64,000 bases of DNA, taken from positions 1 through 64,000 of the IMG/VR virus record IMGVR_UViG_3300009514_000006; one strand, 5' to 3'. The notes beneath the pieces are model-generated. The model searched no databases. It had not been told where the DNA came from and worked only from the letters and a program-made list of their open reading frames with translations. Position 1 is the stretch's first letter, and the number at the start of each line of letters is the position of its first letter. This document shows, piece by piece, positions 1-64,000 of this stretch. Source of the stretch: a virus. Position numbers and translations under genes: made by a program.

Positions 1-83
1 TTACCCCCACTGTGCTACAGGTAGCTAAATGGGAGTGGGAACGAGATCGGGACAAGTACCAGGAGCAAATTAGTGCAGCCTAA
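1..83 (+). CDS. MORN-like repeat protein, C-terminal fragment (cut by window edge)
   Basis: Only the last 27 codons are present; reading begins at base 3 and stops at TAA 81-83. The visible tail (TPTVLQVAKWEWERDRDK...) is nearly identical, in protein and DNA, to the tail of the next gene: about 46 bases match between 1-47 and about 274-321. This is therefore the end of a tandem paralogue of a NGxxHRxDGPA-repeat protein. Its stop overlaps the GTG start of the next gene. Function unknown; the repeats resemble the YwqK/MORN-like repeats seen in many large phages. Confidence 0.75.
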   Translation, partial: TPTVLQVAKWEWERDRDKYQEQISAA

Positions 84-357
84 ACTCATCGAGCACCCAA
101 ACGGATACAAGGAGTGGTGGCTAAATGGGGAGCTACATCGGGAAGACGGTCCCGCTGTTGAGCACCCAGACGGGACCAAGGAGTGGTGCCTAAACGGGAA
201 GCGACACAGGGAAGACGGTCCCGCTATTGAGTACTCAAACGGATACAAGGAGGGGTACCTAAACGGTAAGAAATTTACCCCCACTGTGCTACAGGTAGCT
301 AAATGGGAGTGGAAACGAGATAAAACTATGTACGCTAGCAACATTGAAAAGGACTAA
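73..357 (+). CDS. NGxxHREDGPA-repeat (MORN/YwqK-like) protein
   Basis: A 94-residue protein starting at GTG 73, with AGGAG eight bases upstream inside the preceding gene. It contains three short repeats of the form EWWLNGxxHREDGPAVE (about residues 14-30, 37-55 and 59-70), followed by a Trp/Lys-rich tail (TPTVLQVAKWEWKRDK). The repeats are also visible as DNA duplications. Such beta-hairpin repeat proteins are frequent in phages and giant viruses but have no established biochemical role; YwqK family members are listed as antitoxin-like on weak grounds. A diverged relative is encoded at 7954-8280 on the other strand. The start is well supported; the function is not. Confidence 0.8.
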   Translation: MQPKLIEHPNGYKEWWLNGELHREDGPAVEHPDGTKEWCLNGKRHREDGPAIEYSNGYKEGYLNGKKFTPTVLQVAKWEWKRDKTMYASNIEKD

Positions 358-362
358 GCAAA

Positions 363-761
363 ATGGACAACTACACATTTTATCTAGAAACTGAAATTGC
401 TGATGGTGAGTGGCGGGAAGATGCATTTGTGGTAACCATTGGGGAATTTTTACCTTTTGCGCCCGGTCGTTTTTCTGGGGCACCCGAACAGTGTTACCCT
501 GATGAGGGTGGCGTGGCTTACGTTTCAGAGCCGATCTACCGCTTGGTAAACGGGGAGGACCCTGAAATAATTTCCCTTGCCGAGTTCCTTGATACCTGGG
601 CAAAATGTAATGACATTAAAGACGACTCCTACCACACAGCTAGGCAAAAAGCCGAAGAAGAAGTGAATGGTATCCTGTATGATGAGTGCGTGGAGTACCT
701 ATCAGACACAATCGAGAGTGAAGAAGATGATTCATTTTCCGCCCGTTGGGACGACTATTAA
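363..761 (+). CDS. hypothetical protein, acidic C-terminus
   Basis: A 132-residue soluble protein of unknown function. The ATG at 363 follows AAGGA by about nine bases. The first half is beta-like with aromatic residues; the second half is helical and strongly acidic (a SEEDDSF stretch before the end). No motif recognised. It lies in the rightward operon, five bases after the repeat protein, and its stop is followed by an AAGGAG ribosome site for the next small gene. Confidence 0.7.
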   Translation: MDNYTFYLETEIADGEWREDAFVVTIGEFLPFAPGRFSGAPEQCYPDEGGVAYVSEPIYRLVNGEDPEIISLAEFLDTWAKCNDIKDDSYHTARQKAEEEVNGILYDECVEYLSDTIESEEDDSFSARWDDY

Positions 762-778
762 GCTAAGGAGCAAACTCA

Positions 779-874
779 ATGCAACATTTAATGTATATTA
801 TTTCGTGGCTAATAGGGGCTTTGGTGGGCATATTCCTACCCAGAAACGTACAACAAGCAATTATGGAGAGTTAA
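779..874 (+). CDS. small single-span membrane protein
   Basis: A 31-residue peptide with ATG at 779 and AAGGAG about ten bases upstream. Residues 4-21 (LMYIISWLIGALVGIFL) form one transmembrane helix, followed by a short polar tail. It sits one base before the next small membrane gene, suggesting co-translation. Function unknown; small membrane peptides in phage early regions can act as host-envelope modulators or superinfection-exclusion factors, but nothing here shows that. Confidence 0.6.
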   Translation: MQHLMYIISWLIGALVGIFLPRNVQQAIMES

Positions 875-875
875 A

Positions 876-1004
876 ATGGCATTTCAGTTATTTATATGGG
901 TTTCACTAGTGTTTGTGCTAGTATCCAGCATGGTGGGCATAGGTATGCTCACTGGCTATCTCATCGTAAAAGTGGCTAAACTTCTATCAGGAGCGGGACA
1001 ATGA
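876..1004 (+). CDS. small membrane protein
   Basis: A 42-residue protein starting at ATG 876, one base after the previous stop. It is hydrophobic over about residues 4-32, enough for one long or two short membrane helices, with a Lys-containing tail. Its TGA stop overlaps the ATG of the next gene (ATGA at 1001-1004), a typical translational-coupling junction. Function unknown. Confidence 0.6.
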   Translation: MAFQLFIWVSLVFVLVSSMVGIGMLTGYLIVKVAKLLSGAGQ

Positions 1005-1201
1005 AACTACCCAAGTACTGCCGGGCAAAGATGATGCTAAATGAAGGAGTAACATCGATAAGCCTAGAGGAACGAAACCGGCTTATCGAGAATGGGTTCT
1101 GGCTGGATGGTTCGGATGACTTCATTCGTACCTTGCTAGAGTACGAATTGAAGGTAAGAGATCTAGAGAGAATGCTTGAGGATAGCCTTAAACGAGGTTA
1201 G
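1001..1201 (+). CDS. hypothetical protein, basic/helical
   Basis: A 66-residue protein preceded by AGGAG nine bases before ATG 1001. The N-terminus is basic (KLPKYCRAK); the C-terminal half is a charged helix rich in Leu, Glu and Arg. It is the last rightward gene: its stop at 1201 overlaps by 14 bases the 3' end of the leftward gene ending at 1188. No family recognised. Confidence 0.65.
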   Translation: MKLPKYCRAKMMLNEGVTSISLEERNRLIENGFWLDGSDDFIRTLLEYELKVRDLERMLEDSLKRG

Positions 1202-1403
1202 CATTCCTGAGAAGATCCCCCAGGTTTGCGGTTAGCCTGTCCGACAAAACCGCTGTTACCGCCTCTTTAGATTCATCCCACTGAACCTTTATGGTCTGGT
1301 ACTGTCGGGTCGTTACCTCATAAACATTATCCCGCACCTTACGGGCTTTTCCCTCCTTGATCTGCTGAACGATTGTTCCCATTTCTGCCTTACTAATCTG
1401 CAC
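1188..1403 (-). CDS. small protein, paralogue of the neighbouring gene product (DUF4258-like strand pattern)
   Basis: I start this at GTG 1403 because AAGGAAAGG lies just upstream; the longer frame would begin at a TTG overlapping the preceding gene. The 71-residue product has a KARKVRDNVYEV segment followed by IKVQWDESKEAVTAVL, matching the pattern of the gene at 1420-1659 (GRANKSGREVYDV then IRVIYDTKKKFVITVL). That strand arrangement recalls small DUF4258/RelE-like folds, but the similarity is by eye only. Last gene of the leftward transcription unit. Confidence 0.6.
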   Translation of the reverse strand: MQISKAEMGTIVQQIKEGKARKVRDNVYEVTTRQYQTIKVQWDESKEAVTAVLSDRLTANLGDLLRNANLV

Positions 1404-1419
1404 TTGATTCCTTTCCTTT

Positions 1420-1659
1420 CTACGGTACAAATCCCAAAACTGTTATTACAAACTTCTTTTTAGTGTCATAAATCACTCGGATAGTTTGACCTCGCCAATC
1501 CACGTCGTACACCTCCCTACCCGATTTATTCGCCCTACCTACGTGCACAGCTTGACCATCGTCAATCTGGCTACCTAGCCATCTCTGTCCTGATTCTGTT
1601 AATTGAAAATCCCCCTGTCGAGTACTCTTTGAAGGGACATACTCTTTAAAGTGGCTCAT
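1420..1659 (-). CDS. small protein, DUF4258-like strand pattern
   Basis: A 79-residue product. The C-terminal half has two predicted strands (EVYDVDWRGQTIRVIYD and KKKFVITVLG) resembling the end of DUF4258/BrnT-type domains, which often occur as toxins or accessory factors. It appears paralogous to the next gene downstream. The start overlaps the preceding gene by four bases. Function unknown. Confidence 0.6.
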   Translation of the reverse strand: MSHFKEYVPSKSTRQGDFQLTESGQRWLGSQIDDGQAVHVGRANKSGREVYDVDWRGQTIRVIYDTKKKFVITVLGFVP

Positions 1660-1892
1660 TGATCCTCTTCTTTATCCTCTTCTGAGGCCATTAACCACCT
1701 AAACGCATTGTCATAGAATGAGGCTTCGTGCGACATGTATAAGGAAACCAAAGAAACCGCTATGAGGCCCACTAGGATCGAAGGCGAATCATAATCCCGA
1801 TAATAGAAAACGGCGCCGCTGGCCGCTCCTATGGCCGCTAGGGAGTATAGAATCCTCATCACTCGATACATTACCCATTTGTAGAATATCAT
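1656..1892 (-). CDS. two-span membrane protein
   Basis: A 78-residue protein with hydrophobic segments at about residues 10-28 and 37-54, separated by a polar YYRDYDS loop, and an acidic C-terminus (EEDKEEDQ). ATG 1892 overlaps the previous stop by four bases; GAGGAG lies about 12 bases upstream. Unknown function; likely inner membrane. Confidence 0.6.
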   Translation of the reverse strand: MIFYKWVMYRVMRILYSLAAIGAASGAVFYYRDYDSPSILVGLIAVSLVSLYMSHEASFYDNAFRWLMASEEDKEEDQ

Positions 1893-2098
1893 TTTTTTGT
1901 TGACTCCTCAGTGCCCCATACGCGGCTAGTGTCGCACAGGGTACAATACATAATGACATCAAATTCCGAAGGAGAGGCGATAATCTTCTTATGTCCTTTG
2001 TACACATGAAAGGTAGCAGACCTACATCGCGTACAGGGAAGGAGAGCATTAGAAGTGATACCGCATTTTTTAGGGTCTTTAAATACTAGTTTTGACAT
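1889..2098 (-). CDS. zinc-ribbon protein
   Basis: A 69-residue protein with two CxxC pairs, CTRC (about 22-25) and CTLC (about 52-55), spaced like a zinc ribbon. It may bind nucleic acid or protein. It is one of at least nine tiny Cys-rich proteins in this window. No specific family recognised. Confidence 0.6.
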   Translation of the reverse strand: MSKLVFKDPKKCGITSNALLPCTRCRSATFHVYKGHKKIIASPSEFDVIMYCTLCDTSRVWGTEESTKK

Positions 2099-2140
2099 GA
2101 TTCTATGGTATTCTAATATTGTTGGTTAATAAAGAGGAAT

Positions 2141-2824
2141 CTAACGGGACAAGGCATAATTATTGCTTGTCCTTGCAAGAATCTGCTCATCAAAGAGACG
2201 ACTAAGAGCATCAACCCAACAGGGGTCAAGCTCAAAGTTACTAATGATTTCCTCTAGTTGATTACCCTCAGCAGCCGCCGCGAACTCCTCAAAGAGGCTT
2301 TTAAGCCCCGCAATGCTTAGCGAGCCGCCGCCGCACTTGGTAACTAGATCTCTAAGCTGGATCAACATAGTCAGATCTGGCGAGACTAGACTCGGCTCAG
2401 TAGTGTCCCGTTGAGTGGGCAGCTTCGGCTCCCGAGTTGGGGTGTGGTCAACCACTTCCGGATCCTCAGAGGGGGGTGTGGTGAGGTCTTCTTTGGGGGC
2501 TGTGGTGCGATCTTCTTCGGGGGGTGTGGTGGGGGGTGTGGTGCCTCTTCCAGCAGACAAATTGGAGTCCGTGGAGGGAGCTGTGGTGGGTGGTTTTTTG
2601 GTGGGTACGGACGGTCGCACGAGAGAGTGTCTACCTAGCTTTTGCACATCTGTTTTGCGAACCCTGGGCAGCTCTTCTTTGGTCGTATCCTCAGCGACAG
2701 GTGTCCGAGAAGCTTTGAAGGCTTTGGCTTCCTGATAGAGCATGGGCCCCGTCAAGATGAATAAGGCCGCCAAAGTGGCGGTTACAAAAATCTTAATTGT
2801 CCCCACTAACAAGTTCCTAATCAT
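2141..2824 (-). CDS. membrane-anchored protein with Pro/Thr-rich linker
   Basis: A 227-residue protein. An N-terminal hydrophobic helix (residues 5-30) is followed by a low-complexity Pro/Thr/Glu/Asp stretch (about 55-145; repeats such as TTPPSED) and a globular helical C-terminal domain (about 148-227) with two Cys. The layout suggests a membrane anchor, an extended periplasmic stalk and a terminal domain. Four-base overlap with the metallophosphatase upstream. Long open frames on the opposite strand here are artefacts of the repetitive linker. Confidence 0.65.
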   Translation of the reverse strand: MIRNLLVGTIKIFVTATLAALFILTGPMLYQEAKAFKASRTPVAEDTTKEELPRVRKTDVQKLGRHSLVRPSVPTKKPPTTAPSTDSNLSAGRGTTPPTTPPEEDRTTAPKEDLTTPPSEDPEVVDHTPTREPKLPTQRDTTEPSLVSPDLTMLIQLRDLVTKCGGGSLSIAGLKSLFEEFAAAAEGNQLEEIISNFELDPCWVDALSRLFDEQILARTSNNYALSR

Positions 2825-3537
2825 AGCTCAATTACATTCTTTCCAAGAGAAGCATTAGAGAACAAAATTTTACGATCATCAAAGAACCACGCTTCCTTTT
2901 CTACCAAGCCCTTTGATTCGTGGATATGCCCAAAACAGAATAGTTTCGGAAGCTTATCCTCAGTGTTTAGGTCATATAAAATAGTATTTAAATGAGTGGT
3001 TAAAGAAGAAAGCCCAAGATGCCTTTCACCGTCAAGTACTCCGTAGGGAGGCGTGTGGGTAACCACCACATCAAGGTCTCTAGGTAGCCTCGCCACTCGG
3101 TCATCCAATTCTTGAAAGGATAACTCATCCGCCCATTCGCCATATATGTAATTGACTCCGCGAAAACCACCAAACTTTAACCCACAATATTCTACCGTAC
3201 GGGAGGGGTCGTGATCAAGCTCAAACACCTCGCCCCCAAATAATGGGCCAAGGTCAATAAAGTCATGGTTCCCACGGACACAGACAACTGGCGCATCCGG
3301 GCTACCTAAGAACTCCCTGAGGGAATGCCCCTTGTGCCCAAAGTTATTGTAGAACCAAAGAGCTTGCTGCTCAGCCTCTCTAGCGTGGTCAATAATTCTT
3401 CGGCTATCATAGAAATTCTTAGGACGTACTATTATTGGGTGGTTGTCAAGAAGGTCCCCAGAGGCCACATAAATGTCAGCCTTGGGGAGGTCCGTGAACT
3501 GCCCATGTAGGTCAGATATATGACAGATTTTAGGCAT
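2821..3537 (-). CDS. calcineurin-like metallophosphoesterase
   Basis: A 238-residue protein with the whole metallophosphatase motif set in order: DLH (9-11), GDLLD (about 27-31), GNHD (about 88-91), a His in VVTHTPP (about 157) and GHIH (about 201-204). These residues bind two metal ions in phosphoesterases of this fold. The compact size fits single-domain phage enzymes; the substrate could be a nucleic-acid end, a cyclic nucleotide or a phosphoprotein and cannot be told from sequence. It is distinct from the SbcD-like nuclease at 18606-19712. Confidence 0.85.
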   Translation of the reverse strand: MPKICHISDLHGQFTDLPKADIYVASGDLLDNHPIIVRPKNFYDSRRIIDHAREAEQQALWFYNNFGHKGHSLREFLGSPDAPVVCVRGNHDFIDLGPLFGGEVFELDHDPSRTVEYCGLKFGGFRGVNYIYGEWADELSFQELDDRVARLPRDLDVVVTHTPPYGVLDGERHLGLSSLTTHLNTILYDLNTEDKLPKLFCFGHIHESKGLVEKEAWFFDDRKILFSNASLGKNVIEL

Positions 3538-3832
3538 TCAATCTGGCTTCAACTATGTTAAGCAGCATCAGGTAAAATAAATGCACCGGAATTGCTAAGG
3601 GGCGACTTTTGACGATCCCATTGGAGTCATGCTCCCAAAGAATACGGCTAACAGGTATACGATACTCATCCCACCTAGTATCATCTACCCTAATCCTGGT
3701 GTACGCCCCAACAAGCTCGCCGAAGGCAAACACATTACAAGACAGAAGATAGTCGATAGATTCTTGCTGCCAAGTACCGTCCCCGATCAGCTTAGGGGAC
3801 GTCCCTCTATCAATTCCGGCGTAACCAGTCAC
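3530..3832 (-). CDS. hypothetical protein
   Basis: A 100-residue protein starting at GTG 3832, with AAAGG about nine bases upstream. It has mixed strands and helix, and a hydrophobic C-terminal helix (HLFYLMLLNIVEA). No motif recognised. Overlaps neighbours by a few bases on both sides. Confidence 0.6.
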   Translation of the reverse strand: MTGYAGIDRGTSPKLIGDGTWQQESIDYLLSCNVFAFGELVGAYTRIRVDDTRWDEYRIPVSRILWEHDSNGIVKSRPLAIPVHLFYLMLLNIVEARLNA

Positions 3833-4032
3833 TTTACTTTAACCTTTTCATAGACCACCACGTCAAAATGGCCCACTCGTTTACGGATGCGGCACCTTTC
3901 CTCAACCAGCCCATCAAAGGCTACTTTAGCTGCCTCATAGGTGGGGAAGGATTGTTGGTGCTTCTTCTTCCACTCCTGTGTGCTAGTGTCGATCTTCTCT
4001 TTCATCTCGTTACGTCTCTTGTTCTTAGGCAT
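3829..4032 (-). CDS. hypothetical basic protein
   Basis: A 67-residue Lys/Arg-rich protein with a charged N-terminal helix and a C-terminal strand pair (RVGHFDVVVYEKVKVK). Possibly nucleic-acid binding on charge alone. It is one base downstream of a ribbon-helix-helix gene and may be co-regulated with it. Confidence 0.55.
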   Translation of the reverse strand: MPKNKRRNEMKEKIDTSTQEWKKKHQQSFPTYEAAKVAFDGLVEERCRIRKRVGHFDVVVYEKVKVK

Positions 4033-4033
4033 T

Positions 4034-4225
4034 CTATTCCTGAATTGTGTTTACCAAAGTGTCTGTAATCATCTTGAGGACTACATCGTTCATTGACACG
4101 TTATTCTTGTCAGCGATAGCCTTCAGCTCATCTCTCATATCCGGTGTCATTCGGAGCAAAAATGAGGACAGTTTCACTCCATGCTTAAGAGGGCGTCCAG
4201 GTTTCTTTTTCTCAGGTGTATCCAT
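4034..4225 (-). CDS. ribbon-helix-helix DNA-binding protein with AT-hook-like N-terminus
   Basis: A 63-residue protein. The first 15 residues contain KKPGRPLKHG, matching the Gly-Arg-Pro core of AT hooks. It is followed by a strand (KLSSFLLRM) and two helices (PDMRDELKAIADKNN, SMNDVVLKMITDTLVN) with the spacing of Arc/CopG ribbon-helix-helix repressors. It is probably a dimeric transcription regulator. The target is unknown. Confidence 0.7.
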   Translation of the reverse strand: MDTPEKKKPGRPLKHGVKLSSFLLRMTPDMRDELKAIADKNNVSMNDVVLKMITDTLVNTIQE

Positions 4226-4542
4226 TACTTATTCTCCTTTGTCAAATCCAAAATCCAAGTCTTCGAGTTCTCAGGGTTGTAAAGGTAGGCTCTCTTAAAG
4301 CCCAAATCTTTGAGATCATCAAGATATACTCGTTTTATACGTATTACAATAGCATCAGTGAACACAGTGCTAGTAGCTACCATAACCGTATTATCCTCGC
4401 CTACAGCCTGCACTTTGATCTTAACCCCCTTATCGGCAAAGCGATCTTGGGCAATGCTCACAGCCTCTACTCTCATAGCGGCACTCTTGTTGCAGGCAAA
4501 CATCATCATACCACAAAACAATAACAAGCATAACCTATTCAT
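4225..4542 (-). CDS. predicted lipoprotein
   Basis: A 105-residue protein with a short signal sequence ending in MMFAC, a lipobox with Cys at about 17, then a mature domain of about 85 residues with alternating strands (VKIKVQAVGEDNTVMVAT, AIVIRIKRVYL). It is predicted to be exported and lipid-anchored. One-base overlap with the RHH gene downstream. Function unknown; it could be an envelope or superinfection factor. Confidence 0.65.
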   Translation of the reverse strand: MNRLCLLLFCGMMMFACNKSAAMRVEAVSIAQDRFADKGVKIKVQAVGEDNTVMVATSTVFTDAIVIRIKRVYLDDLKDLGFKRAYLYNPENSKTWILDLTKENK

Positions 4543-4554
4543 CCATTTTCTCCC

Positions 4555-5235
4555 TTATTGGCACACAAGTGCAGTTAAATTCAATGAATCAAAATAGAAA
4601 CTAGTTGAGTACATATTGTCGTTACTTGACGAGAAGAACAGGCGTATAGTCCTTCCCGGATATCCTTGAGTAGAACCCACAATGAAGTAGGACCAATCAG
4701 CAGCAGCACTAGTATTGCTCCACACGGCTAGGCTCTCAAGGAAGTTATGATTGGTATCACCCAATTCAATATTAATCAAGTCATAATCTCCACCCGACTC
4801 ATTTGTTATGATTAAGGCTTGTCCGCTTAATCGAAGCTGCGTAGAACCGGCCGGGACCGCAACATCTTGATACAGGGCATCGGCATAGTCTAACTCTCCC
4901 CCTAGCCACGCTAAATAAGGAGGAGTATGCGCCCCTTCTATGGCATTAATAATGGGATAGGATCCTAACTCTGTCCACACCACAGGACCACTGTCGAACC
5001 GAGGATTCACCAAAGGTAGGTTATGCTCGGCGCAAGTAGGATTAGGAGGTGGTGGAGGCGGCACATAAGCATCAGGAGGAGCTGCGGGATTAGCGTCTAC
5101 TACGCGCGCATCCGGAACTGCGCGAGCATCGATGCGGCTAAAAGCGTCAGCAGGACCTGCGTCAGCGGGATCCCCGGCAGGATACGAAGCAGTTGCACAA
5201 GAGGTTAATAGGACTAAACAAATATATCTTTTCAT
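4555..5235 (-). CDS. lipoprotein with Asp-Ala-rich linker and jelly-roll-like domain
   Basis: A 226-residue protein. The signal peptide ends at a lipobox (LLTSC, Cys about 13). About residues 18-68 form a linker of repeated DA pairs (for example DAGPADAF, DARVVDAN) ending in a run of six Pro. The remainder is a beta-rich domain resembling carbohydrate-binding jelly rolls (NPRFDSGPVVW near the start, FYFDSLNLTAL at the end). DA-rich linkers after the lipobox are characteristic of Myxococcota and related lipoproteins, so the gene looks host-derived. The start lies directly after the palindrome next to the tRNA-like gene. Confidence 0.7.
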   Translation of the reverse strand: MKRYICLVLLTSCATASYPAGDPADAGPADAFSRIDARAVPDARVVDANPAAPPDAYVPPPPPPNPTCAEHNLPLVNPRFDSGPVVWTELGSYPIINAIEGAHTPPYLAWLGGELDYADALYQDVAVPAGSTQLRLSGQALIITNESGGDYDLINIELGDTNHNFLESLAVWSNTSAAADWSYFIVGSTQGYPGRTIRLFFSSSNDNMYSTSFYFDSLNLTALVCQ

Positions 5236-5250
5236 AACTTTTCAAAAGTT
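5236..5250. repeat. 15-base palindrome between tRNA-like gene and lipoprotein start
   Basis: AACTTTT and AAAAGTT flank a single central base, immediately 3' of the tRNA-like sequence and immediately 5' of the lipoprotein ATG. It could be an operator, a processing signal or chance. No ribosome site is otherwise obvious for the lipoprotein gene. Confidence 0.4.
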
Positions 5251-5320
5251 GGTTCTGCCTGGAATCGAACCAGGATCTTCCCGGGGACCGCCGGGCGCTT
5301 TACCATTAAGCTACGGAACC
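5251..5320 (-). tRNA. tRNA-like gene with abnormal anticodon arm (identity undetermined)
   Basis: Read on the minus strand from 5320. Acceptor GGTTCCG pairs with CAGAACC (one C-A mismatch); the D arm is GCTT/AAGC with loop AATGGTA; the T arm is CCTGG/CCAGG with loop TTCGATT. The anticodon stem CCCGG/CCGGG is perfect but encloses only six bases (CGGTCC), without the expected U33, so no anticodon can be assigned. No CCA is encoded. It may be a degenerate tRNA, a decoy or a genuinely unusual tRNA. Confidence 0.7.
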
Positions 5321-5322
5321 CA

Positions 5323-5562
5323 TTAATGGTTTGCGTCGTCACTAACACTATCGAAATGATCAAGGTAATAGTCAATAGCCTGTTTAGCTTCTTCTTCGCT
5401 GTGTGTCTCTTCTACAAGGCTGTCTCCATCAAATACGATCCATAAGTTAGGGTAGTAGACGTATCTATGCCCGTTAAAATCAGCATCTTCCACATCATAG
5501 AACCCAATGACCATATTACGATATTCCATAACTGAAGTTGCTTCTTTAATTGTGTATGACAT
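5323..5562 (-). CDS. hypothetical acidic protein
   Basis: A 79-residue protein with a beta-rich N-terminal half (VIGFYDVEDADFNG, YVYYPNLWIVFDG) and an acidic helical end. No motif recognised. It ends two bases before the tRNA-like gene. Confidence 0.6.
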   Translation of the reverse strand: MSYTIKEATSVMEYRNMVIGFYDVEDADFNGHRYVYYPNLWIVFDGDSLVEETHSEEEAKQAIDYYLDHFDSVSDDANH

Positions 5563-5831
5563 TATCGTCTCCTATGAACCAAATCAATTATCGATCTTTC
5601 TTCGGTGGCTCTACGATCGCACAGAGCAGACACTGAGTCCCCTAGGGACAATTGATTTCTGAAGACACGCGAAACATGCTCATTCAGGGACAAATGACTC
5701 TGCATGAGATCATTGTACCTTTTCTCTAGTCGTGATAGGTGCTTGTCCAGAATATGCACATAGTAAGCTAGCACTCCTGCAATCAACATAAAACCAAGAA
5801 ATCCAGCCGCAATAAAATTATACAACGTCAT
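5562..5831 (-). CDS. membrane-anchored coiled-coil protein
   Basis: I choose ATG 5831 (89 residues) rather than the GTG at 5858, which has no ribosome site; GGAAAG precedes the ATG. One N-terminal transmembrane helix (about residues 3-25) is followed by an amphipathic, probably coiled-coil region and an Arg-rich end (DLVHRRR). Unknown function. Confidence 0.55.
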   Translation of the reverse strand: MTLYNFIAAGFLGFMLIAGVLAYYVHILDKHLSRLEKRYNDLMQSHLSLNEHVSRVFRNQLSLGDSVSALCDRRATEERSIIDLVHRRR

Positions 5832-6174
5832 CGTTAACCACACTTTCCAAAAGAGCACAAGTAGACAAAACCTGATGGGTAATAAACTCCATGGCGCCGT
5901 CCGCCTCTGTCATAGCTTTATACGCTACGTCGTTCTCTATCAGGTCAGCCAAAAAGTTCAGGTAGCAAGTAGCTGCTTTGAATAAATCTTCGGCCCTATC
6001 GCACAATTTATCCTCCCTCATAAGAGCCACTAGCTCCATAGAGTTGAAGGCTATCTTAAGATCCCTGTACGCCTTTTCCGTTATGAGCAACTTCACCCCT
6101 TCAGAAGTGGGCTCAGGAATTACATTCACCAAAGGCGTGAGCACATTTACTAACTCTTTGACTTTTAGCCCCAT
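5818..6174 (-). CDS. hypothetical helical protein
   Basis: A 118-residue, largely helical protein (AYRDLKIAFNSMELVALM, DLFKAATCYLNFLADLIEND). No recognised family. Its 3' end overlaps the next gene by 14 bases. Confidence 0.6.
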   Translation of the reverse strand: MGLKVKELVNVLTPLVNVIPEPTSEGVKLLITEKAYRDLKIAFNSMELVALMREDKLCDRAEDLFKAATCYLNFLADLIENDVAYKAMTEADGAMEFITHQVLSTCALLESVVNDDVV

Positions 6175-6176
6175 TA

Positions 6177-6335
6177 TTACCTCCTAAACGCTCCTAAGAT
6201 CATAGATCCGCCCACGAACCCTAATACGAAATAGAACAAAAACACAGCAAGTACATGAATGATCTTACAACCTACAAGGAGCAGAAAACAAACTAGTTCC
6301 AAAAATAGATTAAACAATGCCTTGATGGTGTCCAT
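6177..6335 (-). CDS. small membrane protein
   Basis: A 52-residue protein from ATG 6335, chosen because GGAAGAG lies seven bases upstream and the longer frame overlaps the pentapeptide gene. Almost entirely hydrophobic (about residues 6-45), enough for two membrane helices, with a basic end (FRR). Unknown function. Confidence 0.55.
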   Translation of the reverse strand: MDTIKALFNLFLELVCFLLLVGCKIIHVLAVFLFYFVLGFVGGSMILGAFRR

Positions 6336-6337
6336 GA

Positions 6338-6742
6338 TTACTCTTCCATCTCTTTCCAATATTGTGTGTATCCGATCAAGTCGCACTCCGACAGGTCAAC
6401 CCCGGCCTCTGCAAGCACTAGCAGCCCTTTTGCCTCCACCAAAATAGCCCCTGTGAACAGGGCTCCCGACACCAGAGCCCTTCTAAAATCAGCCCCAGTC
6501 AGATTGGTCTTAGTGAAGTCTGCGTTTCTCAAGTTTGCCCTCTTGAAGGTACAGCCGCTAAGATCCGCATAAGAGAAATCAGCAGATCTAAAGTTCATTC
6601 CAGAGAAATTGTGGTCTGTCAGACTACCGGGCTCATCCTTTGCTATGAACTTTTTTGCTCCTTTGTTCCTTCGCTGTAGGTAGCAGTTATGCGCTATTTC
6701 TGCCTGCCAGGGCCGGCGCATATACCTAATGTCGTATCCCAT
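6338..6742 (-). CDS. pentapeptide-repeat protein
   Basis: A 134-residue protein. Residues about 44-100 contain consecutive A(D/N)(L/F)xx repeats (RSADFSYADLSGCTF, NADFTKTNLTGADFRRA) that build a right-handed quadrilateral beta helix. Pentapeptide proteins can mimic DNA (QnrB, MfpA act on gyrase) or form scaffolds; about 11 repeats here make a short rod. Function in this phage unknown. A weak promoter-like TTGCTT-16-TATATT sequence precedes the ATG. Confidence 0.8.
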   Translation of the reverse strand: MGYDIRYMRRPWQAEIAHNCYLQRRNKGAKKFIAKDEPGSLTDHNFSGMNFRSADFSYADLSGCTFKRANLRNADFTKTNLTGADFRRALVSGALFTGAILVEAKGLLVLAEAGVDLSECDLIGYTQYWKEMEE

Positions 6743-6767
6743 ACTTCAAATATAGCATCACTATTTG

Positions 6768-6878
6768 CTAAAGCAAGCACTGTTTATACAATTTTTCGGG
6801 TATCGCTATCATTAGATACTCAACACTCAGAGCTAGCCCCACGATGAACATTTCCAACAATTCTAATATTTCCCTCAT
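6768..6878 (-). CDS. 36-residue hydrophobic peptide
   Basis: Begins at ATG 6878, one base after the stop of the upstream gene, and ends at TAG 6768. A central hydrophobic stretch (MFIVGLALSVEYLMIAI) suggests a membrane helix. Coupled translation is likely, because only a weak ribosome site is seen. No homologue recognised. Confidence 0.45.
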   Translation of the reverse strand: MREILELLEMFIVGLALSVEYLMIAIPEKLYKQCLL

Positions 6879-6879
6879 G

Positions 6880-7077
6880 TTATTCACTTGGTACACAAAA
6901 AGGTACCGCTCGGATGAAGTATAAAGAGTCATCCAAATCCTCTTTGGCTTTCTCTATTACGGTATCGGGGTTATCCGACACGTAGAACTCACCCCTATAA
7001 CCAGCAATGTACCAGCCATCAAAGTCAGCATGGCGGAACATAGCAATATACAAAGTTGTACCATCTTTAAATGCCAT
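6880..7077 (-). CDS. hypothetical protein
   Basis: A 65-residue protein with beta-rich aromatic segments (TLYIAMFRHADFDGWYIAGY) and a short acidic helix. No motif recognised. Lies two bases after the zinc-finger gene upstream. Confidence 0.55.
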   Translation of the reverse strand: MAFKDGTTLYIAMFRHADFDGWYIAGYRGEFYVSDNPDTVIEKAKEDLDDSLYFIRAVPFCVPSE

Positions 7078-7079
7078 AT

Positions 7080-7550
7080 CTACCTTTCATCCATGTAGCT
7101 AACATCGTACAAAGCCTTTTTAGCTATTGTTTTAGCTGTGTTTAAGGGCTCATCATAACCTAGATCATAGATAATAGTACGTATAGCCACTATGAGTATG
7201 TCTCTGTGATCATTAGCTTCTTTTAGGTCCTCATAAGCTTCACTTAGCTGGGCCAACCCGTCTAGGGCTTGAGACTTGGCTTTTTTCAAGTTGAATCCCG
7301 TACTCTCAGTGTTCCCGGTGCCCCAACATAGCTCACAAATTCCTTTTACATCATAATAATCTTTTGTACCATACCCAGAACAAGACTCGCAAGCAATGCC
7401 CTTTAGTTTATAGGCAATGGCTCCAAGTCTTTTCGCCCTGTCGATAGCAAGGTCTCCTACATTCTCAAAATCCTCACAACTTAGCACACTATTTTTTGCC
7501 TTGTCACACTCGTGTGCCCACATGTCATATGGATTGTCTAGATCACTCAT
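7080..7550 (-). CDS. protein with DnaJ-type CxxCxGxG zinc motifs
   Basis: A 156-residue protein. Two motifs CESCSGYG (about 54-61) and CELCWGTG (about 73-80) match the paired zinc-binding repeats of DnaJ/RNA-binding zinc fingers. They are flanked by helical regions (AKRLGAIAYKLKG before, about 90-150 after). It has no J domain. It may be a protein-interaction or chaperone-like factor. Overlaps the upstream gene by eight bases. Confidence 0.65.
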   Translation of the reverse strand: MSDLDNPYDMWAHECDKAKNSVLSCEDFENVGDLAIDRAKRLGAIAYKLKGIACESCSGYGTKDYYDVKGICELCWGTGNTESTGFNLKKAKSQALDGLAQLSEAYEDLKEANDHRDILIVAIRTIIYDLGYDEPLNTAKTIAKKALYDVSYMDER

Positions 7551-7725
7551 ATTCTTCCTTCCAATCCTCAGTCAATTGGTTAACTAGTGCCTCTACGCTC
7601 TTTTTCCAGTGACCCAAGTGTAGGGCAGACTCATCAAAACACATTGAGCACATTGTTGAACCACAGGGGCACGTTTGAAACGAACCACACTCAGACTCGT
7701 CTCCGCCACATTTCATACAAAACAT
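7543..7725 (-). CDS. Cys-rich zinc-binding small protein
   Basis: A 60-residue protein with eight Cys in the first 30 residues (FCMKCGG, CGSFQTCPCGS, CSMCFDE), likely binding two zinc ions in a RING/B-box-like cluster, then an acidic amphipathic helix. Function unknown; a protein-protein adaptor is plausible. Confidence 0.6.
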   Translation of the reverse strand: MFCMKCGGDESECGSFQTCPCGSTMCSMCFDESALHLGHWKKSVEALVNQLTEDWKEEYE

Positions 7726-7727
7726 TA

Positions 7728-8006
7728 TTAATCCTTGCTCCTAGATTTCTTCTTTGACTTCTTTGACTTCTTGCTCTTACCCTTAGCGTCTGAACAGTAC
7801 TCGGCATCATACCAAACCTCAGCATCAGCCAGGGGCACTAAAGCGCCCCAAGAAGCATCAGCAATAGTTATAGCATCTATTACCTCAGAGTCAAGTACAG
7901 AAGCGTCTTGAAGGGGATCTAGAGTATCGGGATAACCACCGGGCAGAGCCGGGCTACAGGTCGCTAAAAACAGAAGGGCTAGATTCAATCTCATCAATTT
8001 GTTCAT
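7728..8006 (-). CDS. lipoprotein with Asp-Ala-rich body and Lys-rich tail
   Basis: I start at ATG 8006 (92 residues), because the signal peptide begins there and AGAAGAAGA precedes it; the frame extends further upstream. The lipobox is FLATC (Cys about 17). The mature part carries DA pairs at regular spacing (QDASVLDSEV, ADASWGAL, LADAEVWYDAEY) and ends in a Lys/Ser-rich tail. The DA pattern again resembles Myxococcota lipoproteins. The first 53 bases overlap the 3' end of the gene at 7954-8280 in another frame. Confidence 0.6.
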   Translation of the reverse strand: MNKLMRLNLALLFLATCSPALPGGYPDTLDPLQDASVLDSEVIDAITIADASWGALVPLADAEVWYDAEYCSDAKGKSKKSKKSKKKSRSKD

Positions 8007-8280
8007 GATATATCTTCTTCTCTTGCTCCCACTCATATTTAGCTAGCTGAATAGCAGTGGGCAGGACCCTTTTTCCGTTCACGTACCACAGAGCCTCGCC
8101 ACAACCTTCGATAGCCGGGCCGTCTAATCTGTGATACTGCCCATGTTGACACCAGTGGCGAGATCCGTTACGGAAGATAACAGCGGGTCCATCCTCCCTG
8201 TGCGGTTTCCCGTTTTTATACCACGTCTGGGTCCCTGCGTCGTTTATTGTTACATAAACTGATTTAGAGGAAAGGACCAC
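7954..8280 (-). CDS. NGxxHRxDGPA-repeat (MORN/YwqK-like) protein
   Basis: A 108-residue protein from GTG 8280, supported by AAGGAT about ten bases upstream, just after the thymidylate synthase stop. Repeats include WYKNGKPHREDGPAV, CQHGQYHRLDGPAIE and a terminal ALWYVNGKRVLPTAIQLAKYEWEQ. That last block matches the end of the 73-357 protein (VLQVAKWEWKR), so the two are distant paralogues on opposite strands. Function unknown. Confidence 0.75.
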   Translation of the reverse strand: MVLSSKSVYVTINDAGTQTWYKNGKPHREDGPAVIFRNGSRHWCQHGQYHRLDGPAIEGCGEALWYVNGKRVLPTAIQLAKYEWEQEKKIYHEQIDEIESSPSVFSDL

Positions 8281-8293
8281 CTTAAGCCGATCC

Positions 8294-9076
8294 TTACACT
8301 GCAACAGGAAATTTAATAAATGGATGGTGCCTGTAGCCAACCAAATTAATGTCGTCAAATTCCATATCCACTACTGGTTTGTCTTCCAGTTCAAGGGTGG
8401 GGAGCGGCAGCGGGTTCCTAGTTAGCTGCTCTTTAAGCCCGTCTACATGGTTTAGGTAAATATGGGCATCTCCAATACAGTGAATGAAATATCTAGGAGT
8501 CATCCTACACTCTTGGGCTATCATTGCCAATAGCAAAGAATAAGATGAGATATTAAAAGGCACCCCCAGAGCAATATCAGCAGAGCGCTGATACATTTGG
8601 CAGTCTAGATAACCGTTAGCCACATAGAACTGAATGGCGATTCCGTGACAAGGAGGCAACTGCATAAAGGACAACTCGGACACATTCCAGGTAGTTAAAA
8701 GAATTCTCCTAGAATGAGAGTCTGTTTTAATCTGCTTAATTACAGTTGCTAGCTGATCTATGTTTCCCGGAGTCCAATTACGAAACTGTTTACCGTATAC
8801 AGGACCTAGGTCCCCTTCGTCGTCGGCCCACGGCTTCCAAATCACTTGGGACCTGGAGGGTAGTTCATTCACGCTAGTTGACCCCGAAATAAACCACAGC
8901 AGCTCATCGACCACTTTATCAAATAGAATCTTCTTTGTAGTTACAATCGGAAAGCCATTACGAAGATCGTAGCGGGAATGGGTGCCGAAAACAGACAAAG
9001 TGCCGACACCAGTACGGTCAGAGCGTACTTCTCCGTTATCAAGAACATCTTGAACCAGACTCAGATATTGTTCCAT
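8294..9076 (-). CDS. thyA: thymidylate synthase
   Basis: A 260-residue full-length ThyA-type enzyme that methylates dUMP to dTMP using methylene-tetrahydrofolate. Visible signatures are RTGVGT (21-26), the catalytic Cys143 in LPPCHG, QRSADIALGVPFN (163-175) for dUMP binding, HIYLNH (205-210) and the C-terminal PVAV. GAGGA sits seven bases before ATG 9076. It lies near the dNMP kinase and contributes to the phage dNTP supply together with the class II ribonucleotide reductase. Confidence 0.95.
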   Translation of the reverse strand: MEQYLSLVQDVLDNGEVRSDRTGVGTLSVFGTHSRYDLRNGFPIVTTKKILFDKVVDELLWFISGSTSVNELPSRSQVIWKPWADDEGDLGPVYGKQFRNWTPGNIDQLATVIKQIKTDSHSRRILLTTWNVSELSFMQLPPCHGIAIQFYVANGYLDCQMYQRSADIALGVPFNISSYSLLLAMIAQECRMTPRYFIHCIGDAHIYLNHVDGLKEQLTRNPLPLPTLELEDKPVVDMEFDDINLVGYRHHPFIKFPVAV

Positions 9077-9079
9077 TTT

Positions 9080-9208
9080 TCAGTCCTCTAGAATGAAGGT
9101 ACCCACACCCAACACGTAAAACCAAGTTAACATAGCGTAAATAAGAACCAGCACGGATAAGAAAGATACCTTAATCAGGAACCTAATAAGCCAATCCCAG
9201 TTACTCAT
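9080..9208 (-). CDS. small membrane protein upstream of thyA
   Basis: A 42-residue protein (ATG 9208 to TGA 9080) with a hydrophobic span at about 9-38 (LIKVSFLSVLVLIYAML). It fills most of the gap between the dNMP kinase and thyA, and its stop is three bases before the thyA ATG. No clear ribosome site; the predicted promoter at 9218-9246 would start RNA only a few bases upstream. Confidence 0.5.
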   Translation of the reverse strand: MSNWDWLIRFLIKVSFLSVLVLIYAMLTWFYVLGVGTFILED

Positions 9209-9217
9209 CTGCTTACA

Positions 9218-9246
9218 ACTCTACTCCACCGGTATTGCCGTGTCAA
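9218..9246 (-). promoter_or_regulatory. predicted sigma70-type promoter
   Basis: TTGACA (9246-9241) and TAGAGT (9223-9218) are separated by 17 bases on the minus strand, in the gap after the dNMP kinase. The -10 element ends nine bases before the ATG of the small membrane gene, so the transcript would be almost leaderless. It would serve that gene, thyA and downstream genes. Confidence 0.4.
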
Positions 9247-9252
9247 ACAAAA

Positions 9253-9843
9253 TCAAATTTTGATAACTTCAGCTATTATCCTACTGATTTCACTCTGGAA
9301 AGCTTCTACGTCTCCATCGTTGACAACAGTATAGTCAATACAATAAGAGGGAACTTCGTCTACAGCTTTTTCTGTAGGGTGATCAGAACGATCTGAAGAG
9401 GGGCAGACAACTTTGACCACGATCCCCTTTACATCATCATACTTACGTATAGCAGTGCACTCGCTAGTGAACCTAGCATCATCAATGATGTAAAGGGGGC
9501 GGTTTGGAGAGTCTCTATCTATTTTACATTGTTCTCTAATTTGGGAGAGACAAGCGTCCACCCAAATGTTGTCGTCTATAACCTGTCTAGCGCCCTGTCC
9601 AAGCCGCTGAGCACCATCACGACCAGATATACCAATATCGGCATCTACTTTCTCCTTTTCCTCTTGTGTACCGTAAAGTTGTTCTTCACTGAACCCCCAC
9701 ACAATACCAGCTAATTGTTTCACTTTAGTGGCGAAGGAGAAAACTTTTGCCCCATGGACAACCCGCACAAATTGTGCAGCGGTAGTTTTGCCTGAGCCCT
9801 TTCGGCCAAGTAGGGCGACGATAACAGGTGGTTTTCTTTCCAT
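9253..9843 (-). CDS. deoxynucleoside monophosphate kinase (T4 gp1-like)
   Basis: A 196-residue P-loop kinase. Walker A is GRKGSGKTT (13-21). FSFATKVK (35-42), DDARF (about 122-126) and SDHPTEKAVDE (about 152-162) match the phage dNMP kinase family, which phosphorylates dGMP, dTMP and modified dCMP to diphosphates. It fits with thymidylate synthase and ribonucleotide reductase in the same window. Assignment to the family is confident; substrate range is inferred. Confidence 0.85.
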   Translation of the reverse strand: MERKPPVIVALLGRKGSGKTTAAQFVRVVHGAKVFSFATKVKQLAGIVWGFSEEQLYGTQEEKEKVDADIGISGRDGAQRLGQGARQVIDDNIWVDACLSQIREQCKIDRDSPNRPLYIIDDARFTSECTAIRKYDDVKGIVVKVVCPSSDRSDHPTEKAVDEVPSYCIDYTVVNDGDVEAFQSEISRIIAEVIKI

Positions 9844-9847
9844 TTAG

Positions 9848-10135
9848 TTACTCTTTGTCATCCTCTTTCCACAGAGGTTTGTTGACTTCGGCTCCTTGAT
9901 AGAGCGCATTTTTAGCTCTCTTGTTCTTCTGCGCGGCGCGTCGCTTACGGCAGTTCCAACACCGAATAGGAAGCGCATATCCTTGGCTCTCGTAGAAGGC
10001 GCGCTCCGAGTCCTTGAAGAAGAACTTCCGGCTACAGGACACACAATTTAGCCAAATGTGACCTTCTTCCGGGGTCTCTACTTCTTGCAGTTGCAGTTCG
10101 GGTTCATTGTGATCATCATACTTGTCGTTACTCAT
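9848..10135 (-). CDS. zinc-ribbon protein (zf-trcl-like)
   Basis: A 95-residue protein. CVSC (about 31-34) and CWNC (about 59-62) are separated by FFFKDSERAFYESQGYALP, and a basic tail (RKRRAAQKNKRAK) follows. This is the layout of the zf-trcl probable zinc-ribbon family found in bacteria and phages. AAAGGAA precedes the ATG. It may bind nucleic acid through the basic tail. Confidence 0.7.
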   Translation of the reverse strand: MSNDKYDDHNEPELQLQEVETPEEGHIWLNCVSCSRKFFFKDSERAFYESQGYALPIRCWNCRKRRAAQKNKRAKNALYQGAEVNKPLWKEDDKE

Positions 10136-10155
10136 AGTTCTATTCCTTTGTTAAG

Positions 10156-10338
10156 CTATTTGTCAAGACTAATAGGTACTTCGTCAGATACAGCAATTAC
10201 ATAAGCATTTTTATCAACAATCATTATTTCTTGTATAGGCATAGGACAGTACGAACCGTTAGGCCAGGCAGCCCAGATCATCACCTCCTGGTTAAAATCC
10301 AGCTTAAGGAGTTCATTAATTAATGTCTGTACTGTCAT
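10156..10338 (-). CDS. hypothetical protein
   Basis: A 60-residue protein beginning with a helix (TVQTLINELLKL) followed by strands (EVMIWAAWPNG, MPIQEIMIVDK). The pattern resembles many small phage proteins annotated only as hypothetical. It overlaps the 3' end of the putative small terminase by 23 bases. Confidence 0.55.
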   Translation of the reverse strand: MTVQTLINELLKLDFNQEVMIWAAWPNGSYCPMPIQEIMIVDKNAYVIAVSDEVPISLDK

Positions 10339-10942
10339 CCTCGTCCTCGTCCTCGTTCTCGCTAACTTCTATGTACTGAACTTCTTCGTCATCCATGTAT
10401 GGCTCTGGGGCTTCTAATTCTTTGGTTAACTTGGCTTCCATAAAGGCACGAATTACTTCGTTTTTAAGCTCTGGAGTCCAAGCATTGGATAGACCAATTT
10501 CAACCTGTTGATTAATCTGGTGCTCCTTCTTAATCACCCCAGTATCAATAAGTGCTTTCTTTTGATCGTTTAGCGTCTGGCGGACTAAGTTAAGGGCTTT
10601 TAGTTTTTCGTCAGGAGTGCCCTCGCTGTGCAGCTCCCAGCACCTAGCGATCACATCGTCATAGCCACTAAAAAGGCCAGTTAGAAATTGATCTCGATCA
10701 TGTTCAGAAAAATTGCTCTTACCTAAACTCTTAACAGCTTCCAGATCCCGTTGAACGGTGGCAATGGAAGTGCCCAAGGCATTAGCTATGTTCTGATAGG
10801 TGTACCCGCGTGTACGAAGCTGCATGACCTGTCGCTGCCGCTCCTGCACCTTCTGTTCCCGGGTAATTTCAAGCTCATTAAGTTCGTCTACAGTAATAAT
10901 CTGTAGGGCCTCATCGTCTTTGCTATCATCAGGATTTGACAT
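10316..10942 (-). CDS. putative terminase small subunit (HTH protein)
   Basis: A 208-residue protein from ATG 10942. A helix-turn-helix lies at about residues 41-67 (RTRGYTYQNIANALGTSIATVQRDL), followed by a helical region and a very acidic end (ENEDEDEDD). Small terminase subunits recognise the packaging site through such an HTH. Being one gene away from the large terminase supports this role, but a transcription regulator is possible. The start overlaps the upstream gene by 14 bases. Confidence 0.55.
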   Translation of the reverse strand: MSNPDDSKDDEALQIITVDELNELEITREQKVQERQRQVMQLRTRGYTYQNIANALGTSIATVQRDLEAVKSLGKSNFSEHDRDQFLTGLFSGYDDVIARCWELHSEGTPDEKLKALNLVRQTLNDQKKALIDTGVIKKEHQINQQVEIGLSNAWTPELKNEVIRAFMEAKLTKELEAPEPYMDDEEVQYIEVSENEDEDEDDSTDIN

Positions 10943-11396
10943 GTTGATCACATCGGACGGTAATCCATCCGCCTCCTCTGGGCTTTCCTGGCTCTCCACA
11001 CAGCTCACAGATAGTGAAGCTCATGTTTTCAGCCGATTGTATATACGCTTCCATCTGCTCGGTTACATTACCGGACATATAGTAACGAAGACCACCATAT
11101 TTCTCCTTAACCTGTACTACCTTAGGAAGATGTTCTTCATACGAAGTACAAGAGCACAAATATGCCTCATACTTATTGTCTAAAGTAGTCCCCACAAAGC
11201 AACAACCCTTGCCATCATGAGCGCTTTTGATATGATCGCACACGAGACAAACCTGCAAGCCCTCCATATCCTTAATAAGGGGCTCCAGGCGGATAGCCAG
11301 AGCGTGAAGCAACTGCCCCCAGCCCTCTCCTACTTCGTGGGAATCAAAATCTTTGTATAAAAGCGGGAACTTATCTATCAGGTCGTCTGGGCGCAT
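10929..11396 (-). CDS. phage protein with KEKYGGLRYY motif and zinc-binding Cys
   Basis: A 155-residue protein from ATG 11396 (AGGA six bases upstream). QVKEKYGGLRYYMSG followed by CELCGEPG and RCDQH matches a widespread uncharacterised phage family. An extra Cys cluster (CLVCDH, KGCC, CSC) lies in the middle and is unusual. It sits between the terminase genes; role unknown, perhaps accessory to packaging. Confidence 0.65.
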   Translation of the reverse strand: MRPDDLIDKFPLLYKDFDSHEVGEGWGQLLHALAIRLEPLIKDMEGLQVCLVCDHIKSAHDGKGCCFVGTTLDNKYEAYLCSCTSYEEHLPKVVQVKEKYGGLRYYMSGNVTEQMEAYIQSAENMSFTICELCGEPGKPRGGGWITVRCDQHVKS

Positions 11397-11403
11397 AATA
11401 GTC

Positions 11404-13218
11404 CTAAGCGAACGAAAACATGGTAGCCCTGCGTAGCCTTTCCATAGCAATCAGCGCATAATTAAGCGCGTGGATCCAGTGAGCTTCTCCACCTACCTGA
11501 ACCCACTCCATCCGGTGTCTTCCCGTGTTTTCGTCAAGCACTCTCTTCTGTCGAATCATTCTCTTAGCGTGTTCCCTTAGCTCATTAGCTAATTCAATCT
11601 CTTCAAAATGACCAGTGGTCATATTACGGGCTACCTGGGTAAAAGCACTAACGGGAGGGATCTGAATAGCACGATCCACGAAATGACCTAAGGTAAAGTC
11701 TAGGGATTGATACCTATTAAGGGTTACCTGCCACTTCAGTTTGATGTTTTGGCTACCCTTCTTGACTGCCTCTTTGTACTTAACACGATCAGTCCAGGAG
11801 ACCATATCGCCCGTTGGGGTGTCCTTATACCAAGCAATATAGCAACGGCCCGTCATGTCCCGAGCAAGTTGAGTGGCTTCATTAGCGTTTGGCATAGCGT
11901 CAACAATACCTAGGCCAATATTGAATTCCTTATAGATCTTGTACACTCTTTTAAAGGGCGATACAGGTTCCATCTGCCCAGTGTTGGGATTGGCCTCCCA
12001 ATACGCTGGATTCTCCGAATCAATCAGCTCTAGATGGGCTAGTTGCTTGTTGCCGTCCTTATCTCGCTTAACGATAACCACAAAACAGTTACCCCGGTGC
12101 TGATCTATGCCCATGGCGTATACTGCCCGCTTCTGTCGGTTATCAGTAAAGTGCTTGTACCACTTGATGTCCGGGTTAATGCAGCCATTAAAGACGTCAT
12201 CACTAACAGGTCTGTTGGCTTTGTCTACAAACGGCATACCCAACTTGGCGTTGTAGAACTCTTGCTTGTTGGTGGTGGTCTTATAGGCGTCCCAGATTTC
12301 TTTAGGAGAGATAAACTTGGAGATAAGCTGGGAGACTGCGTAGGAGTTAAAATCTGCTGTAGGATTATGCGCTACATAATTACCGTTTTGAGGATCACGA
12401 ATAATGTACTTACACACTGGACATCTGAGCAGTACTTCTCTTTCACCCCCTTTAGCAATCCGCTCCACAATACAATCAGGGAAGCACTCACTAGGAATCA
12501 TACCCCCGCTGCAATTACACTTTACATGCCAAGTAAGTTGTGTGCCTCGGAGAAATCTCGCATGGATGTCACTTTCCGGAAGCCCAGCAGTGCTCATAAA
12601 CATCTGATATTTCATGGAGCTGTGTGAGATGCGCTCCATACACTGATCAATGTCCAACGGATCAATTAGACGAACTTCGTCAAAAGCAATAACATCAAGG
12701 GGAACAGAGTCCTTGGATGCTCGACCGCCTACATACAGCATATAGAGAGAGGACAGCTTATGGTATATATTATTAATTTGCTTAAGGCCCAAGGTGTTAG
12801 CGTCGTCGTTGATATTTGTAGCTAACTCCAGGTTAGAGTTGATGAGGGGCTTCAATCGGTCTTTAGAAAGGACCTCTACGCCCTCACCCGTTGGGAAGTA
12901 TAGCCCTGCTTTAAGGGTGTAGTTTCGACAGAACCACAGCAGGCGCAACAGCAAATAAACAGTAGCACCCAACTGCGCTGCCTTCATCCACACTATCTCT
13001 TTACTGTTGTCCTGATAGATAGGGAGGAGATACCTATGGTTGTCAAACTCTAAATGACGACCGTCAACCTCAACTCCTGAGTAGGTGGCCCACAAGGCGA
13101 AATCCTCCGCCATGAGCCCTTTCATCTCTTTTTCAGATGCTTTGGCAAGCAGTTCTTTGACATCTAAGGGACGAATCCCTTGTACATAGGCCGGGGCCTT
13201 TTTCTTTCCATCTTCCAT
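11404..13218 (-). CDS. terL: terminase large subunit (lambda GpA type)
   Basis: A 604-residue packaging ATPase/nuclease. The Walker A-like motif is KAAQLGAT (79-86), of the deviant GpA kind; Walker B is DVIAFDEV (175-182). A Cys cluster in the middle (CNCSGG, CPVCK) probably binds zinc, as in GpA relatives. The C-terminal nuclease region contains GIDQHRG and LGIVDAM acidic residues and HWIHALNYALIA. It would cut concatemers and drive DNA into the prohead. It lies inside the replication/nucleotide block rather than next to head genes. Confidence 0.85.
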   Translation of the reverse strand: MEDGKKKAPAYVQGIRPLDVKELLAKASEKEMKGLMAEDFALWATYSGVEVDGRHLEFDNHRYLLPIYQDNSKEIVWMKAAQLGATVYLLLRLLWFCRNYTLKAGLYFPTGEGVEVLSKDRLKPLINSNLELATNINDDANTLGLKQINNIYHKLSSLYMLYVGGRASKDSVPLDVIAFDEVRLIDPLDIDQCMERISHSSMKYQMFMSTAGLPESDIHARFLRGTQLTWHVKCNCSGGMIPSECFPDCIVERIAKGGEREVLLRCPVCKYIIRDPQNGNYVAHNPTADFNSYAVSQLISKFISPKEIWDAYKTTTNKQEFYNAKLGMPFVDKANRPVSDDVFNGCINPDIKWYKHFTDNRQKRAVYAMGIDQHRGNCFVVIVKRDKDGNKQLAHLELIDSENPAYWEANPNTGQMEPVSPFKRVYKIYKEFNIGLGIVDAMPNANEATQLARDMTGRCYIAWYKDTPTGDMVSWTDRVKYKEAVKKGSQNIKLKWQVTLNRYQSLDFTLGHFVDRAIQIPPVSAFTQVARNMTTGHFEEIELANELREHAKRMIRQKRVLDENTGRHRMEWVQVGGEAHWIHALNYALIAMERLRRATMFSFA

Positions 13219-13232
13219 AGTGTTACCAGAAC

Positions 13233-13844
13233 TTAATAGATTCTATCTTTAGTGTTTACAATCTCACCTTTTTCGATCTTAGCTAAGGTCTCGTCATACC
13301 ACTCAGCGGCAGCTTCTTTACGCCACATATAGAAGTAAGGGGGACCTGAGAACACATCCACAATATGTTCTTTTAGCGCCGATCGATCTAGCAAGTAGTC
13401 AGGCCATCCCTCTTCGTGATGGGTCAAAATAGTCTGCGTGTATCCCTCCCGCTCAAACTTCGCTCTCATAGTCATCTTGATAGGAAACAGAAACAGATAA
13501 CAAAAAGACATAATGAAAGAATTAATACGCCATAAAAAGCAAGACGACAAAAAGGCGACCGGCCAGCACCGAAACTGTCTTAGGTGCACCAGCTCATGCC
13601 TGAGTAGCCGATATCGGCTGTCCGGGTGTTGGTCCCAGAAATCCTCAGGCACATAAACCGTGCGTCCTATAGTGGTGGTGTATTGGTTGATGGTGGGGTC
13701 TATACGAAGCACTCTCGTCAGAAGCCACTGCACCAAGGACATTAAGGTGCTGTCCGATCGCCTCAAAACCTTTGCTCCAGGAATCTCCTCCTGGACACGA
13801 ACTAGCAGCTGAGTGAACCTGTCGCTGTTTACTTCTTTTGCCAT
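13233..13844 (-). CDS. membrane-associated HExxH protein (putative metallopeptidase)
   Basis: A 203-residue protein with the zinc-metallopeptidase motif HELVH (about 87-91). It is followed at once by a hydrophobic hairpin (VAFLSSCFLW, FIMSFCYLFLFPIKM; about 97-124) and an Arg/Glu-rich stretch (KFEREGYTQTI) whose Glu could be a third metal ligand. The target is unknown. It could act on a phage or host membrane protein, or be a degenerate fold without activity. Confidence 0.6.
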   Translation of the reverse strand: MAKEVNSDRFTQLLVRVQEEIPGAKVLRRSDSTLMSLVQWLLTRVLRIDPTINQYTTTIGRTVYVPEDFWDQHPDSRYRLLRHELVHLRQFRCWPVAFLSSCFLWRINSFIMSFCYLFLFPIKMTMRAKFEREGYTQTILTHHEEGWPDYLLDRSALKEHIVDVFSGPPYFYMWRKEAAAEWYDETLAKIEKGEIVNTKDRIY

Positions 13845-14452
13845 AGCAGTCCGATCATTAGCCTATTAACGGAGAATTTGTGAGGGATACCCCACATATG
13901 CTCCAGACCTACGCTATCAAACCCCAAATCCCGAATATACTGGATTAGCCTTTTCCTGTCGGCCAAATGAATAGTGGATTTTAGAAAGACTGCTTGGGTG
14001 GGTTTGAGCACCGCTATTTGTTTGTTGGTTAGACGGCTATTCTCGAATTTGGTCAGGTCGAAATTATATGGTTTAAGCAGACCATATAGCTCTCCTGCGT
14101 CATCACAGGCCGGACAGACCGAGATAACTTTACCACCCGACTTAACCGCTCTTAAACAACTCATTAATAGCTTTCGGCGATGATCTTCTTGATATTCACT
14201 TAGAACATTGTTCAAGAACACAACATCGTAGAAGTTAGCAGGGAAATCTAAGGTATCCTCATCCACAGTCAAGTAGTGCCACGATCTTACTTCCACATGA
14301 CTGGGCGCAAAAATACTACCTCCTATTAGAGCCAAAGACAAAACTCGGTCATCTGCTCGTACACCTGTTAGGTTGCCCATCCAATGGGCTACGTCCATAC
14401 GGGCGATTTTTATGCCTAACTTAGGCGGTTCTAGCAAACAACTACTCTCCAT
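13829..14452 (-). CDS. SAM-dependent methyltransferase-like protein
   Basis: A 207-residue protein with a class I methyltransferase pattern: YDVVFLNNVLSEY (about 79-91) and RAVKSGGKVISVCPA (about 106-120) match motifs IV-VI. Motif I (GxGxG) is poor (SLALIGGSIF), so cofactor binding is uncertain. The target is unknown, and it may be inactive. It overlaps the NYN gene and the HExxH gene slightly. Confidence 0.5.
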   Translation of the reverse strand: MESSCLLEPPKLGIKIARMDVAHWMGNLTGVRADDRVLSLALIGGSIFAPSHVEVRSWHYLTVDEDTLDFPANFYDVVFLNNVLSEYQEDHRRKLLMSCLRAVKSGGKVISVCPACDDAGELYGLLKPYNFDLTKFENSRLTNKQIAVLKPTQAVFLKSTIHLADRKRLIQYIRDLGFDSVGLEHMWGIPHKFSVNRLMIGLLWQKK

Positions 14453-14963
14453 TACTTAAAGACTGTCTGTAAACTATACTCTCAGATAAAAAGAAGAGCC
14501 TATCAGCGGCTCCATATAAAACCCTAGCAGCAGCCGACTCAAAAGTCAACACAATCACCTCTTTGCCTCTACTTTTAATCTCCGAAATAAGAGGCTCATA
14601 GTCATTGTCTCCAACTACCAAAATAAAGGTGTCAAAATCGTCTGTGCGGTTAAGAGCGTCTATCGTTAGGCCCAAAGACCAGTCTCCGCACAGCGGTCCG
14701 CTAATCTCATCAGCGTAACGTATGCACCTCTCCTTAACCTGATAACCGGTTCCTGCTAGAATTTCCGAGAAACTATAATGGGTAGCCTTAGGATGAGTGA
14801 TTATATAGGCAACCAAAGAGATAATAGAGTTCCCAGCAAAAGAAACCACTGCGTCTCTAAGAATCTCAAAATTTACACGAGCGTTCGGTCCGTATTCTTC
14901 ACGACACACCTTATAGACATTTGGTACATCACATGCCAATAGAATGCGCGGGATCTTCTGCAT
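14442..14963 (-). CDS. NYN/PIN-like nuclease domain protein
   Basis: A 173-residue protein with NYN (LabA/MARF1-like) signatures: CDVPNVYK at the N-terminus (about 11-18), GDWSLGLTIDAL (about 93-104) and VVGDNDYEPLISEIKSRGKEVIV (about 116-138). Its acidic residues would coordinate Mg for RNA cleavage. It may degrade or process RNA during infection. Start ATG 14963 overlaps the stop of a small zinc gene (TAATG). Confidence 0.75.
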   Translation of the reverse strand: MQKIPRILLACDVPNVYKVCREEYGPNARVNFEILRDAVVSFAGNSIISLVAYIITHPKATHYSFSEILAGTGYQVKERCIRYADEISGPLCGDWSLGLTIDALNRTDDFDTFILVVGDNDYEPLISEIKSRGKEVIVLTFESAAARVLYGAADRLFFLSESIVYRQSLSNGE

Positions 14964-15070
14964 TACATTCGCTTTCGTAACTGGTTACTTTCGCAAGTGC
15001 AATTCAAGAGTATTTTCTTACAAAAAGTGCAAGGGGGTATTACACTTTCCTTCTTATCTTTCTTACTCAT
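14963..15070 (-). CDS. 35-residue Cys-rich peptide
   Basis: ATG 15070 to TAA 14963, with AGGAACC just upstream and an ATGA overlap with the nuclease gene before it. Basic N-terminus (MSKKDKKES), then CTFC and CTC pairs that could bind one zinc, and a basic end. It is tightly coupled on both sides, which supports it being real. Function unknown. Confidence 0.5.
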   Translation of the reverse strand: MSKKDKKESVIPPCTFCKKILLNCTCESNQLRKRM

Positions 15071-15591
15071 AGGTTCCTAAATTCATTGGGGTCAATAGTG
15101 AAAAAATCGGCGAGAGATAGTACCACAAGATCATGTTGTGGAGGTTTTATAAAGGTAAACCGGGTAAAATCTTTAATCAAGCTTAAAAAGTCTACCCCCT
15201 TATAGTACTTAGCATCAGTTATGACAATGGGGGCCACGTAGTTTCGCCCACACACAAGCAGAGGAATCATGCCTCCTGGAGTCTCGCTAAGGGTCTGCTC
15301 CCACCAGGCGTACACCTTGCACCCATCATTTTTAAGCAACTGGTCTAGATCCCAGCCCTCTTGGGCCTTGTTTTCAATGACAAATGAAAAATCAGTGGCA
15401 TCTGTCATAATGTCTCCAACGGCCCTAAACCCTTCGCGAACATCCTTGGTGGCCCAACCACCGCTAGATGGTGTGCGCACAAAAGACCCGTGCCCCCACC
15501 ATTCCTCAAACTGTTTAGCTATTTTACGCTCAGAATTGGCACCCTTACGACGAGACTTCTTCCCCGAAGCTACCCTCTTAGGATCCTTCAT
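15067..15591 (-). CDS. Hjc/Holliday-junction-resolvase-like nuclease
   Basis: A 174-residue protein from ATG 15591; a TTG at 15621 with a weak GAGAA site is the alternative start. KSRRKGANSERKIAKQFEEW followed by FVRTPSSGG, a GDIM Asp and ENKA (Glu-x-Lys) gives the E...D...ExK pattern of the PD-(D/E)xK superfamily close to archaeal-type resolvases. It probably resolves branched DNA before packaging or during recombination. Confidence 0.65.
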   Translation of the reverse strand: MKDPKRVASGKKSRRKGANSERKIAKQFEEWWGHGSFVRTPSSGGWATKDVREGFRAVGDIMTDATDFSFVIENKAQEGWDLDQLLKNDGCKVYAWWEQTLSETPGGMIPLLVCGRNYVAPIVITDAKYYKGVDFLSLIKDFTRFTFIKPPQHDLVVLSLADFFTIDPNEFRNL

Positions 15592-15662
15592 TGGCACACA
15601 GGTATTTAGGGCTAAAGACAATATTGTTTCTCGGTAAAGTCATGCACATCACAGATTTCAAT

Positions 15663-15691
15663 ATTTTAGCAAAATAAGAGGACTAATACAA
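15663..15691 (-). promoter_or_regulatory. weak predicted promoter
   Basis: TTGTAT (15691-15686) and TAAAAT (15668-15663) with a 17-base spacer lie in the 61-base gap before the nuclease gene. The -10 is good and the -35 poor; the -35 overlaps the end of the RNase H gene. Confidence 0.25.
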
Positions 15692-16099
15692 GCTTCTTGA
15701 GAGGGTATCCGCTTCCACATTCTCCTCCCTAGGAACCCATTTAAAGGATATTAAACAGGAGGAGGCTTCGACAGCAGACAAAATCTGGTCCTTTAGGTCT
15801 TTTAGAGCGGGGGCGTAGCAGCCCCAGTGGTCGTTTAGCTGCTCCACCACCAATTTGCTATCAGTATGGACCACCACCCGTTCACTGCACAGATTATGAG
15901 CAATATACTCTACGGCCCCTTTGACTGCCGTATACTCTGCTATGTTATTGGTCACAGTCGGATAGGACCCTAAATCTATAACATCCTGGGCCTCCACAGA
16001 GCCCTCAGGGGCCTTGAGCACCCAAGCCGCCACCGCATGCCCCCCGGGGTTTCCTCCCTCTATAGAGGCATCACAGAAGGCTTTGTAAGCACTAAACAT
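15683..16099 (-). CDS. RNase H-like ribonuclease
   Basis: A 138-residue protein from ATG 16099; the longer frame overlaps the upstream gene. The catalytic acidic residues are in place: Asp in FCDASIEGG (about 9), Glu in NNIAEY (about 53), Asp in VHTDSKL (about 73) and Asp in VEADTLS (near the end). It would remove RNA from RNA-DNA hybrids, for example Okazaki primers, alongside the family A polymerase, which lacks a 5'-3' exonuclease domain. Confidence 0.8.
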   Translation of the reverse strand: MFSAYKAFCDASIEGGNPGGHAVAAWVLKAPEGSVEAQDVIDLGSYPTVTNNIAEYTAVKGAVEYIAHNLCSERVVVHTDSKLVVEQLNDHWGCYAPALKDLKDQILSAVEASSCLISFKWVPREENVEADTLSRSLY

Positions 16100-16508
16100 C
16101 CAACTTACTACCTCGTTCTTTAGCCGCCACTGCCACGTCAGCATCGGTAGCCTTAGCGATAAGAGGCGGTACATCCCCCACCTTCTTGCCTGCCATCAGA
16201 TTAGCAATCTTCTCACAAAGGTCGGCCGGTTTAGAGCAGTTGTAGTTTTGACACAGCAACATTAGCTTCATTTTTTGAACAGTGTCAAACTCAAACGGAG
16301 GCGGCTCTTTCTCCTGTACCCGTACATCCACCATTTTGTTCTCGTGATCTATAACTTGGTCTATCTTGAAATTGTTATTGACAAATTTAGTGTATCTAGG
16401 GCAGGCGGACAGCATGAAAAAGATGGACAACCACATGTCCTTCTCTTCCGCGCTCATCGCATTTACTCTATCCTGAATTGTATGATTAGGTTTTTCTTCT
16501 TCACTCAT
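16092..16508 (-). CDS. hypothetical protein
   Basis: A 138-residue, mostly helical protein with acidic ends (SEEEKPN). Central FDTVQKMKLMLLCQNYNC and a PPLIAKATDADVAVAAKERG segment. No motif recognised. Overlaps both neighbours by a few bases. Confidence 0.6.
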   Translation of the reverse strand: MSEEEKPNHTIQDRVNAMSAEEKDMWLSIFFMLSACPRYTKFVNNNFKIDQVIDHENKMVDVRVQEKEPPPFEFDTVQKMKLMLLCQNYNCSKPADLCEKIANLMAGKKVGDVPPLIAKATDADVAVAAKERGSKLDV

Positions 16509-16696
16509 TTATCACCTCTTTGTTTATCTTCGTTCATTGTCGTCTCCTGCCAGCGGAATTCGCCGCATTGGCAAGGACCACCGTGCCCTTGTAGTAGGTG
16601 GCACCATGGAGTTCTAAGTAACCCATCTTTACCAACCGGGACGCAAGACGTGACAACCGCCGGCGCAATGCTCCCACAAACGCTGCTCATATTCAT
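16505..16696 (-). CDS. small Cys/His protein with GHGGPC motif
   Basis: A 63-residue protein. CSVP-type Cys residues and WCHLLQGHGGPCQCGEFRW form the GHxGPC signature seen in many small phage proteins, probably a zinc site. Function unknown. It sits between the SbcC-like gene and a hypothetical gene with four-base overlaps. Confidence 0.6.
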   Translation of the reverse strand: MNMSSVCGSIAPAVVTSCVPVGKDGLLRTPWCHLLQGHGGPCQCGEFRWQETTMNEDKQRGDK

Positions 16697-18624
16697 TTTC
16701 CTCCATTTCGTAAATAGCTAAACCCATCTCTCTTCTCTACCACAAGCTCTCGTTGAAATCTATCCTTAAGGCCGCTACGATGAGTGATGCACAGAATTGT
16801 TTCATACTCAGATGTAGCAGCATTAAGAAGCCTAAAAACTGCATCTAAACCGGTCTCATCCAGAGACTCAAAGGGCTCATCAAGTGCCCTAAATCTAATA
16901 GATTTGTTAGCGCGGCTGGCGGCTAGGTCTGCCAGAGCCCAGCCTATAGCTATGTCACTACGCCTCTTTTCCCCAGAAGAGTTGCCTTGATATACATCGG
17001 ACCCTTGAGAATTGGAGACCTCTACGTTGAACCGTTCCCTGCTATCGCCGCTCTTAAGCTCGGTCTGGGTGTTGAACTTAACGGTAAGAGTGCCCTCGGA
17101 CAGAATACTCAGATAGTTCTGCGCCCTCTCATTAAGAAACGGAACCACATTATCCAACATATAAGATTTGATACCCTGATTACCAAAACCTTTATCCCAG
17201 AACTCCAAGTAAGCTAGATGGTCAGAGATCTTACCCCTCTCACTTTCCTTAATAGCACGCTGCTCCGTCAACTTATCTTTTTCCGCTGCACAGTTAGCGA
17301 TCATAGGGGCATAAGGATTAGGTTGAGAGGTTTCCTCCTCAATTCTCTTATTCAGCTCCTCAAGCCTCTTTTCAATGTAGGGAATCTCAGTAACCCTAGA
17401 GGTTAACTTTCGGATCTCAAACACTATAGTCTGTTGATCAGCTTCTAACTTTCTTTCTTCTTGATCTATGTTATATAGGGCTTTCTTATTATCTTCGGTA
17501 TGGGTCTTTTCTAGCTCATCTACTTGCTCAAGCAAATAGTTAAGTTTAGCCTCTTTATCAATAATATCAGCTATTTGATTACCCCAATGAGTTAACTGCT
17601 CCTCGGCAGTGTCGGGATCCACTAGTTGACGACAAGAGGAGCACACAGACCCAGCTAATTGACTAACAGCGCTAGCATCCTGCTGGTACTGCCGTTTATA
17701 GATGAGTAACTCGTTCAACTTGGTCTGAACTTGGAACCGCTGTTCCTTAGCCAAGTTTTGTTGCTCCATCAATTTGTGCATGCGAGTACTTTTGTCGTCC
17801 CTAAGAGCACTAACTCGAACCGCGTTCTTCTCGTAGGTGCTCTTGTACTTTTCAAATACCGGTACTGCCTTTCTAGCTACGGCCAATAGCTGTTCAGAAT
17901 CAGCTACACCCTCAGAAAGCTCTTTCTTAATCTTATCCAGCTTAGCCACATAGGTTCTGTCCGACTCTAATAGGTCTTGATACTGTCTAATGAGGTAATC
18001 TTCCCTGGCAGTTAGGTGCAGCAGCTCTGTATCAATAGCCCGCATACCCTCCTCAGCCTGTTTAATCCTGGTTGCGGCAGCTTTCTTGGCCCTGCGAAGA
18101 AGATCTATCTGAAGGATGTTCTCTAGTACCTCCTTCTTCTCATCGTCTTTTAGGTCACAGAAGGAAGCGGAGCCGTCGGTCAGCAAAATACATTGAATGA
18201 AGGTCTCAAAGCTCAACCCTATAATAGAGTTAACTAGCTTCTGAGTCTCCGAATTGCTGCCCAGGGTCGAAGGTTGGTTGTTTATCAATACTTGGAGGTT
18301 GTTAGGTTTCTTCTCTCCTTCATATAGGCGAGTACGAACGATCTGATAAGTCACAGCATCGTCCTCTAGAGTCAATTGGACCTTGCAGTTCTTTCCAACC
18401 TTGTTGTTTACAACTTGATCTGATTTAAGGTCCTTTAAAACTTCTCCCCACAGAACCCATGTTAGGGCGTCCAGCAGGGCACTCTTACCCGCCCCGTTAC
18501 TATCTGCTACATTGCTATCTACATGATCTCCAAATACTCCGACTAAACCAAGTCCTCCTAAAGAGATGGTTTGCTCAGCACCATAGGAAAGAAAGTTCTC
18601 TATTGTCAGCTCTGTGAGTCGCAT
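16693..18624 (-). CDS. SbcC/Rad50-type ATPase (T4 gp46-like)
   Basis: A 643-residue SMC-type ATPase. The Walker A region is DSNGAGKSAL (41-50), the zinc hook is CSSC (328-331) between coiled-coil arms, and the C-terminal signature and Walker B are SSGEKRRSD and RALDEPFESLD. With the SbcD-like nuclease upstream (19-base overlap) it would form the MR complex that resects DNA ends for recombination. The length fits phage gp46 better than bacterial SbcC of about 1050 residues. Confidence 0.92.
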   Translation of the reverse strand: MRLTELTIENFLSYGAEQTISLGGLGLVGVFGDHVDSNVADSNGAGKSALLDALTWVLWGEVLKDLKSDQVVNNKVGKNCKVQLTLEDDAVTYQIVRTRLYEGEKKPNNLQVLINNQPSTLGSNSETQKLVNSIIGLSFETFIQCILLTDGSASFCDLKDDEKKEVLENILQIDLLRRAKKAAATRIKQAEEGMRAIDTELLHLTAREDYLIRQYQDLLESDRTYVAKLDKIKKELSEGVADSEQLLAVARKAVPVFEKYKSTYEKNAVRVSALRDDKSTRMHKLMEQQNLAKEQRFQVQTKLNELLIYKRQYQQDASAVSQLAGSVCSSCRQLVDPDTAEEQLTHWGNQIADIIDKEAKLNYLLEQVDELEKTHTEDNKKALYNIDQEERKLEADQQTIVFEIRKLTSRVTEIPYIEKRLEELNKRIEEETSQPNPYAPMIANCAAEKDKLTEQRAIKESERGKISDHLAYLEFWDKGFGNQGIKSYMLDNVVPFLNERAQNYLSILSEGTLTVKFNTQTELKSGDSRERFNVEVSNSQGSDVYQGNSSGEKRRSDIAIGWALADLAASRANKSIRFRALDEPFESLDETGLDAVFRLLNAATSEYETILCITHRSGLKDRFQRELVVEKRDGFSYLRNGGK

Positions 18625-19712
18625 CCTTCTACCTCTCTAATCAATTCATGTCCTAAAGCTATTAGCTTGTCCTTATCCAAATCTCCTGAGTCCATGATTC
18701 CTGAGTTAATACACTTAGTTACGACCTCGTAGTACGAATCGGCAGGGTCCAACTCTACTCTAGGAACAGCGGAGGGTATCGACACCTCTGGGTTAACTAC
18801 CTCAAAAAACCGCATGCCGAGGGACAGCCGCGTGGCCTCTCTTACCTCATCCGTCCAGGTTTCCTTCGCCACTAGGCGAACATAGTTATTCTCCCACTTC
18901 GACCTGTCATCTCGACTATCGTAAAAAGAAATATCATCGACTTCTACGAACTTAGGAGTATCAAGAAGAACCCTATGGGCTTCTTTCGTCTCAATGTCGT
19001 ATACAATAAAACCTCTATCTTGCCCTTTGTCCGCCCAGTTGTGTTGTATAGGGGCTCCAATATAATAGAAGCCGTGCCCTAGCCCCTGATGTATATGAAA
19101 GTGTCCTATAAAGCCCGCGTCAAAGCACTCAGGATGGAGGTCCTTAATAGATAACTCCACAGGATTACGATATATGAAGTCATTTTGGGCCATGGCATCG
19201 TTAAGCCCTAAATGACCAAAAAATATAGAGGGAAGAGAGGGATCTCGCCCCAGAGCCTCTCTATCCAGCACAGTCTTGAGACGCTCCGAGTCCTCAATGT
19301 AAGGGATAGCAAGTACTGCTAGTTTTTTGTCCCCCACCGGGATATTGTGCCAACCAACATCCCAAACCCGTATAGCACTGTCTCGAAGAACACTTAAGCT
19401 GTCCCACACTCCCTCTGCGTCATATTGGTCGTGATTACCTGTGATCATGTACAGGTTAATACCGTCAGCGGCCATACGACACAGCTCTTTGTGTACCAGA
19501 TTAAGAGTCTGAGTGGGCACATGCTTCCTCTCATGAAACAGGTCCCCACCGAAAAGGACAGTATCAATATCGTTGTTCACAGCATACTCCCCAATCTGCG
19601 AAATGCAGTCTAGGGAGTCTTGGAGCCTGCTGTTTATGCCCCCAGGAAGAAGCTTAGAATACGGTTTGAAGGGATGAGCATGTAGATCACTGAACAGAAT
19701 TACTTTTGTCAT
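18606..19712 (-). CDS. SbcD/Mre11-type nuclease (T4 gp47-like)
   Basis: A 368-residue metallophosphoesterase-fold nuclease. Motifs are SDLHAH (8-13), GGDLFHER (55-62), GNHDQYD (92-98), GHLGLND and GHFHIHQG. It is the partner of the ATPase encoded directly downstream, acting in end processing and recombination-dependent replication. Confidence 0.92.
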   Translation of the reverse strand: MTKVILFSDLHAHPFKPYSKLLPGGINSRLQDSLDCISQIGEYAVNNDIDTVLFGGDLFHERKHVPTQTLNLVHKELCRMAADGINLYMITGNHDQYDAEGVWDSLSVLRDSAIRVWDVGWHNIPVGDKKLAVLAIPYIEDSERLKTVLDREALGRDPSLPSIFFGHLGLNDAMAQNDFIYRNPVELSIKDLHPECFDAGFIGHFHIHQGLGHGFYYIGAPIQHNWADKGQDRGFIVYDIETKEAHRVLLDTPKFVEVDDISFYDSRDDRSKWENNYVRLVAKETWTDEVREATRLSLGMRFFEVVNPEVSIPSAVPRVELDPADSYYEVVTKCINSGIMDSGDLDKDKLIALGHELIREVEGCDSQS

Positions 19713-19715
19713 TGG

Positions 19716-20807
19716 TTACAAATCTTTGTATACAGATTGTTCCAGGTGCTTGTACTCCTCGTGGGTTACTACCTTCTCTAGAAAGCCAGACCACCCCTGA
19801 AACTTGATTTCATCACCGTTAGGCATGTTGCAAGTACTCCAGGCACCCTTGGTGCTGATGATGCCTAGTTTCTTGCCTACCTCAAACACAGTATACTCAT
19901 TAGAGAACCCATAGCCACCCAAGATCACAGCATCTTTCTTCATCAACTTGGGTGCCATTGAGTTTTTCTTCGTCTCAATATAGACCCTCTTACCAACCAC
20001 GGCAGTGTTCCCTAGGGCATCTTCTTCTTTCAGAGAGGCTCCCTCGGATAGACGAATACGAACAGTGGCCAAGTATTTGAGCTTCCGGCCGCCAGGAGTC
20101 TCATTAGCATCCCCATACGTCACATTCATGCGGGTATAGATATGGTTCGTATACAAATACAGTACTTTATTCTTGGCTACAAGGGCATTCAGGGTTTTAA
20201 CACCAATACCAAGAGCTTTCGCATCTCGACCCATATTCTTTTCAGCGGTAGCCATAAATCCGTCTTTTTTCATGGCCTTGGAGTCTACTACCCGTCCCGA
20301 ACTAGTACCGCCAACACTGTCCCACAGAAGAAGCAAAGGGCACTCAGGCATCTTCTCAGAAAGAACCTCAATGGCCCTGTACTGCTTCTCAAACACTTCC
20401 TCAAGGGTAGCTGCTTTAAGGTGCACAACACGGTCACAGTCCACCCCCAGAGAGGCCCAGTACGGCACATCAACTCGATCTTCCGTATCGGTAATGACTA
20501 CAACACCACCCATCTGTTGTACCCTGGCGGCAATTTGAGCACACAAAGTCGTCTTGCCTGTTCCTTCGGTACCAGAAATCTCTACCTGTCGTCCAAAGGG
20601 CATCAAACTACAAGGACTAGGCCGGCCCCCTTCCAAGATCTTATCGATCACCATAGAGCCTGTCGAACACCAAGTAGTCACATTACAGAGAGCATTCGGC
20701 GCGGTAAGGACCATCACTTCGTCCTTACCGAACTCCTCTTGCAACGCTTCTAGCAGTAGATTAGTATGATCCACTTCGTCTCCCTTATCAGACTTTTTGC
20801 GGGCCAT
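19716..20807 (-). CDS. RecA/UvsX recombinase
   Basis: A 363-residue strand-exchange ATPase. Walker A is GTEGTGKTT (79-87), followed by VVVITDTEDRVD (about 96-107) with the catalytic Glu. LLLLWDSVGG is Walker B, and GGRKLKYLATVRIRL is the typical RecA-fold segment. It sits in a recombination cluster with the ssDNA-binding protein upstream and SbcD/SbcC downstream. One-base overlap with the SSB gene. Confidence 0.93.
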   Translation of the reverse strand: MARKKSDKGDEVDHTNLLLEALQEEFGKDEVMVLTAPNALCNVTTWCSTGSMVIDKILEGGRPSPCSLMPFGRQVEISGTEGTGKTTLCAQIAARVQQMGGVVVITDTEDRVDVPYWASLGVDCDRVVHLKAATLEEVFEKQYRAIEVLSEKMPECPLLLLWDSVGGTSSGRVVDSKAMKKDGFMATAEKNMGRDAKALGIGVKTLNALVAKNKVLYLYTNHIYTRMNVTYGDANETPGGRKLKYLATVRIRLSEGASLKEEDALGNTAVVGKRVYIETKKNSMAPKLMKKDAVILGGYGFSNEYTVFEVGKKLGIISTKGAWSTCNMPNGDEIKFQGWSGFLEKVVTHEEYKHLEQSVYKDL

Positions 20808-21697
20808 TACTTTAGTGCCTCTCTAAGCTCCCTTTCCATATCTAGAACCGCTTCTTCTGCAGAGGCGCTCGGAGCCCTCGGGCGAGATGGCAACACCGCC
20901 GCACTAACAGGGACTGCTGGAAGAGCAGCTGCTTCTTGTCCAGGACGCTCGCCAGTCAGCAACCGATGGATGAAATCAGGCTGAGAGGCGGGCAGGGCTT
21001 TGTCGAGGTTGTTAATTAGCTTGTCATACTCTCCGACAATCTCAAAAACAGAATCAGTTGGTTTCGTACGTAGACGATAGCTAGTATTCAACTTGCCTTT
21101 GCCTTCGCGAGTCACCGAAAGATTACGCCCGCTATCCAAATCCGTGATATCAATACCATCAGTAAAGATATCAAGCAATTCCTTGAAAATGGTGTAGGGG
21201 TAGCTCCACACTTGGATCTTAGTGTCGCCTACAGCCCATGGACACTCCATCCCCGGATGACCCTCTTCCCACTCCTCAACGTCGTCCTTAGTAAATACAG
21301 GATCTTTAAGGTCAACAATATTCGATAGATAACGAGACTTAGCCCTTAGAGCTTTAGCTTGCTCATCGTCCACAGCAGAACCGCTACGACGAAGACTTTC
21401 CACGATGTTACAAATTTCGCAATTATCCCCCTGGATGTCAGCGGTCTTGACAGCGCAGGTAATAGTCCACCCATTCTTCTCGTCATATCCACCCTCTCCT
21501 ACGCCCCAGTGTTGCTCGATCTGGCGCCAAAATTGACCTGCATTAACACCTCCTTCAGTCCAGGGAGGCATCAGACGAACGGTGTTCTCACCTGTCTTAA
21601 TCTTCCAAAAGCGGGTTTTCTCATAACCACCTCGATTGGACTCCTTCTCTTTCTCCTCTTGAATCTTCGCCTGAATCTTTGAAAAATCAATACCCAT
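20807..21697 (-). CDS. gp32-like single-stranded DNA-binding protein
   Basis: A 296-residue protein. RFWKIKTGENTVRLMPPW near the N-terminus (about 29-46) and a Cys cluster (CAVKTADIQGDNCEIC, about 81-96) match T4 gp32-like phage SSBs with a zinc-stabilised core. A Pro/Ala-rich linker and an acidic C-terminal helix follow, of the kind that recruits replication partners. Its position between polymerase and recombinase genes fits. Confidence 0.8.
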   Translation of the reverse strand: MGIDFSKIQAKIQEEKEKESNRGGYEKTRFWKIKTGENTVRLMPPWTEGGVNAGQFWRQIEQHWGVGEGGYDEKNGWTITCAVKTADIQGDNCEICNIVESLRRSGSAVDDEQAKALRAKSRYLSNIVDLKDPVFTKDDVEEWEEGHPGMECPWAVGDTKIQVWSYPYTIFKELLDIFTDGIDITDLDSGRNLSVTREGKGKLNTSYRLRTKPTDSVFEIVGEYDKLINNLDKALPASQPDFIHRLLTGERPGQEAAALPAVPVSAAVLPSRPRAPSASAEEAVLDMERELREALK

Positions 21698-21706
21698 TTT
21701 TATCTC

Positions 21707-22216
21707 CTATTCGCCCTTCATTATGTTTTTAGCATTTTCCATTAGCTTCAAATCACTAACACTACTTCGCATATTAGCTCCCAAAGAAATGAGCATATCC
21801 TTCCTCTGGGCAAAAGCTTCTTTTTGGACCCCTAGGAGCCCGGTTAGCTTCTTAGCGTTTAGATACTCCAAGTACGCCTTTTGGTACCGCGTGTCAAGCT
21901 TACACTCATTATCACACATAGATTCGGTGTACTTGAACTTAGGATCACGGGATCGCACCTGCATAGCATCGAACCTTTTTTCAGCGTCTACATGAGCATA
22001 CGTATCCTCCATAACTTTCTTCAGCCTCAGCTCTTGATCTTTTGCCAACTCATAAAGCGTTGCGTAATAGGCAAACCTCTCGTGCTGCGTGCAGAAATCG
22101 TCATCCAACATAGTCTTGTCAATCTTTAGGTCATTACGAAGACCATTAAGATACTCGACACTGTTGATACTAATCGGGAAATCAAATACTTCGTTACTTT
22201 CTTTGTCAGAACTCAT
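21707..22216 (-). CDS. helical protein of the replication cluster, unknown role
   Basis: A 169-residue, all-helical protein. An N-terminal region with DDDFCTQHERFAYYATLYE is followed by long charged helices and LTGLLGVQKEAFAQRKDMLISLGANMR at the end. Similar coiled proteins lie near recombinase and SSB genes in other large phages; a recombination mediator-like role is possible but not shown. Overlaps the polymerase gene by 11 bases. Confidence 0.55.
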   Translation of the reverse strand: MSSDKESNEVFDFPISINSVEYLNGLRNDLKIDKTMLDDDFCTQHERFAYYATLYELAKDQELRLKKVMEDTYAHVDAEKRFDAMQVRSRDPKFKYTESMCDNECKLDTRYQKAYLEYLNAKKLTGLLGVQKEAFAQRKDMLISLGANMRSSVSDLKLMENAKNIMKGE

Positions 22217-24437
22217 CTAAATTTAGCTCCTTCTTATCGCCCCAACTGGTGTCAGAATAGGACACATCCACAATAATAGGTACAGTGAAGTTAAAATCCT
22301 CCATGACCTTCTTGATCTCTGGCACCAAATAGATTTTATCCTTAGGCCAGTAGAACTGGATCTCATCGTGCACTACATTTACCAAACTAATTCCCGTACC
22401 GTCAATGGCTTTGTCTACTCTTGTTAGTGCTACTTTGAAAAGATCAGCCGCCGAACCCTGAATCTTATAATTGACCCCTTGCCTATACGCCCGAAACTTA
22501 AGCTTATTCTCGGATTGCCGGATCCCGGGGAACCTGCGTAGTCGGCCAAATAAATTCTGCACCTCGGAATATTTGAGCAAATTGAGTTGCTCGTTGTCAA
22601 TCCACTTTTTAACACCCTTATATCTATTGAACCAAGACTCGATATACTCATTGCATTGGTCAAGAGTAATGGGTCGTTGCGGAGTTGATATCTGGGTTTG
22701 AAGAGAAGTGGGTCCTACTCCGTAAGGAATACCAAAGTTTACTACCTTGGCGATCTTACGATAGAAGTCTGCCTTGCAGGACCTACACTCACAAATATCA
22801 GTAGCAGGATTATGAGCACTGTTGTCACTACGCATCGACAAAAAGTCATCATAACTCATGCCCATAATAGCCTCAGCGCATGTCAGCGAGTGCACATCTA
22901 GACCTTCGCCCTCTTTTGGATAACAAGAAAGCATCTTGGGATCCTGGGACATCTCGGCCAACAAACGAAGCTCAATTTGGGAGTAATCGATGAATACCAT
23001 CAAGTGATCATTATCAGGAGTAATAAAAGCTCGTCTAATTCTCTTGTCTTTGGCTGGTATGTTTTGACAGTTCACACCACCACTAGAACTCATACGCCCC
23101 GTCCTTACTACCTGGTTAAACTGGGGGTGTAAGTTGTCCTTGCTGTCCAGCTTCTCTAAAATAGTGTCCCGATAGGTGCTTTTGAGCTTCTTAAGGGACC
23201 TATATTCTAGGATAAGAGCCGCAAACTCATACTTAGAAGCTAGTTCTTCTAGCACAATGCGATCAACAGAATAGGTTAAAGGCTTATCCGTGTCGCCCTG
23301 TTCCTTACGCTCGTACGATGCCTTAGTCAGCTTTCTCAGGGTGCATCCAGACTTTTGAAGAGCGTTGATAAGCTCACCGTCAGAGTCCAGGTTGAACACA
23401 TAACCAATCTGTTGGAAGATAGTATCGGCACATTCTTTAATTTTAGCCTCCATCTCAGGACCTATTCGGTCCAAGTAGGCCCGATCTATGTGCACACCCC
23501 TGTGCTCCATCTCAAACAATATCTGAGATATCTGAAGTTCGCAAATATATAGGTCCTTAAGGGTAGGATGCTGCACCACCTGTAAACACATGTCCTTACA
23601 CCGCAGCCAGGTATAATGAACGTCTGCTGCAGCGTATGGGACCATCGTCTCCAAGGGTATGAAATCATAAGATATATGATCAAGTTTGTTATAGGACATG
23701 TAGTGCCCATGAAGTGCCTTGATGGCCATCTCTTTGAACCTAGCTGTAATAGCTGCTGTGCGTCTACGCTTGGTAAGAGACTCATCATCAGAGACCTCTA
23801 CTACATTCTCTGTGTCTACCTCATTGGCAATCTTAGCGTACAACTCCAGATCCAGTTTCAACTCTGCTGCCTTTTCTTTTACCAAAAGATTAAACATCCG
23901 GCGGCGCCTTTTTGACTCCTCGAAGCGCCACTCTTTTACAGCTAGCTCCCACTTGTCGGCGTTGCTGTCGATATGCTCGGTAGCATGGGCCTTCAGCCCG
24001 TGAAAGGCATTCTCATTTAGCAGGTAGGAAAGAACCACCCCGTCGTGCTTTACTCCTCCTACCTCGATACCTGCGTTCCTCAATATGTGCAAATCGTACT
24101 TGACGTTCCACCAGTATGTCGTCAACGAAGGGTTCCCCAAAAGGTCTTGTAGGGGCTTGCGGATGTCTTCCAGGTTGAGTTGGCGCTCTAGGGAAGGTCC
24201 GCCGTCTTCGTTATTCCTATGCGCTATGGGTAGGTAATAATTGTTCTCAACACCCCAGCCGATAACAATTCCACAGGCATAAGACTTAACCCAGTCCAGA
24301 CCCGTAGTCTCAGTATCAACCGCCAGGGCCACCTGGTTCTTGGCTTGCTCTATGAACCACTCAAACTTAGGCAACGTATCAATGAGGGAGTAGACACCCC
24401 CTTTTACACCTTTGTATGTCTTAATTTCAGATTTCAT
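22206..24437 (-). CDS. family A DNA polymerase with 3'-5' exonuclease
   Basis: A 743-residue replicative polymerase. Exonuclease motifs: DTETTGL (41-47), NVKYD (111-115) and YAAADVHYTW (268-277). Polymerase motif A is DYSQIELR (484-491), motif B RKIAKVVNFGIPYG (560-573) with Lys564 and Phe568, and motif C HDE (690-692). No 5'-3' exonuclease domain. A Cys-rich insert (CECRSC, 549-554) lies just before motif B, and a charged insert (about 175-230) splits the exonuclease domain; both are unusual. Confidence 0.95.
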   Translation of the reverse strand: MKSEIKTYKGVKGGVYSLIDTLPKFEWFIEQAKNQVALAVDTETTGLDWVKSYACGIVIGWGVENNYYLPIAHRNNEDGGPSLERQLNLEDIRKPLQDLLGNPSLTTYWWNVKYDLHILRNAGIEVGGVKHDGVVLSYLLNENAFHGLKAHATEHIDSNADKWELAVKEWRFEESKRRRRMFNLLVKEKAAELKLDLELYAKIANEVDTENVVEVSDDESLTKRRRTAAITARFKEMAIKALHGHYMSYNKLDHISYDFIPLETMVPYAAADVHYTWLRCKDMCLQVVQHPTLKDLYICELQISQILFEMEHRGVHIDRAYLDRIGPEMEAKIKECADTIFQQIGYVFNLDSDGELINALQKSGCTLRKLTKASYERKEQGDTDKPLTYSVDRIVLEELASKYEFAALILEYRSLKKLKSTYRDTILEKLDSKDNLHPQFNQVVRTGRMSSSGGVNCQNIPAKDKRIRRAFITPDNDHLMVFIDYSQIELRLLAEMSQDPKMLSCYPKEGEGLDVHSLTCAEAIMGMSYDDFLSMRSDNSAHNPATDICECRSCKADFYRKIAKVVNFGIPYGVGPTSLQTQISTPQRPITLDQCNEYIESWFNRYKGVKKWIDNEQLNLLKYSEVQNLFGRLRRFPGIRQSENKLKFRAYRQGVNYKIQGSAADLFKVALTRVDKAIDGTGISLVNVVHDEIQFYWPKDKIYLVPEIKKVMEDFNFTVPIIVDVSYSDTSWGDKKELNLDEF

Positions 24438-24712
24438 TTCAAATCTCTGGTACTTTTTGCCCCGGCCAAATCTCTCACTGAGGGCATGTTGCCCTTTCTC
24501 TGCTCCCTGGCTGTGTGCTCCTCAGATCGTCTTTTGAGTGCTTCTGTGCGTGTCTCTCGGTTATTATACAACCCCACTCTGACAGCGGAGAGGACCTTTT
24601 CTACGTTTGTCGAGGTACAATGAGGACAGACAACAGCTACCGTAGTAGAACTTATGTAATCCTCAAAACCCTGGTCACATTCATTACACTTAAAGTCAAA
24701 CAAAATTGGCAT
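24434..24712 (-). CDS. FmdB-like zinc-ribbon protein
   Basis: A 92-residue protein from ATG 24712; the longer frame runs into the methyltransferase gene. It begins MPILFDFKCNECDQGFEDY, the FmdB start, with CNEC and CPHC forming a zinc ribbon, then a charged helical tail. FmdB family proteins are putative regulators of unknown mechanism. Four-base overlap with the polymerase gene. Confidence 0.7.
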   Translation of the reverse strand: MPILFDFKCNECDQGFEDYISSTTVAVVCPHCTSTNVEKVLSAVRVGLYNNRETRTEALKRRSEEHTAREQRKGNMPSVRDLAGAKSTRDLK

Positions 24713-24719
24713 GTTACAC

Positions 24720-25280
24720 TCACTTTTCGGTAGATAGTATTTTGACAGAAGGACAAGGATCCCTCCAAACGAACCACGCATATTCTGTAGCGTCACTCCG
24801 TCCGTTCTTAAAACAGGGTCTCCTTGGCGAGACAAATATACTAGGTGTGTTGTCTCGGAGCCAGCCGGCCCTTTTCTGTGACCCCAAAAAATTAAGGCGG
24901 AGCAGCATAGCCACTACCGAAGTTTCATCTTTACGGAACTTCATGGCGTGCTGAATAAAATCGAGGGCAAGGCTGTAGGGCGGATTAGTGATAATTAAAT
25001 CGTACTCAGGGGTTGGTGGGAGGTCCAAAAAATCAGCAATAAACGTGTCATGCCACCCGTGATCCCGTATATCTATAGCTTCAATATCGATCGAAGGGGA
25101 CCATTTTTTTGCTGCCTTACATATAGCGCCGGCCCCACAAGCCGGTTCCATCATCTTAATAGGACGACCCCGATTAGCGAACCAAGAATCTAGCTCCGGA
25201 AAGATTATGTCAGAGAGCCAATCAGGGGTAAAATACGCATCGTCTTTGTCCCTTACAGGACTTCGGCCAGTAGCACTCAT
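24720..25280 (-). CDS. DNA N6-adenine methyltransferase-like protein
   Basis: A 186-residue protein with motif I EPACGAGAI (about 45-53) and the amino-methyltransferase motif NPPYSLALDF (about 98-107), as in N6-adenine methyltransferases. The C-terminal DATEYAWFVW matches phage Dam-like enzymes. It could protect phage DNA from host restriction or time replication. It lies four bases overlapping the DnaB-like helicase gene. Confidence 0.8.
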   Translation of the reverse strand: MSATGRSPVRDKDDAYFTPDWLSDIIFPELDSWFANRGRPIKMMEPACGAGAICKAAKKWSPSIDIEAIDIRDHGWHDTFIADFLDLPPTPEYDLIITNPPYSLALDFIQHAMKFRKDETSVVAMLLRLNFLGSQKRAGWLRDNTPSIFVSPRRPCFKNGRSDATEYAWFVWRDPCPSVKILSTEK

Positions 25281-26635
25281 TCATTATCTCCTTTGTGCAC
25301 ATACCCAGGAGGGGCAGGAGGCGGACCACACGGGCTATAGAAAACCATCCGATTATAGGCTGTGTCAATCGGAATCTCTACCTTATCAGGCCCATTGCGG
25401 TTTTTAGCAACAAACAAACGGGCCTGATCGGCATTCTTCTCTTCCCTAGTCATACAAATAGCTATAACCATATCAGCTACTTGAGCCTTCTTAATAGAAT
25501 CACCAATATGCTCAATATCAACAATCTCAGAAGAAATACCCCCACGATTGGTCTGGGTGGCTGTCCAAATAGGGATCTTAAGCTCCCCCGCCAGCCCCCT
25601 CATCTCAGAAAAGATATTACCCAAATCAGCATACTCATCGTTATAGGAAGTAGTGGGGCGAAGCTCGTCGCCATAGTCTATAATGACTAGATCAGGGAAA
25701 AAATCCATTCCCTCTAGTCTCTTTAGATAAGCACGGATGTCCTTGACCGATGCTTGTTTAGTCGGGTATTCTTTTATAATCAAGGAGTTACCATATCTGG
25801 CATACTCCTTTTGAACTTTTTGTTGGATCTGGGTGGCATAGTGGGTAAGCTCCTGAAAATCTACGCGAGACCAACTAGCATCATAACGTGATGCAACGAC
25901 CTCAGCACTAAGCTCAGCAGTGATGTGTACTACTTTTAGCCCCTGTACTACTGCTCGCTTTCCGCAATGGGCCAGTGCCAGTGACTTTCCGCGTCCTGTC
26001 CCGCCTAACCAGACCCCTAATTGTTTAGCCTCAAGTCCACCACCTATTGCATTGTCCAACTGTGATATACCCACAGGAATACGAGGAAGTTCCCCGCCCC
26101 AGATTCGCTTTCTAGTGCGCTCATCAATCTCTTTAAAGTACTGAGTCCCAACATCGTCAAAGTTGACACCGACAGAACAAGCCGAGGATACTTTTTCCTC
26201 GATACGGCCCCAAACCTCGTCATCCGAGGTGTTCACCATCCCGGCACAGTCCATAATAGCCTGCCGCACAGCTTGTCTACGACAGAAGGTCACCAACTGG
26301 TCTCGAATATAATCTTCGTTGGAGACCCTTTGTCTAATCTTTTTAAAAACCTCTACGTAAGCATCCTTTTCATTGTCCTTTATGCGGCCGGATCTAACAG
26401 CCTTAAGGATCTCCTCACGAAGAACCACCTCAGACATCTTGGTGTTGTAGTCATCGTAAAAGTTTGCCATGGTTTGGAAGAACCAAATCAAACATTTATC
26501 TTCAAAATACTCAGGTTTAACAATGGCGTTGGCGGAAACCAAGAAGCTGAAGTTTTGGTAGATCAATCCCAAGATGGAGATCTGAAAACTTCGATCAAAG
26601 TTAAATTTGATCGGAGCAGACGCTGACTCAGACAC
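25277..26635 (-). CDS. DnaB-like replicative helicase
   Basis: A 452-residue RecA-fold helicase starting at GTG 26635. The N-terminal helical domain is DnaB-like. Walker A is GGTGRGKSLAL (211-221), Walker B-like DLVIIDYGDELRP, and WTATQTNRGG corresponds to motif H3. It would unwind the fork ahead of the polymerase. No primase gene was found nearby. Confidence 0.9.
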   Translation of the reverse strand: MSESASAPIKFNFDRSFQISILGLIYQNFSFLVSANAIVKPEYFEDKCLIWFFQTMANFYDDYNTKMSEVVLREEILKAVRSGRIKDNEKDAYVEVFKKIRQRVSNEDYIRDQLVTFCRRQAVRQAIMDCAGMVNTSDDEVWGRIEEKVSSACSVGVNFDDVGTQYFKEIDERTRKRIWGGELPRIPVGISQLDNAIGGGLEAKQLGVWLGGTGRGKSLALAHCGKRAVVQGLKVVHITAELSAEVVASRYDASWSRVDFQELTHYATQIQQKVQKEYARYGNSLIIKEYPTKQASVKDIRAYLKRLEGMDFFPDLVIIDYGDELRPTTSYNDEYADLGNIFSEMRGLAGELKIPIWTATQTNRGGISSEIVDIEHIGDSIKKAQVADMVIAICMTREEKNADQARLFVAKNRNGPDKVEIPIDTAYNRMVFYSPCGPPPAPPGYVHKGDNE

Positions 26636-26661
26636 AGAACCCTTTCACAGGTTGGTAAGAC

Positions 26662-26778
26662 CTATTCGACTTCGCGGATACACCACCGAAGGGCAAGACC
26701 AATGGGCACTGTTAAGATCCACAGAGGCACCAAGACAGGGACCAATAGAGCTACAACCAACTTAGTAGTAGGGTGCAT
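26662..26778 (-). CDS. 38-residue hydrophobic peptide
   Basis: ATG 26778 overlaps the stop of the upstream gene (TGATG). About residues 6-31 are hydrophobic (LVVALLVPVLVPLWIL), so one membrane helix, followed by a charged end (RWCIREVE). It fills the gap before the helicase gene. Unknown function. Confidence 0.5.
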   Translation of the reverse strand: MHPTTKLVVALLVPVLVPLWILTVPIGLALRWCIREVE

Positions 26779-27233
26779 CAATCCTCGTCCGAATAAATAT
26801 ATGCCTCTTCATCAACATATTCCCAAAAACCCGGCAAAACATATGAGGAAACAGGCTCCGCTAAGGAAAGAATGGTGCCCTCATAACTCAGATAGTCAGC
26901 CTCAGAGCCCCAGTACGGATCTAGAGACTCAGAGTCCGACCAACGATCCAGCAAGCCTTTCCCAACCATATTATCGCCTGGAACATCATCAACTTCTACC
27001 TGCACAGACGATCTAGTTACTTGTGATATGATCAGGTCATACTCCCTAGCGGCGCCTGCTAGTTGTCGCATCTTATGGGCTGATTCCTCTAGCAGTTCTG
27101 CGTGGGCTAAAAACGCCGCCTCAGTTAGCTCAGAATCTGACAGGTCCTCTCCAAAGTACGATTCCATACTTGATTTTAGGTCCATAAAGGGAGAGACATG
27201 AGGAAGTTTCACTTCATAATATTTACTTGACAC
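26778..27233 (-). CDS. hypothetical acidic protein
   Basis: A 151-residue protein from GTG 27233, with AGGAGA seven bases upstream. It has a helical centre (AAFLAHAELLEESAHKM) and a strongly acidic C-terminal half. No motif recognised. Sits just downstream of the ribonucleotide reductase gene. Confidence 0.6.
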   Translation of the reverse strand: MSSKYYEVKLPHVSPFMDLKSSMESYFGEDLSDSELTEAAFLAHAELLEESAHKMRQLAGAAREYDLIISQVTRSSVQVEVDDVPGDNMVGKGLLDRWSDSESLDPYWGSEADYLSYEGTILSLAEPVSSYVLPGFWEYVDEEAYIYSDED

Positions 27234-27245
27234 ATTATCTCCTAA

Positions 27246-29081
27246 TTAAATGTCACACATTCCATTTTTGCAGGAATCCTTAGAGGTGGCCTCTAAGGTA
27301 TGCTTTGTTTTAGCATACTCGATGGCTTCCTCCAAGCAAATAGGAGTAAGAGGTTGATTCTCCCTACTACCTTCCGGGTAAATAGTGACACCCTTAAGTT
27401 CGGGAAAGTACTCCATATACAAATCTGCTAGTTCTTCTTTTGAGGTTCCGGGCATAACATTGATTGTTTTGCTCACAGCATTATCAATGTGTTGCTGACA
27501 CACCCGCTGCATCTCAAAATGATCTCGAATACCGATTTCATAAGCTCCTTGGAAGTGGGACACATCACGACCTTCTTCTAAGTGCTGCTTGAAGAGGGGG
27601 TGTACCACAATCTCTTCTTCTCTTTTATCACCTTTAAACCACCTACGCTTATAAGCAGGCGCAAACATAGGTTCGATACCTGATGATACTCCGCACACCA
27701 TAGACGTAGTACCAGTAGGAGCAATAGTAAGCAGAGCACAATTACGAATGCCTTTGGTAGCAATAGCTTTACGAATAGTTGGTTTAAGAGTCTTTACAAA
27801 ATTAGACTTCAAAAACTTATCTGAATCGAAGGCCGTAAAAGAGCCCTTTTCAGCCGCTAGATCGCAGGAAGCTTCATAGGCACAATTCTTAATGAATTTC
27901 ATAGTCTTATTAACGAACTCAAGACCCTCAGGTGAGGAATACTTCAAACCCATAGACAACAGCATGTCATGTAGACCCATAATACCCAGCCCAATCCGCC
28001 GGATCGATCTACACTTCTCCTCAATTTCAGGGAGAGGATAGTGGTTAACAGTCAGCACATTATCCAAGAAGCGGACAGACAGAGCCACTGACTGCTTAAG
28101 CTTTCGCCAGTCAAAAAGACCCTCTGGGGAAACAAACCTAGGCAGCACAAGAGCGCCCAAACAACAACAATCATAAGCACTTAACCAAATTTCTCCACAC
28201 GGATTGGTGCTTATAAGTTCGTCGTGATACCAAATATTAGACATCTTATTAGCGTAGTAACCATTAAGAAGTCCGGGTTCTCCGCCCTTCATAGCGTTAT
28301 CGATGATCTTATTCCACAAATCCTTAGCAGATATAGTGGCAATAACCTTGTTCTTAAAAGTAAGTTCAAATTCAGAATCTGACCTAACCTTCTCAAAAAA
28401 GTACTCAGGATTGTCTCTAAACACCACTGACACATTAGCGTTGTTCAGCTGATTCAAATCCAGTTTCTTATCAAGAAACTCCAAAACATCAGGATGACCC
28501 ACATCCAAACACATCATGAGGGCCGTTCGGCGCCCGCCGCCTGCTTTAATCACATCACCAGCTGAATTGATGACCTCCATAAGAGAAACAGAGCCAGTGG
28601 TTAGTCCCCCTGTTCCAGCAATCTTTTGTCCCCGAGGACGAATAGGAGAGAAGGAAATCCCCACACCACCGCCAGTTCCTGACACTACAATCATGTCACT
28701 GACAGTCTTCCCCCAAGCTTCTCTACTGTCTCCACTAGGAATTACAAAACAGTTAAGAGTTTGACCCTTTGCTCTGCCTGCTCCGTACAAGATACGCCCC
28801 CCAGGCATGAACAGATTATCTCTAAGAAGCTCATAAAAGGCTTTCTTGTACTTTACCGCATTATCCCCCGACTCGGCCATAGCAACATGATGAGCCGTTC
28901 TCTCACACGCCTCAGGCCACGTCTCTTTGTCATGCTGAGCGTATCGCTTGGTAAACACCTCCTTACCGAGACCTTCAGGCTCAAAGCTAAGAGTGTGATC
29001 TTCCAATGCCATGGGCTCCTCCTCTGAGGCGATAATATTTCCGTGTGGCCGAAACTCGTAAAGAATCTTCTCGTTCTGCAT
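27246..29081 (-). CDS. nrdJ: class II (adenosylcobalamin-dependent) ribonucleotide reductase
   Basis: A 611-residue single-subunit reductase converting ribonucleotides to deoxyribonucleotides. Catalytic Cys111 (LNCF), the NPCGE motif (293-297) with the thiyl Cys, APTGTTSMVCGVSSGIEP and a C-terminal redox pair Cys604/Cys609 (CKNGMC) are all present. The sequence style matches NrdJ rather than class I, and no beta subunit is encoded nearby. It therefore needs vitamin B12 from the host. Confidence 0.9.
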   Translation of the reverse strand: MQNEKILYEFRPHGNIIASEEEPMALEDHTLSFEPEGLGKEVFTKRYAQHDKETWPEACERTAHHVAMAESGDNAVKYKKAFYELLRDNLFMPGGRILYGAGRAKGQTLNCFVIPSGDSREAWGKTVSDMIVVSGTGGGVGISFSPIRPRGQKIAGTGGLTTGSVSLMEVINSAGDVIKAGGGRRTALMMCLDVGHPDVLEFLDKKLDLNQLNNANVSVVFRDNPEYFFEKVRSDSEFELTFKNKVIATISAKDLWNKIIDNAMKGGEPGLLNGYYANKMSNIWYHDELISTNPCGEIWLSAYDCCCLGALVLPRFVSPEGLFDWRKLKQSVALSVRFLDNVLTVNHYPLPEIEEKCRSIRRIGLGIMGLHDMLLSMGLKYSSPEGLEFVNKTMKFIKNCAYEASCDLAAEKGSFTAFDSDKFLKSNFVKTLKPTIRKAIATKGIRNCALLTIAPTGTTSMVCGVSSGIEPMFAPAYKRRWFKGDKREEEIVVHPLFKQHLEEGRDVSHFQGAYEIGIRDHFEMQRVCQQHIDNAVSKTINVMPGTSKEELADLYMEYFPELKGVTIYPEGSRENQPLTPICLEEAIEYAKTKHTLEATSKDSCKNGMCDI

Positions 29082-29737
29082 TAACTAATTTCCCCTGCTG
29101 CCTTTAGCTTTAAATAGATAGGATGTTGACTTAACCAACTGGAATCAAAGAATAAATCGGCAGATTCCTTTTGTGCAAATACACGCAAGATCTCCTCTTC
29201 AGAGACCTTAAAATTACTACTCATAGATTTCAACACTCGATCCGAATTAGTCCACTTAACAGATTGTGGGACCGCTGGTGTTGGGCGTACGGGACCAACA
29301 ATGTTACCCTTGGGGGCGCTCTCCTCCAGGCGATACATCATCGCCCGCTTAAGAGCAGACCTCTCGGTTTTGTAAGAAGCAATGTCCAAAGGCTTAGGAG
29401 CCTTATTAAACCATTTATCGAAGTAGAAGAACTGGGCCTTGATGTACTCGTCATAACCCATCTCAAGACCTTCGGCGATCATCGCTGCCCTAAGCCACAC
29501 ATGATATGTGGCGGGGTGGTCTGACGTGATCGGTTTACGGAGAAACTTCAGGGTAGGAAGGCAAGCATATTTACGAAGAGCATCCTCATAAGCATATGCC
29601 ATCTTTTGGGCTCTTTGTTCATTTGGCGTAATCTCACGCCCATTGCCGATTACTTGTTTAGCCTTTGCTTTGGCTAATTCTAGTTTCTCTTTACCGGTTA
29701 GTTTCTTGCTCTTCACTTTACGCACGAATACCCTCAT
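29081..29737 (-). CDS. hypothetical protein upstream of ribonucleotide reductase
   Basis: A 218-residue, Lys-rich, mostly helical protein. The N-terminus is basic (VRKVKSKKLTGKEKLELAKAK), the middle has aromatic helices (QFFYFDKWFNKAPKPLD), and a Pro-rich linker (VGPVRPTPAVPQ) leads to a small C-terminal helical domain. No family recognised. One-base overlap with the reductase suggests co-expression. Confidence 0.6.
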   Translation of the reverse strand: MRVFVRKVKSKKLTGKEKLELAKAKAKQVIGNGREITPNEQRAQKMAYAYEDALRKYACLPTLKFLRKPITSDHPATYHVWLRAAMIAEGLEMGYDEYIKAQFFYFDKWFNKAPKPLDIASYKTERSALKRAMMYRLEESAPKGNIVGPVRPTPAVPQSVKWTNSDRVLKSMSSNFKVSEEEILRVFAQKESADLFFDSSWLSQHPIYLKLKAAGEIS

Positions 29738-29778
29738 CTACCCCGTAGAGGTAGGACCACAAACTAACAAACGACATG

Positions 29779-29880
29779 TCAGGCGGAGTTATCAGGAGTG
29801 TGTTGAGAATGGAGGTATCGCGGGAACCGAATAAGGATAGAGTACAACTTAGTAGTAGCAATATCCGTAATCAGACCCAC
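29779..29880 (-). CDS. possible 33-residue peptide
   Basis: GTG 29880 is preceded by GGAG eight bases upstream, giving 33 residues ending at TGA 29779. The composition is unremarkable (VGLITDIATTKLYSILIRF). It lies in a 208-base gap behind a predicted promoter. It could be a leader peptide or chance; the rest of the gap shows only the promoter and a 19-codon frame. Confidence 0.35.
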   Translation of the reverse strand: MGLITDIATTKLYSILIRFPRYLHSQHTPDNSA

Positions 29881-29920
29881 AAAAATTCTCCAATCAATCA
29901 ACTAGGTAAATGTACCAAGT

Positions 29921-29949
29921 AGGATACCCAACTACAACCACCAAGTCAA
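29921..29949 (-). promoter_or_regulatory. predicted sigma70-type promoter before the reductase operon
   Basis: TTGACT (29949-29944) and TATCCT (29926-29921) are separated by 17 bases, with the -35 overlapping the stop of the J-domain gene. It would drive the 29081-29737 gene and the ribonucleotide reductase. The -35 hexamer matches that at 58384-58389. Confidence 0.4.
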
Positions 29950-30377
29950 GATGAAAAATTCTTTCTAACTAGCTTGTATGCTTCCATTACTTCTCTAAGC
30001 TTCACAGCATTGCCGCCATCCTTTGCCTGATCAGGATGATACTTATGCGTGAGCACCTGGTAGCTCGCTTTGACAACTTCCAAAGGAGCATCTTCAGTCA
30101 CATAAAGCGACTGATAAGCTTGACGAAGCGTAGAAGCTACTCTGTTTGCTTTACTTTGTTTTGTAAAACCGGTCACGTCAACACTATCATAAAAGTGAGA
30201 AGCAGCATCCTTAAGCTCCTCAATCTTAGTATAGTGAATTAGCCACTTCATCCTGGGTAGATCAAACTTATGGTAAGACCCGGAACCCATAGCCAGCTTC
30301 AGCAGAGATATGAAACCTGGTTCAATTATTCCGTCCAGACGGATCCAGTCGCCTTCTGAAACTAGCTTTAAAATCAT
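29946..30377 (-). CDS. protein with C-terminal J domain
   Basis: A 143-residue protein. Residues about 85-143 are a J domain (DAPLEVVKASYQVLTHKYHPDQ, with the HPD tripeptide that stimulates DnaK-type chaperones). The first 80 residues are a distinct helical domain (MKWLIHYTKIEELKD). J domains are usually N-terminal in DnaJ, so this reversed order is notable. It may recruit host DnaK to replication or assembly. ATGA overlap with the helicase gene. Confidence 0.75.
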   Translation of the reverse strand: MILKLVSEGDWIRLDGIIEPGFISLLKLAMGSGSYHKFDLPRMKWLIHYTKIEELKDAASHFYDSVDVTGFTKQSKANRVASTLRQAYQSLYVTEDAPLEVVKASYQVLTHKYHPDQAKDGGNAVKLREVMEAYKLVRKNFSS

Positions 30378-31807
30378 TCTTCACACATCACAATCTTAAA
30401 GCATTCCTCTTTCTTGAAAGTCTTGATTCTCTTTAGGGAATGCTTGATAAGCCAAGGATGGCAAAAATTAGCTATGTCAATTATTATTACTTCTTCTCTC
30501 CCCTTACCTGTTCGGAGTCCGCGTCCTGCCCGCTGAAGCAGCCCAATAGTGCCCTTCTTCTGTACCGCGAAGACCATCACATCAATACAGTCTAGGTCAA
30601 CCCCCTGATCCAAGATCGAAGTCGTAACCAAGCACTGTATGTGACCGGCTGAGAAGTCCTTCAGAGCCTTACTTCGCACTTCGGAGGTATCGGTCCCGTG
30701 AATGAATTGAACCTGATACGCTCCATCTGAGCGAGCCTCCATGAGCTTCAAGAAGTTCTCCCCGTGACTCACCCGTTCAACCATAATAATACACTGTTTA
30801 CCCTGTACACAGTAATCGTGGGTCTTCTCCGTAATCTTCTCGTTCAGCTTAGTGTTCTCCACCACACCCTTAGTATATGCTGTCTGCCAGCTTACGTTTG
30901 GTGGGATAACAGGTTCCCTAATCGTGATGATCTCAACAATAGGCTGTACGGAGATGCCCCTTTCGACAAGAGCTTTATTCCTCACCTCATAAATGATATT
31001 ACCAGTCTGGGCAATCAGCCTAAGGGCGGCCCCATCAGACCGGTCCATAGGGGTCCCAGAAAGCCCGTAGCGCCGATAGGCAAAGAGCATGTTCAGAGCC
31101 TCATAGCAAGTCTCAGAGCCCGCAGTGTGGCACTCATCGACCCATACCATTTGCCACTGTCTTCTCTCCTCCTCTAGCTCTCCCTTCTTTAATCGGGAAT
31201 GAAGACTATCCAGAAGAGCAATCGTAATCCATTTACCTACCCTAAAATTGCCATCACCAATTATACCAATATCATCAGGATCGATTCCCAAATACTTTGC
31301 GAAGCTAGCTTGAGTTTGGTATAGCAGCTCGATACCGGGAACCACAAACAGAGTAAGCAAAGACAAGTGCTGAGTGACGGCAGCGGCTATGGAAGTTTTT
31401 CCCCCATTTGTTGCTATCTTTAATACGCCCCGCTTATTCCTTACTATCGTCTCAGCCGCTTCTCTCTGATAGTCGTATATCCCCTCTCCGAAGGAGACTC
31501 CCTTCAACTCAAATCCATTACTTCCCTCTGTTCGGCTTATCCCTTCCCGATGATCAAGGACCACCACAGACAGGTCAGGGTTGTCCTTCTCTAAGGCTTC
31601 CTTAACGATGTCTGTAAGCCCTGCTGGGAAGGTATACGCCTTCTCATTAAAAAGGTGAACTTTACCGTCCCAAAACCCTTTACGAAAGGCTGGGGAGAAG
31701 CGGGCGCCTTCTACCGAGTAGGATGAGGCTTTTTTTACTCGGTCAACATAAAAATCACCGCTTATTTTAGCAGTGTTACCGTAGATTTCAATTGTACAAG
31801 TTTTCAT
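30374..31807 (-). CDS. SF2 helicase (UvsW-like)
   Basis: A 477-residue protein from ATG 31807, which overlaps the previous stop (ATGA). Motif Q YDYQREAA (111-118), Walker A ATNGGKTS (131-138), DECH (224-227), SGTPMDR and QRAGRGLRTGKGR define a superfamily 2 helicase. The N-terminal region resembles the accessory domain of UvsW, which remodels branched DNA and clears R-loops. Confidence 0.88.
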   Translation of the reverse strand: MKTCTIEIYGNTAKISGDFYVDRVKKASSYSVEGARFSPAFRKGFWDGKVHLFNEKAYTFPAGLTDIVKEALEKDNPDLSVVVLDHREGISRTEGSNGFELKGVSFGEGIYDYQREAAETIVRNKRGVLKIATNGGKTSIAAAVTQHLSLLTLFVVPGIELLYQTQASFAKYLGIDPDDIGIIGDGNFRVGKWITIALLDSLHSRLKKGELEEERRQWQMVWVDECHTAGSETCYEALNMLFAYRRYGLSGTPMDRSDGAALRLIAQTGNIIYEVRNKALVERGISVQPIVEIITIREPVIPPNVSWQTAYTKGVVENTKLNEKITEKTHDYCVQGKQCIIMVERVSHGENFLKLMEARSDGAYQVQFIHGTDTSEVRSKALKDFSAGHIQCLVTTSILDQGVDLDCIDVMVFAVQKKGTIGLLQRAGRGLRTGKGREEVIIIDIANFCHPWLIKHSLKRIKTFKKEECFKIVMCEE

Positions 31808-32208
31808 CGTCGTATCTGTACCAGGTCTTGAGGTTTCAAGAACAAGTCTTGGGGCAGAGTCCACTCATAAATCGTTCCTAGAGACTTCAACTTCTCCCAG
31901 GCGTAGGGATTCATTACGATATATCGAGGCTCTCTCATGTCTCTCCAAAATACGCCGGCCCTCTGGCGCTTTGGGGCGTCTCTATACTTAAAATACAAAA
32001 CTATGAGATTTGCTTCTTCAAAATGATCGAATATGTACTTGATCCGGTGGGCCAGGGTTGTCATGCAGTTCTGATTACGATGGCACTGGTCCACTAAGCA
32101 TTTAAGAGGATACAACTGAGGTTCGTCTTCAATCAGAAACTGACACTCTGGGTAGAGGTCCACCATCTTCATAAAGAGTGTCTTCCTCTGTACTTCCAGA
32201 ATAAGCAT
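31804..32208 (-). CDS. hypothetical protein
   Basis: A 134-residue protein with four Cys/His-containing spots (CLVDQCHRNQNC), aromatic strands (ANLIVLYFKYRD) and YIVMNPYAWEKLKSLG at the end. No family recognised. Located between the lysis-like genes and the UvsW-like helicase. Confidence 0.55.
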   Translation of the reverse strand: MLILEVQRKTLFMKMVDLYPECQFLIEDEPQLYPLKCLVDQCHRNQNCMTTLAHRIKYIFDHFEEANLIVLYFKYRDAPKRQRAGVFWRDMREPRYIVMNPYAWEKLKSLGTIYEWTLPQDLFLKPQDLVQIRR

Positions 32209-32687
32209 TAGTTCTTATACCACAGTATCCCCGCTAGCACAGCCGTGGAGATACCCAGAGCACCAGCGGAACCCCAAGCTAGGTAATACTTCCAATCTCT
32301 AGATTCTGCTTGGTGTCGAAGGAGGTTCTCGTTTTTCCACTTCTTAAAGAGCCTCTCATTCTCATTCTTCAACACCACAACTTGGGTGCGGCATTCACTA
32401 ACAATTTTATCTAGCTTGGCCACCTCATCTGTCAACAAGGTAACCTCATCACTAAGAGCCTGCACCTTGTCTTCGCAAGGGAGGTATCCGGCAAAGTAAA
32501 TGCTTATAAGTGTCTTGAATTCTGTTAGGTCAAAGCACTGAACCACCAGGGGCTTATTATCGATCACCAGTTGGGAACGAATCCCTGTAGGGAAAGGTAG
32601 GGGGTCAGCAGACGCTGTGAGCGGACTAAGGCTTAGGAGTAACACTATCGAGGTACTTATCAACATCTTCCCAATTTTTGATTGCAT
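32208..32687 (-). CDS. exported coiled-coil protein with C-terminal membrane anchor
   Basis: A 159-residue protein from ATG 32687. A Sec signal (MLISTSIVLLLSLSPLTASA, cleavage before ADPL) leads to a periplasmic coiled coil (about 75-130; LSDEVTLLTDEVAKLDKI) and a C-terminal transmembrane helix (LAWGSAGALGISTAVLAGIL). Membrane tethers at both ends recall u-spanins, but there is no lipobox Cys. Its start overlaps the upstream spanin-like gene by 62 bases, as Rz/Rz1 pairs do. Confidence 0.55.
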   Translation of the reverse strand: MQSKIGKMLISTSIVLLLSLSPLTASADPLPFPTGIRSQLVIDNKPLVVQCFDLTEFKTLISIYFAGYLPCEDKVQALSDEVTLLTDEVAKLDKIVSECRTQVVVLKNENERLFKKWKNENLLRHQAESRDWKYYLAWGSAGALGISTAVLAGILWYKN

Positions 32688-33042
32688 CGATCTTCTCTTC
32701 CTGTTCAGCTTTAAACTTTTCAATCTCTTTAATATCTTTTTGGACAAGAGTTCTGCTCTTACGAATAAGAGCAATAGCAGCCTCATGTTCCGCAATGTGG
32801 GCGTCACTAGTGTCCAGTACTGCCCTTACCTTAGCCCTGATTTCCTCTTCTTCTTTAACATCCAGCTCATGCCTTAGTCTAGCTAATTCTCTATCCCGCC
32901 ACCACATTTTAACAGAAAAGTAGGTAATCAGAAGCATCACAGCAATAAAAAGCAAGGACTTAACTGTAAGCTTGCTAATCGTGTCACGATCTAATTGCTT
33001 CACGCCCTGCTCCATGAACCATTTTACCAAATCACTATTCAT
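32626..33042 (-). CDS. i-spanin-like membrane coiled-coil protein
   Basis: A 138-residue protein with one transmembrane helix (about 26-44; VKSLLFIAVMLLITYFSV) and then a long charged coiled coil (about 50-125), the Rz/i-spanin topology for late disruption of a Gram-negative envelope. The N-terminal 25 residues before the helix are longer than usual. Located downstream of the holin-like gene, which supports a lysis role. Not proven: no sequence homology claimed. Confidence 0.5.
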   Translation of the reverse strand: MNSDLVKWFMEQGVKQLDRDTISKLTVKSLLFIAVMLLITYFSVKMWWRDRELARLRHELDVKEEEEIRAKVRAVLDTSDAHIAEHEAAIALIRKSRTLVQKDIKEIEKFKAEQEEKIDAIKNWEDVDKYLDSVTPKP

Positions 33043-33554
33043 AGGTCATCATCTCTCGAACCACCAATAAGGTCATCCTGCCTTCCAATGGCGGCTAGTA
33101 TACTAAACATATTTGAGGAAGGTCTGACATCGTAAAAGCCAGGACGAGAGTCTACCATGCTATCAATCTTAGTCCTGCGGCCAATAAACTGTACGATATT
33201 ATCAAGGACGGATAAGGGGGCACCTGATGAGGCTACCGGCCCTGCTGACACTGTCACAGTATAGGTCTCGCCCACCGTAAAACCACTAACCACCAGAAAC
33301 ACTGTCCTAGTTGTCAGCGTGTTACCTGTGCGAACCTCGTGGACCAGAACAGGGGATCCTGTTCCCTCTGGAACAATTGCGTACAAATCTTTGTTCTTCA
33401 GAGTAAGATTGTTCTTCATTGGAAGACTAAAAGTTAGCGCAATTAAATTCGATGCATACACATCGGCACTAACCACGTCAGATTCAGGAGGAGCGGCGGC
33501 CTCACCGGCACCCCACCCAGATACTCCCCAAAGACTTTCTCCCCAGCCAGCCAT
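33039..33554 (-). CDS. tail-associated structural protein
   Basis: A 171-residue protein. It begins with a Trp-Gly repeat (GWGESLWGVSGWGAGE), followed by an Ig-like beta domain (about 25-120; VVSADVYASNLIALTFSLPM, GFTVGETYTVTVSAGPV) and a disordered acidic end (GGSRDDDL). The Trp-Gly N-terminus recurs in tail proteins of large phages. Probably virion structural; no exact role assigned. Confidence 0.6.
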   Translation of the reverse strand: MAGWGESLWGVSGWGAGEAAAPPESDVVSADVYASNLIALTFSLPMKNNLTLKNKDLYAIVPEGTGSPVLVHEVRTGNTLTTRTVFLVVSGFTVGETYTVTVSAGPVASSGAPLSVLDNIVQFIGRRTKIDSMVDSRPGFYDVRPSSNMFSILAAIGRQDDLIGGSRDDDL

Positions 33555-33565
33555 ATCTTAGTCTC

Positions 33566-34351
33566 CTATGGAGTGCCCCATCGTGCACGTAAATGGTTTT
33601 CTACCGTGGTTCTCTCACCAGCACTTAGCTGTCTGTTATAGATGGCGATTTCCCCTATATCGCCCTTCCAGAAATAGTTCTGGCCACCACCCATACCTTG
33701 AGCGTTGTTGCTCCCGATGTAAAAACTAGGGGTCTTCCATCCCGAAGGAGTGGACGCAGCAGAGTGTACTTGTATTCCGTTTGCTCTTGCAACCCAGGTA
33801 GCTGGGCTACCAGTTCCGTTAGTCACGTTATACATCGAAAATTGATTCTGAGTGGCGAAAGCGCTACCTGTGAAGTTATACCGAACAGAAGATCCCCAAT
33901 CGTCGTACACTTGCCACACTGGAGACGCGAATGGGTACAAAGGAGCAGCCGTACTAGCACCGAACAACCAGAAAGCGTTGGTAACACCAGAGGCACGGGT
34001 TTGGGCTAGCATGATAAAGATCTCACCGTCTTGGGTACCAGATCTAAATGCCGGTTGATTCATATGGTTACCTAAGGTTGGCCAAGACGGAGCCCCGTCA
34101 AATCGGACAACAGGAAGACCATTTTGGGCAGCAGGAATAACATCTGGCTGTCCGGCGGCCCCACCCACTGCGGTCCAATGGGTATTATTACCGCTGATGT
34201 CGGTCCATTGAATGACCCCATTACCGTCTGTAGTCATGGGCCCATCAGCAGCAACATGGTGAACCAAACCAGAGGTGACAGGCATAGGCGGCGCAGAAGG
34301 ACCTCCTCCACCAGAGGGAGTCTTCATATTTGACACAGGCATCAGGAACAT
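33566..34351 (-). CDS. LamG/concanavalin-like tail protein
   Basis: A 261-residue protein. After a short Gly/Pro-rich lead, one LamG-type jelly-roll domain fills about residues 28-255 (VIQWTDISGNN, GLPVVRFDGAPSW, GDIGEIAIYNRQLSAGER). Such domains bind carbohydrates, so it is a receptor-binding or decoration candidate. Neighbours are other tail-tip proteins. Confidence 0.75.
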   Translation of the reverse strand: MFLMPVSNMKTPSGGGGPSAPPMPVTSGLVHHVAADGPMTTDGNGVIQWTDISGNNTHWTAVGGAAGQPDVIPAAQNGLPVVRFDGAPSWPTLGNHMNQPAFRSGTQDGEIFIMLAQTRASGVTNAFWLFGASTAAPLYPFASPVWQVYDDWGSSVRYNFTGSAFATQNQFSMYNVTNGTGSPATWVARANGIQVHSAASTPSGWKTPSFYIGSNNAQGMGGGQNYFWKGDIGEIAIYNRQLSAGERTTVENHLRARWGTP

Positions 34352-35121
34352 TACTTAAGATCCTTTAGAACGCTGCACTCCAGAATAGCACCATCCGGGC
34401 AATATCCGGTAAGGATATCTACGGCATTTGCAGCAGTAGACAAGGTGGGAGCAGATCCCCCCTCAAATTTGTATGCTGATCCGTAGGCCAGCGTCCTGGT
34501 GCCGGTTGGATCTTGCTTAATACGAAACAAATAAGTAAAACCAGCGACCAAATTCGTGGGGTTGTCCAGCGTGCGGTTTCCTTCTAGAGTTACCTGGAAA
34601 GAGTTACCCAAGGATGCATTGACAGAGATATTAGCAGCGTCCGTAAGAGCCACCGGAGAAGATCCTTGGGCTCCCGTGAAGGTATTAGTAGATCCAAGAA
34701 AAGCAAACAGGGCGTCTGTTTGTCTCATAAAGTAATCTAGGGCCTGGTGCCAACCTTTGGTGTTTCCTGATTCATCGTATTCCAAACCTTCCGCAAAAGC
34801 AGGAATACGGGCACCGGTACGAGCCAATGGAACAGCAAAAATTTCAACGCTGCTAAACGACCCATCAACCAGTGCCTTCACCTTATAGGAACCAACCACA
34901 TCCGGAACGAAGTCAGGAGTAGCAGTAGTGGGGCTATTCATTACCGTAGAGCTACCTTGTGGTTTCTCTACTAAGGTCCAGACATAGGAAGCACCGCTAT
35001 TGGCTGCCTCTGTGTCTGAGCAGGTGACGGTCTCACTTAAGACCAGATTGTTTCTACCCCGACCAGCAACGCCTGCTCCCGAGGTAGATCCAGTGGACTG
35101 GATGATGGGTGTTGTAGCCAT
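34351..35121 (-). CDS. tail protein with Ig/PKD-like domain
   Basis: A 256-residue protein. An Ig/PKD-like fold lies at about 25-105 (SYVWTLVEKPQGSSTV, VGSYKVKALVDG), then a linker with GWHQALDYFMRQTDALFAFLG and a C-terminal beta domain (FQVTLEGNRTLDNPTNL). The latter pattern is common at the ends of tail fibre and receptor-binding proteins. One-base overlap with the LamG gene. Confidence 0.65.
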   Translation of the reverse strand: MATTPIIQSTGSTSGAGVAGRGRNNLVLSETVTCSDTEAANSGASYVWTLVEKPQGSSTVMNSPTTATPDFVPDVVGSYKVKALVDGSFSSVEIFAVPLARTGARIPAFAEGLEYDESGNTKGWHQALDYFMRQTDALFAFLGSTNTFTGAQGSSPVALTDAANISVNASLGNSFQVTLEGNRTLDNPTNLVAGFTYLFRIKQDPTGTRTLAYGSAYKFEGGSAPTLSTAANAVDILTGYCPDGAILECSVLKDLK

Positions 35122-35137
35122 TGTTTATCCTCTATGT

Positions 35138-35473
35138 TTACTTGTTTAGCCAGGGAATCTTCTTGAGCACGCCCGACCAGCCGCCGACTGCCACTAAACC
35201 AGCAGTAGCCGCCGAAGACAGCACTGTCATACTCATTCCCATACCCCCAGCAAGAGCCGAGGCGGCAACGGTCATCGATGACATCAAGAAGGCAAAAACC
35301 ATTCCGCCGAAGTCAGTCCCGAACCAGCTCACATATTTAACCGCATATTTTCGGGTGACCCAGATGATAGCCATCAAGGCCAAACCTAGCATGATCAAGC
35401 CATCTCCGCCTTGGGCGGCTACCATTACCTTCGTGAAAAACTCACTCATACTCAAATCCATCATTGTCTCCAT
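35138..35473 (-). CDS. putative holin
   Basis: A 111-residue protein with three hydrophobic segments (about 24-41, 56-75 and 78-97) linked by short basic loops, ending in a basic WLNK tail. GTDFGGMVFAFLMSSMTVAASALAGG matches a phage holin-like family often found next to tail fibres. It would form membrane lesions at the end of infection. No endolysin was recognised nearby, so the call is tentative. Confidence 0.6.
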   Translation of the reverse strand: METMMDLSMSEFFTKVMVAAQGGDGLIMLGLALMAIIWVTRKYAVKYVSWFGTDFGGMVFAFLMSSMTVAASALAGGMGMSMTVLSSAATAGLVAVGGWSGVLKKIPWLNK

Positions 35474-35497
35474 AGTTATTTCTCCTTTTAAGTTAGT

Positions 35498-38400
35498 TTA
35501 CGACTTAAGTCTCAAGTTTAATCCCATATCGGTATCACTGGTTGGAGAGCCATCAGTGTCACTGTCTTTTCTAGCTTTGCTAAACGCAGTAGTAGCTGTG
35601 GTCCCAAATATGGCTGCTCCAGCACCAATATTCCGTGTATAATTACCACTAACAAACGATCTAAGCGACGACCCCACACTCAAACACGGTCCTGAACTGT
35701 TTAAATCTACTACATTACCAGAAATTGAGCATTGGTCTACAAGAACAGCAACAATGCCCTCAGCACTACCCGAGGTAGAAGTTATCGAGTTTCCCGTGAT
35801 CGATACTATATCATTAGTAGGAGAAGCAGAACTAGCATCGATCGCTTTGGTGAGACCAGTCCCTGTTAGATAAATACTATTACTAGATATAGATACAATA
35901 CTCACATCTTTGATCTTTATACCAGTGGTTGCTGCGGCATTAGACTGAACGGTGTTGCTGGAGATTACGGAAGAAAAAGAATTTCCAGCGGCCGGTCCTT
36001 CTACCACTATCCCCGCTACCTTGGCTTTACTCACTACATTACCCGATATAACCAATCTACCTTCTGTAGTCCCCACTCCCGTAAAAAAAACAGAAATACC
36101 ATTATTTAAATAAGTAGAGTCTGTGGCTACTACTGTGTTTCCTGTTACGGCCAACGATTCTACCACCTCAGACCCAGACTCTGCTCGGACACCAGCTTCT
36201 AATACGGTTCCGGTAATAAGAGGACCTACTGAAACATTATTACTGGCCACAGAAGCGCGGGACACTCCAGACAAAAGTAATATACCGTAACACTTAAATG
36301 AAGCATCGTTCAGGACCCCATTTAAATTGTTGCCAATGATTGAAATTTGGTCAGAGGCTGAGCCTGCCCCATCATTCTGTACCTTGATAAATGCATTGTT
36401 ATCAACTGCTGCGGAGGAGGAACCTAAGGCATCCATTTCATTGTTACTTATGGAGGTTTGTGTCACGCTATCTGCAAATATGCCTGTCCAAGAAGATGCA
36501 GCACCTGAACCCACTGTATCAAAAGTATTACTTAGAACCGACGCTCGGGTACAGTTCCGCATATGTACACCATGCACTGAGGTACCTGAGGTCATTTGGA
36601 TGCGCTTAAAAGAGCACCCCATAATAGAAAGAGAAACAATACTCGCAACCTTAATACCGTAAGTATCCCCTCCTGAAACCCCGTTCCCTACATCCACAAA
36701 CGAACAACCCCTAATATCTACACTAGTTTTAGTAGCAGTAGTATTGTTAGACAAATTGATGCCGGCTATCAATGTAGCCGCATCGTCTCCTAACAAGTCA
36801 AAATGACACCCAGATATAGACCCATCTCGGATGACCAAAGACGCTGTGTCAATGATACCCTGCTGGCCTCTTCCTGCTTGGCATTTGAGCAGACACCCAG
36901 AAATAGAGAACCTTGTCACCGTGCCGAGGCGCACACCAACATCGCAATCTACGAATTTAGTATCTGTAATAAACAGGTCACTTACAGACACGGCATCAAT
37001 TCCGATACTTGCGGTACCCGCAGTAGCACTTTGAGTAATAGAACTATTCAATACATGACAATCTACACAAGCAGTATCAAACTTGATACCAAATTTTCCA
37101 GTAGCACCGATAGTCATGCTACAATGATCAACTACCCAATTAGAGTAATTAGTAACCGTACCCAACCCAGTGTTGCTGGCGCAGTCTCTAATCGTGACGT
37201 TACTCCCATTAGTAGTTTGAAAAACAGTGCTAGTTCCCGAAATACCAACAAACTTACAACCAGAGAAGGTTAGGTCAACAAGAGAGACACCGGCCAAGTT
37301 CACCACATTAGTGGCGCCAGTAGCGGCCGAAATGTCAAACACACATTCTTTAAAACCTACATTAGTGGAGAAGCTAGCAAGAGTAAGGGCCCGACTGCTA
37401 GCGCTAACAAATGAGCACACAAACTTACAACCAATAAAATTGGTAGTAGTAACCTTACCACTAAAAGCAAGTCCCGATCCAAGCCCTGCTAGAGACGAAA
37501 ACACACACGAGTAGAACGAGGATTGATCAACAACCCCAGATCCTGAAGTGGCAAATCCCTCAAACACACATTGTGTAGCCACCACAACATCACCACTAGT
37601 AGACTCAACCGAGTGAGAAGCGCCCCCTGCACCTAGAGTGAATGCTATATCTTTCAATATTATAGCTATTTGACTACTAGCTGCTCCTGCAGCGGCCAAG
37701 ACTATCCCAGCCGTGGCACTGTCTGTGCGGATAATAGTAGCTCCTGTTCCGTCTCCAACCAGTGTCACTGGTGTAGTCAACGTAATAGGAGTAGCAATCG
37801 CATAGGTGCCTTTTTTAAGGTAGACAATACCTCCCTCTGCCGGTAACGAATCAATAGCGGCCTGAATGGGCACTCCAGTGGTTCCATTGAAGTCACCAAA
37901 AGTAGTGGTTCCGTTGCCTACAGATACTGTATGGGCCCTAGCGCCCTGAACGCCACCAACATTATCATAATACTTCGGTGTTGCGGGGAAGGTGGTGGGA
38001 GGAGCTACGTTACCTACCTCCGAGTCCTTAGCAGATCCCCATTTTAGTTGCCTCACTTGTGCAGCCAGGAAATCTACATATTCCTTTAGGTTCTTAACCT
38101 GTACATCGCTATTACCTGTAGCAGCATAAGGATCTTGAGAAAGTCCGTAGCCAAGCTCAGAGTTTCCTTGCCAGAACAGGGGACGAGCGTCTCCGGCTGT
38201 TGTCGGAAGAAGTGGGTTATGGGAAGTCCTCTCAGATATATATGAGTTAGGAGAACCGCTAATATCCACTACCCTCTCGCCAATACCGTGATTATTAGCC
38301 AAGGTTCCGGTAAGATTCAATACATTATTTTTTCGGTCATTCGATGCTATTGTTACTGTCTCTGAGGTCCCCAAGCCCTCACCAACTGTTATATTTCCGC

Positions 38401-39037
38401 TATTCGGGAACAAGCGAGAATCAAGAAGAGGCACAAAAGACCCCCCAATAGACACAGCTTGTTTCAGACAAGCCCTAGCAGGTTTTGTGCCAATCGATAT
38501 AGCGCCACCAGACACCGTCACAATAGCTACGGGTATTTTTACACTGTTATTGTCTGTGCTAAAAGAAAACGAAGTAGTTGAAATGGGCGAAACAATATTC
38601 CAATCTGGAATTAATCTCGTAGCTACATTCTCACTAAATTCACGTCCATCCGGAATTACGTCACCGGAAGTGTCCAAGCCATTATCATAGGTTGGATCCC
38701 AAAAAGCTCGGGAATCTACATCACCTTCACTGGTAACAAACTCTACCTCAACATAATATGTGGCGTTAGTTGAGGCTAGGGTGACTGACCGCTGGGCAGA
38801 GTCGTCTGTTTCGTTGACTACAATTTCCCCGTCTCTATCAAAAGCCAACCCATTAAACACAGTAAGGGTAAGGCCCGAAACCTCCACCCGAAACCCATCA
38901 GATACCCTAGGTAGGTTGTCCTGTATAAAAGACTCCCACCTTAGCTTGTCTGACTCGTTAGCAAAAGTCTCTGTAGATGCTTTAAAATCGACTACATCTA
39001 TTCGTTGATTCGGTAGTACGTTTACTCTTTTGGGCAT
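35498..39037 (-). CDS. beta-helix tail spike/fibre
   Basis: A 1179-residue protein. The N-terminal ~380 residues attach to the baseplate and include one FPxxG module (LFPNSGNITVGEG, about 207-262). From about 400 a right-handed parallel beta-helix begins (PIQAAIDSLPAEGGIVYLKKGTY) and runs with short repeated turns almost to the end. Such pectate-lyase-fold spikes bind and often cleave surface polysaccharides. No catalytic residues could be assigned by eye. Confidence 0.85.
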   Translation of the reverse strand: MPKRVNVLPNQRIDVVDFKASTETFANESDKLRWESFIQDNLPRVSDGFRVEVSGLTLTVFNGLAFDRDGEIVVNETDDSAQRSVTLASTNATYYVEVEFVTSEGDVDSRAFWDPTYDNGLDTSGDVIPDGREFSENVATRLIPDWNIVSPISTTSFSFSTDNNSVKIPVAIVTVSGGAISIGTKPARACLKQAVSIGGSFVPLLDSRLFPNSGNITVGEGLGTSETVTIASNDRKNNVLNLTGTLANNHGIGERVVDISGSPNSYISERTSHNPLLPTTAGDARPLFWQGNSELGYGLSQDPYAATGNSDVQVKNLKEYVDFLAAQVRQLKWGSAKDSEVGNVAPPTTFPATPKYYDNVGGVQGARAHTVSVGNGTTTFGDFNGTTGVPIQAAIDSLPAEGGIVYLKKGTYAIATPITLTTPVTLVGDGTGATIIRTDSATAGIVLAAAGAASSQIAIILKDIAFTLGAGGASHSVESTSGDVVVATQCVFEGFATSGSGVVDQSSFYSCVFSSLAGLGSGLAFSGKVTTTNFIGCKFVCSFVSASSRALTLASFSTNVGFKECVFDISAATGATNVVNLAGVSLVDLTFSGCKFVGISGTSTVFQTTNGSNVTIRDCASNTGLGTVTNYSNWVVDHCSMTIGATGKFGIKFDTACVDCHVLNSSITQSATAGTASIGIDAVSVSDLFITDTKFVDCDVGVRLGTVTRFSISGCLLKCQAGRGQQGIIDTASLVIRDGSISGCHFDLLGDDAATLIAGINLSNNTTATKTSVDIRGCSFVDVGNGVSGGDTYGIKVASIVSLSIMGCSFKRIQMTSGTSVHGVHMRNCTRASVLSNTFDTVGSGAASSWTGIFADSVTQTSISNNEMDALGSSSAAVDNNAFIKVQNDGAGSASDQISIIGNNLNGVLNDASFKCYGILLLSGVSRASVASNNVSVGPLITGTVLEAGVRAESGSEVVESLAVTGNTVVATDSTYLNNGISVFFTGVGTTEGRLVISGNVVSKAKVAGIVVEGPAAGNSFSSVISSNTVQSNAAATTGIKIKDVSIVSISSNSIYLTGTGLTKAIDASSASPTNDIVSITGNSITSTSGSAEGIVAVLVDQCSISGNVVDLNSSGPCLSVGSSLRSFVSGNYTRNIGAGAAIFGTTATTAFSKARKDSDTDGSPTSDTDMGLNLRLKS

Positions 39038-39042
39038 AATTA

Positions 39043-42000
39043 TTACCTACTATTAATGACGTTAATTAGTATACCAGCACCCTTAACCAAATCAAATAAT
39101 TCCCTAAAACAGGCACTGATATCCGGGGGCATAACCAAGGGAAAGGAATAACCATCAGTACGAGTCGTGCTTTCTGAAGAGCTTAACATGACTCTTTCTC
39201 CAACAACATGACCGGACAGTAGCACAGGAGGATCAAAGACTAAAGAAGTTCCATCAATATCTTGATAGATTGCTACTTCATCCTCACCTGCGTTAAACTC
39301 TATATATTCACCTACCGAATGAGTGTTGATGGGAGAAGCTGATATTGTCAACCTGTTAAGGCCAGTATCGTTTACTGACACGTACACCCTCTCCTCGCCT
39401 GCTTTGCCCTGCCCAAGTGTTATTTGGTAGGGGGACCCTGTAGGGGGGAAGATGCTGGAGTCAGGTACTTCGTAAACAGTCGGGCTAACTACATTAGTTA
39501 TTTTAGCTCTTGATGAAGGCGTCGCTAGCCCAAAGTTTAGGTACACCGTTCCGGACGGGCTAGGGAAACCAGACACAGAGGACAGAACTAACTCATAAGT
39601 CAGAGGTTCAACCAATTCATTGTACAAATGAGGAAAGATCAACCCGTTGTTTACTGTTATGACATCATTCAATAAACGAACTGTTTCAGTATCGTTATGA
39701 GCCACAGTGTTCGCCAATACTGTTAGAGTAGTGGCACCATCATTATCCAACACCGTAAGTATCTCCTCATTGGGACCTCCTTCGTCCACTATGACCCTAT
39801 ATCCAGCAGCATTGAGTATAGGTGTTTCCGGAAAAGCACTAGAATCATTTAAGGCTATATCAACCGAGAGTATACCAGGAGCAGGAATACCTACGGAACC
39901 ATCTAGAGAGTCCGCGACTGTGTTATTAGTGGAATCCTGTACCGTTGCATCTTCTGAATTACCGCTTTGTCTTCCTATACGAATAATATCCCCAATATTT
40001 AGTAAACTTGCATCTTTTACTTCTATATTAGTTCGACCAGATAATTGACCGGCAACAACCAGGGTGGGAGGAGGGACTAAGGTGGTAAGAGTAGATGACG
40101 TATCACTCGGACTTCTTTCTCCGGGGGAGAATAAGTACGGACCAGCAAATCTGTAGTCTATAACATTCCCCGATGCATCACGAACATTTCCTTCTTCTAA
40201 TGCGGGAGAGTCTCCATAAGGAAAAGTTACTAGAGACACACTAGTGCCTGCCGAATAGACAGAGCCAATCTCTTGTGTGAGGGTTAATGATGGCTTTGGA
40301 AAAGGTTTATCCGTGGAAAAAACAGGAGAATTATTCGCTGTCAAATCATTACTATTAGCTGTTGAATCTTTAAAATCATTAGCAAACTTCCAATACCCCC
40401 TCAGATCAGCCTGAGGCAAGGGCAGCTCCTGTAGCATACTATCCGAAATATCTGCTAAAGAACGGACAGTTGACCACACTCGTACTTCATCTATCAACCC
40501 GTCAAAATAATTAGGCGAACCTGCCTGCTCTCTCCCAATTTCAAAATTTGAGGACCCATTAAAAATGGTGCTGCCGGCCGAAAGAACCTGATCAACGCCC
40601 TGCTGCACCCCGTTCACGTAGAACCTACAAACACCATCTGACCTTTTTCTTGATACAGCAAAATGGTACCACACACCTATAGTAGGGGTAAACGCTTGAA
40701 GAGCCTGAACACTAGTATCTCCGTTATTGGAGAACCTAAAGGATAAGTTACCCCCAGAATATTGAAACCAGTAAGATCTGGTAAATCCCACGCCCCATTT
40801 GGCTACAAATGTGTTCGTAGCTGTGCTCTCAAACTTAGCCCAAAGCTCTATAGTGATATCATCAGTAATATCTAGACCAGTTTGCGCACCATCAGTTATA
40901 CTTAGGTACTGAGCGGAGGACGCTTCTAGATCTAAGGAATATGGGTTTATAGCAGAAACATCTTCTTGTCTAAATATGTAAAATGAGGTTTGGGTGCCGT
41001 CAACAAGAATAACCCCTGCCTCATCAGGAAAACCAGATACAGAATCTAACTCCAACTTTTTATCTGTAGAAATAGTTGCTCTTGCTAGAGTAGACGAAGC
41101 CGGAGATTGTACGGAGTCGTGAAACCACGAGGAATCAATATCTCTGATTATATTTAGACTAGATGGAATAACAACAGTAAGAATTCTAGGCGAGGTACTG
41201 TATAAGTCCCAGTGTTTACCTACTTGATAAACCCCGGCAGTTTCAACCAAAGCCCCAGAAACCAACAATTCCACGGAAGCCCCTACGCTGTGCGAAAACG
41301 ATAAAGGAAGAGGCAAAAGAAGCTGTGAAGAGGAGACATCGTTCCCATCAAAATATACAATCTCTTCACTTCCCTCTCCCTTATCAATCCTCAACAAACC
41401 AGAAACAGGGAAAACTTTAGTGTCCCCTACGTCCAACTGCAGGTAGGTTCTTCCAGGCGTCGCTGCAACCTCCAGTGGTTTTCTTACGAAATCAGATTTT
41501 ATACCAGAGTGAGAATTAAGCAAAGGTGAGCAGCTGAGGACATTAAATGCTGTATCGTTAAAGGATACTAAAACTACTTCCTCATACTCAGTTCCTCTGC
41601 CCACTAGAACAGGATAAGGATATCCTGTCTCTGGAAAAGAGCTAGTATCTAAAAGGGACAATGAAGTAGCCCCAGATATGGCTACTGATTTTAGTATACC
41701 CGAAGCATCCTCTATAGCGCTGTGACCTGTTTCTAGCGGTGCGGTAAGAAATATTTCATTAGTAGCGTAGTCAACAAAACAATAGTCTACAGTCTCTTCT
41801 GAGGGCAACCCCGGATCTAATATTATGGAACCTATCTGGGGTAAACGATCTGTATTTCTTACTACTATACTTTTGTCCCCAACCAACACCGAAGAAGTAA
41901 GATTGTGCCTTGTGCCAAACTGCGGGCCTAAACAAATCTCTAATATGTCTCTAAACGCTTTATAAATTAACTTGGGTTGTATGGCGAGCTTCTTGATAGC

Positions 42001-42153
42001 AGCTCGCCACCTATTATCGTCCCCAAAACCAATAGAAGGTCTATTTAATCCTAGGTTATTTCCTATATTGTTAAGGAAGGGACCATCAGCCGTGTCCACG
42101 TACAGCTGATCCCTAGCCTCTTTTATAGCTGATTTATTTTTGTTTACGGACAT
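39043..42153 (-). CDS. large baseplate protein with FPxxG modules and a LamG domain
   Basis: A 1036-residue protein. The N-terminus (about 1-80; DQLYVDTADGPFLNNIGNNLG) resembles the wedge/tail-protein-I region that follows J-type proteins. Then come FPxxG modules at about 95-150, 160-225, 236-298, 766-828 and 892-950, with partial copies in between. A LamG jelly roll lies at about 408-620 (DITIELWAKFEST, GLIDEVRVWSTVRS). It is probably a peripheral baseplate platform with carbohydrate-binding ability. Confidence 0.75.
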   Translation of the reverse strand: MSVNKNKSAIKEARDQLYVDTADGPFLNNIGNNLGLNRPSIGFGDDNRWRAAIKKLAIQPKLIYKAFRDILEICLGPQFGTRHNLTSSVLVGDKSIVVRNTDRLPQIGSIILDPGLPSEETVDYCFVDYATNEIFLTAPLETGHSAIEDASGILKSVAISGATSLSLLDTSSFPETGYPYPVLVGRGTEYEEVVLVSFNDTAFNVLSCSPLLNSHSGIKSDFVRKPLEVAATPGRTYLQLDVGDTKVFPVSGLLRIDKGEGSEEIVYFDGNDVSSSQLLLPLPLSFSHSVGASVELLVSGALVETAGVYQVGKHWDLYSTSPRILTVVIPSSLNIIRDIDSSWFHDSVQSPASSTLARATISTDKKLELDSVSGFPDEAGVILVDGTQTSFYIFRQEDVSAINPYSLDLEASSAQYLSITDGAQTGLDITDDITIELWAKFESTATNTFVAKWGVGFTRSYWFQYSGGNLSFRFSNNGDTSVQALQAFTPTIGVWYHFAVSRKRSDGVCRFYVNGVQQGVDQVLSAGSTIFNGSSNFEIGREQAGSPNYFDGLIDEVRVWSTVRSLADISDSMLQELPLPQADLRGYWKFANDFKDSTANSNDLTANNSPVFSTDKPFPKPSLTLTQEIGSVYSAGTSVSLVTFPYGDSPALEEGNVRDASGNVIDYRFAGPYLFSPGERSPSDTSSTLTTLVPPPTLVVAGQLSGRTNIEVKDASLLNIGDIIRIGRQSGNSEDATVQDSTNNTVADSLDGSVGIPAPGILSVDIALNDSSAFPETPILNAAGYRVIVDEGGPNEEILTVLDNDGATTLTVLANTVAHNDTETVRLLNDVITVNNGLIFPHLYNELVEPLTYELVLSSVSGFPSPSGTVYLNFGLATPSSRAKITNVVSPTVYEVPDSSIFPPTGSPYQITLGQGKAGEERVYVSVNDTGLNRLTISASPINTHSVGEYIEFNAGEDEVAIYQDIDGTSLVFDPPVLLSGHVVGERVMLSSSESTTRTDGYSFPLVMPPDISACFRELFDLVKGAGILINVINSR

Positions 42154-43994
42154 TAAATCACCGTTATAAGAGAGTTCCCTGCGGGATCAGCGGGTACTGG
42201 AAGTTCGTCTTCTAGAATAGCCACATCAGAAGCGGGGCTCTGTACCGTCACATTAAGCATCCCCGTAACACCCATTGCTCTTTCTATTATCTCTGCCAGA
42301 ATAACATTCTCACCTATCCCTAAGCTATTTATGTACAACTCAATTGCTTCCTTAACTAAGGGAGCCAAATCTATCTCTTCAAAACCATTCTGAGCGGCTA
42401 TGGATAGACGGACTGACACGCGCCGAATAGAGGGAACAGCCACATTCACAATAACTCCCGCACACGCCACCCCAGGGAGTTCGCTAATGTCAGGGTCTCC
42501 ATTAACTATTCTCTGTACCTCAAACAAAAGACCTGTGTAATAGGAGTAAGAGGCAACAAGAACAGAACCTAAGGGGGCTCCTGATCCCGTTAACTGTATT
42601 TCTCCGGTACCTCTATTTAGGTAATAATCAGTGTTTAGAACCTTTAAAGAAAAACCAGAACCAGAGTTAATCCAAAGGCGTATACTCCCATTAACTATTG
42701 GGAACTTAGCTACTCTAAAGAGCTTTTGGCCTGCCTCTGCGCTAGCAGTAATTAATTCTACTAAGACAAGTTCGTCGCTTAAATCATGCTCTCTAGAGGT
42801 TGGTGTGCTCAACGCAGCAACATTCGGATAAATCGTTCTATTTATAGAGGTGTACTGCAGTAGCTCAATTTGAGAAGAATTCTCTGGACTAACAATAAGG
42901 TAACCCTCATCAGGAAAGTCATCACCATTGTCAATGGACAAAGAAGAGGCAGGGGGGAAGGAAGGAATAGCTACTGCTACATCAGATGATGCTAGAACAA
43001 CTGAGTCAGGAACCAGCCCCGTCCCATCGTCTACGTATAAAATAACCTCGCTATTACTTGGGGGAGTTACTGCTTTGGCCGTAACCACTCTTTGTCCTGT
43101 TACAGGATCAGCTACACCAAGAACTGCCTGTTCCAGAGCAGTTCTTGTTCCAGAACTAAGAGTCTGTACGTGTAACCTAGCTCGGGATCTCAGTTGCGAA
43201 TCCCTCTCGGTATCCCGCCCTCCTCCAAATATCGACGTATTGAACACTAAAGCCCCGGTGAATGGGGGTGCCGAAACGAACTGAGATACTCTTCCTACCC
43301 CTACGTTTCCTCCTGATCCTGGTACTATAGCCTTGGCTGAAATAGTAGTTGATTCATAGTTTCCGTTAACCAAAATACCTGATTCAGTGGTCGTAAATTT
43401 AATAGCAGCCGACGCACCTGCAGAGGGAACTTGAATCAGTAAGCTCGCCGCTATATTAACGTCAGCTGCACCCGAGACCAGGGATACACGGTCCCCCAAT
43501 GAATGATTATTAGATAAACCAGACGGGACGGTAAGAATGCTTCCTGCGACGTTGTTGTCTAGGACCTGAATATCTTCAACCGATGGAGTCCCCTCGCCTA
43601 TTCTGACAGTATAGGGATACCCAGAAGTGGGAAAAGATGAGGAGTCCTCAAGAGATACAGTTATGGATCCAACCAAGGTATCAAAAATTAAAGAATTAGT
43701 AATCAAGTTACCATCAGTAATGACAACCGATCCAACCGATGAAGCAGGTCTGAGTCTTGTTAGCCCAAAGTCAGCCACACGAGCGTCTAGGTCAACCCCA
43801 GAGGCGCTGTTCAGGCTGTAGCCATCGATTAGCTCTGCCATTTGGAAATATTGTTCGTCGTCCTCAATGGCGGCAGCCTCTAAAATTGTGCGAATAACAG
43901 ATCCTACAGTAAAATCTGTTATTGTTGTGTTTAATTTGACATAATTAATCATGTCGGTAAGTATTTGATCAAATGTTCTAGGTATAAAGGCCAT
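42153..43994 (-). CDS. baseplate wedge protein (J/gp6-like)
   Basis: A 613-residue protein. The N-terminal MINYVKLNTTITDFTVGSVIRTILEAAA and the middle NFNTSIFGGGRDTERDSQLRSRARL-type segment (GGGRDTERDSQLRSRARL) are the classic baseplate_J signature. Two FPxxG-type inserts are present (about 107-165 and 350-400). The C-terminal VPSIRRVSVRLSIAAQNGF and IIERAMGVTGMLNV segments fit the family. It forms wedge dimers around the hub. One-base overlap with the next gene. Confidence 0.88.
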   Translation of the reverse strand: MAFIPRTFDQILTDMINYVKLNTTITDFTVGSVIRTILEAAAIEDDEQYFQMAELIDGYSLNSASGVDLDARVADFGLTRLRPASSVGSVVITDGNLITNSLIFDTLVGSITVSLEDSSSFPTSGYPYTVRIGEGTPSVEDIQVLDNNVAGSILTVPSGLSNNHSLGDRVSLVSGAADVNIAASLLIQVPSAGASAAIKFTTTESGILVNGNYESTTISAKAIVPGSGGNVGVGRVSQFVSAPPFTGALVFNTSIFGGGRDTERDSQLRSRARLHVQTLSSGTRTALEQAVLGVADPVTGQRVVTAKAVTPPSNSEVILYVDDGTGLVPDSVVLASSDVAVAIPSFPPASSLSIDNGDDFPDEGYLIVSPENSSQIELLQYTSINRTIYPNVAALSTPTSREHDLSDELVLVELITASAEAGQKLFRVAKFPIVNGSIRLWINSGSGFSLKVLNTDYYLNRGTGEIQLTGSGAPLGSVLVASYSYYTGLLFEVQRIVNGDPDISELPGVACAGVIVNVAVPSIRRVSVRLSIAAQNGFEEIDLAPLVKEAIELYINSLGIGENVILAEIIERAMGVTGMLNVTVQSPASDVAILEDELPVPADPAGNSLITVI

Positions 43995-43997
43995 AAC

Positions 43998-45782
43998 TTA
44001 TCTCCGAACCCCAAAGTCGAGGGAAACTGCCTGATCGGTACCTATGACTCTAACATTAGCTTGAAGACTGAGTGTGTTGCCTGTATAAGATATATTGAAA
44101 TCTTCCACATCAAGTATACGACTATCTGATAGCAACGAGGCCCTAGCTATTATCTGGAACAAATTAATAGAAGATAAACTAGGCTGCTTCACTCCTACAG
44201 GGAATCTGATACCATAGGATGGATGCAAAGGAAGTTCCCCTTGTTCGGTACTAAATTTAACAAACATTGCTTGCTCTATATTAGCGGTTCCGGACAGGAT
44301 CTTAAGATCTCCACTGGCTGAGTCTACTGACAAGTCCAAGATACCGTCAAGTCCTCTTGATTCTAAGTTTAGATCTCTGCCTAATCGGCTCTCTAAGGCC
44401 CCTACATCATTGAACTTAGCAGAGACACTGCGTCCTATAGAAGAGCCTACCGAAGCCGAGCTTGTGGGAAATAGCATCCTGTCTCCCGGACGCAAAACAG
44501 ACACACCATCACCGTCCGGACTTATGTAAGGGGCTTTTAGCTTGTTCAAAAAAACTAAAGATTTCCATCTAGCTGAGTTACCTAAAAGCCTATTAGCTAT
44601 ATTTTGAATAGTTTCTCCCACAGCTATGGTGGCTTCTGCGGCCGAATTACCAATAAACTGATTAGAAATACTAGAAGGATCTCCCCCTGTACCTATCTGT
44701 CTTTGTGTGTTGTTCTTAGTGAACAAATGGTTCTTTGCAGAGATTATAGACCCTTGTGGGGAAGAAGATAATTGGTCCTCACCAGCAACAGCTGCCACTA
44801 GACGAGACAAGCCCCACAGTGCTCGCTGTATCCTATCTCGAACCTGTATGACACCTTGTGTTATATATAACGAGCTAGAGGCTTGGGCTAGTGCTTCTAG
44901 GGTACTTATAGCATTCCTAGACAGAACGCGAAGTGAATCCTCAGGAATATACCGAAGAGAAACCCCCACGTTAGCAATACCGGTTAGTGTATTTAAGATC
45001 TGATTAGCAGGAGCAATTATGTCAGAGAACAAACGCACCGCTGAGGAAAGTCCCTCACGGGACAAGGCATCAATTCTGAATAGGACTCTGTTCAAATCAG
45101 ATCTATATGATTTTAATCGATCTCGAAAGCCTATGGGAGAATTTTTAGCTGCTTGAGGGTCTGGAATCCGCCAGAAAGTCTTATGTGCCTCAATCCTAGA
45201 GATTGTCCTAAGAACAATTTCATACGAGGTAGTGAGAGGAGAGGATGATTCACGACTAGTCTTAAAAGACATAGGTTCTACGATATAAAATTCCCCATTC
45301 TTACTATCTCCCCACACCATTACTACTTTATGGGCTACATTAATATCCCTCTTTGCTTCGTAGTATGCCTGAAAAAAATTCTTTAATTCAATAAGCCTAT
45401 CAAAACCTGTCTTTTCACTATTACTAAGTCCAGTTTCTAAAGACAAGCCCTCGCCAACACGGACCACAGGAAAAGGCCGTAAACCAGTAGTTCCCGATAT
45501 GCTTATATTCTTATAAATCTGGCCTTGATGTTCAATAAACTGACCCCCGTCTTGTGTAGGCGTAACAAGGACTGCCGCAGGCTCGTCCGTACTTATTGCC
45601 TTAGGATGTAGGTTAAATATGTAGTCAAAACCAGCGAAAGAAAAAGATGAATCACCAGTGCTACCACCAGACAGAAATAAACTTGAATCTGTGGAGAGTA
45701 TCGACAAGGCATAAAGACCTTGCTGGTTGGATTGATACAATTTCCAATTGCTTCTAGGGGGACTAGTAAATTCCTTTGCCAT
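43998..45782 (-). CDS. LysM and gp25-like baseplate fusion protein
   Basis: A 594-residue protein. The N-terminal domain is unknown but structural. A LysM domain lies at about 395-450 (VAVGETIQNIANRLLGNSARW). The C-terminal ~110 residues (EQAMFVKFSTEQGELPLHPSYGIRF through FNISYTGNTLSLQANV) are a GpW/gp25-like domain. In T4 the LysM protein gp53 and gp25 are separate neighbours, so this looks like their fusion. Confidence 0.78.
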   Translation of the reverse strand: MAKEFTSPPRSNWKLYQSNQQGLYALSILSTDSSLFLSGGSTGDSSFSFAGFDYIFNLHPKAISTDEPAAVLVTPTQDGGQFIEHQGQIYKNISISGTTGLRPFPVVRVGEGLSLETGLSNSEKTGFDRLIELKNFFQAYYEAKRDINVAHKVVMVWGDSKNGEFYIVEPMSFKTSRESSSPLTTSYEIVLRTISRIEAHKTFWRIPDPQAAKNSPIGFRDRLKSYRSDLNRVLFRIDALSREGLSSAVRLFSDIIAPANQILNTLTGIANVGVSLRYIPEDSLRVLSRNAISTLEALAQASSSLYITQGVIQVRDRIQRALWGLSRLVAAVAGEDQLSSSPQGSIISAKNHLFTKNNTQRQIGTGGDPSSISNQFIGNSAAEATIAVGETIQNIANRLLGNSARWKSLVFLNKLKAPYISPDGDGVSVLRPGDRMLFPTSSASVGSSIGRSVSAKFNDVGALESRLGRDLNLESRGLDGILDLSVDSASGDLKILSGTANIEQAMFVKFSTEQGELPLHPSYGIRFPVGVKQPSLSSINLFQIIARASLLSDSRILDVEDFNISYTGNTLSLQANVRVIGTDQAVSLDFGVRR

Positions 45783-45788
45783 ATGACC

Positions 45789-46271
45789 TCATACTATAGG
45801 AGTGCTAATGTTGGGAGGAGTGATTACTTTTCCACCAGAAACAGTCTGGTTGTGCCATATGCCCGCAATAGCATCAACAGCATCACTTAACGATCTGTTG
45901 TTGGCTAGATTGTCTGTAAGAAGGGGGATTAGATCCCCAACCATAGAAGCATGTAGGGGAGGGACGACAGCTACGGCTCCAGCAAACGACGCAGTAAGAC
46001 CCAAAGACACGGCTCCCCAAAAAGCATTTACAGCAGCAACTAACTTAATAGCACCAGTAGATATATCTACTGATTCTTTTATCCCCTCAAGAGCCAAAAC
46101 CATAGCATTTTTACCTGCTTCAACACCTAAGGGTAGTATAGGGGTCAGTGCCTGGGCCTCTGCAACATACGTAGCATATACGGCTACCAACGCCGCCACG
46201 GCTTCATCTTCAGTTTCATATTGACCTAGGCTCTTTAGGCCAGAAGATAATGTGGCTTCCTTCATAGCCAT
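45789..46271 (-). CDS. hypothetical baseplate-region protein
   Basis: A 160-residue protein from ATG 46271, overlapping the stop of the spike gene (TAATG), with AAGGAG about 11 bases upstream. Helical and Ala-rich (EAVAALVAVYATYVAEAQAL), with a short beta end (GGKVITPPN). Similar proteins occur beside spike genes in contractile phages, but no name can be given. Confidence 0.6.
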   Translation of the reverse strand: MAMKEATLSSGLKSLGQYETEDEAVAALVAVYATYVAEAQALTPILPLGVEAGKNAMVLALEGIKESVDISTGAIKLVAAVNAFWGAVSLGLTASFAGAVAVVPPLHASMVGDLIPLLTDNLANNRSLSDAVDAIAGIWHNQTVSGGKVITPPNISTPIV

Positions 46272-47362
46272 TACTTTGGGGGCTCCTTCTGTCCGAAGAT
46301 CCAATCACTTAACTGATCATCCAAAGACTGTCTTTTTACGGTAAAATCTTCAAATAGTTCGACAGAGCTTCCTGAGGGACCGAAGGCTGTAGGGTGGGTG
46401 TGTCCGATAAGCTTTTCTAGTATGCTGTCCATCAGGGCTTTCCATCGTTGCCCCAATACAAAATTTTCATTAGCAGTATCCTTAGTCCCTAGATACATGC
46501 TACCAGATATTAATTCGATAACTTGGCCGGCTACTGCTTGAACGAAATCTTTATCCATAGTTAATCTAGTGAAGACATCGTCGCGAACACCATCCTCAGT
46601 ACTTTTAGGAGGATTAGCTTGAGGCAGGGCGGGCTCTGTCCGAGGAAGGGCTACTTGCTTATTAAAATTTACTTCAAATTGTCTAGAATCTTTTACGCTT
46701 ACTTTTATGTCTCCGCCAATATCTTTATTCTTTCTGGTGAAAGAACCTTTAGGATCCAAAAGAGCACCAGCCTCCTCGGTATCGAGGTAAATACTGCCTG
46801 TAGGCGTTACGGTTACCTTGGCTCCAGCAAATCGCTTAAATAATCTATGTCCTTGTGGCAGCGCTCGGCTCCCTAAGGCAGCCACTGCGCCTCCTGTAGA
46901 AACATCTCTATTGTTAGAAGGATGAGGAAACCAATGAGTCATTATAGGCTGGGTGATAAAGCCGCCAATGAACTGTACCACACACCAATCGCCATTCATT
47001 TTAGTAGGATCTACATCAACTAGATCTGTACTATATTTGGAGCCATCTACCATTCCCGTAGTAGGCGTAGGCAACTCCTCATGGAAATCATCAACACCGC
47101 TAGCTCCCGGAGGGAGGATAGTGACCTTTGGGATAACCCACGGGGTATCTGTTCCGTCATTCAGCACAACCACGTCGGCAACAGCATAACTACCTCTCTG
47201 ATCGGGGTTGACCGCCGCAGAGGGGTTGACTCGTGCATCAGAAAAATGAATTGCCGTAACTACAGCCACTACCGGAAAATTCATTCTCCCTTCATGGGAA
47301 TATTCCGATCTCTTCTTAACAAAGGAGCTCTGTAGCACTGATCCATTTTTGTCCCTAGCCAT
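46271..47362 (-). CDS. baseplate spike protein (gp5/gpV-like OB fold)
   Basis: A 363-residue protein. An OB-fold region ends in GDWCVVQFIGGFITQPIMTHWF (about 122-143), which is characteristic of gp5/gpV-type spikes. A triple-beta region with HPTAFGP near the C-terminus (about 320) could hold a metal-binding tip. No lysozyme domain is present. It should cap the tail tube and puncture the host envelope. Confidence 0.75.
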   Translation of the reverse strand: MARDKNGSVLQSSFVKKRSEYSHEGRMNFPVVAVVTAIHFSDARVNPSAAVNPDQRGSYAVADVVVLNDGTDTPWVIPKVTILPPGASGVDDFHEELPTPTTGMVDGSKYSTDLVDVDPTKMNGDWCVVQFIGGFITQPIMTHWFPHPSNNRDVSTGGAVAALGSRALPQGHRLFKRFAGAKVTVTPTGSIYLDTEEAGALLDPKGSFTRKNKDIGGDIKVSVKDSRQFEVNFNKQVALPRTEPALPQANPPKSTEDGVRDDVFTRLTMDKDFVQAVAGQVIELISGSMYLGTKDTANENFVLGQRWKALMDSILEKLIGHTHPTAFGPSGSSVELFEDFTVKRQSLDDQLSDWIFGQKEPPK

Positions 47363-47364
47363 GC

Positions 47365-49776
47365 TTACTCCGACCTTTTATTCCCGTTAAACAATATCCT
47401 ATCTAGTTCATTCTGTGTTAAGGATTTTATATCCTCAAAATCTCCACTATCATCCGAATCCGGTACTTCTAAATATGAATTTCCTCGTCCGTTATACAGT
47501 AGGACACCTTGATCCGGATAGATAGCTATGCGGCCCTTGTCCGCGTTTGGTTGTGTGTCCGCGATGTTTTCATCGTTTTGGGCCGATACATTTCTCTCCG
47601 AGCTACCCAATGTAGCTTTAGTGTCTCGTAGTTCAAAATAGTCAGCCAAACGACCCGTATCGGTTCTATTTCCGCCCCCTTTAAGAGAAAATTCAGACGT
47701 TTCAGTAAGCTCTCCAAAGCCAAGTATATTGGTACTTTTAGACCCAAAAGAACGAGAAACAGTAGGGGGAACATATGCGGGAAGAGGATCATTACGCTGC
47801 CCACGAGATACCTGTATAGAGGTTGTCATGCCAGCAGGATAGGACCAGCTATGTGACACACTCTCAACGTAATAACTTTCATTTCTGTCCACCCAGTCTA
47901 GTCTATACCCCACACGTAGTTCAGGCATACTTCTTAGAGTAATGGTGCCACTAAGATACTCGGCATTATGCTGATTCCAGTGGTCAATCAACAAAGTCCA
48001 TCTAACTAGATTCTTACGTATCTGCCCAGAATCGACAGCGGAGCTACCAGGCTCACATATAAAATCTTTTCCAAAATTAGCGAATTTAGTATTAAACTCG
48101 ACAACCCTAAGCCCATTTCTCTGAATACTCACAGGTGTCAACACCGGCATAATCCCTTGTAGAAGAAATTTGTAGATGTTAATCAAAGAATTATTAGCAT
48201 AAAGAGAAAAGAAATTGAAAACATCTGTGTCACTCCGCCCTAAGGAAGACGACACAACATCAGTATTATATATAGGCAAAACATCTAGGTGTTTAAGAGG
48301 TTTCGCACCTTCTTCAAACTTACATGAAGAACTTCCTAGTGCTTTATTCTCCCTTTTGGCTATTTGTGGTATCCGAGAATAATCATAAAGAACACGACGA
48401 GGAACTGGGTCACCATCTTTTACTCCAGCAGCAAATATTGGACCAAAAGGCGTATAATCCAGTTCTCCTTCTCCTTCAAGAGAATAGATACCTTGCAAAT
48501 CTAAGCCTTCAACAGTAGAAAACGGATATTCCCTAAACACGATAGCTGGCACATACTTCACAGCCGGAACAGACCCAGGAACACTAACTGTTCCATAGAT
48601 ATTAACCCCATTACCCACATCATCCTCTGACCGTGAATATGTCTCGCCAAAACAGGAATCTACATAGTCTCCGCCACTGTCTGTCACCGCAACTGGCCTC
48701 AGGTCAAAAATCAACTCATTAACAATCTCATTACTATAACCCCGCATAAGCGACAGAACAGATCCTTGTCCCTGCCATATTCCAGCAGACTGAATAAACC
48801 CGTCAATAGACAACGCCTCTATAAATGAGGTATCGATTAAATCAACTAAAGAAGCTCCTGATCTTTCGTTTCTAAGAAGATTCCTATAAGCACTCAATGA
48901 GGTACTTCTAGAAAATAAATTATCATATTCTACCTTCCTAGAAATAAAGGACGATTGTAGTGATGCCTCTGCGTCTGTTGTATACGAAGATATCGATAAA
49001 GATTCTTTAGTCTTTTGTGCTAACAAATTTGAAATTACGGTGTCTGAGTCAGCTACTTGCCTTATGTCAGAAGAAACTGGATTATTGGCATCATCATACC
49101 TAACAATACCCAGCTCTCCAAGAGTACTGATTACATTGTCTGGTATCTTCTCTAATGCCTTTTGTTGCTTGATCTTACGCCTATTGATAATCAAATCGTT
49201 GTTGACCAAAGGCGGGGGCAAAACCCATTGAGAGCCGAAACCCATCAATATCTCAAGTATATTCTCCACCATATCAGAAGGGGATCCAAAAGCAGTAACT
49301 CCTTTGGTGCGCAGACCAGATCCTCCCAGAGGACTTAGACCAAGGTCAGGATCATCAAACTCAGTCCTATTCTGCAGGTGGGGGTTAAAATAGATGTCTG
49401 TTTTATCTACTGCCTTCATAAAGTCAGAGCACGATAAGCGATACTGAGTGCTCACCTGGCCGTTCTCAGCGGTATTTTCGGTTCTTTCTATGCGATCTAC
49501 GTACCCAAAAAAAGTCCGCACAAGACCTCGTTGGCCATCCCCTGGATCAAAATATATATTGATCACATCATTCGGAAATATGTAATTCAAATAATTACGC
49601 CTAGGAACTAATGATAAAGTAGCTGCTCCAACACTTTTTATGCTCTTAGAAGTATCAATTTGAATAACATCCATAGATAAGTCTATGGTCCCATTAAATG
49701 GCTCTTTCTTGACGTGCGAATGTACCAGAACCAAAGCTCGGGTATGTGTTCTTGTTGTTTTCATGCCTCTGGCCAT
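47365..49776 (-). CDS. baseplate hub protein (gp27/gpD-like)
   Basis: An 803-residue protein. The N-terminal ~130 residues fit tube-like domains of hub proteins (FPNDVINIYFDPGDG, TFFGYVDRIERTEN, YRLSCSDFMKAVDK). The C-terminal region around GTITLRSMPELRVGYRLDW and YYVESVSHSW matches the late-gpD-like domain. A long central insertion has no recognised family. It connects tube and spike. Confidence 0.8.
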   Translation of the reverse strand: MARGMKTTRTHTRALVLVHSHVKKEPFNGTIDLSMDVIQIDTSKSIKSVGAATLSLVPRRNYLNYIFPNDVINIYFDPGDGQRGLVRTFFGYVDRIERTENTAENGQVSTQYRLSCSDFMKAVDKTDIYFNPHLQNRTEFDDPDLGLSPLGGSGLRTKGVTAFGSPSDMVENILEILMGFGSQWVLPPPLVNNDLIINRRKIKQQKALEKIPDNVISTLGELGIVRYDDANNPVSSDIRQVADSDTVISNLLAQKTKESLSISSYTTDAEASLQSSFISRKVEYDNLFSRSTSLSAYRNLLRNERSGASLVDLIDTSFIEALSIDGFIQSAGIWQGQGSVLSLMRGYSNEIVNELIFDLRPVAVTDSGGDYVDSCFGETYSRSEDDVGNGVNIYGTVSVPGSVPAVKYVPAIVFREYPFSTVEGLDLQGIYSLEGEGELDYTPFGPIFAAGVKDGDPVPRRVLYDYSRIPQIAKRENKALGSSSCKFEEGAKPLKHLDVLPIYNTDVVSSSLGRSDTDVFNFFSLYANNSLINIYKFLLQGIMPVLTPVSIQRNGLRVVEFNTKFANFGKDFICEPGSSAVDSGQIRKNLVRWTLLIDHWNQHNAEYLSGTITLRSMPELRVGYRLDWVDRNESYYVESVSHSWSYPAGMTTSIQVSRGQRNDPLPAYVPPTVSRSFGSKSTNILGFGELTETSEFSLKGGGNRTDTGRLADYFELRDTKATLGSSERNVSAQNDENIADTQPNADKGRIAIYPDQGVLLYNGRGNSYLEVPDSDDSGDFEDIKSLTQNELDRILFNGNKRSE

Positions 49777-49789
49777 AAGTCACTCAAAC

Positions 49790-51877
49790 CTAGTGAGAGC
49801 CTCGTCCTTCTGCTTCGGAATTTCCCAAGCCCTCGGCCGACTTCTTAGTATTAGCAGATGTTTTCTTAGCTTCGGCTACCAATTCTGATAGTATAGCCAG
49901 AGCCTCAGGATTATACGTGCCTACATCAGACATAGCAGTCTTTCCCCCAACCATAGGTACAGGGGAGCTTAGTAAAGCTTGCGTTAGCCGCTGATCGGCA
50001 GTTTTTTTCAACCCAACATCAGCCAATAACTGCGCCGTCTGCTGTTGGGCACTAGACTCCCTACCAACCCTTCGTTGCTCTAGTATAATTTTATTTTGTT
50101 GTTGAGCTTGTTTTTCGCTCTCCGAAAGTCCTTCTCCGAATACGAACTTACCAATACCAGGAATGCTTCTACCTGCTTCACGAGTAGTGGCTAATGTACT
50201 CTGAACTGTACCCCATGCTCCACTCTGTGCTTTACTGACTGTTGAAGCCGAGACTCTCAGCATACGCGCTTCTTCTTCTCTATGAGCCCGCAATTCCTCT
50301 ATATCTTTGGCGCCTTTTTCCCTGTTATGACGACGCACGCTCTCATACTCATCTAATCTCTCTTGTACATCCTCAGAGGACTGAAACTTATCACTCCAAA
50401 AATCTTTTAAGAAGCTATAAATAGCACCAACATCGGAGGCTAGATCGATAAGAGCCTTAAGCGCTCTCACTTGAAGTTTCTCTAACGCTTGAATAACAGG
50501 AGCAACAGTGGCGCCTATGCCTATCAACTGGTTATCCATGCTGGCAAGGTGCTTCACATAACCACCTATACCTTTCATTGCCTCCAATGATTGCTTTTCT
50601 ATTGAATCAGATTCTTTGGTAATTTCCTTAATAGCAGCTAGTTGCTCCTCTGCACTCTTACCACTGCTGGCAACCTCCAACAACGATTGGGACTGTTCAA
50701 CGGATAGACCAGTAAGCTCACGCATAGCTAAGGCGCCTTCATCACCGAAGCCAAATTGTTGACCCACTTCTCCTAATAGCCTGAACATGTTCTGTGGGTC
50801 TTCTACGCCTTTCTCTCTTCTCTTCTCGGCCTCAACAAAACTCACGCCACCCTTTTGTTTACCAAAACCCATTGCCATGCGGATAAATTGAGCACCAAAG
50901 TCACCTCCACCAGGCGAAATTAACGCTTTATCAATAGCCCCCATAACCTGGGCTCCTCGTGCTCCTTGTAGTCCTGGTTTTCCTGTCTTTCCTAAAAAGG
51001 CTAGCTGATGTGCAATGGCTGTTGGATCCACAGCTCCTGTGGTGCGCGCGGCTACTCGTTCTGTCAGACTCGTTATTCCGCTCATGAATTCAGGAAAACG
51101 GGATTTCTCTAATCCCGACACAAATCCAGCCGATATGATCTGTTTTAGCTGTCGTCCCCCTTGTGTCTCCCCCCTTCCTGTAAAGGTAGTACCCGCTTGG
51201 CGTAAACCAGAAAAAGCCGCCATTGTCTCTTCATCGGTCATACCAGTAGCTCTACGAGCTTGCTGGAACTGACCAGGCCCAACCACTCCTGTGGCCCGAC
51301 CCATCATGGCAACTTGTTTAGCTGCGTCTATCTTACTGAAGCCTAACCGAGCACCAGGCGCTCTATTAATCCCACCAGAAATATTCCTTCCGGAATCTAG
51401 CCCAATAACATTACCTAAGGCTTGTCCGTATTCTGCGTACTTACCATAGGCTGCGCTTGCCCCGCCGGCCACAAAACCAGCAATCGCTCCACCTACCCCT
51501 AACGCCGCTCCTCCCACACCCCTCATAAACCCGCCAGAACCCCCCATTTTTCCACCAACAGTTCTAAGGGCTTTGGTACTGGCTGTAGCTAGGTTCTTTA
51601 CGTGAGATAGTTGCTTCTTAGAGAAATCTGAGAATATCTGGGCTTCTTGCTTAAGGTATCCCTTAGCCGCAGTAAACCTCTTTCGCTCAGCAGCAGCCCT
51701 AGCGTTAATCGCCTTAAGCTGATCTGCGTTTGCTTTAGTTTGATCTTTGTTAAGAGAAGCCTCAGCAGAAGATCTCTCACGACGAAGCTTACGCTCCCTC
51801 TCTGCCTGCTCTTTATGCGCCTTCTTAAGATCTTTGGCGTTTGTAGTTAACTCTACATCAATCTTAGCGTCTGCCAC
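49790..51877 (-). CDS. tail tape measure protein
   Basis: A 695-residue protein from GTG 51877 (GAGGAT upstream). Charged coiled-coil N-terminus (about 15-90; AERERKLRRERSSAEASL), then a Gly/Ala-rich hydrophobic stretch (about 118-150; GVGGAALGVGGAIAGFVAGG) and helical regions to the end. Tape measures set tail length at about 0.15 nm per residue, so roughly 100 nm is expected. The position after the chaperone genes is standard. Confidence 0.88.
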   Translation of the reverse strand: MADAKIDVELTTNAKDLKKAHKEQAERERKLRRERSSAEASLNKDQTKANADQLKAINARAAAERKRFTAAKGYLKQEAQIFSDFSKKQLSHVKNLATASTKALRTVGGKMGGSGGFMRGVGGAALGVGGAIAGFVAGGASAAYGKYAEYGQALGNVIGLDSGRNISGGINRAPGARLGFSKIDAAKQVAMMGRATGVVGPGQFQQARRATGMTDEETMAAFSGLRQAGTTFTGRGETQGGRQLKQIISAGFVSGLEKSRFPEFMSGITSLTERVAARTTGAVDPTAIAHQLAFLGKTGKPGLQGARGAQVMGAIDKALISPGGGDFGAQFIRMAMGFGKQKGGVSFVEAEKRREKGVEDPQNMFRLLGEVGQQFGFGDEGALAMRELTGLSVEQSQSLLEVASSGKSAEEQLAAIKEITKESDSIEKQSLEAMKGIGGYVKHLASMDNQLIGIGATVAPVIQALEKLQVRALKALIDLASDVGAIYSFLKDFWSDKFQSSEDVQERLDEYESVRRHNREKGAKDIEELRAHREEEARMLRVSASTVSKAQSGAWGTVQSTLATTREAGRSIPGIGKFVFGEGLSESEKQAQQQNKIILEQRRVGRESSAQQQTAQLLADVGLKKTADQRLTQALLSSPVPMVGGKTAMSDVGTYNPEALAILSELVAEAKKTSANTKKSAEGLGNSEAEGRGSH

Positions 51878-51879
51878 TG

Positions 51880-52398
51880 CTATCCTCTATTCCCTAATAT
51901 AAGGTCACGAATATCTCTAGTGGTGCTCTTACTGTTACTAGATAGTCCTTTACCAGAATCAAAATCGAGCAAAATATCTTTGTTACGATTACTGGTCTGT
52001 CCGGCTTCCTTCTCCAAAGAGGCCAATGCTTCGTCGGACATACCCTCGGTCAAATCAGGAGTAATCCCCTGCGCCAATTCCTTCTCCCATTTATCGATCA
52101 ACGGGTCTCCTGTTTCGTCGAAGACAATCTCTCCATCAGCATTCTTCGCCGCCTTCAACAGTGCGTCTGGGTTCTCCTCAAACAGATCCTCATAAAACTC
52201 TGTTAACAACTCTAATTTAGTAGATCCTTGAAAAGCTTTATGCGTCCAAGGAAGCTTGTACTTCTTTACCCACCACCTTCTGAGGAAGGTGATCATTGAG
52301 GGGCTCTTCAGGTTCTTTCGTGCTATTTCCTTGGCTGCCAGCACTAGTGTTTGATTCTTGAGCGGTTCCCCTTCTTCGCTTACGAAAGGAATTCTCAA
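51880..52398 (-). CDS. tail assembly chaperone, second overlapping frame
   Basis: A 172-residue frame from TTG 52398, overlapping the first chaperone gene by 161 bases. GGAGGTGAT lies nine bases before the TTG, an unusually perfect ribosome site, so independent initiation is likely. Sequence features are helical (LVLAAKEIARKNLKS, LRRWWVKKYKLPWTHKAF, ELLTEFYEDLF), as in E'/GT-type chaperones. A frameshift fusion with the first frame is an alternative (+1 or -2 would be needed). Confidence 0.7.
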   Translation of the reverse strand: MRIPFVSEEGEPLKNQTLVLAAKEIARKNLKSPSMITFLRRWWVKKYKLPWTHKAFQGSTKLELLTEFYEDLFEENPDALLKAAKNADGEIVFDETGDPLIDKWEKELAQGITPDLTEGMSDEALASLEKEAGQTSNRNKDILLDFDSGKGLSSNSKSTTRDIRDLILGNRG

Positions 52399-52729
52399 AA
52401 GTCATCACCTCCGAGAAGACCTTCATAACAACACTTCGATCATATAGAGTATCAAAATCCCACCAAGAAGGCTTTTGAATCAAACATACTTCTAACACAG
52501 CTATCATATAATGAAAATAATCAGTTTCAGGATCCATTCCTACACCGGTAAAGTTGCCATCATCATCAGTAACACAATGGTGTCCCCCGTTCAGCTCGTT
52601 CCGACGCCTCTGAACTTTAGAATGATCCATAATTGACAGTTTCCGTGACGTGAACTGTCCCTTGTACACTTCGTCATCTTCTTCAGAAGTGAAATCCAAA
52701 TTAAAAGTATTCAATTTTCCTTTATTCAT
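52238..52729 (-). CDS. tail assembly chaperone, first frame
   Basis: A 163-residue protein with AAAGG eight bases before ATG 52729. The N-terminus has FTSRKLSIMDHSKVQRRRNELNGG; the C-terminal 45 residues are low-complexity (GTAQESNTSAGSQGNSTKEPEEP) and coincide with the overlap. It corresponds by position and size to gpG/gpE-type chaperones that bind the tape measure before tail assembly. Confidence 0.75.
   Translation of the reverse strand: MNKGKLNTFNLDFTSEEDDEVYKGQFTSRKLSIMDHSKVQRRRNELNGGHHCVTDDDGNFTGVGMDPETDYFHYMIAVLEVCLIQKPSWWDFDTLYDRSVVMKVFSEVMTFENSFRKRRRGTAQESNTSAGSQGNSTKEPEEPLNDHLPQKVVGKEVQASLDA
52404..52412 (-). promoter_or_regulatory. strong Shine-Dalgarno inside the first chaperone gene
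   Basis: GGAGGTGAT on the minus strand, complementary to nine bases of the usual 16S tail, with nine bases to TTG 52398. It argues for internal initiation of the second chaperone frame. Confidence 0.65.
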
Positions 52730-52750
52730 ATTAAAAACCTTTCAAATTAT

Positions 52751-53170
52751 TTATGGTCGCTCAGACTCGTCTCGCAAACGAATAGTAACAAAAGTTACAT
52801 TCTCAGACACAACACCTCGTGCAGTGATGTCAAAAGAATGTTCCTGAGCTTTACAAGCCTCAAACTGAGCCAGAGTGCTTCCTGTTAGCTTATCTTCTAC
52901 CGTACAGGTAAGGTCACCTGATGTAAGAATATTCTCAAGAGTAGGAAAGATACTCTGGGACTTCAAGGAGTTGCCTACAATGCGAAAAATTTGCGCAGAC
53001 AACGTAGCCCTGTAGGCAACTGGAACGAATTCTTTCACTTCAAGAAGATCTAGAACATCAATAGGCTCATAGTCAATGCTCTCGCTTCCTGAAACCCCAC
53101 CAGCAAAACCGATTACTCGACCGTTAATCTTAAACCTACTTCTCGCTCCGCTAAACACTTGTGCAGCCAT
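52751..53170 (-). CDS. tail tube protein
   Basis: A 139-residue protein with AAAAGGAG before ATG 53170. A beta-rich pattern (SRFKINGRVIGFAGGVSGSES, YRATLSAQIFRIVG, NVTFVTIRLR) fits contractile-tail tube proteins, and it lies between sheath and chaperones as expected. A separate promoter and structured leader precede it, consistent with high expression. Confidence 0.8.
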   Translation of the reverse strand: MAAQVFSGARSRFKINGRVIGFAGGVSGSESIDYEPIDVLDLLEVKEFVPVAYRATLSAQIFRIVGNSLKSQSIFPTLENILTSGDLTCTVEDKLTGSTLAQFEACKAQEHSFDITARGVVSENVTFVTIRLRDESERP

Positions 53171-53186
53171 GTTATTCTCCTTTTAT

Positions 53187-53204
53187 CTAAGCTAAGTTAA
53201 TTAT
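53187..53204. repeat. direct repeat, left copy
   Basis: CTAAGCTAAGTTAATTAT; it matches 53362-53379 at 17 of 18 positions and directly abuts one arm of the long inverted repeat. Confidence 0.75.
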
Positions 53205-53299
53205 GCCTTTACGGCACCTTTCCGACCTTAAACTACTTTTTGTTTTGTGCCCTAGAAGGGGATTCTCGGGCTAAACGCCTGGAAAGGTGCCGTAAAGGC
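53205..53299. repeat. 19-base perfect inverted repeat with 57-base loop
   Basis: Arms 53205-53223 and 53281-53299 are exact reverse complements (19 of 19), one arm beginning GCCTTTACGG. In the minus-strand RNA they form a strong stem. Confidence 0.85.
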
Positions 53300-53361
53300 T
53301 GGACCTAGAGACGTTGAGGAAGGGTGGGTTCACCACGGTGTTTGCGGACGTGGCCGACAAA

Positions 53362-53379
53362 CTAAGCTAAGCTAATTAT
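53362..53379. repeat. direct repeat, right copy
   Basis: CTAAGCTAAGCTAATTAT; partner of 53187-53204. It overlaps the predicted -10 element of the tube promoter. Confidence 0.75.
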
Positions 53380-53403
53380 ATGAAGTTTTTTAGCCTAAAT
53401 CAA
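53375..53403 (-). promoter_or_regulatory. predicted strong promoter for tail tube
   Basis: TTGATT (53403-53398), a 17-base spacer and a consensus TATAAT (53380-53375) lie just after the sheath stop. Transcription would start near 53368, giving a leader of about 200 bases to the tube ATG. Confidence 0.55.
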
Positions 53404-53407
53404 CAAA

Positions 53408-55738
53408 TTACAACCTAGGAAGTTGGAGGAAGATATCAACCAACTCAAAAACAATACCAGTTACCGGGAACACTTCCACTTTGATACTTGCGATGTTCCC
53501 CGACACCGACACACGAAGTCTTCGGAAACCAGGGATTACAGTAGTGCTATTAAGATCTTCGGGATCCAACGAATCGACTAGCACATTTTCTTCTCGGAGA
53601 AGCTGAAGCTTGACGCCTGCTTGCTCCCGAATAGTAGCAACAGTGGCGGGCGTAGCTTTAAGTCCAGTGAAAGTATTTTCAAGGAAAGTGCGGAACTCAT
53701 AAGCAATGTAGCGCACCGCGTCACGAGTATGCGCATCAATGAAGGCAATGTTATCGTCCGCAAGATGAGTAGTAATATCACGCACCCATCGGAAGCCGCC
53801 GTTAGGACCAACTTCCGAGAACATAACGCCACCAGCGATAAGAGCATTTACATCAGTGATACTCTTGGGGTTCCACGAGCTGTCACGGGTAACACCAAAC
53901 GTCTTAACAAACTTAAAGGTAAGGGGTTCACCTACCTCGATAGCACCGCCACGCATACCGGCCGCCAACACTGCCGCAGACCATTCAGGCTGCTCAACAA
54001 GGCTACCGTCCACGTTAAGGACAGTGTGCTTCTCACCAAATAGCTGGACATCGGCGCTGTTTAGTTTAGCTGCTTGCGCAATGAGTTGTGCACGGGTGCC
54101 CGCCATGCCCAAGTAACCACCGCGCTCGTTTTTGCCGCCAGCATTGGCAGTAGCCACATGAGACAGCAATTGCGCTGCTACAGAAGAAAAACGAGCATTG
54201 TTACCGCCTAGATCTGCGGAGATTAGCGGGACAATATGATTTGCTCGGACTAACAGCATAGCATCGAAAGCCGCTTGAAAGGCAGCGCTAGAAGAAGACC
54301 CCGCAACCGCACCAATAAGGTAAACAGGGGCATCTAAAACAGATCCTGCCACACCACCGGTAAAGGCGGGTAGTTCTGACCCTTCATCAGATCCCACGCT
54401 AGCCTTAACTGCTGTAACCAGATCAGATAAATTTAAGTGGTCAACCAACACCTGGAGATCTCTTCGGAAAGTTCCTTTATTAACAGGATCAATGGCCGCG
54501 TCAAAACGGACATCGACAGAAGTGGCACGGGTCCCAAAATCATACGTAGACATAAGTACCGTATCTGGGTTAACTCCAGCAGGAACAGAGGCTACATAGT
54601 TTGTAGTAGAATTAATCCGATCTACTAATTGACGCAAGGTCTCTCCCGAAGAAAACGTAAATGGGCCTGCAACAGACAAGGGGTCATTAGCGGGCGATAC
54701 CGTTGAGGTCATGCCTGTAGACAATCCATTGGCTCCCGTAACAGACACAGTAGCCGCTGTCACATCCCGCATAGAGGCTACCGTACCGGTAACATCTGCT
54801 TGTTCGTCCGTAGTAAGGTAATGACCAACAGCAAGAGTAACAACCGGAGCAGTTCCTGTGGTGTGGCTCAACACTAACCGTTGAATTCCATTAGCAAACT
54901 GAATAACCCGTCCGTCATATTCATTAGCAGCGGCAGTTCCACCACCTGCCAAAGTACCAAAAGTTACCTCAGACGCAGTGGTGGACAAAACAGTACCGCT
55001 ATCCAGAACCGCTCCACCAGCATAGCGAATATTCAAGAACGAAGAACCACCTAGGTCACCAGATTGCTCAACAATGTCTTCAAATGTTACAGTGGCTACA
55101 AAAGTACCTGCGGTTACTCCCTCTTCAACTTCAACCGCCACTTGATTGGTGTGTTCCCCGTAATCTTTAGACGTTACCACTAGCTGAGAATACAGGACAT
55201 TAACAGCATCTGAAGTAGCTGGCACAAAAGAAAATCCAGGAGACACAGTAACCGAACTTGCAGCATTAGCGGTGATGCGACGAATTTCGCCTGAAGTTAC
55301 GTGCTGCAACCACCTGCCTACGTGCGCGCCTACTGTTAGACCGCCGGTGGTGAGGTTAATCACCGTGGCAGTAGAGGCGGCGGCCACTGTGTCAGCCACA
55401 ACAGCCTCGTCCCCTGCTAGTTGGGTGGAGGACTGGGTAGAGGCGTTGGTTTTGTATGCCAGAACCCGGAAAGCACCGCTAGGGGTCCTAGCGTCGTTTG
55501 AGGGGTCAAAGGCTAGCCGGATAGCATCCGCTAGTGGTCCCGAACGAAAAGCTTCTTTAGCAAGAGCAGGATCATCAATAGCAATGACTTCACCAGGCTT
55601 TCCGCCATCTGCTTCACCGATCAAAGCAATGATGCCATTGGTGGACAACCCGATAGGGGTTAGGGCCCGGGCGTTAATCTTGGTGATTGCCCCGGGCTTA
55701 AACTGCGTGATACCGCCAAACGTAACGCTGCGCGCCAT
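53408..55738 (-). CDS. tail sheath protein
   Basis: A 776-residue protein, long for a sheath (T4 gp18 is 659 residues). The N-terminal INARALTPIGLSTNGIIALIGEADGG and the C-terminal RYIAYEFRTFLENTFTG and DPEDLNSTTVIPGFRRLRVSV fit the contractile sheath family. The long middle contains inserted beta domains, including GRWLQHVTSGEIRRITANAA. It forms the contractile outer layer around the tube. Confidence 0.88.
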   Translation of the reverse strand: MARSVTFGGITQFKPGAITKINARALTPIGLSTNGIIALIGEADGGKPGEVIAIDDPALAKEAFRSGPLADAIRLAFDPSNDARTPSGAFRVLAYKTNASTQSSTQLAGDEAVVADTVAAASTATVINLTTGGLTVGAHVGRWLQHVTSGEIRRITANAASSVTVSPGFSFVPATSDAVNVLYSQLVVTSKDYGEHTNQVAVEVEEGVTAGTFVATVTFEDIVEQSGDLGGSSFLNIRYAGGAVLDSGTVLSTTASEVTFGTLAGGGTAAANEYDGRVIQFANGIQRLVLSHTTGTAPVVTLAVGHYLTTDEQADVTGTVASMRDVTAATVSVTGANGLSTGMTSTVSPANDPLSVAGPFTFSSGETLRQLVDRINSTTNYVASVPAGVNPDTVLMSTYDFGTRATSVDVRFDAAIDPVNKGTFRRDLQVLVDHLNLSDLVTAVKASVGSDEGSELPAFTGGVAGSVLDAPVYLIGAVAGSSSSAAFQAAFDAMLLVRANHIVPLISADLGGNNARFSSVAAQLLSHVATANAGGKNERGGYLGMAGTRAQLIAQAAKLNSADVQLFGEKHTVLNVDGSLVEQPEWSAAVLAAGMRGGAIEVGEPLTFKFVKTFGVTRDSSWNPKSITDVNALIAGGVMFSEVGPNGGFRWVRDITTHLADDNIAFIDAHTRDAVRYIAYEFRTFLENTFTGLKATPATVATIREQAGVKLQLLREENVLVDSLDPEDLNSTTVIPGFRRLRVSVSGNIASIKVEVFPVTGIVFELVDIFLQLPRL

Positions 55739-55753
55739 AGTGTTTTCTCCTGA

Positions 55754-56005
55754 TTAGTAGTTCTTAAAGAGTAAGTCCCACGCTTCTTTAGACTTCTTTG
55801 AGCTACCTTTAACATAGGTAGCCATGCCCGCCTTATGGTGCGCAGGAAGCCCGAGGGAAGCAAAATATCGATCAAAGGTTAGAAGCACAACTGGTCCAGA
55901 CTTCACAACAGGGGCCGTAACGGAGACTTTCTTAGGTTCGCTAATCTGCATAAGTTTCTCTGTTGGGGCCTTTTCTTCAATCACATTAAGTTCTTTCTTA
56001 GACAT
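55754..56005 (-). CDS. small structural-region protein
   Basis: An 83-residue protein with a Lys/Glu/Pro-rich disordered N-terminus and a C-terminal helix block (LTFDRYFASLGLPAHHKAGM, EAWDLLFKNY) of a type seen next to sheath genes. Function unknown. Confidence 0.6.
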   Translation of the reverse strand: MSKKELNVIEEKAPTEKLMQISEPKKVSVTAPVVKSGPVVLLTFDRYFASLGLPAHHKAGMATYVKGSSKKSKEAWDLLFKNY

Positions 56006-56020
56006 AATTAATCCTTAGCA

Positions 56021-57052
56021 TTAAATTACGGTTATAAGAGGCTTGCCGACTTCCAGTTCCGAATCAATTAACGTGGTTGACTGTCCCTCGGCCGTAGCTA
56101 TCAAACTAATATTAAACTGAGTAACAAGGTCTTCCAGAGGCTCAAACACATCAAAGGGATACATGAACTGAAGGTTTAGAGCCCTCATATATGCCATATC
56201 TGGTAGGTAATCTGTCCTAGGCAGGAAATCAGTACCGCCCATCTTAAGATTGATCACTCCTTGTCCCTCTAGAAACAGACGAGAAAGAGTCAAAATAGCC
56301 TTAAGAATTGTGTACAGATAAATTGTCTGCTCAGGATTAGAGCCAATTACCTGCACTTGATATGACAAGCTGTAAAGGGAACCCTTACGCTCAACAAATT
56401 GTCTATTGTTACGAGCATCATAGAGACTCGAAGGTTCCCCAAGAACCTCCATAGCCTCCTTGCGTATTTCAATGATACTAGTGTTGTCTGGAACAACTGT
56501 CCAGGCTGGCGTAACTACCAGGGTACTGTTAGTGTTGGACACCACATCACGGACCTGTCCAGCACCTGTGCCCCCAATAATATGAAGGGTCCTTCGCCCA
56601 AGGGGGAAGCCTTCTGAACTAGCAAAGTCATTAATCACCATCGATACTGAAGGCGGCATAATAACTGAGGTAGGGGTACCACTTGCGGCCCTAGTAGGAG
56701 GCAGCATGACCGATCCCAGACCTGACATGTTGGACACAGATCCAGCACCCATCAGCACTTCAGGAGGAATTCCTCCATCATAATCAAAAGGCTCAAAGCC
56801 TTCATAACCCATACTATCACCAAGATATACACCCTGCCTCTCAGGCGCTTCATTCTCTGAGCGGAGCAGGATAACAATAGCAGGTACCTTAAGGGTATCT
56901 CTTGGGTAGTTGATGGTCAGATCGATAGAATTGTTCGTAATGAAACTACGAATCTGTTCTTGATCAGATTGGCTAAGATTACGAAATAGCTGATCTATAA
57001 AACGAGAATCATTACGAAGAGTCTTAATTCCTCGTACGATAGTAGTTTGCAA
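56021..57052 (-). CDS. neck/tail-completion candidate
   Basis: A 343-residue protein from TTG 57052; an in-frame ATT at 57076 with GGGAG eight bases upstream is an alternative start. N-terminal helical region, central disordered part, a small beta module (FPLGRRTLHIIGGTGAGQVRDV), then a C-terminal domain ending GKPLITVI. The position just upstream of the sheath suggests a tail terminator or sheath-associated protein, but no family is certain. Confidence 0.55.
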   Translation of the reverse strand: MQTTIVRGIKTLRNDSRFIDQLFRNLSQSDQEQIRSFITNNSIDLTINYPRDTLKVPAIVILLRSENEAPERQGVYLGDSMGYEGFEPFDYDGGIPPEVLMGAGSVSNMSGLGSVMLPPTRAASGTPTSVIMPPSVSMVINDFASSEGFPLGRRTLHIIGGTGAGQVRDVVSNTNSTLVVTPAWTVVPDNTSIIEIRKEAMEVLGEPSSLYDARNNRQFVERKGSLYSLSYQVQVIGSNPEQTIYLYTILKAILTLSRLFLEGQGVINLKMGGTDFLPRTDYLPDMAYMRALNLQFMYPFDVFEPLEDLVTQFNISLIATAEGQSTTLIDSELEVGKPLITVI

Positions 57053-57078
57053 AACGAATTCTGGTATTAAAGAAATGG

Positions 57079-57096
57079 CTAATACTCCCGTATTAG
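57079..57096 (-). promoter_or_regulatory. hairpin over a stop codon
   Basis: CTAATAC and GTATTAG form a seven-base stem around GGGA in the minus-strand RNA, overlapping the stop of the 57093-57542 gene and placing a ribosome-site-like GGGAG in the loop. It may modulate translation of the following gene. Confidence 0.4.
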
Positions 57097-57542
57097 ATTG
57101 TCATTCGAGACGCTAAGAAATCGTTAATGACTTCAGGAATCTGTTCTTGAACGGACGCCTCAAGTTTCTCTCGTTCTCCTGTAACATCGTAAGGAACCTC
57201 ACGAGCCGGGTACCACCACCCAGAAGAGTAAGAATATACGTTACGATAGACGCCGCCACCAAAAGGAATTACCCGTTTGCTGCCGCCGCGTAGAAAACCA
57301 GACTTAAGGTCATAGCCAGGTGCTGTCCGCGTTGCGTTCCCTCGTTCTCCGTGAACATCATGCATTACCTTAGCCACATGCAACCGAGTACCAATCATCT
57401 CTACTTTAAAACCTTCGTGACCTGCTTCTGCCAAGCGCTGCTCTAGCTCCCCAGGAATATGCTGTAGCATCTCCTCAAAGAGACCCTCGTAACCTACCGT
57501 AATACTACGGAACCATTTTTCTATAGTCTTAAAGTCAGCCAT
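57093..57542 (-). CDS. neck protein candidate (HK97 gp10-like size)
   Basis: A 149-residue protein with an N-terminal helix (YEGLFEEMLQHIPGELEQRL) and central strands (FKVEMIGTRLHVAKVM). SGWWYPAREVPYDVTGE and a C-terminal helix ending DFLASRMTI. Size and position suggest a head-tail connector or tail completion protein. Assignment is by position. Confidence 0.5.
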   Translation of the reverse strand: MADFKTIEKWFRSITVGYEGLFEEMLQHIPGELEQRLAEAGHEGFKVEMIGTRLHVAKVMHDVHGERGNATRTAPGYDLKSGFLRGGSKRVIPFGGGVYRNVYSYSSGWWYPAREVPYDVTGEREKLEASVQEQIPEVINDFLASRMTI

Positions 57543-58354
57543 TAGCAGTCCAACCGGGACTTAAGAGAAACTTTATCGGTAGGAGTAGCCAGTGGACTCG
57601 TATTAACAAAAGCGATATGTCTTTTGCGTAGGTACACTAACTCGCCCAAGTTCTTACCATCCCTGTCTCGACGCTCCATGGGCGCCCTAAACACAAGCCA
57701 CTCAAAGTAGGCATTGTACTTGATAGAGAAGCGAGTACCGACAGAGGGCTGATTGCCAACCCAACGAATAAGCCGGCCAGGACCCAGCTCAAAGTCAGTA
57801 CCCTCTTTGTAAACCCGATCAAACTCATCCTCACACCAGATGGCGCTAGCCGGCTCGTACCAGAGACGGTCTTCGTTGTCCACCAAAGAGGTCCTGTAGC
57901 CTTCGTTTCGGCTTAGGGAACCCGCTCCCCGGATAAGAACATGCCCGTCATTAAGCGGCTCAGGCCACGTAGCAGTGAGCTTATCATTAGCTCCAATTAC
58001 TCGGGTCATATTCGACGAGCAATCAGATTCTGACAGTTGCGGGCTAAACACCGCGTCACCAGGTTCGGCAATCCCAGTATCAATAATATTCTTCTGAAAC
58101 CGTATCCCAGTAATGGTCCCAGTAAGAAGTGCAGGCGCCCTAAAGAGCCAGCCATCATTACCACAGCGATCACAAAAGGGATCTCGTCGTCTTTGAGCGG
58201 CGTCATCTTGGAGACCTGCGTAGACATCCTCTACGCGACAAGTACAAGCTACACCAATCTCGTGGAGCATTTGGAGCCCACGATTATTAATGAGCCCTTC
58301 CTGTAAGCCAGGCTCAAAATCGATACCTAAACCTCTATTAAGACCCTTAGCCAC
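57542..58354 (-). CDS. structural neck protein with Cys-rich N-terminus
   Basis: A 270-residue protein from GTG 58354. ACTCRVEDVY and CDRCGNDGWLF near the N-terminus form a Cx(1)C...CxxC zinc site seen in a phage neck family. The rest is beta-rich (FELGPGRLIRWVGNQP, FSIKYNAYFEWLVFRAP). No clear ribosome site; the promoter at 58361-58389 would give an almost leaderless mRNA. Confidence 0.55.
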   Translation of the reverse strand: MAKGLNRGLGIDFEPGLQEGLINNRGLQMLHEIGVACTCRVEDVYAGLQDDAAQRRRDPFCDRCGNDGWLFRAPALLTGTITGIRFQKNIIDTGIAEPGDAVFSPQLSESDCSSNMTRVIGANDKLTATWPEPLNDGHVLIRGAGSLSRNEGYRTSLVDNEDRLWYEPASAIWCEDEFDRVYKEGTDFELGPGRLIRWVGNQPSVGTRFSIKYNAYFEWLVFRAPMERRDRDGKNLGELVYLRKRHIAFVNTSPLATPTDKVSLKSRLDC

Positions 58355-58360
58355 TAGTGG

Positions 58361-58389
58361 ATTCTATTCTTAAAAGCCCTTAAAGTCAA
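58361..58389 (-). promoter_or_regulatory. predicted sigma70-type promoter
   Basis: TTGACT (58389-58384), 17-base spacer, TAGAAT (58366-58361). The -10 ends six bases before the GTG of the neck gene. It lies in a 77-base gap that also holds small inverted repeats (ATTGC/GCAAT and GTCAAG/CTTGAC). Confidence 0.45.
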
Positions 58390-58431
58390 GCTATTTGTAC
58401 AGCTGATTTGTCTTGACTATTGCCATAGCAA

Positions 58432-59079
58432 TCAGACTTTTACAGACACAAAAGCACCAGAAGACAATCGTTTCGTACCAAGCGCAACAGTACCAGGGTG
58501 CGATTTAGGAGCAGTCTCATGCTCGGGCCGTAGGTCTGGGATGTACCGCTGTATTATCAATATATGATCATATATAACCGTGGCGCGGTACACATCTGAA
58601 GCTTGGCCCCTATTGTCGTCCACAAGAAGGTATCCTTGTTGCGGCAAGTTTTGTACAACCCTGCCTACTATCACTGTCCTATGTCCGCCCTTCCTGGCAG
58701 ATCTAGAACGGTCATTCGGTTCCAATACCTTCTGCTTATTCGGAAGAATCTTAGGAAGCAAATGCCACCCTGGCTTCATCGCTATGCGAACCACATCCCC
58801 TGGTTTGAGATCAGTAATATGCACAACGATAGGAGGAGTAGGATCTTCAAAAGTCAGGTACCTAATATCAAGACTAGATTCATCTGAAGGCGGGTCTACC
58901 AAAGCGACTACCCCGGCAGAGGGGTCAGTCTCTACAAAGGCTGTGTCTTGACAAAGAATCCCGTTAACGAATACGTGAACAGTTCCAGGCAGATATGGAG
59001 GAAATCTAACAACAAATGTAGTACGTACACCATCAACACTGATCGTATGGTCCTCTATTAATTCAATGGGATTAGGCAA
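58432..59079 (-). CDS. virion protein with VFVNG beta domain
   Basis: A 215-residue protein from TTG 59079. The N-terminal ~85 residues (DGVRTTFVVRF, VHVFVNGILCQD, LDIRYLTFED) form a beta domain that recurs in the next two genes upstream. The C-terminal part is beta-rich, with VDDNRGQASDVYRATV. Likely structural; the exact role is unknown. Confidence 0.55.
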   Translation of the reverse strand: MPNPIELIEDHTISVDGVRTTFVVRFPPYLPGTVHVFVNGILCQDTAFVETDPSAGVVALVDPPSDESSLDIRYLTFEDPTPPIVVHITDLKPGDVVRIAMKPGWHLLPKILPNKQKVLEPNDRSRSARKGGHRTVIVGRVVQNLPQQGYLLVDDNRGQASDVYRATVIYDHILIIQRYIPDLRPEHETAPKSHPGTVALGTKRLSSGAFVSVKV

Positions 59080-59080
59080 C

Positions 59081-59305
59081 CTACACCACCGTAGTATAAT
59101 GAACCTGGAGAAATTCCCAAGATTCTAGTATCTCATTAATCCTAAAAGTGGTTCCACCTAACTCTACAACACATACTTTCTGGGTTAGCTGACCGTTCCT
59201 AAAGGCACGGACAGTACCCACCACATAAGTCGCTGAGGTGTTGAAGGTGTCGTTAGCACCGTCGAGAACACCGATTGCATCTTCTATGATACTCTTACGT
59301 CCCAT
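59081..59305 (-). CDS. small virion protein with the same beta domain
   Basis: A 74-residue protein consisting of just the repeated domain (VLDGANDTFNTSATYV, VRAFRNGQL, FLQVHYTTVV). It ends one base before the next gene. Probably structural. Confidence 0.55.
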   Translation of the reverse strand: MGRKSIIEDAIGVLDGANDTFNTSATYVVGTVRAFRNGQLTQKVCVVELGGTTFRINEILESWEFLQVHYTTVV

Positions 59306-59309
59306 AAGG

Positions 59310-60332
59310 TCACGAAGAGACCGGAGTAAAATCTATTATAATGATATCACCTGGTTGTGGTGCTTCGGAAAACGTTATGATATCATACCCTTCAGTGGCT
59401 ATGGACTCAGTCGCCTCATAATCGTTACCAGAACCTTCTTTCTGGCTGGCTCCGTTCAAGTACACTCTTTCTTTAATTGTAGTATCGCGTTGCCATTTAA
59501 CGGTAGACGTAAATACTGTGTTGAAACCGTCGATAACCCCGGTTAATGGTTGATCGTAAGATCTGGCGTCTTCGACTATGGTGACATCGCCACCGACACT
59601 AATTACATCACCGGCAACTACTCCAACGTTACTCACATTACCGATAAGATCGTCGTCTACGAAGCTAACATTACCACCGATATCTCCGATAGCGTCACCA
59701 AAGACGTTAAAGACATTGGTGGTGGTATTGATGGCTGTGCTACCAATATACCTGAAGCCCATAACGTAAGGATTGGCAACCGAGAAGTCGCTGGAGAGGA
59801 GGAGGATGCCTGTAGCATAGTCCCAAAACCAAGCAACCTTTTTATTTGCTCCTGTTCCAGTTGTGCCTGTAGTCGTGAACACTTCGGTACCCCCAGATCC
59901 AGGATCGCCCTCAAACAGGCGAACAGTATACCCCGTACTCGGAAGACCGTTTGCTAGGGGTACAAACTGTGGGAGAATCCAGTTATTCAATCTGCTACTG
60001 GTAAAATCCCCATACGTAGACAAGGCCATGTAGGTACCAGCGGTACCAGGAACAGGGGTTAATCGAATAGAGTTAGCCGGAACACTGAGGTCCTGTACTA
60101 TGTCCTCTAGAGGATTACCAACCGAAGCTAAGGTCTGTGCGGTAGTAATGTTAACGGCTGGATTAGCCAATAGCACAGACAAATCTGGGTCCGTCCATAC
60201 GCTACCACCGGCTGACACAAAGGCGTTGGGAGTAACGCTCTCATACCAAGCCTTGGCTGGATCTGCATCTTTAACTCCGGCAATCAGAGCTTTAGATGCA
60301 ATTTTGATTTCTTCAGCGTCGGTGAAGGACAA
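59310..60332 (-). CDS. virion structural protein
   Basis: A 340-residue protein from TTG 60332 (AAGGAGAG about nine bases upstream). Helical N-terminus, a beta-rich body with Gly/Asp turns (SVGGDVTIVEDARSYD), and a C-terminal copy of the beta domain (GVIDGFNTVFTSTVKW, RVYLNGASQKEG). It may be a fibre adaptor. Confidence 0.6.
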   Translation of the reverse strand: MSFTDAEEIKIASKALIAGVKDADPAKAWYESVTPNAFVSAGGSVWTDPDLSVLLANPAVNITTAQTLASVGNPLEDIVQDLSVPANSIRLTPVPGTAGTYMALSTYGDFTSSRLNNWILPQFVPLANGLPSTGYTVRLFEGDPGSGGTEVFTTTGTTGTGANKKVAWFWDYATGILLLSSDFSVANPYVMGFRYIGSTAINTTTNVFNVFGDAIGDIGGNVSFVDDDLIGNVSNVGVVAGDVISVGGDVTIVEDARSYDQPLTGVIDGFNTVFTSTVKWQRDTTIKERVYLNGASQKEGSGNDYEATESIATEGYDIITFSEAPQPGDIIIIDFTPVSS

Positions 60333-60335
60333 AAA

Positions 60336-60521
60336 TTATCTCTCCTTAATTTTAGTGGTTAAGGAGACGTTGCTGCCGGTTATTCGGTTATATTTGGATA
60401 ATTTAGACGAATGACGATCAATGCGACATTCTTTACAGTACCTGTCTAACCCTGACTTCCGGGCTGCGAAGTACTCTGAGGCGGGCTTCTCATGCTCACA
60501 TTTTTGGCACTTAAATAGCAT
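60336..60521 (-). CDS. small zinc-binding protein
   Basis: A 61-residue protein from ATG 60521; TTG 60545 is an alternative start. FKCQKCEHEKPASEYFAARKSGLDRYCKECR gives two CxxC pairs around an SEYF block, a pattern found in small phage proteins and some HNH relatives, though no HNH catalytic His pair is visible. Function unknown. Confidence 0.55.
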   Translation of the reverse strand: MLFKCQKCEHEKPASEYFAARKSGLDRYCKECRIDRHSSKLSKYNRITGSNVSLTTKIKER

Positions 60522-60541
60522 CTCAAATAAATACCCTACAG

Positions 60542-60700
60542 TCAATCAGACTGGTCTTCAGCTAGAAACTGAAATACTGATTTTCTGAACTCATTTAGGG
60601 GAAGATGGTGAACAATAACCATGCCATCTGTAGCCTTAATGCTGATGGACACAGTTTTTGCTTCCTTATTGATATTTATTTTAACAGGTTCTGTAAACAT
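60542..60700 (-). CDS. 52-residue hypothetical protein
   Basis: ATG 60700 to TGA 60542. Mixed strand/helix (VKININ, TVSISIKATDGMVIV, FRKSVFQFLAEDQ). No ribosome site, but a TAGAAT element eight bases upstream suggests a nearly leaderless start. It fills the gap between fibre and zinc genes. Confidence 0.5.
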   Translation of the reverse strand: MFTEPVKININKEAKTVSISIKATDGMVIVHHLPLNEFRKSVFQFLAEDQSD

Positions 60701-60717
60701 GTCAAATTATTCTATAC

Positions 60718-62718
60718 TTAGAAGAAAGAAACTGCAACAGAATTTATCTTTACTGTTGCATTGAGAATCTTTATGTGTACGTAAATTCCTGTATCTGCTG
60801 GCTTAGTGGCAAATGTACAATTGATAGTATTGCCTGAACTGCTACCCTCTCGGATACCAGATCCTGATACCGTTAATCCATCATCAAAGAAGGCCACATT
60901 AAAACTGACATGGGGCCTTAGAGGCTGGTTATTCCCAGGAGGAGGACCGTACACTCCTGTAGTGGCCACCGGAATCGCTATTCGATATACATAAATCTCA
61001 ACATTACCGGCAATCAAATCACTTAACATATTTGCTCCGGCAAAAGTACCGGAGAAAACCATACTGAACGAGTTAATAACAACACCTGGAGTCTGTGTAA
61101 ATCGTCTACCATAGTTTCGTCCAGAACCCACAGTTAGACTCGTGTAATCGGGATTAGTACCGCCAACTGAAGGAGCAAACGAAGTCCAATTAGAATTGGA
61201 GGTATTGGGACCACTAGGAGATTGAATCAAAGTAGTGGCGGTCGGTACTACCAGTTGAGAATTCCACACCTGTAAGTTGCTGGTACCAACAAGAGTAGCG
61301 GTGCTAGAAAACGAACCCGCCCCAGAGAAAGATCCAGCACTAGCCAACGCACCTATACCATCAATATTCTCCCTGCGTGCCTCATCATCAAAACCCTCAT
61401 AGAGAGCAGTGCTGGTGACTCCGTATGTATCTACCAGAATGGAGGCATTAGGAGAGGATACTGAAGAACCAATGTTCCAGGTGTCTTGAGGCTTAGCGGA
61501 GACGTCGGCAGTATTTCCTAGGAACCTATAGTTACTAGCAGTAATAGACCAATCCGTGATTTGGTAATCTACATCATTTTGGTTATCAGCGAATGTATAG
61601 CCACTGAAATTTGCAGAGCCAGTACCGAAAGGTGAATGATTAAGGATAGGTAGACCATACTCAGTTCCCGTAAACACCAAGTTACTAGCAGTCTTGGCTG
61701 TGTTTTTATTCAATTGATTGATGTCTGTTACACCACCAGTGAACTTACTATTTAGGATGTAGTACTCCACACCACTAAGATGTTTCGTCAGCACCTGACC
61801 GGGGGTCTCTATGATAGAAACAGTGCCATTTATGTAAGCAGTAGTGGGATCTGTATCCAAGAAAACTGAAGGCTGGTTAAAGGGCAACACCTGACCGCCA
61901 TCAGTTGCTGTGTCGGTAATATGTGTGGCCTCTACATGGTACAGACCACCGTCCCTACCTGCGCTGGTCAATATGTTCAGTATCTGTATAGAAACCGACG
62001 CCTTCGCTTGGAACTTATTGACATCAATACCGTAACCCGAGATTGTCACGGTAATGAAACCGCTGGTAGACACAAAAACACCGTTGTTCGTAATAGGAGG
62101 CGTAGTAAAACTGTCTAGAACAGCGACTCCGTTAGCGTCATACACCCGCACAACAAAAGTGCTATCGCCGCCAAAACCAGTAGTATTGGCAGGAGTGGTT
62201 AGTGTAATAGAAGTGGATCTTGAAGCATCGTGATTAGTAGCCCCTACTGTACCAGCACCGAAGGGATTCCCTTCGGCTACATTAGGCACAGCAATACGAG
62301 CGGACACCCGTTCAACCGGGTCAGTGACTCCTGTGGGCCAGTAAGGTTGGTATGCCGGGGCCGGGTGGTAGATTGTAACCTCAGAGGGACCGGTCTGAAT
62401 AGCTTCAACCTCAGATCCTCCTTTGAACACCAGTCTAGAAACATTAGTAAGAACTAATGTGTTATCATTGTCTACAGTTAACGAACCACCGCCCCCGCCA
62501 CCAATACCAGCTCCTGTAGGAGGGGTGTACCACCGAGCAGTGGGGTTGGCGTCAATAAGCTCTATGATCCTCTGTATTTGGGATCTAAGAGCATTGAAAT
62601 CAAACTCAGCCGTAGATATACCAGGACCAGGCTCCATTGTAGGACCCGCCGGAACGGTATCATCGTAAGCAGTGCTATTAAACAGCTGCTTATCTTGGCG
62701 TAGCTTGTTGTTGGCCAA
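60718..62718 (-). CDS. tail fibre/virion surface protein
   Basis: A 666-residue protein from TTG 62718 (AAAGGA upstream). The N-terminal region contains a helix (FNALRSQIQRIIELI), a Gly run (GIGGGGGGSL) and then long beta-rich domains with Ser/Thr/Gly-rich turns. The layout suits a fibre shaft or decoration. No enzymatic motif seen. Confidence 0.65.
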   Translation of the reverse strand: MANNKLRQDKQLFNSTAYDDTVPAGPTMEPGPGISTAEFDFNALRSQIQRIIELIDANPTARWYTPPTGAGIGGGGGGSLTVDNDNTLVLTNVSRLVFKGGSEVEAIQTGPSEVTIYHPAPAYQPYWPTGVTDPVERVSARIAVPNVAEGNPFGAGTVGATNHDASRSTSITLTTPANTTGFGGDSTFVVRVYDANGVAVLDSFTTPPITNNGVFVSTSGFITVTISGYGIDVNKFQAKASVSIQILNILTSAGRDGGLYHVEATHITDTATDGGQVLPFNQPSVFLDTDPTTAYINGTVSIIETPGQVLTKHLSGVEYYILNSKFTGGVTDINQLNKNTAKTASNLVFTGTEYGLPILNHSPFGTGSANFSGYTFADNQNDVDYQITDWSITASNYRFLGNTADVSAKPQDTWNIGSSVSSPNASILVDTYGVTSTALYEGFDDEARRENIDGIGALASAGSFSGAGSFSSTATLVGTSNLQVWNSQLVVPTATTLIQSPSGPNTSNSNWTSFAPSVGGTNPDYTSLTVGSGRNYGRRFTQTPGVVINSFSMVFSGTFAGANMLSDLIAGNVEIYVYRIAIPVATTGVYGPPPGNNQPLRPHVSFNVAFFDDGLTVSGSGIREGSSSGNTINCTFATKPADTGIYVHIKILNATVKINSVAVSFF

Positions 62719-62913
62719 TTATCGTCCTTTACGAGGCCAAACAAGGTGACCGCCCAGGAAACCCAGTATAAAGGCTATAGGAGTTCCGCCCTGGGCAATA
62801 ACTTCAGTTATTGTGTCCCCTTCAATACCATTGGAATACGCAATAATATCCCAAATGGTTATGACCGCTACGATACCCAAAAGAACAAAAATGGTAATTT
62901 TCCTTGTCGTCAC
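62719..62913 (-). CDS. small two-span membrane protein
   Basis: A 64-residue protein from GTG 62913 with GGAG 12 bases upstream. Helices at about 7-26 and 43-55, ending GGHLVWPRKGR. This DIIAY...GGTPIAF...GHLVWP pattern recurs in phage proteins near tail genes and may be holin-like. Low certainty. Confidence 0.55.
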   Translation of the reverse strand: MTTRKITIFVLLGIVAVITIWDIIAYSNGIEGDTITEVIAQGGTPIAFILGFLGGHLVWPRKGR

Positions 62914-63506
62914 GGGGTGGTCTCCTGTCTGATAATGCTGTAATGGCAGGTAAAATACTTGAAGGAGGAGTCTGTGAGATCATCATTAATTATAATCTTC
63001 ACATAATCATCTGTGTCGCCCCTTAGTCTTGTAATGCCACCAAAGCTTAGACTACTAGTCAAGATATCGTTCTTACCTTCATGACCATAGGCTAGTCCAG
63101 CCACTGGCGTAAGACGCACGAAATCCTCAGTCAGTTTATACCGATTAAACTCAGCTGCTATGCCATTGGATTTAATCTCCAAAGCTATGCCATTCACAAG
63201 AGGATTTATATAAGCGAAATGATTACCATCAGTAATAATTTCTTTAGCAACTAAGGTAAACCTAAGTTCAACTATATGCTCATCTATCTCCGGAGAGTCT
63301 CCTGGAATAGCGTCCAACTGAAAAATAACTGGAGTGGAGCTGCCGTCTACTAACAGACTTGTCTGCCCCGGCACGCCCACTTGCTCAAACAGGGCTGTAG
63401 TAACAAGAGACAAGTCTTCAGCTACAGCCTGACCTGACTGTAGCTGTAAAAAGTTCTTGCTATTCCCAGTTATGGTAATGAGCGGTGGAGTAAATACCGT
63501 GGTCAT
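62910..63506 (-). CDS. virion structural protein
   Basis: A 198-residue, beta-rich protein (VIFQLDAIPGD, VELRFTLVAKEI, YVKIIINDDL). No motif recognised. Four-base overlap with the membrane protein; between two fibre genes, so probably a fibre-associated protein. Confidence 0.55.
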   Translation of the reverse strand: MTTVFTPPLITITGNSKNFLQLQSGQAVAEDLSLVTTALFEQVGVPGQTSLLVDGSSTPVIFQLDAIPGDSPEIDEHIVELRFTLVAKEIITDGNHFAYINPLVNGIALEIKSNGIAAEFNRYKLTEDFVRLTPVAGLAYGHEGKNDILTSSLSFGGITRLRGDTDDYVKIIINDDLTDSSFKYFTCHYSIIRQETTP

Positions 63507-63522
63507 TAATCTTCCTTATCGA

Positions 63523-64000
63523 TTAAGGAATCAATTTGTGGATATCGTTAATCTGCTCTTGCAATGCGTCATTCTTATGAGACAACTCCTTAACTGCTTC
63601 AATCAAAAGAGCTACAAGCCGATCATAATACACAGCCATAGTGCCAAGATCGTCTTCTTGCACATGGACCACTTCTGGGATCACCGCCAACACTTCTTGT
63701 GCGATGAGCCCTATTTCATGTCCATTACTGGTCCGCTCGTCTTTTTGTTCGATCCAGTCATAATATACACCCCTAAGCATCTGAACTTTAGATAGAGCAT
63801 CTGTCACTGTCTCAATATTTGTTTTATGTCTCTGATCTGACGACGTATGGTAGGTTCCGTGGGTACCTGACACATCGCCGTTCGTTGCAATCGAAAAAGT
63901 ATTGGCACCGAGAGCCGTGTTTGCGGTGAACTTGAATTTGTCCGAGTCACTGTTATCAATACCCGCAGACCAGCCCTGGACCCCGGCTATCTCGTACTCG
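63523..64000 (-). CDS. tail fibre with S74 intramolecular chaperone domain (5' end outside window)
   Basis: The frame is open to the right edge; at least 158 residues are visible. QGWSAGIDNSDSDKFKF is the typical fibre end before the chaperone. TSSDQRHKTNI marks the Peptidase_S74 site with its catalytic Ser, and GLIAQEVLAVIPEVVH follows. The domain helps trimerise the fibre and then cleaves itself off. The rest of the gene lies beyond 64000. Confidence 0.85.
   Translation of the reverse strand, partial: EYEIAGVQGWSAGIDNSDSDKFKFTANTALGANTFSIATNGDVSGTHGTYHTSSDQRHKTNIETVTDALSKVQMLRGVYYDWIEQKDERTSNGHEIGLIAQEVLAVIPEVVHVQEDDLGTMAVYYDRLVALLIEAVKELSHKNDALQEQINDIHKLIP

Follow-up and report, generated by a model that had tools for sequence, protein, structure and literature searches.

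A promoter and a predicted structured RNA leader between the tail sheath and tail tube genes of a contractile-tailed phage, with a putative translational control element

The 237-nt gap between the tail sheath and tail tube genes of the phage studied here (53407-53171 of the window, by which we mean the whole 64,000-nt stretch that was analysed, positions 1 to 64,000 of IMG/VR record IMGVR_UViG_3300009514_000006) holds a good sigma70-type promoter, of a kind that recurs here in related phages, and, as folding calculations consistently show, an exceptionally structured RNA leader. That the two form the promoter and cis-acting leader of a separate tube mRNA, probably under autogenous translational control, is a reading to which we give about an even chance. 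The tube leaders of many distantly related phages share a covarying 48-nt element, which we infer to be a cis-acting control site; most likely it is a translational operator to which a phage protein binds. The broader idea, that is, that an undescribed RNA family governs tube synthesis across uncultivated contractile-tailed phages through this element, bound by a tail protein and made two-state in the window by a 19-nt antisense arm, is rather doubtful.

Transcription of this region runs on the minus strand, from sheath through gap to tube (Table 1), and the coordinates and features that an earlier note on this DNA had given between the two genes are correct in every measurable detail, all of them lying on that strand. 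The tube assignment relies on a sequence profile of the protein's relatives, which gives a full-length match (E 2.7e-7) to 8q01, a tail tube protein of solved structure; an AlphaFold model of the tube was poor (pLDDT 46) and was discarded. The protein 8q01 is of the phage K gp165 type. After the tube come two overlapping ORFs (51880-52398 and 52238-52729, minus strand), the first of which matches tail assembly chaperones and which are probably a programmed-frameshift pair. Elsewhere in the window, the 385 nt before a 340-aa ORF (60333-60717, minus strand) contain a small cysteine-rich, HNH/zinc-finger-like open frame.

Table 1. Features of the sheath-tube junction, in order of transcription (window coordinates)
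Feature	Position	Strand	Basis or remark
Tail sheath gene (5' neighbour of the gap)	55738-53408	minus	phrog_279, E 1e-39
-35 hexamer TTGATT	53403-53398	minus	promoter scan; type recurs in related phages
-10 hexamer TATAAT, 17-nt spacer	53380-53375	minus	inferred transcript start ~53368
Direct repeat 1, ATAATTAGCTTAGCTTAG on minus strand	53379-53362	minus	overlaps -10 and inferred start
First hairpin of inferred transcript, GUUUG-UCGGCCACGUCCG-CAAAC	53362-53340	minus	in every nascent-length fold
Likely diverged copy of 48-nt element, CAACGUC-UCUAGGUCCA-GCC-UUUAC-GGC-ACCUUUCCA-GGCGUUU	53316-53273	minus	R3 match
First-transcribed (5') arm of 19-bp inverted repeat	53299-53281	minus	within element core
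Small hairpin GCCC-GAGAAUCCCCUUCUA-GGGC	53271-53249	minus	inside loop of long stem
3' arm of 19-bp inverted repeat	53223-53205	minus	exact antisense of element core
Direct repeat 2, ATAATTAACTTAGCTTAG on minus strand	53204-53187	minus	just 5' of ribosome-binding site
Shine-Dalgarno AGGAG of tube gene	53181-53177	minus	
Tail tube gene, 139 aa	53170-52751	minus	phrog_985 and relatives' profile vs PDB 8q01

Around 50 relatives of the tube (43-80% identity) were found in IMG/VR; tblastn against INPHARED detected none, and neither did the search of GTDB genomes. Where the junction can be read, nearly every relative is structured immediately 5' of the tube, in a sequence that differs by group (A, with its subgroup A1, B and C).

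The TTGATT-17-TATAAT site that the earlier note had seen just past the sheath stop (53403-53375, minus strand) agrees with the consensus at 10 of 12 positions and is the sole such site found, with 0.3 expected; it has the top score within 330 nt upstream of the tube, is the strongest site in its own stretch and implies the same start as proposed before. A promoter of this type lies upstream of the tube in L025, L005, L029, L007, L008, L033 and six other loci. Of 14 other phages in groups A and C, 13 have TTGAC(N)-17/18-TANNNT as the best site in the 330 nt ahead of the tube, namely seven of eight in group A (the exception is L004, and L009 has TGGACC) and all six tested in group C; its distance to the start codon used is 146-243 nt. 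Taken singly, many of the scores are modest (monobase-shuffle p up to 0.17), and the weight of the recurring promoter comes from a position and sequence common to the relatives. In group B, the best promoter precedes the hairpin in some phages but follows it in the rest, which is why the word leader is certain only for the window and groups A and C. In L046-L059 and L075, the sheath stop TGA runs straight into TATAAT, TATACT or TAAACT, and could therefore also supply the TG for an extended -10 promoter.

What follows the promoter is predicted to be folded to an unusual degree. For minus-strand RNA of the gap, the folding z lies between -5.8 and -6.8, and no other of the window's larger intergenic gaps folds as strongly; the opposite strand folds ordinarily (z -1.6). 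The perfect 19-base inverted repeat reported earlier, with a 57-nt spacer, is the longest local one in the 64-kb window (the next is 14) and is well beyond chance, the longest in 300 shuffles being 12; the other hairpins reported within the segment are there as well, e.g., the small one inside the loop of the long stem. This stable 19-bp stem sits 25 nt upstream of the Shine-Dalgarno, and the first hairpin of the inferred transcript has, as judged by eye, a similar placement in relatives. No exceptional anti-Shine-Dalgarno stretch was found in the window leader, and a terminator scan of the gap (GC-rich hairpin plus T run) found none.

The gap is also framed by two direct repeats, which are identical at 17 of 18 positions, exactly enclose 157 nt, as previously described, and exceed chance expectation (the best 18-mer pair in 300 shuffles matched at 16/18). 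The earlier note had seen in them a possible target duplication around an inserted element, and the search for further copies that it proposed came back empty: neither the direct nor the inverted repeat recurs in the 125.6-kb record, the inverted-repeat arm has no exact match in the IMG/VR scan, and no phage (INPHARED) or plasmid (PLSDB) record matches the gap credibly (BLAST matches to Streptococcus phages, at E 0.06 over 33 nt, were dismissed as chance). Near-perfect repeats bounding the segment would fit a mobile element that duplicated an 18-bp target on insertion, and, if the repeats were collapsed, promoter, Shine-Dalgarno and start codon would lie compactly together. Such an insertion is nonetheless very improbable, since there is no other copy in these collections, the 157-nt segment does not have terminal inverted repeats at both ends (one arm abuts direct repeat 2 but the other ends 62 nt from direct repeat 1) and relatives fill the same junction with other promoter-plus-hairpin leaders. 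As the merged repeats leave so compact an arrangement, the segment may instead have grown by local duplication. In the minimum-energy fold, direct repeat 2 partly pairs with the 5' strand of the element.

The relatives show how differently this junction can be built. The closest ones, with tubes at 74-80% identity, form group A1 (L025, L005, L029, L007 and L009), and their leaders are alike among themselves (pairwise z 4.9-11.4) and have no similarity to the window leader in pairwise alignment. They contain a CUCCGUC complementary to the GACGGAG ribosome site (ACCUCC and GGAGGU in L029), and, although this stretch is individually significant only in L005 and L009, the complementarity suggests that it may mask the tube ribosome site. 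In group B (L035-L059, L065 and L075), sheath and tube are separated by a hairpin with the invariant loop UYGUCCCCUC, the stems of which vary widely yet covary (72.6% paired vs 55.6% in shuffled alignments; covariation score 0.574 vs 0.271, with slid versions reaching at most 0.335). In the largest two group B records searched, of 169 and 166 kb, this loop is present once each, at the tube junction; several of the hairpins are followed by T runs, and no Rfam match was found in the loci scanned. The group B hairpin occupies the same junction as the window structure, covaries strongly in its stem and has a single copy per genome, but it is unlike the window structure in sequence and fold, and the corresponding model (R1) found nothing in the window. 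Pairing of the loop in trans with the Shine-Dalgarno sites of other genes was considered and rejected, a perfect 8-nt site existing in L021 and L056 only. In group C (L109-L112, L116, L120 and L119), the leader is longer and comprises two or three helices, and its second domain covaries (95.7% paired, with eight cells changed on both sides; slid versions are at most 36% paired).

It is this second domain that led to the 48-nt element. A covariance model of six leaders derived from it (R2) matched additional tube leaders (L073 at E 1.7e-6 and, with weak scores at the expected position, L070 and L071), and an enlarged model of eight (R3), from which the window was left out and to which L060 and L063 were added by eye, is the one used here. 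In the R3 alignment, 86.5% of cells are paired vs 62.7% after shuffling, and the covariation score is 0.729 vs 0.259+-0.051 (reached in 0 of 500 shuffles), slid versions scoring at most 0.14. The element consists of an outer stem, a CUCUGG-type strand, an inner stem closed by a 9-nt loop ending in YAC, a CCUUCAG-type strand and the return of the outer stem, so that conserved unpaired segments (CUCUGG, UCC.AC and CCUUCAG) are held within covarying stems. When R3 was run on 277 kb of loci that had not gone into it, there were seven matches at E up to 10, all of them in tube leaders (L110, L116, L109, L068, L128, L131 and the window); the E-values are rough and come from a shortened calibration. 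Across 14 whole records, every match below E 0.1 is single and at the tube leader, and scanning IMG/VR for a 33-nt pattern of the element brought up six contigs, each of them a tube locus known beforehand. In the records searched, element or hairpin is thus found once per record and only at the tube leader. The group A1 leaders gave no match to R3; L008, which looks element-like by eye, scored 5.5 bits only and is not claimed, and a second CTGTNGTCC copy in the L111 record was dropped, having no element match. Rfam scans of the gap and sixteen related loci brought up no relevant family, only tRNAs and one group I intron, the best score for the window gap being that of a miRNA model, 25 bits where the gathering threshold is 90.

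Whether the window itself carries the element is a finer matter. A weak similarity between its leader and that of L111 (2 of 3000 shuffles, in one of 13 comparisons) prompted the covariance-model test; the resemblance had been noticed by eye before R3 was built, from which the window was excluded and most members of which had been chosen earlier. R2 had missed the window, and R3 matches it at 13.0 bits, with an E of 0.0018 within the gap and 0.48 over 64 kb, where it ranks second to a match of 14.4 bits to a truncated 24-nt hairpin at 43121. Because of this whole-window E, the match is only suggestive. The putative copy lies, as in the R3 family, on the same strand as the tube and 5' of it, and both stems can form, with CUCUAGG and CCUUUCCAG in place of the conserved segments and an apical loop shortened from 9 to 5 nt (UUUAC). 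Strand, place and both stems fit, the shortened loop and one altered segment weigh against, and we therefore regard a diverged copy of the element in the window leader as likely but unproven. The 3' arm of the 19-bp repeat is a trait of the window: an antisense arm of 19 nt arose in 0 of 200 shuffles, and it is absent from the 13 other element-bearing leaders, in which such complementarity extends over 3-6 nt.

The proposal that the tube mRNA has a structured leader, already made in the earlier note, is thus strengthened by the recurrent promoter, the compensatory changes in related leaders and the R3 match. The covariance analysis it called for revealed compensatory changes in the conserved element and in the hairpins of other groups and none for the long stem, which relatives do not have. 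Relatives devoid of compensatory changes would speak against a functional leader, and this is not what was found, since related leaders do show such changes.

On the reading that we favour, the tube would be transcribed separately from its own promoter, through the structured leader, and the element would act after transcription has started, with the tube protein or a tail-assembly partner as the regulator, which would allow the operator to match tube synthesis to assembly. That the element is found once per record, at the tube gene only, makes a gene-specific regulator likelier than a metabolite, and T4 gp32 and gp43, which control their own translation, are phage precedents for such autogenous control (PMC3014915). 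In the window, the 3' repeat arm being the exact antisense of the element core, element and long hairpin are mutually exclusive. Unconstrained folds of the nascent transcript form the element stems first and replace them by the 19-bp stem once the second arm is present, and the antisense arm would, once transcribed, invade the element, so that the leader would have two states, one with the element and one with the 19-bp hairpin. At rest, it would be in the long-hairpin state, in which the Shine-Dalgarno is mostly paired, and, since the long hairpin is predicted to be ~24 kcal/mol more stable than the element state, the latter could persist only if held by ligand, protein or timing. Forcing the element in the window changes the unpaired probability of the Shine-Dalgarno from 0-0.23 to 0.12-0.32 per base, which frees it only slightly, so that the calculation does not fix the output of the switch. 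The excess of tube over sheath that the earlier note had invoked as a purpose is not required, because contractile tails are built with tube and sheath proteins in about equal numbers.

Other readings of the same gap have to be weighed against this one. It might hold a promoter followed by a purely mechanical hairpin, the 19-bp stem of which protects the tube mRNA, makes it more stable or sets the spacing of the ribosome site, with an element match due to chance. This is on the unlikely side, although the stem is stable and close to the Shine-Dalgarno, hairpins of unrelated sequence occupy the junction in group B and in phage K, and the match is unimpressive over the whole window; against it, leader and strand of the match are exactly those expected, its E is low there, and the element core and the repeat arm occupy one stretch. 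A perfect 19-bp duplex is also a plausible substrate for RNase III, and the one seen here, the sole such structure in 64 kb, might be cut in order to separate or mature the sheath and tube mRNAs. We consider such a processing site improbable, as no relative has a comparable perfect duplex and a promoter right upstream makes processing unnecessary for the separation of the mRNAs.

A small-molecule riboswitch, with the 48-nt element as aptamer and the antisense arm as switching strand, would account for conserved unpaired segments inside covarying stems and for an arm exclusive to the window, but an element found only before one structural gene suits a gene-specific protein better than a metabolite, which makes this a distinctly improbable explanation. 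As for an intrinsic terminator of the sheath mRNA, such a signal is annotated at the sheath-tube junction of phage K and T runs follow several group B hairpins, but the window hairpin is followed by no T run, was not picked up by the terminator scan and sits downstream of the tube promoter, and the probability that it serves this purpose is next to negligible.

Phage K (Herelleviridae) can be compared with regard to a separate tube mRNA. It has the same gene order, a homologous tube protein and a hairpin annotated as a terminator between sheath and tube, so that separating the two mRNAs here would not be unusual, but its gap is 72 nt with a short terminator-type hairpin and no 200-nt leader, and its tube is ~19% identical to that of the window. 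Ribosomal-protein leader operators and translational riboswitches share with the arrangement proposed for the window a conserved element between promoter and Shine-Dalgarno that is excluded by an alternative structure, but the tube-leader element has no Rfam match and is found only before tail tube genes. Replication proteins and the coat proteins of RNA phages are the best documented cases of phage proteins exerting feedback through structured mRNA leaders, and an element present solely before a tail tube gene would be a candidate example of such feedback in tail morphogenesis. There is also a likeness with the gene 32 pseudoknot leader and the gene 43 hairpin of T4, structured 5' leaders, presumably read by a phage protein that limits its own synthesis (PMC3014915), which differ in their genes and structures, the window gene being a late structural one and its regulator putative. 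Relative to Rfam 15 and the papers searched, among them two structured-RNA surveys in which no tail-tube leader RNA was found, the element is new.

The appeal of the system is threefold: (i) a conserved tube-leader element would offer a way of studying how phages keep tube and sheath in balance, (ii) a defined, covarying RNA of 48 nt can be synthesised and tested directly without the host and (iii) the window would be a natural antisense-arm variant, showing how such a leader can gain a switch.

The surroundings of the tube in the relatives are eventful in other ways. A group I intron (RF00028, 58.9 bits; L073:3673-3972, also in L074) splits the tail tube gene in the VSGEE-(I/D)YEP region, and HNH-type endonuclease ORFs lie beside the tube in L007 (4559-5290 and 6445-7134, on both sides) and L004 (5165-5884), so that the sheath-tube region looks like a homing hotspot. 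Between sheath and tube, within the tail gene cluster, L025, L005 and L009 have small J-domain-like ORFs (DnaJ motif), and in L101 (3599-4149) four tRNA genes are lodged just downstream of the tube, inside the tail module.
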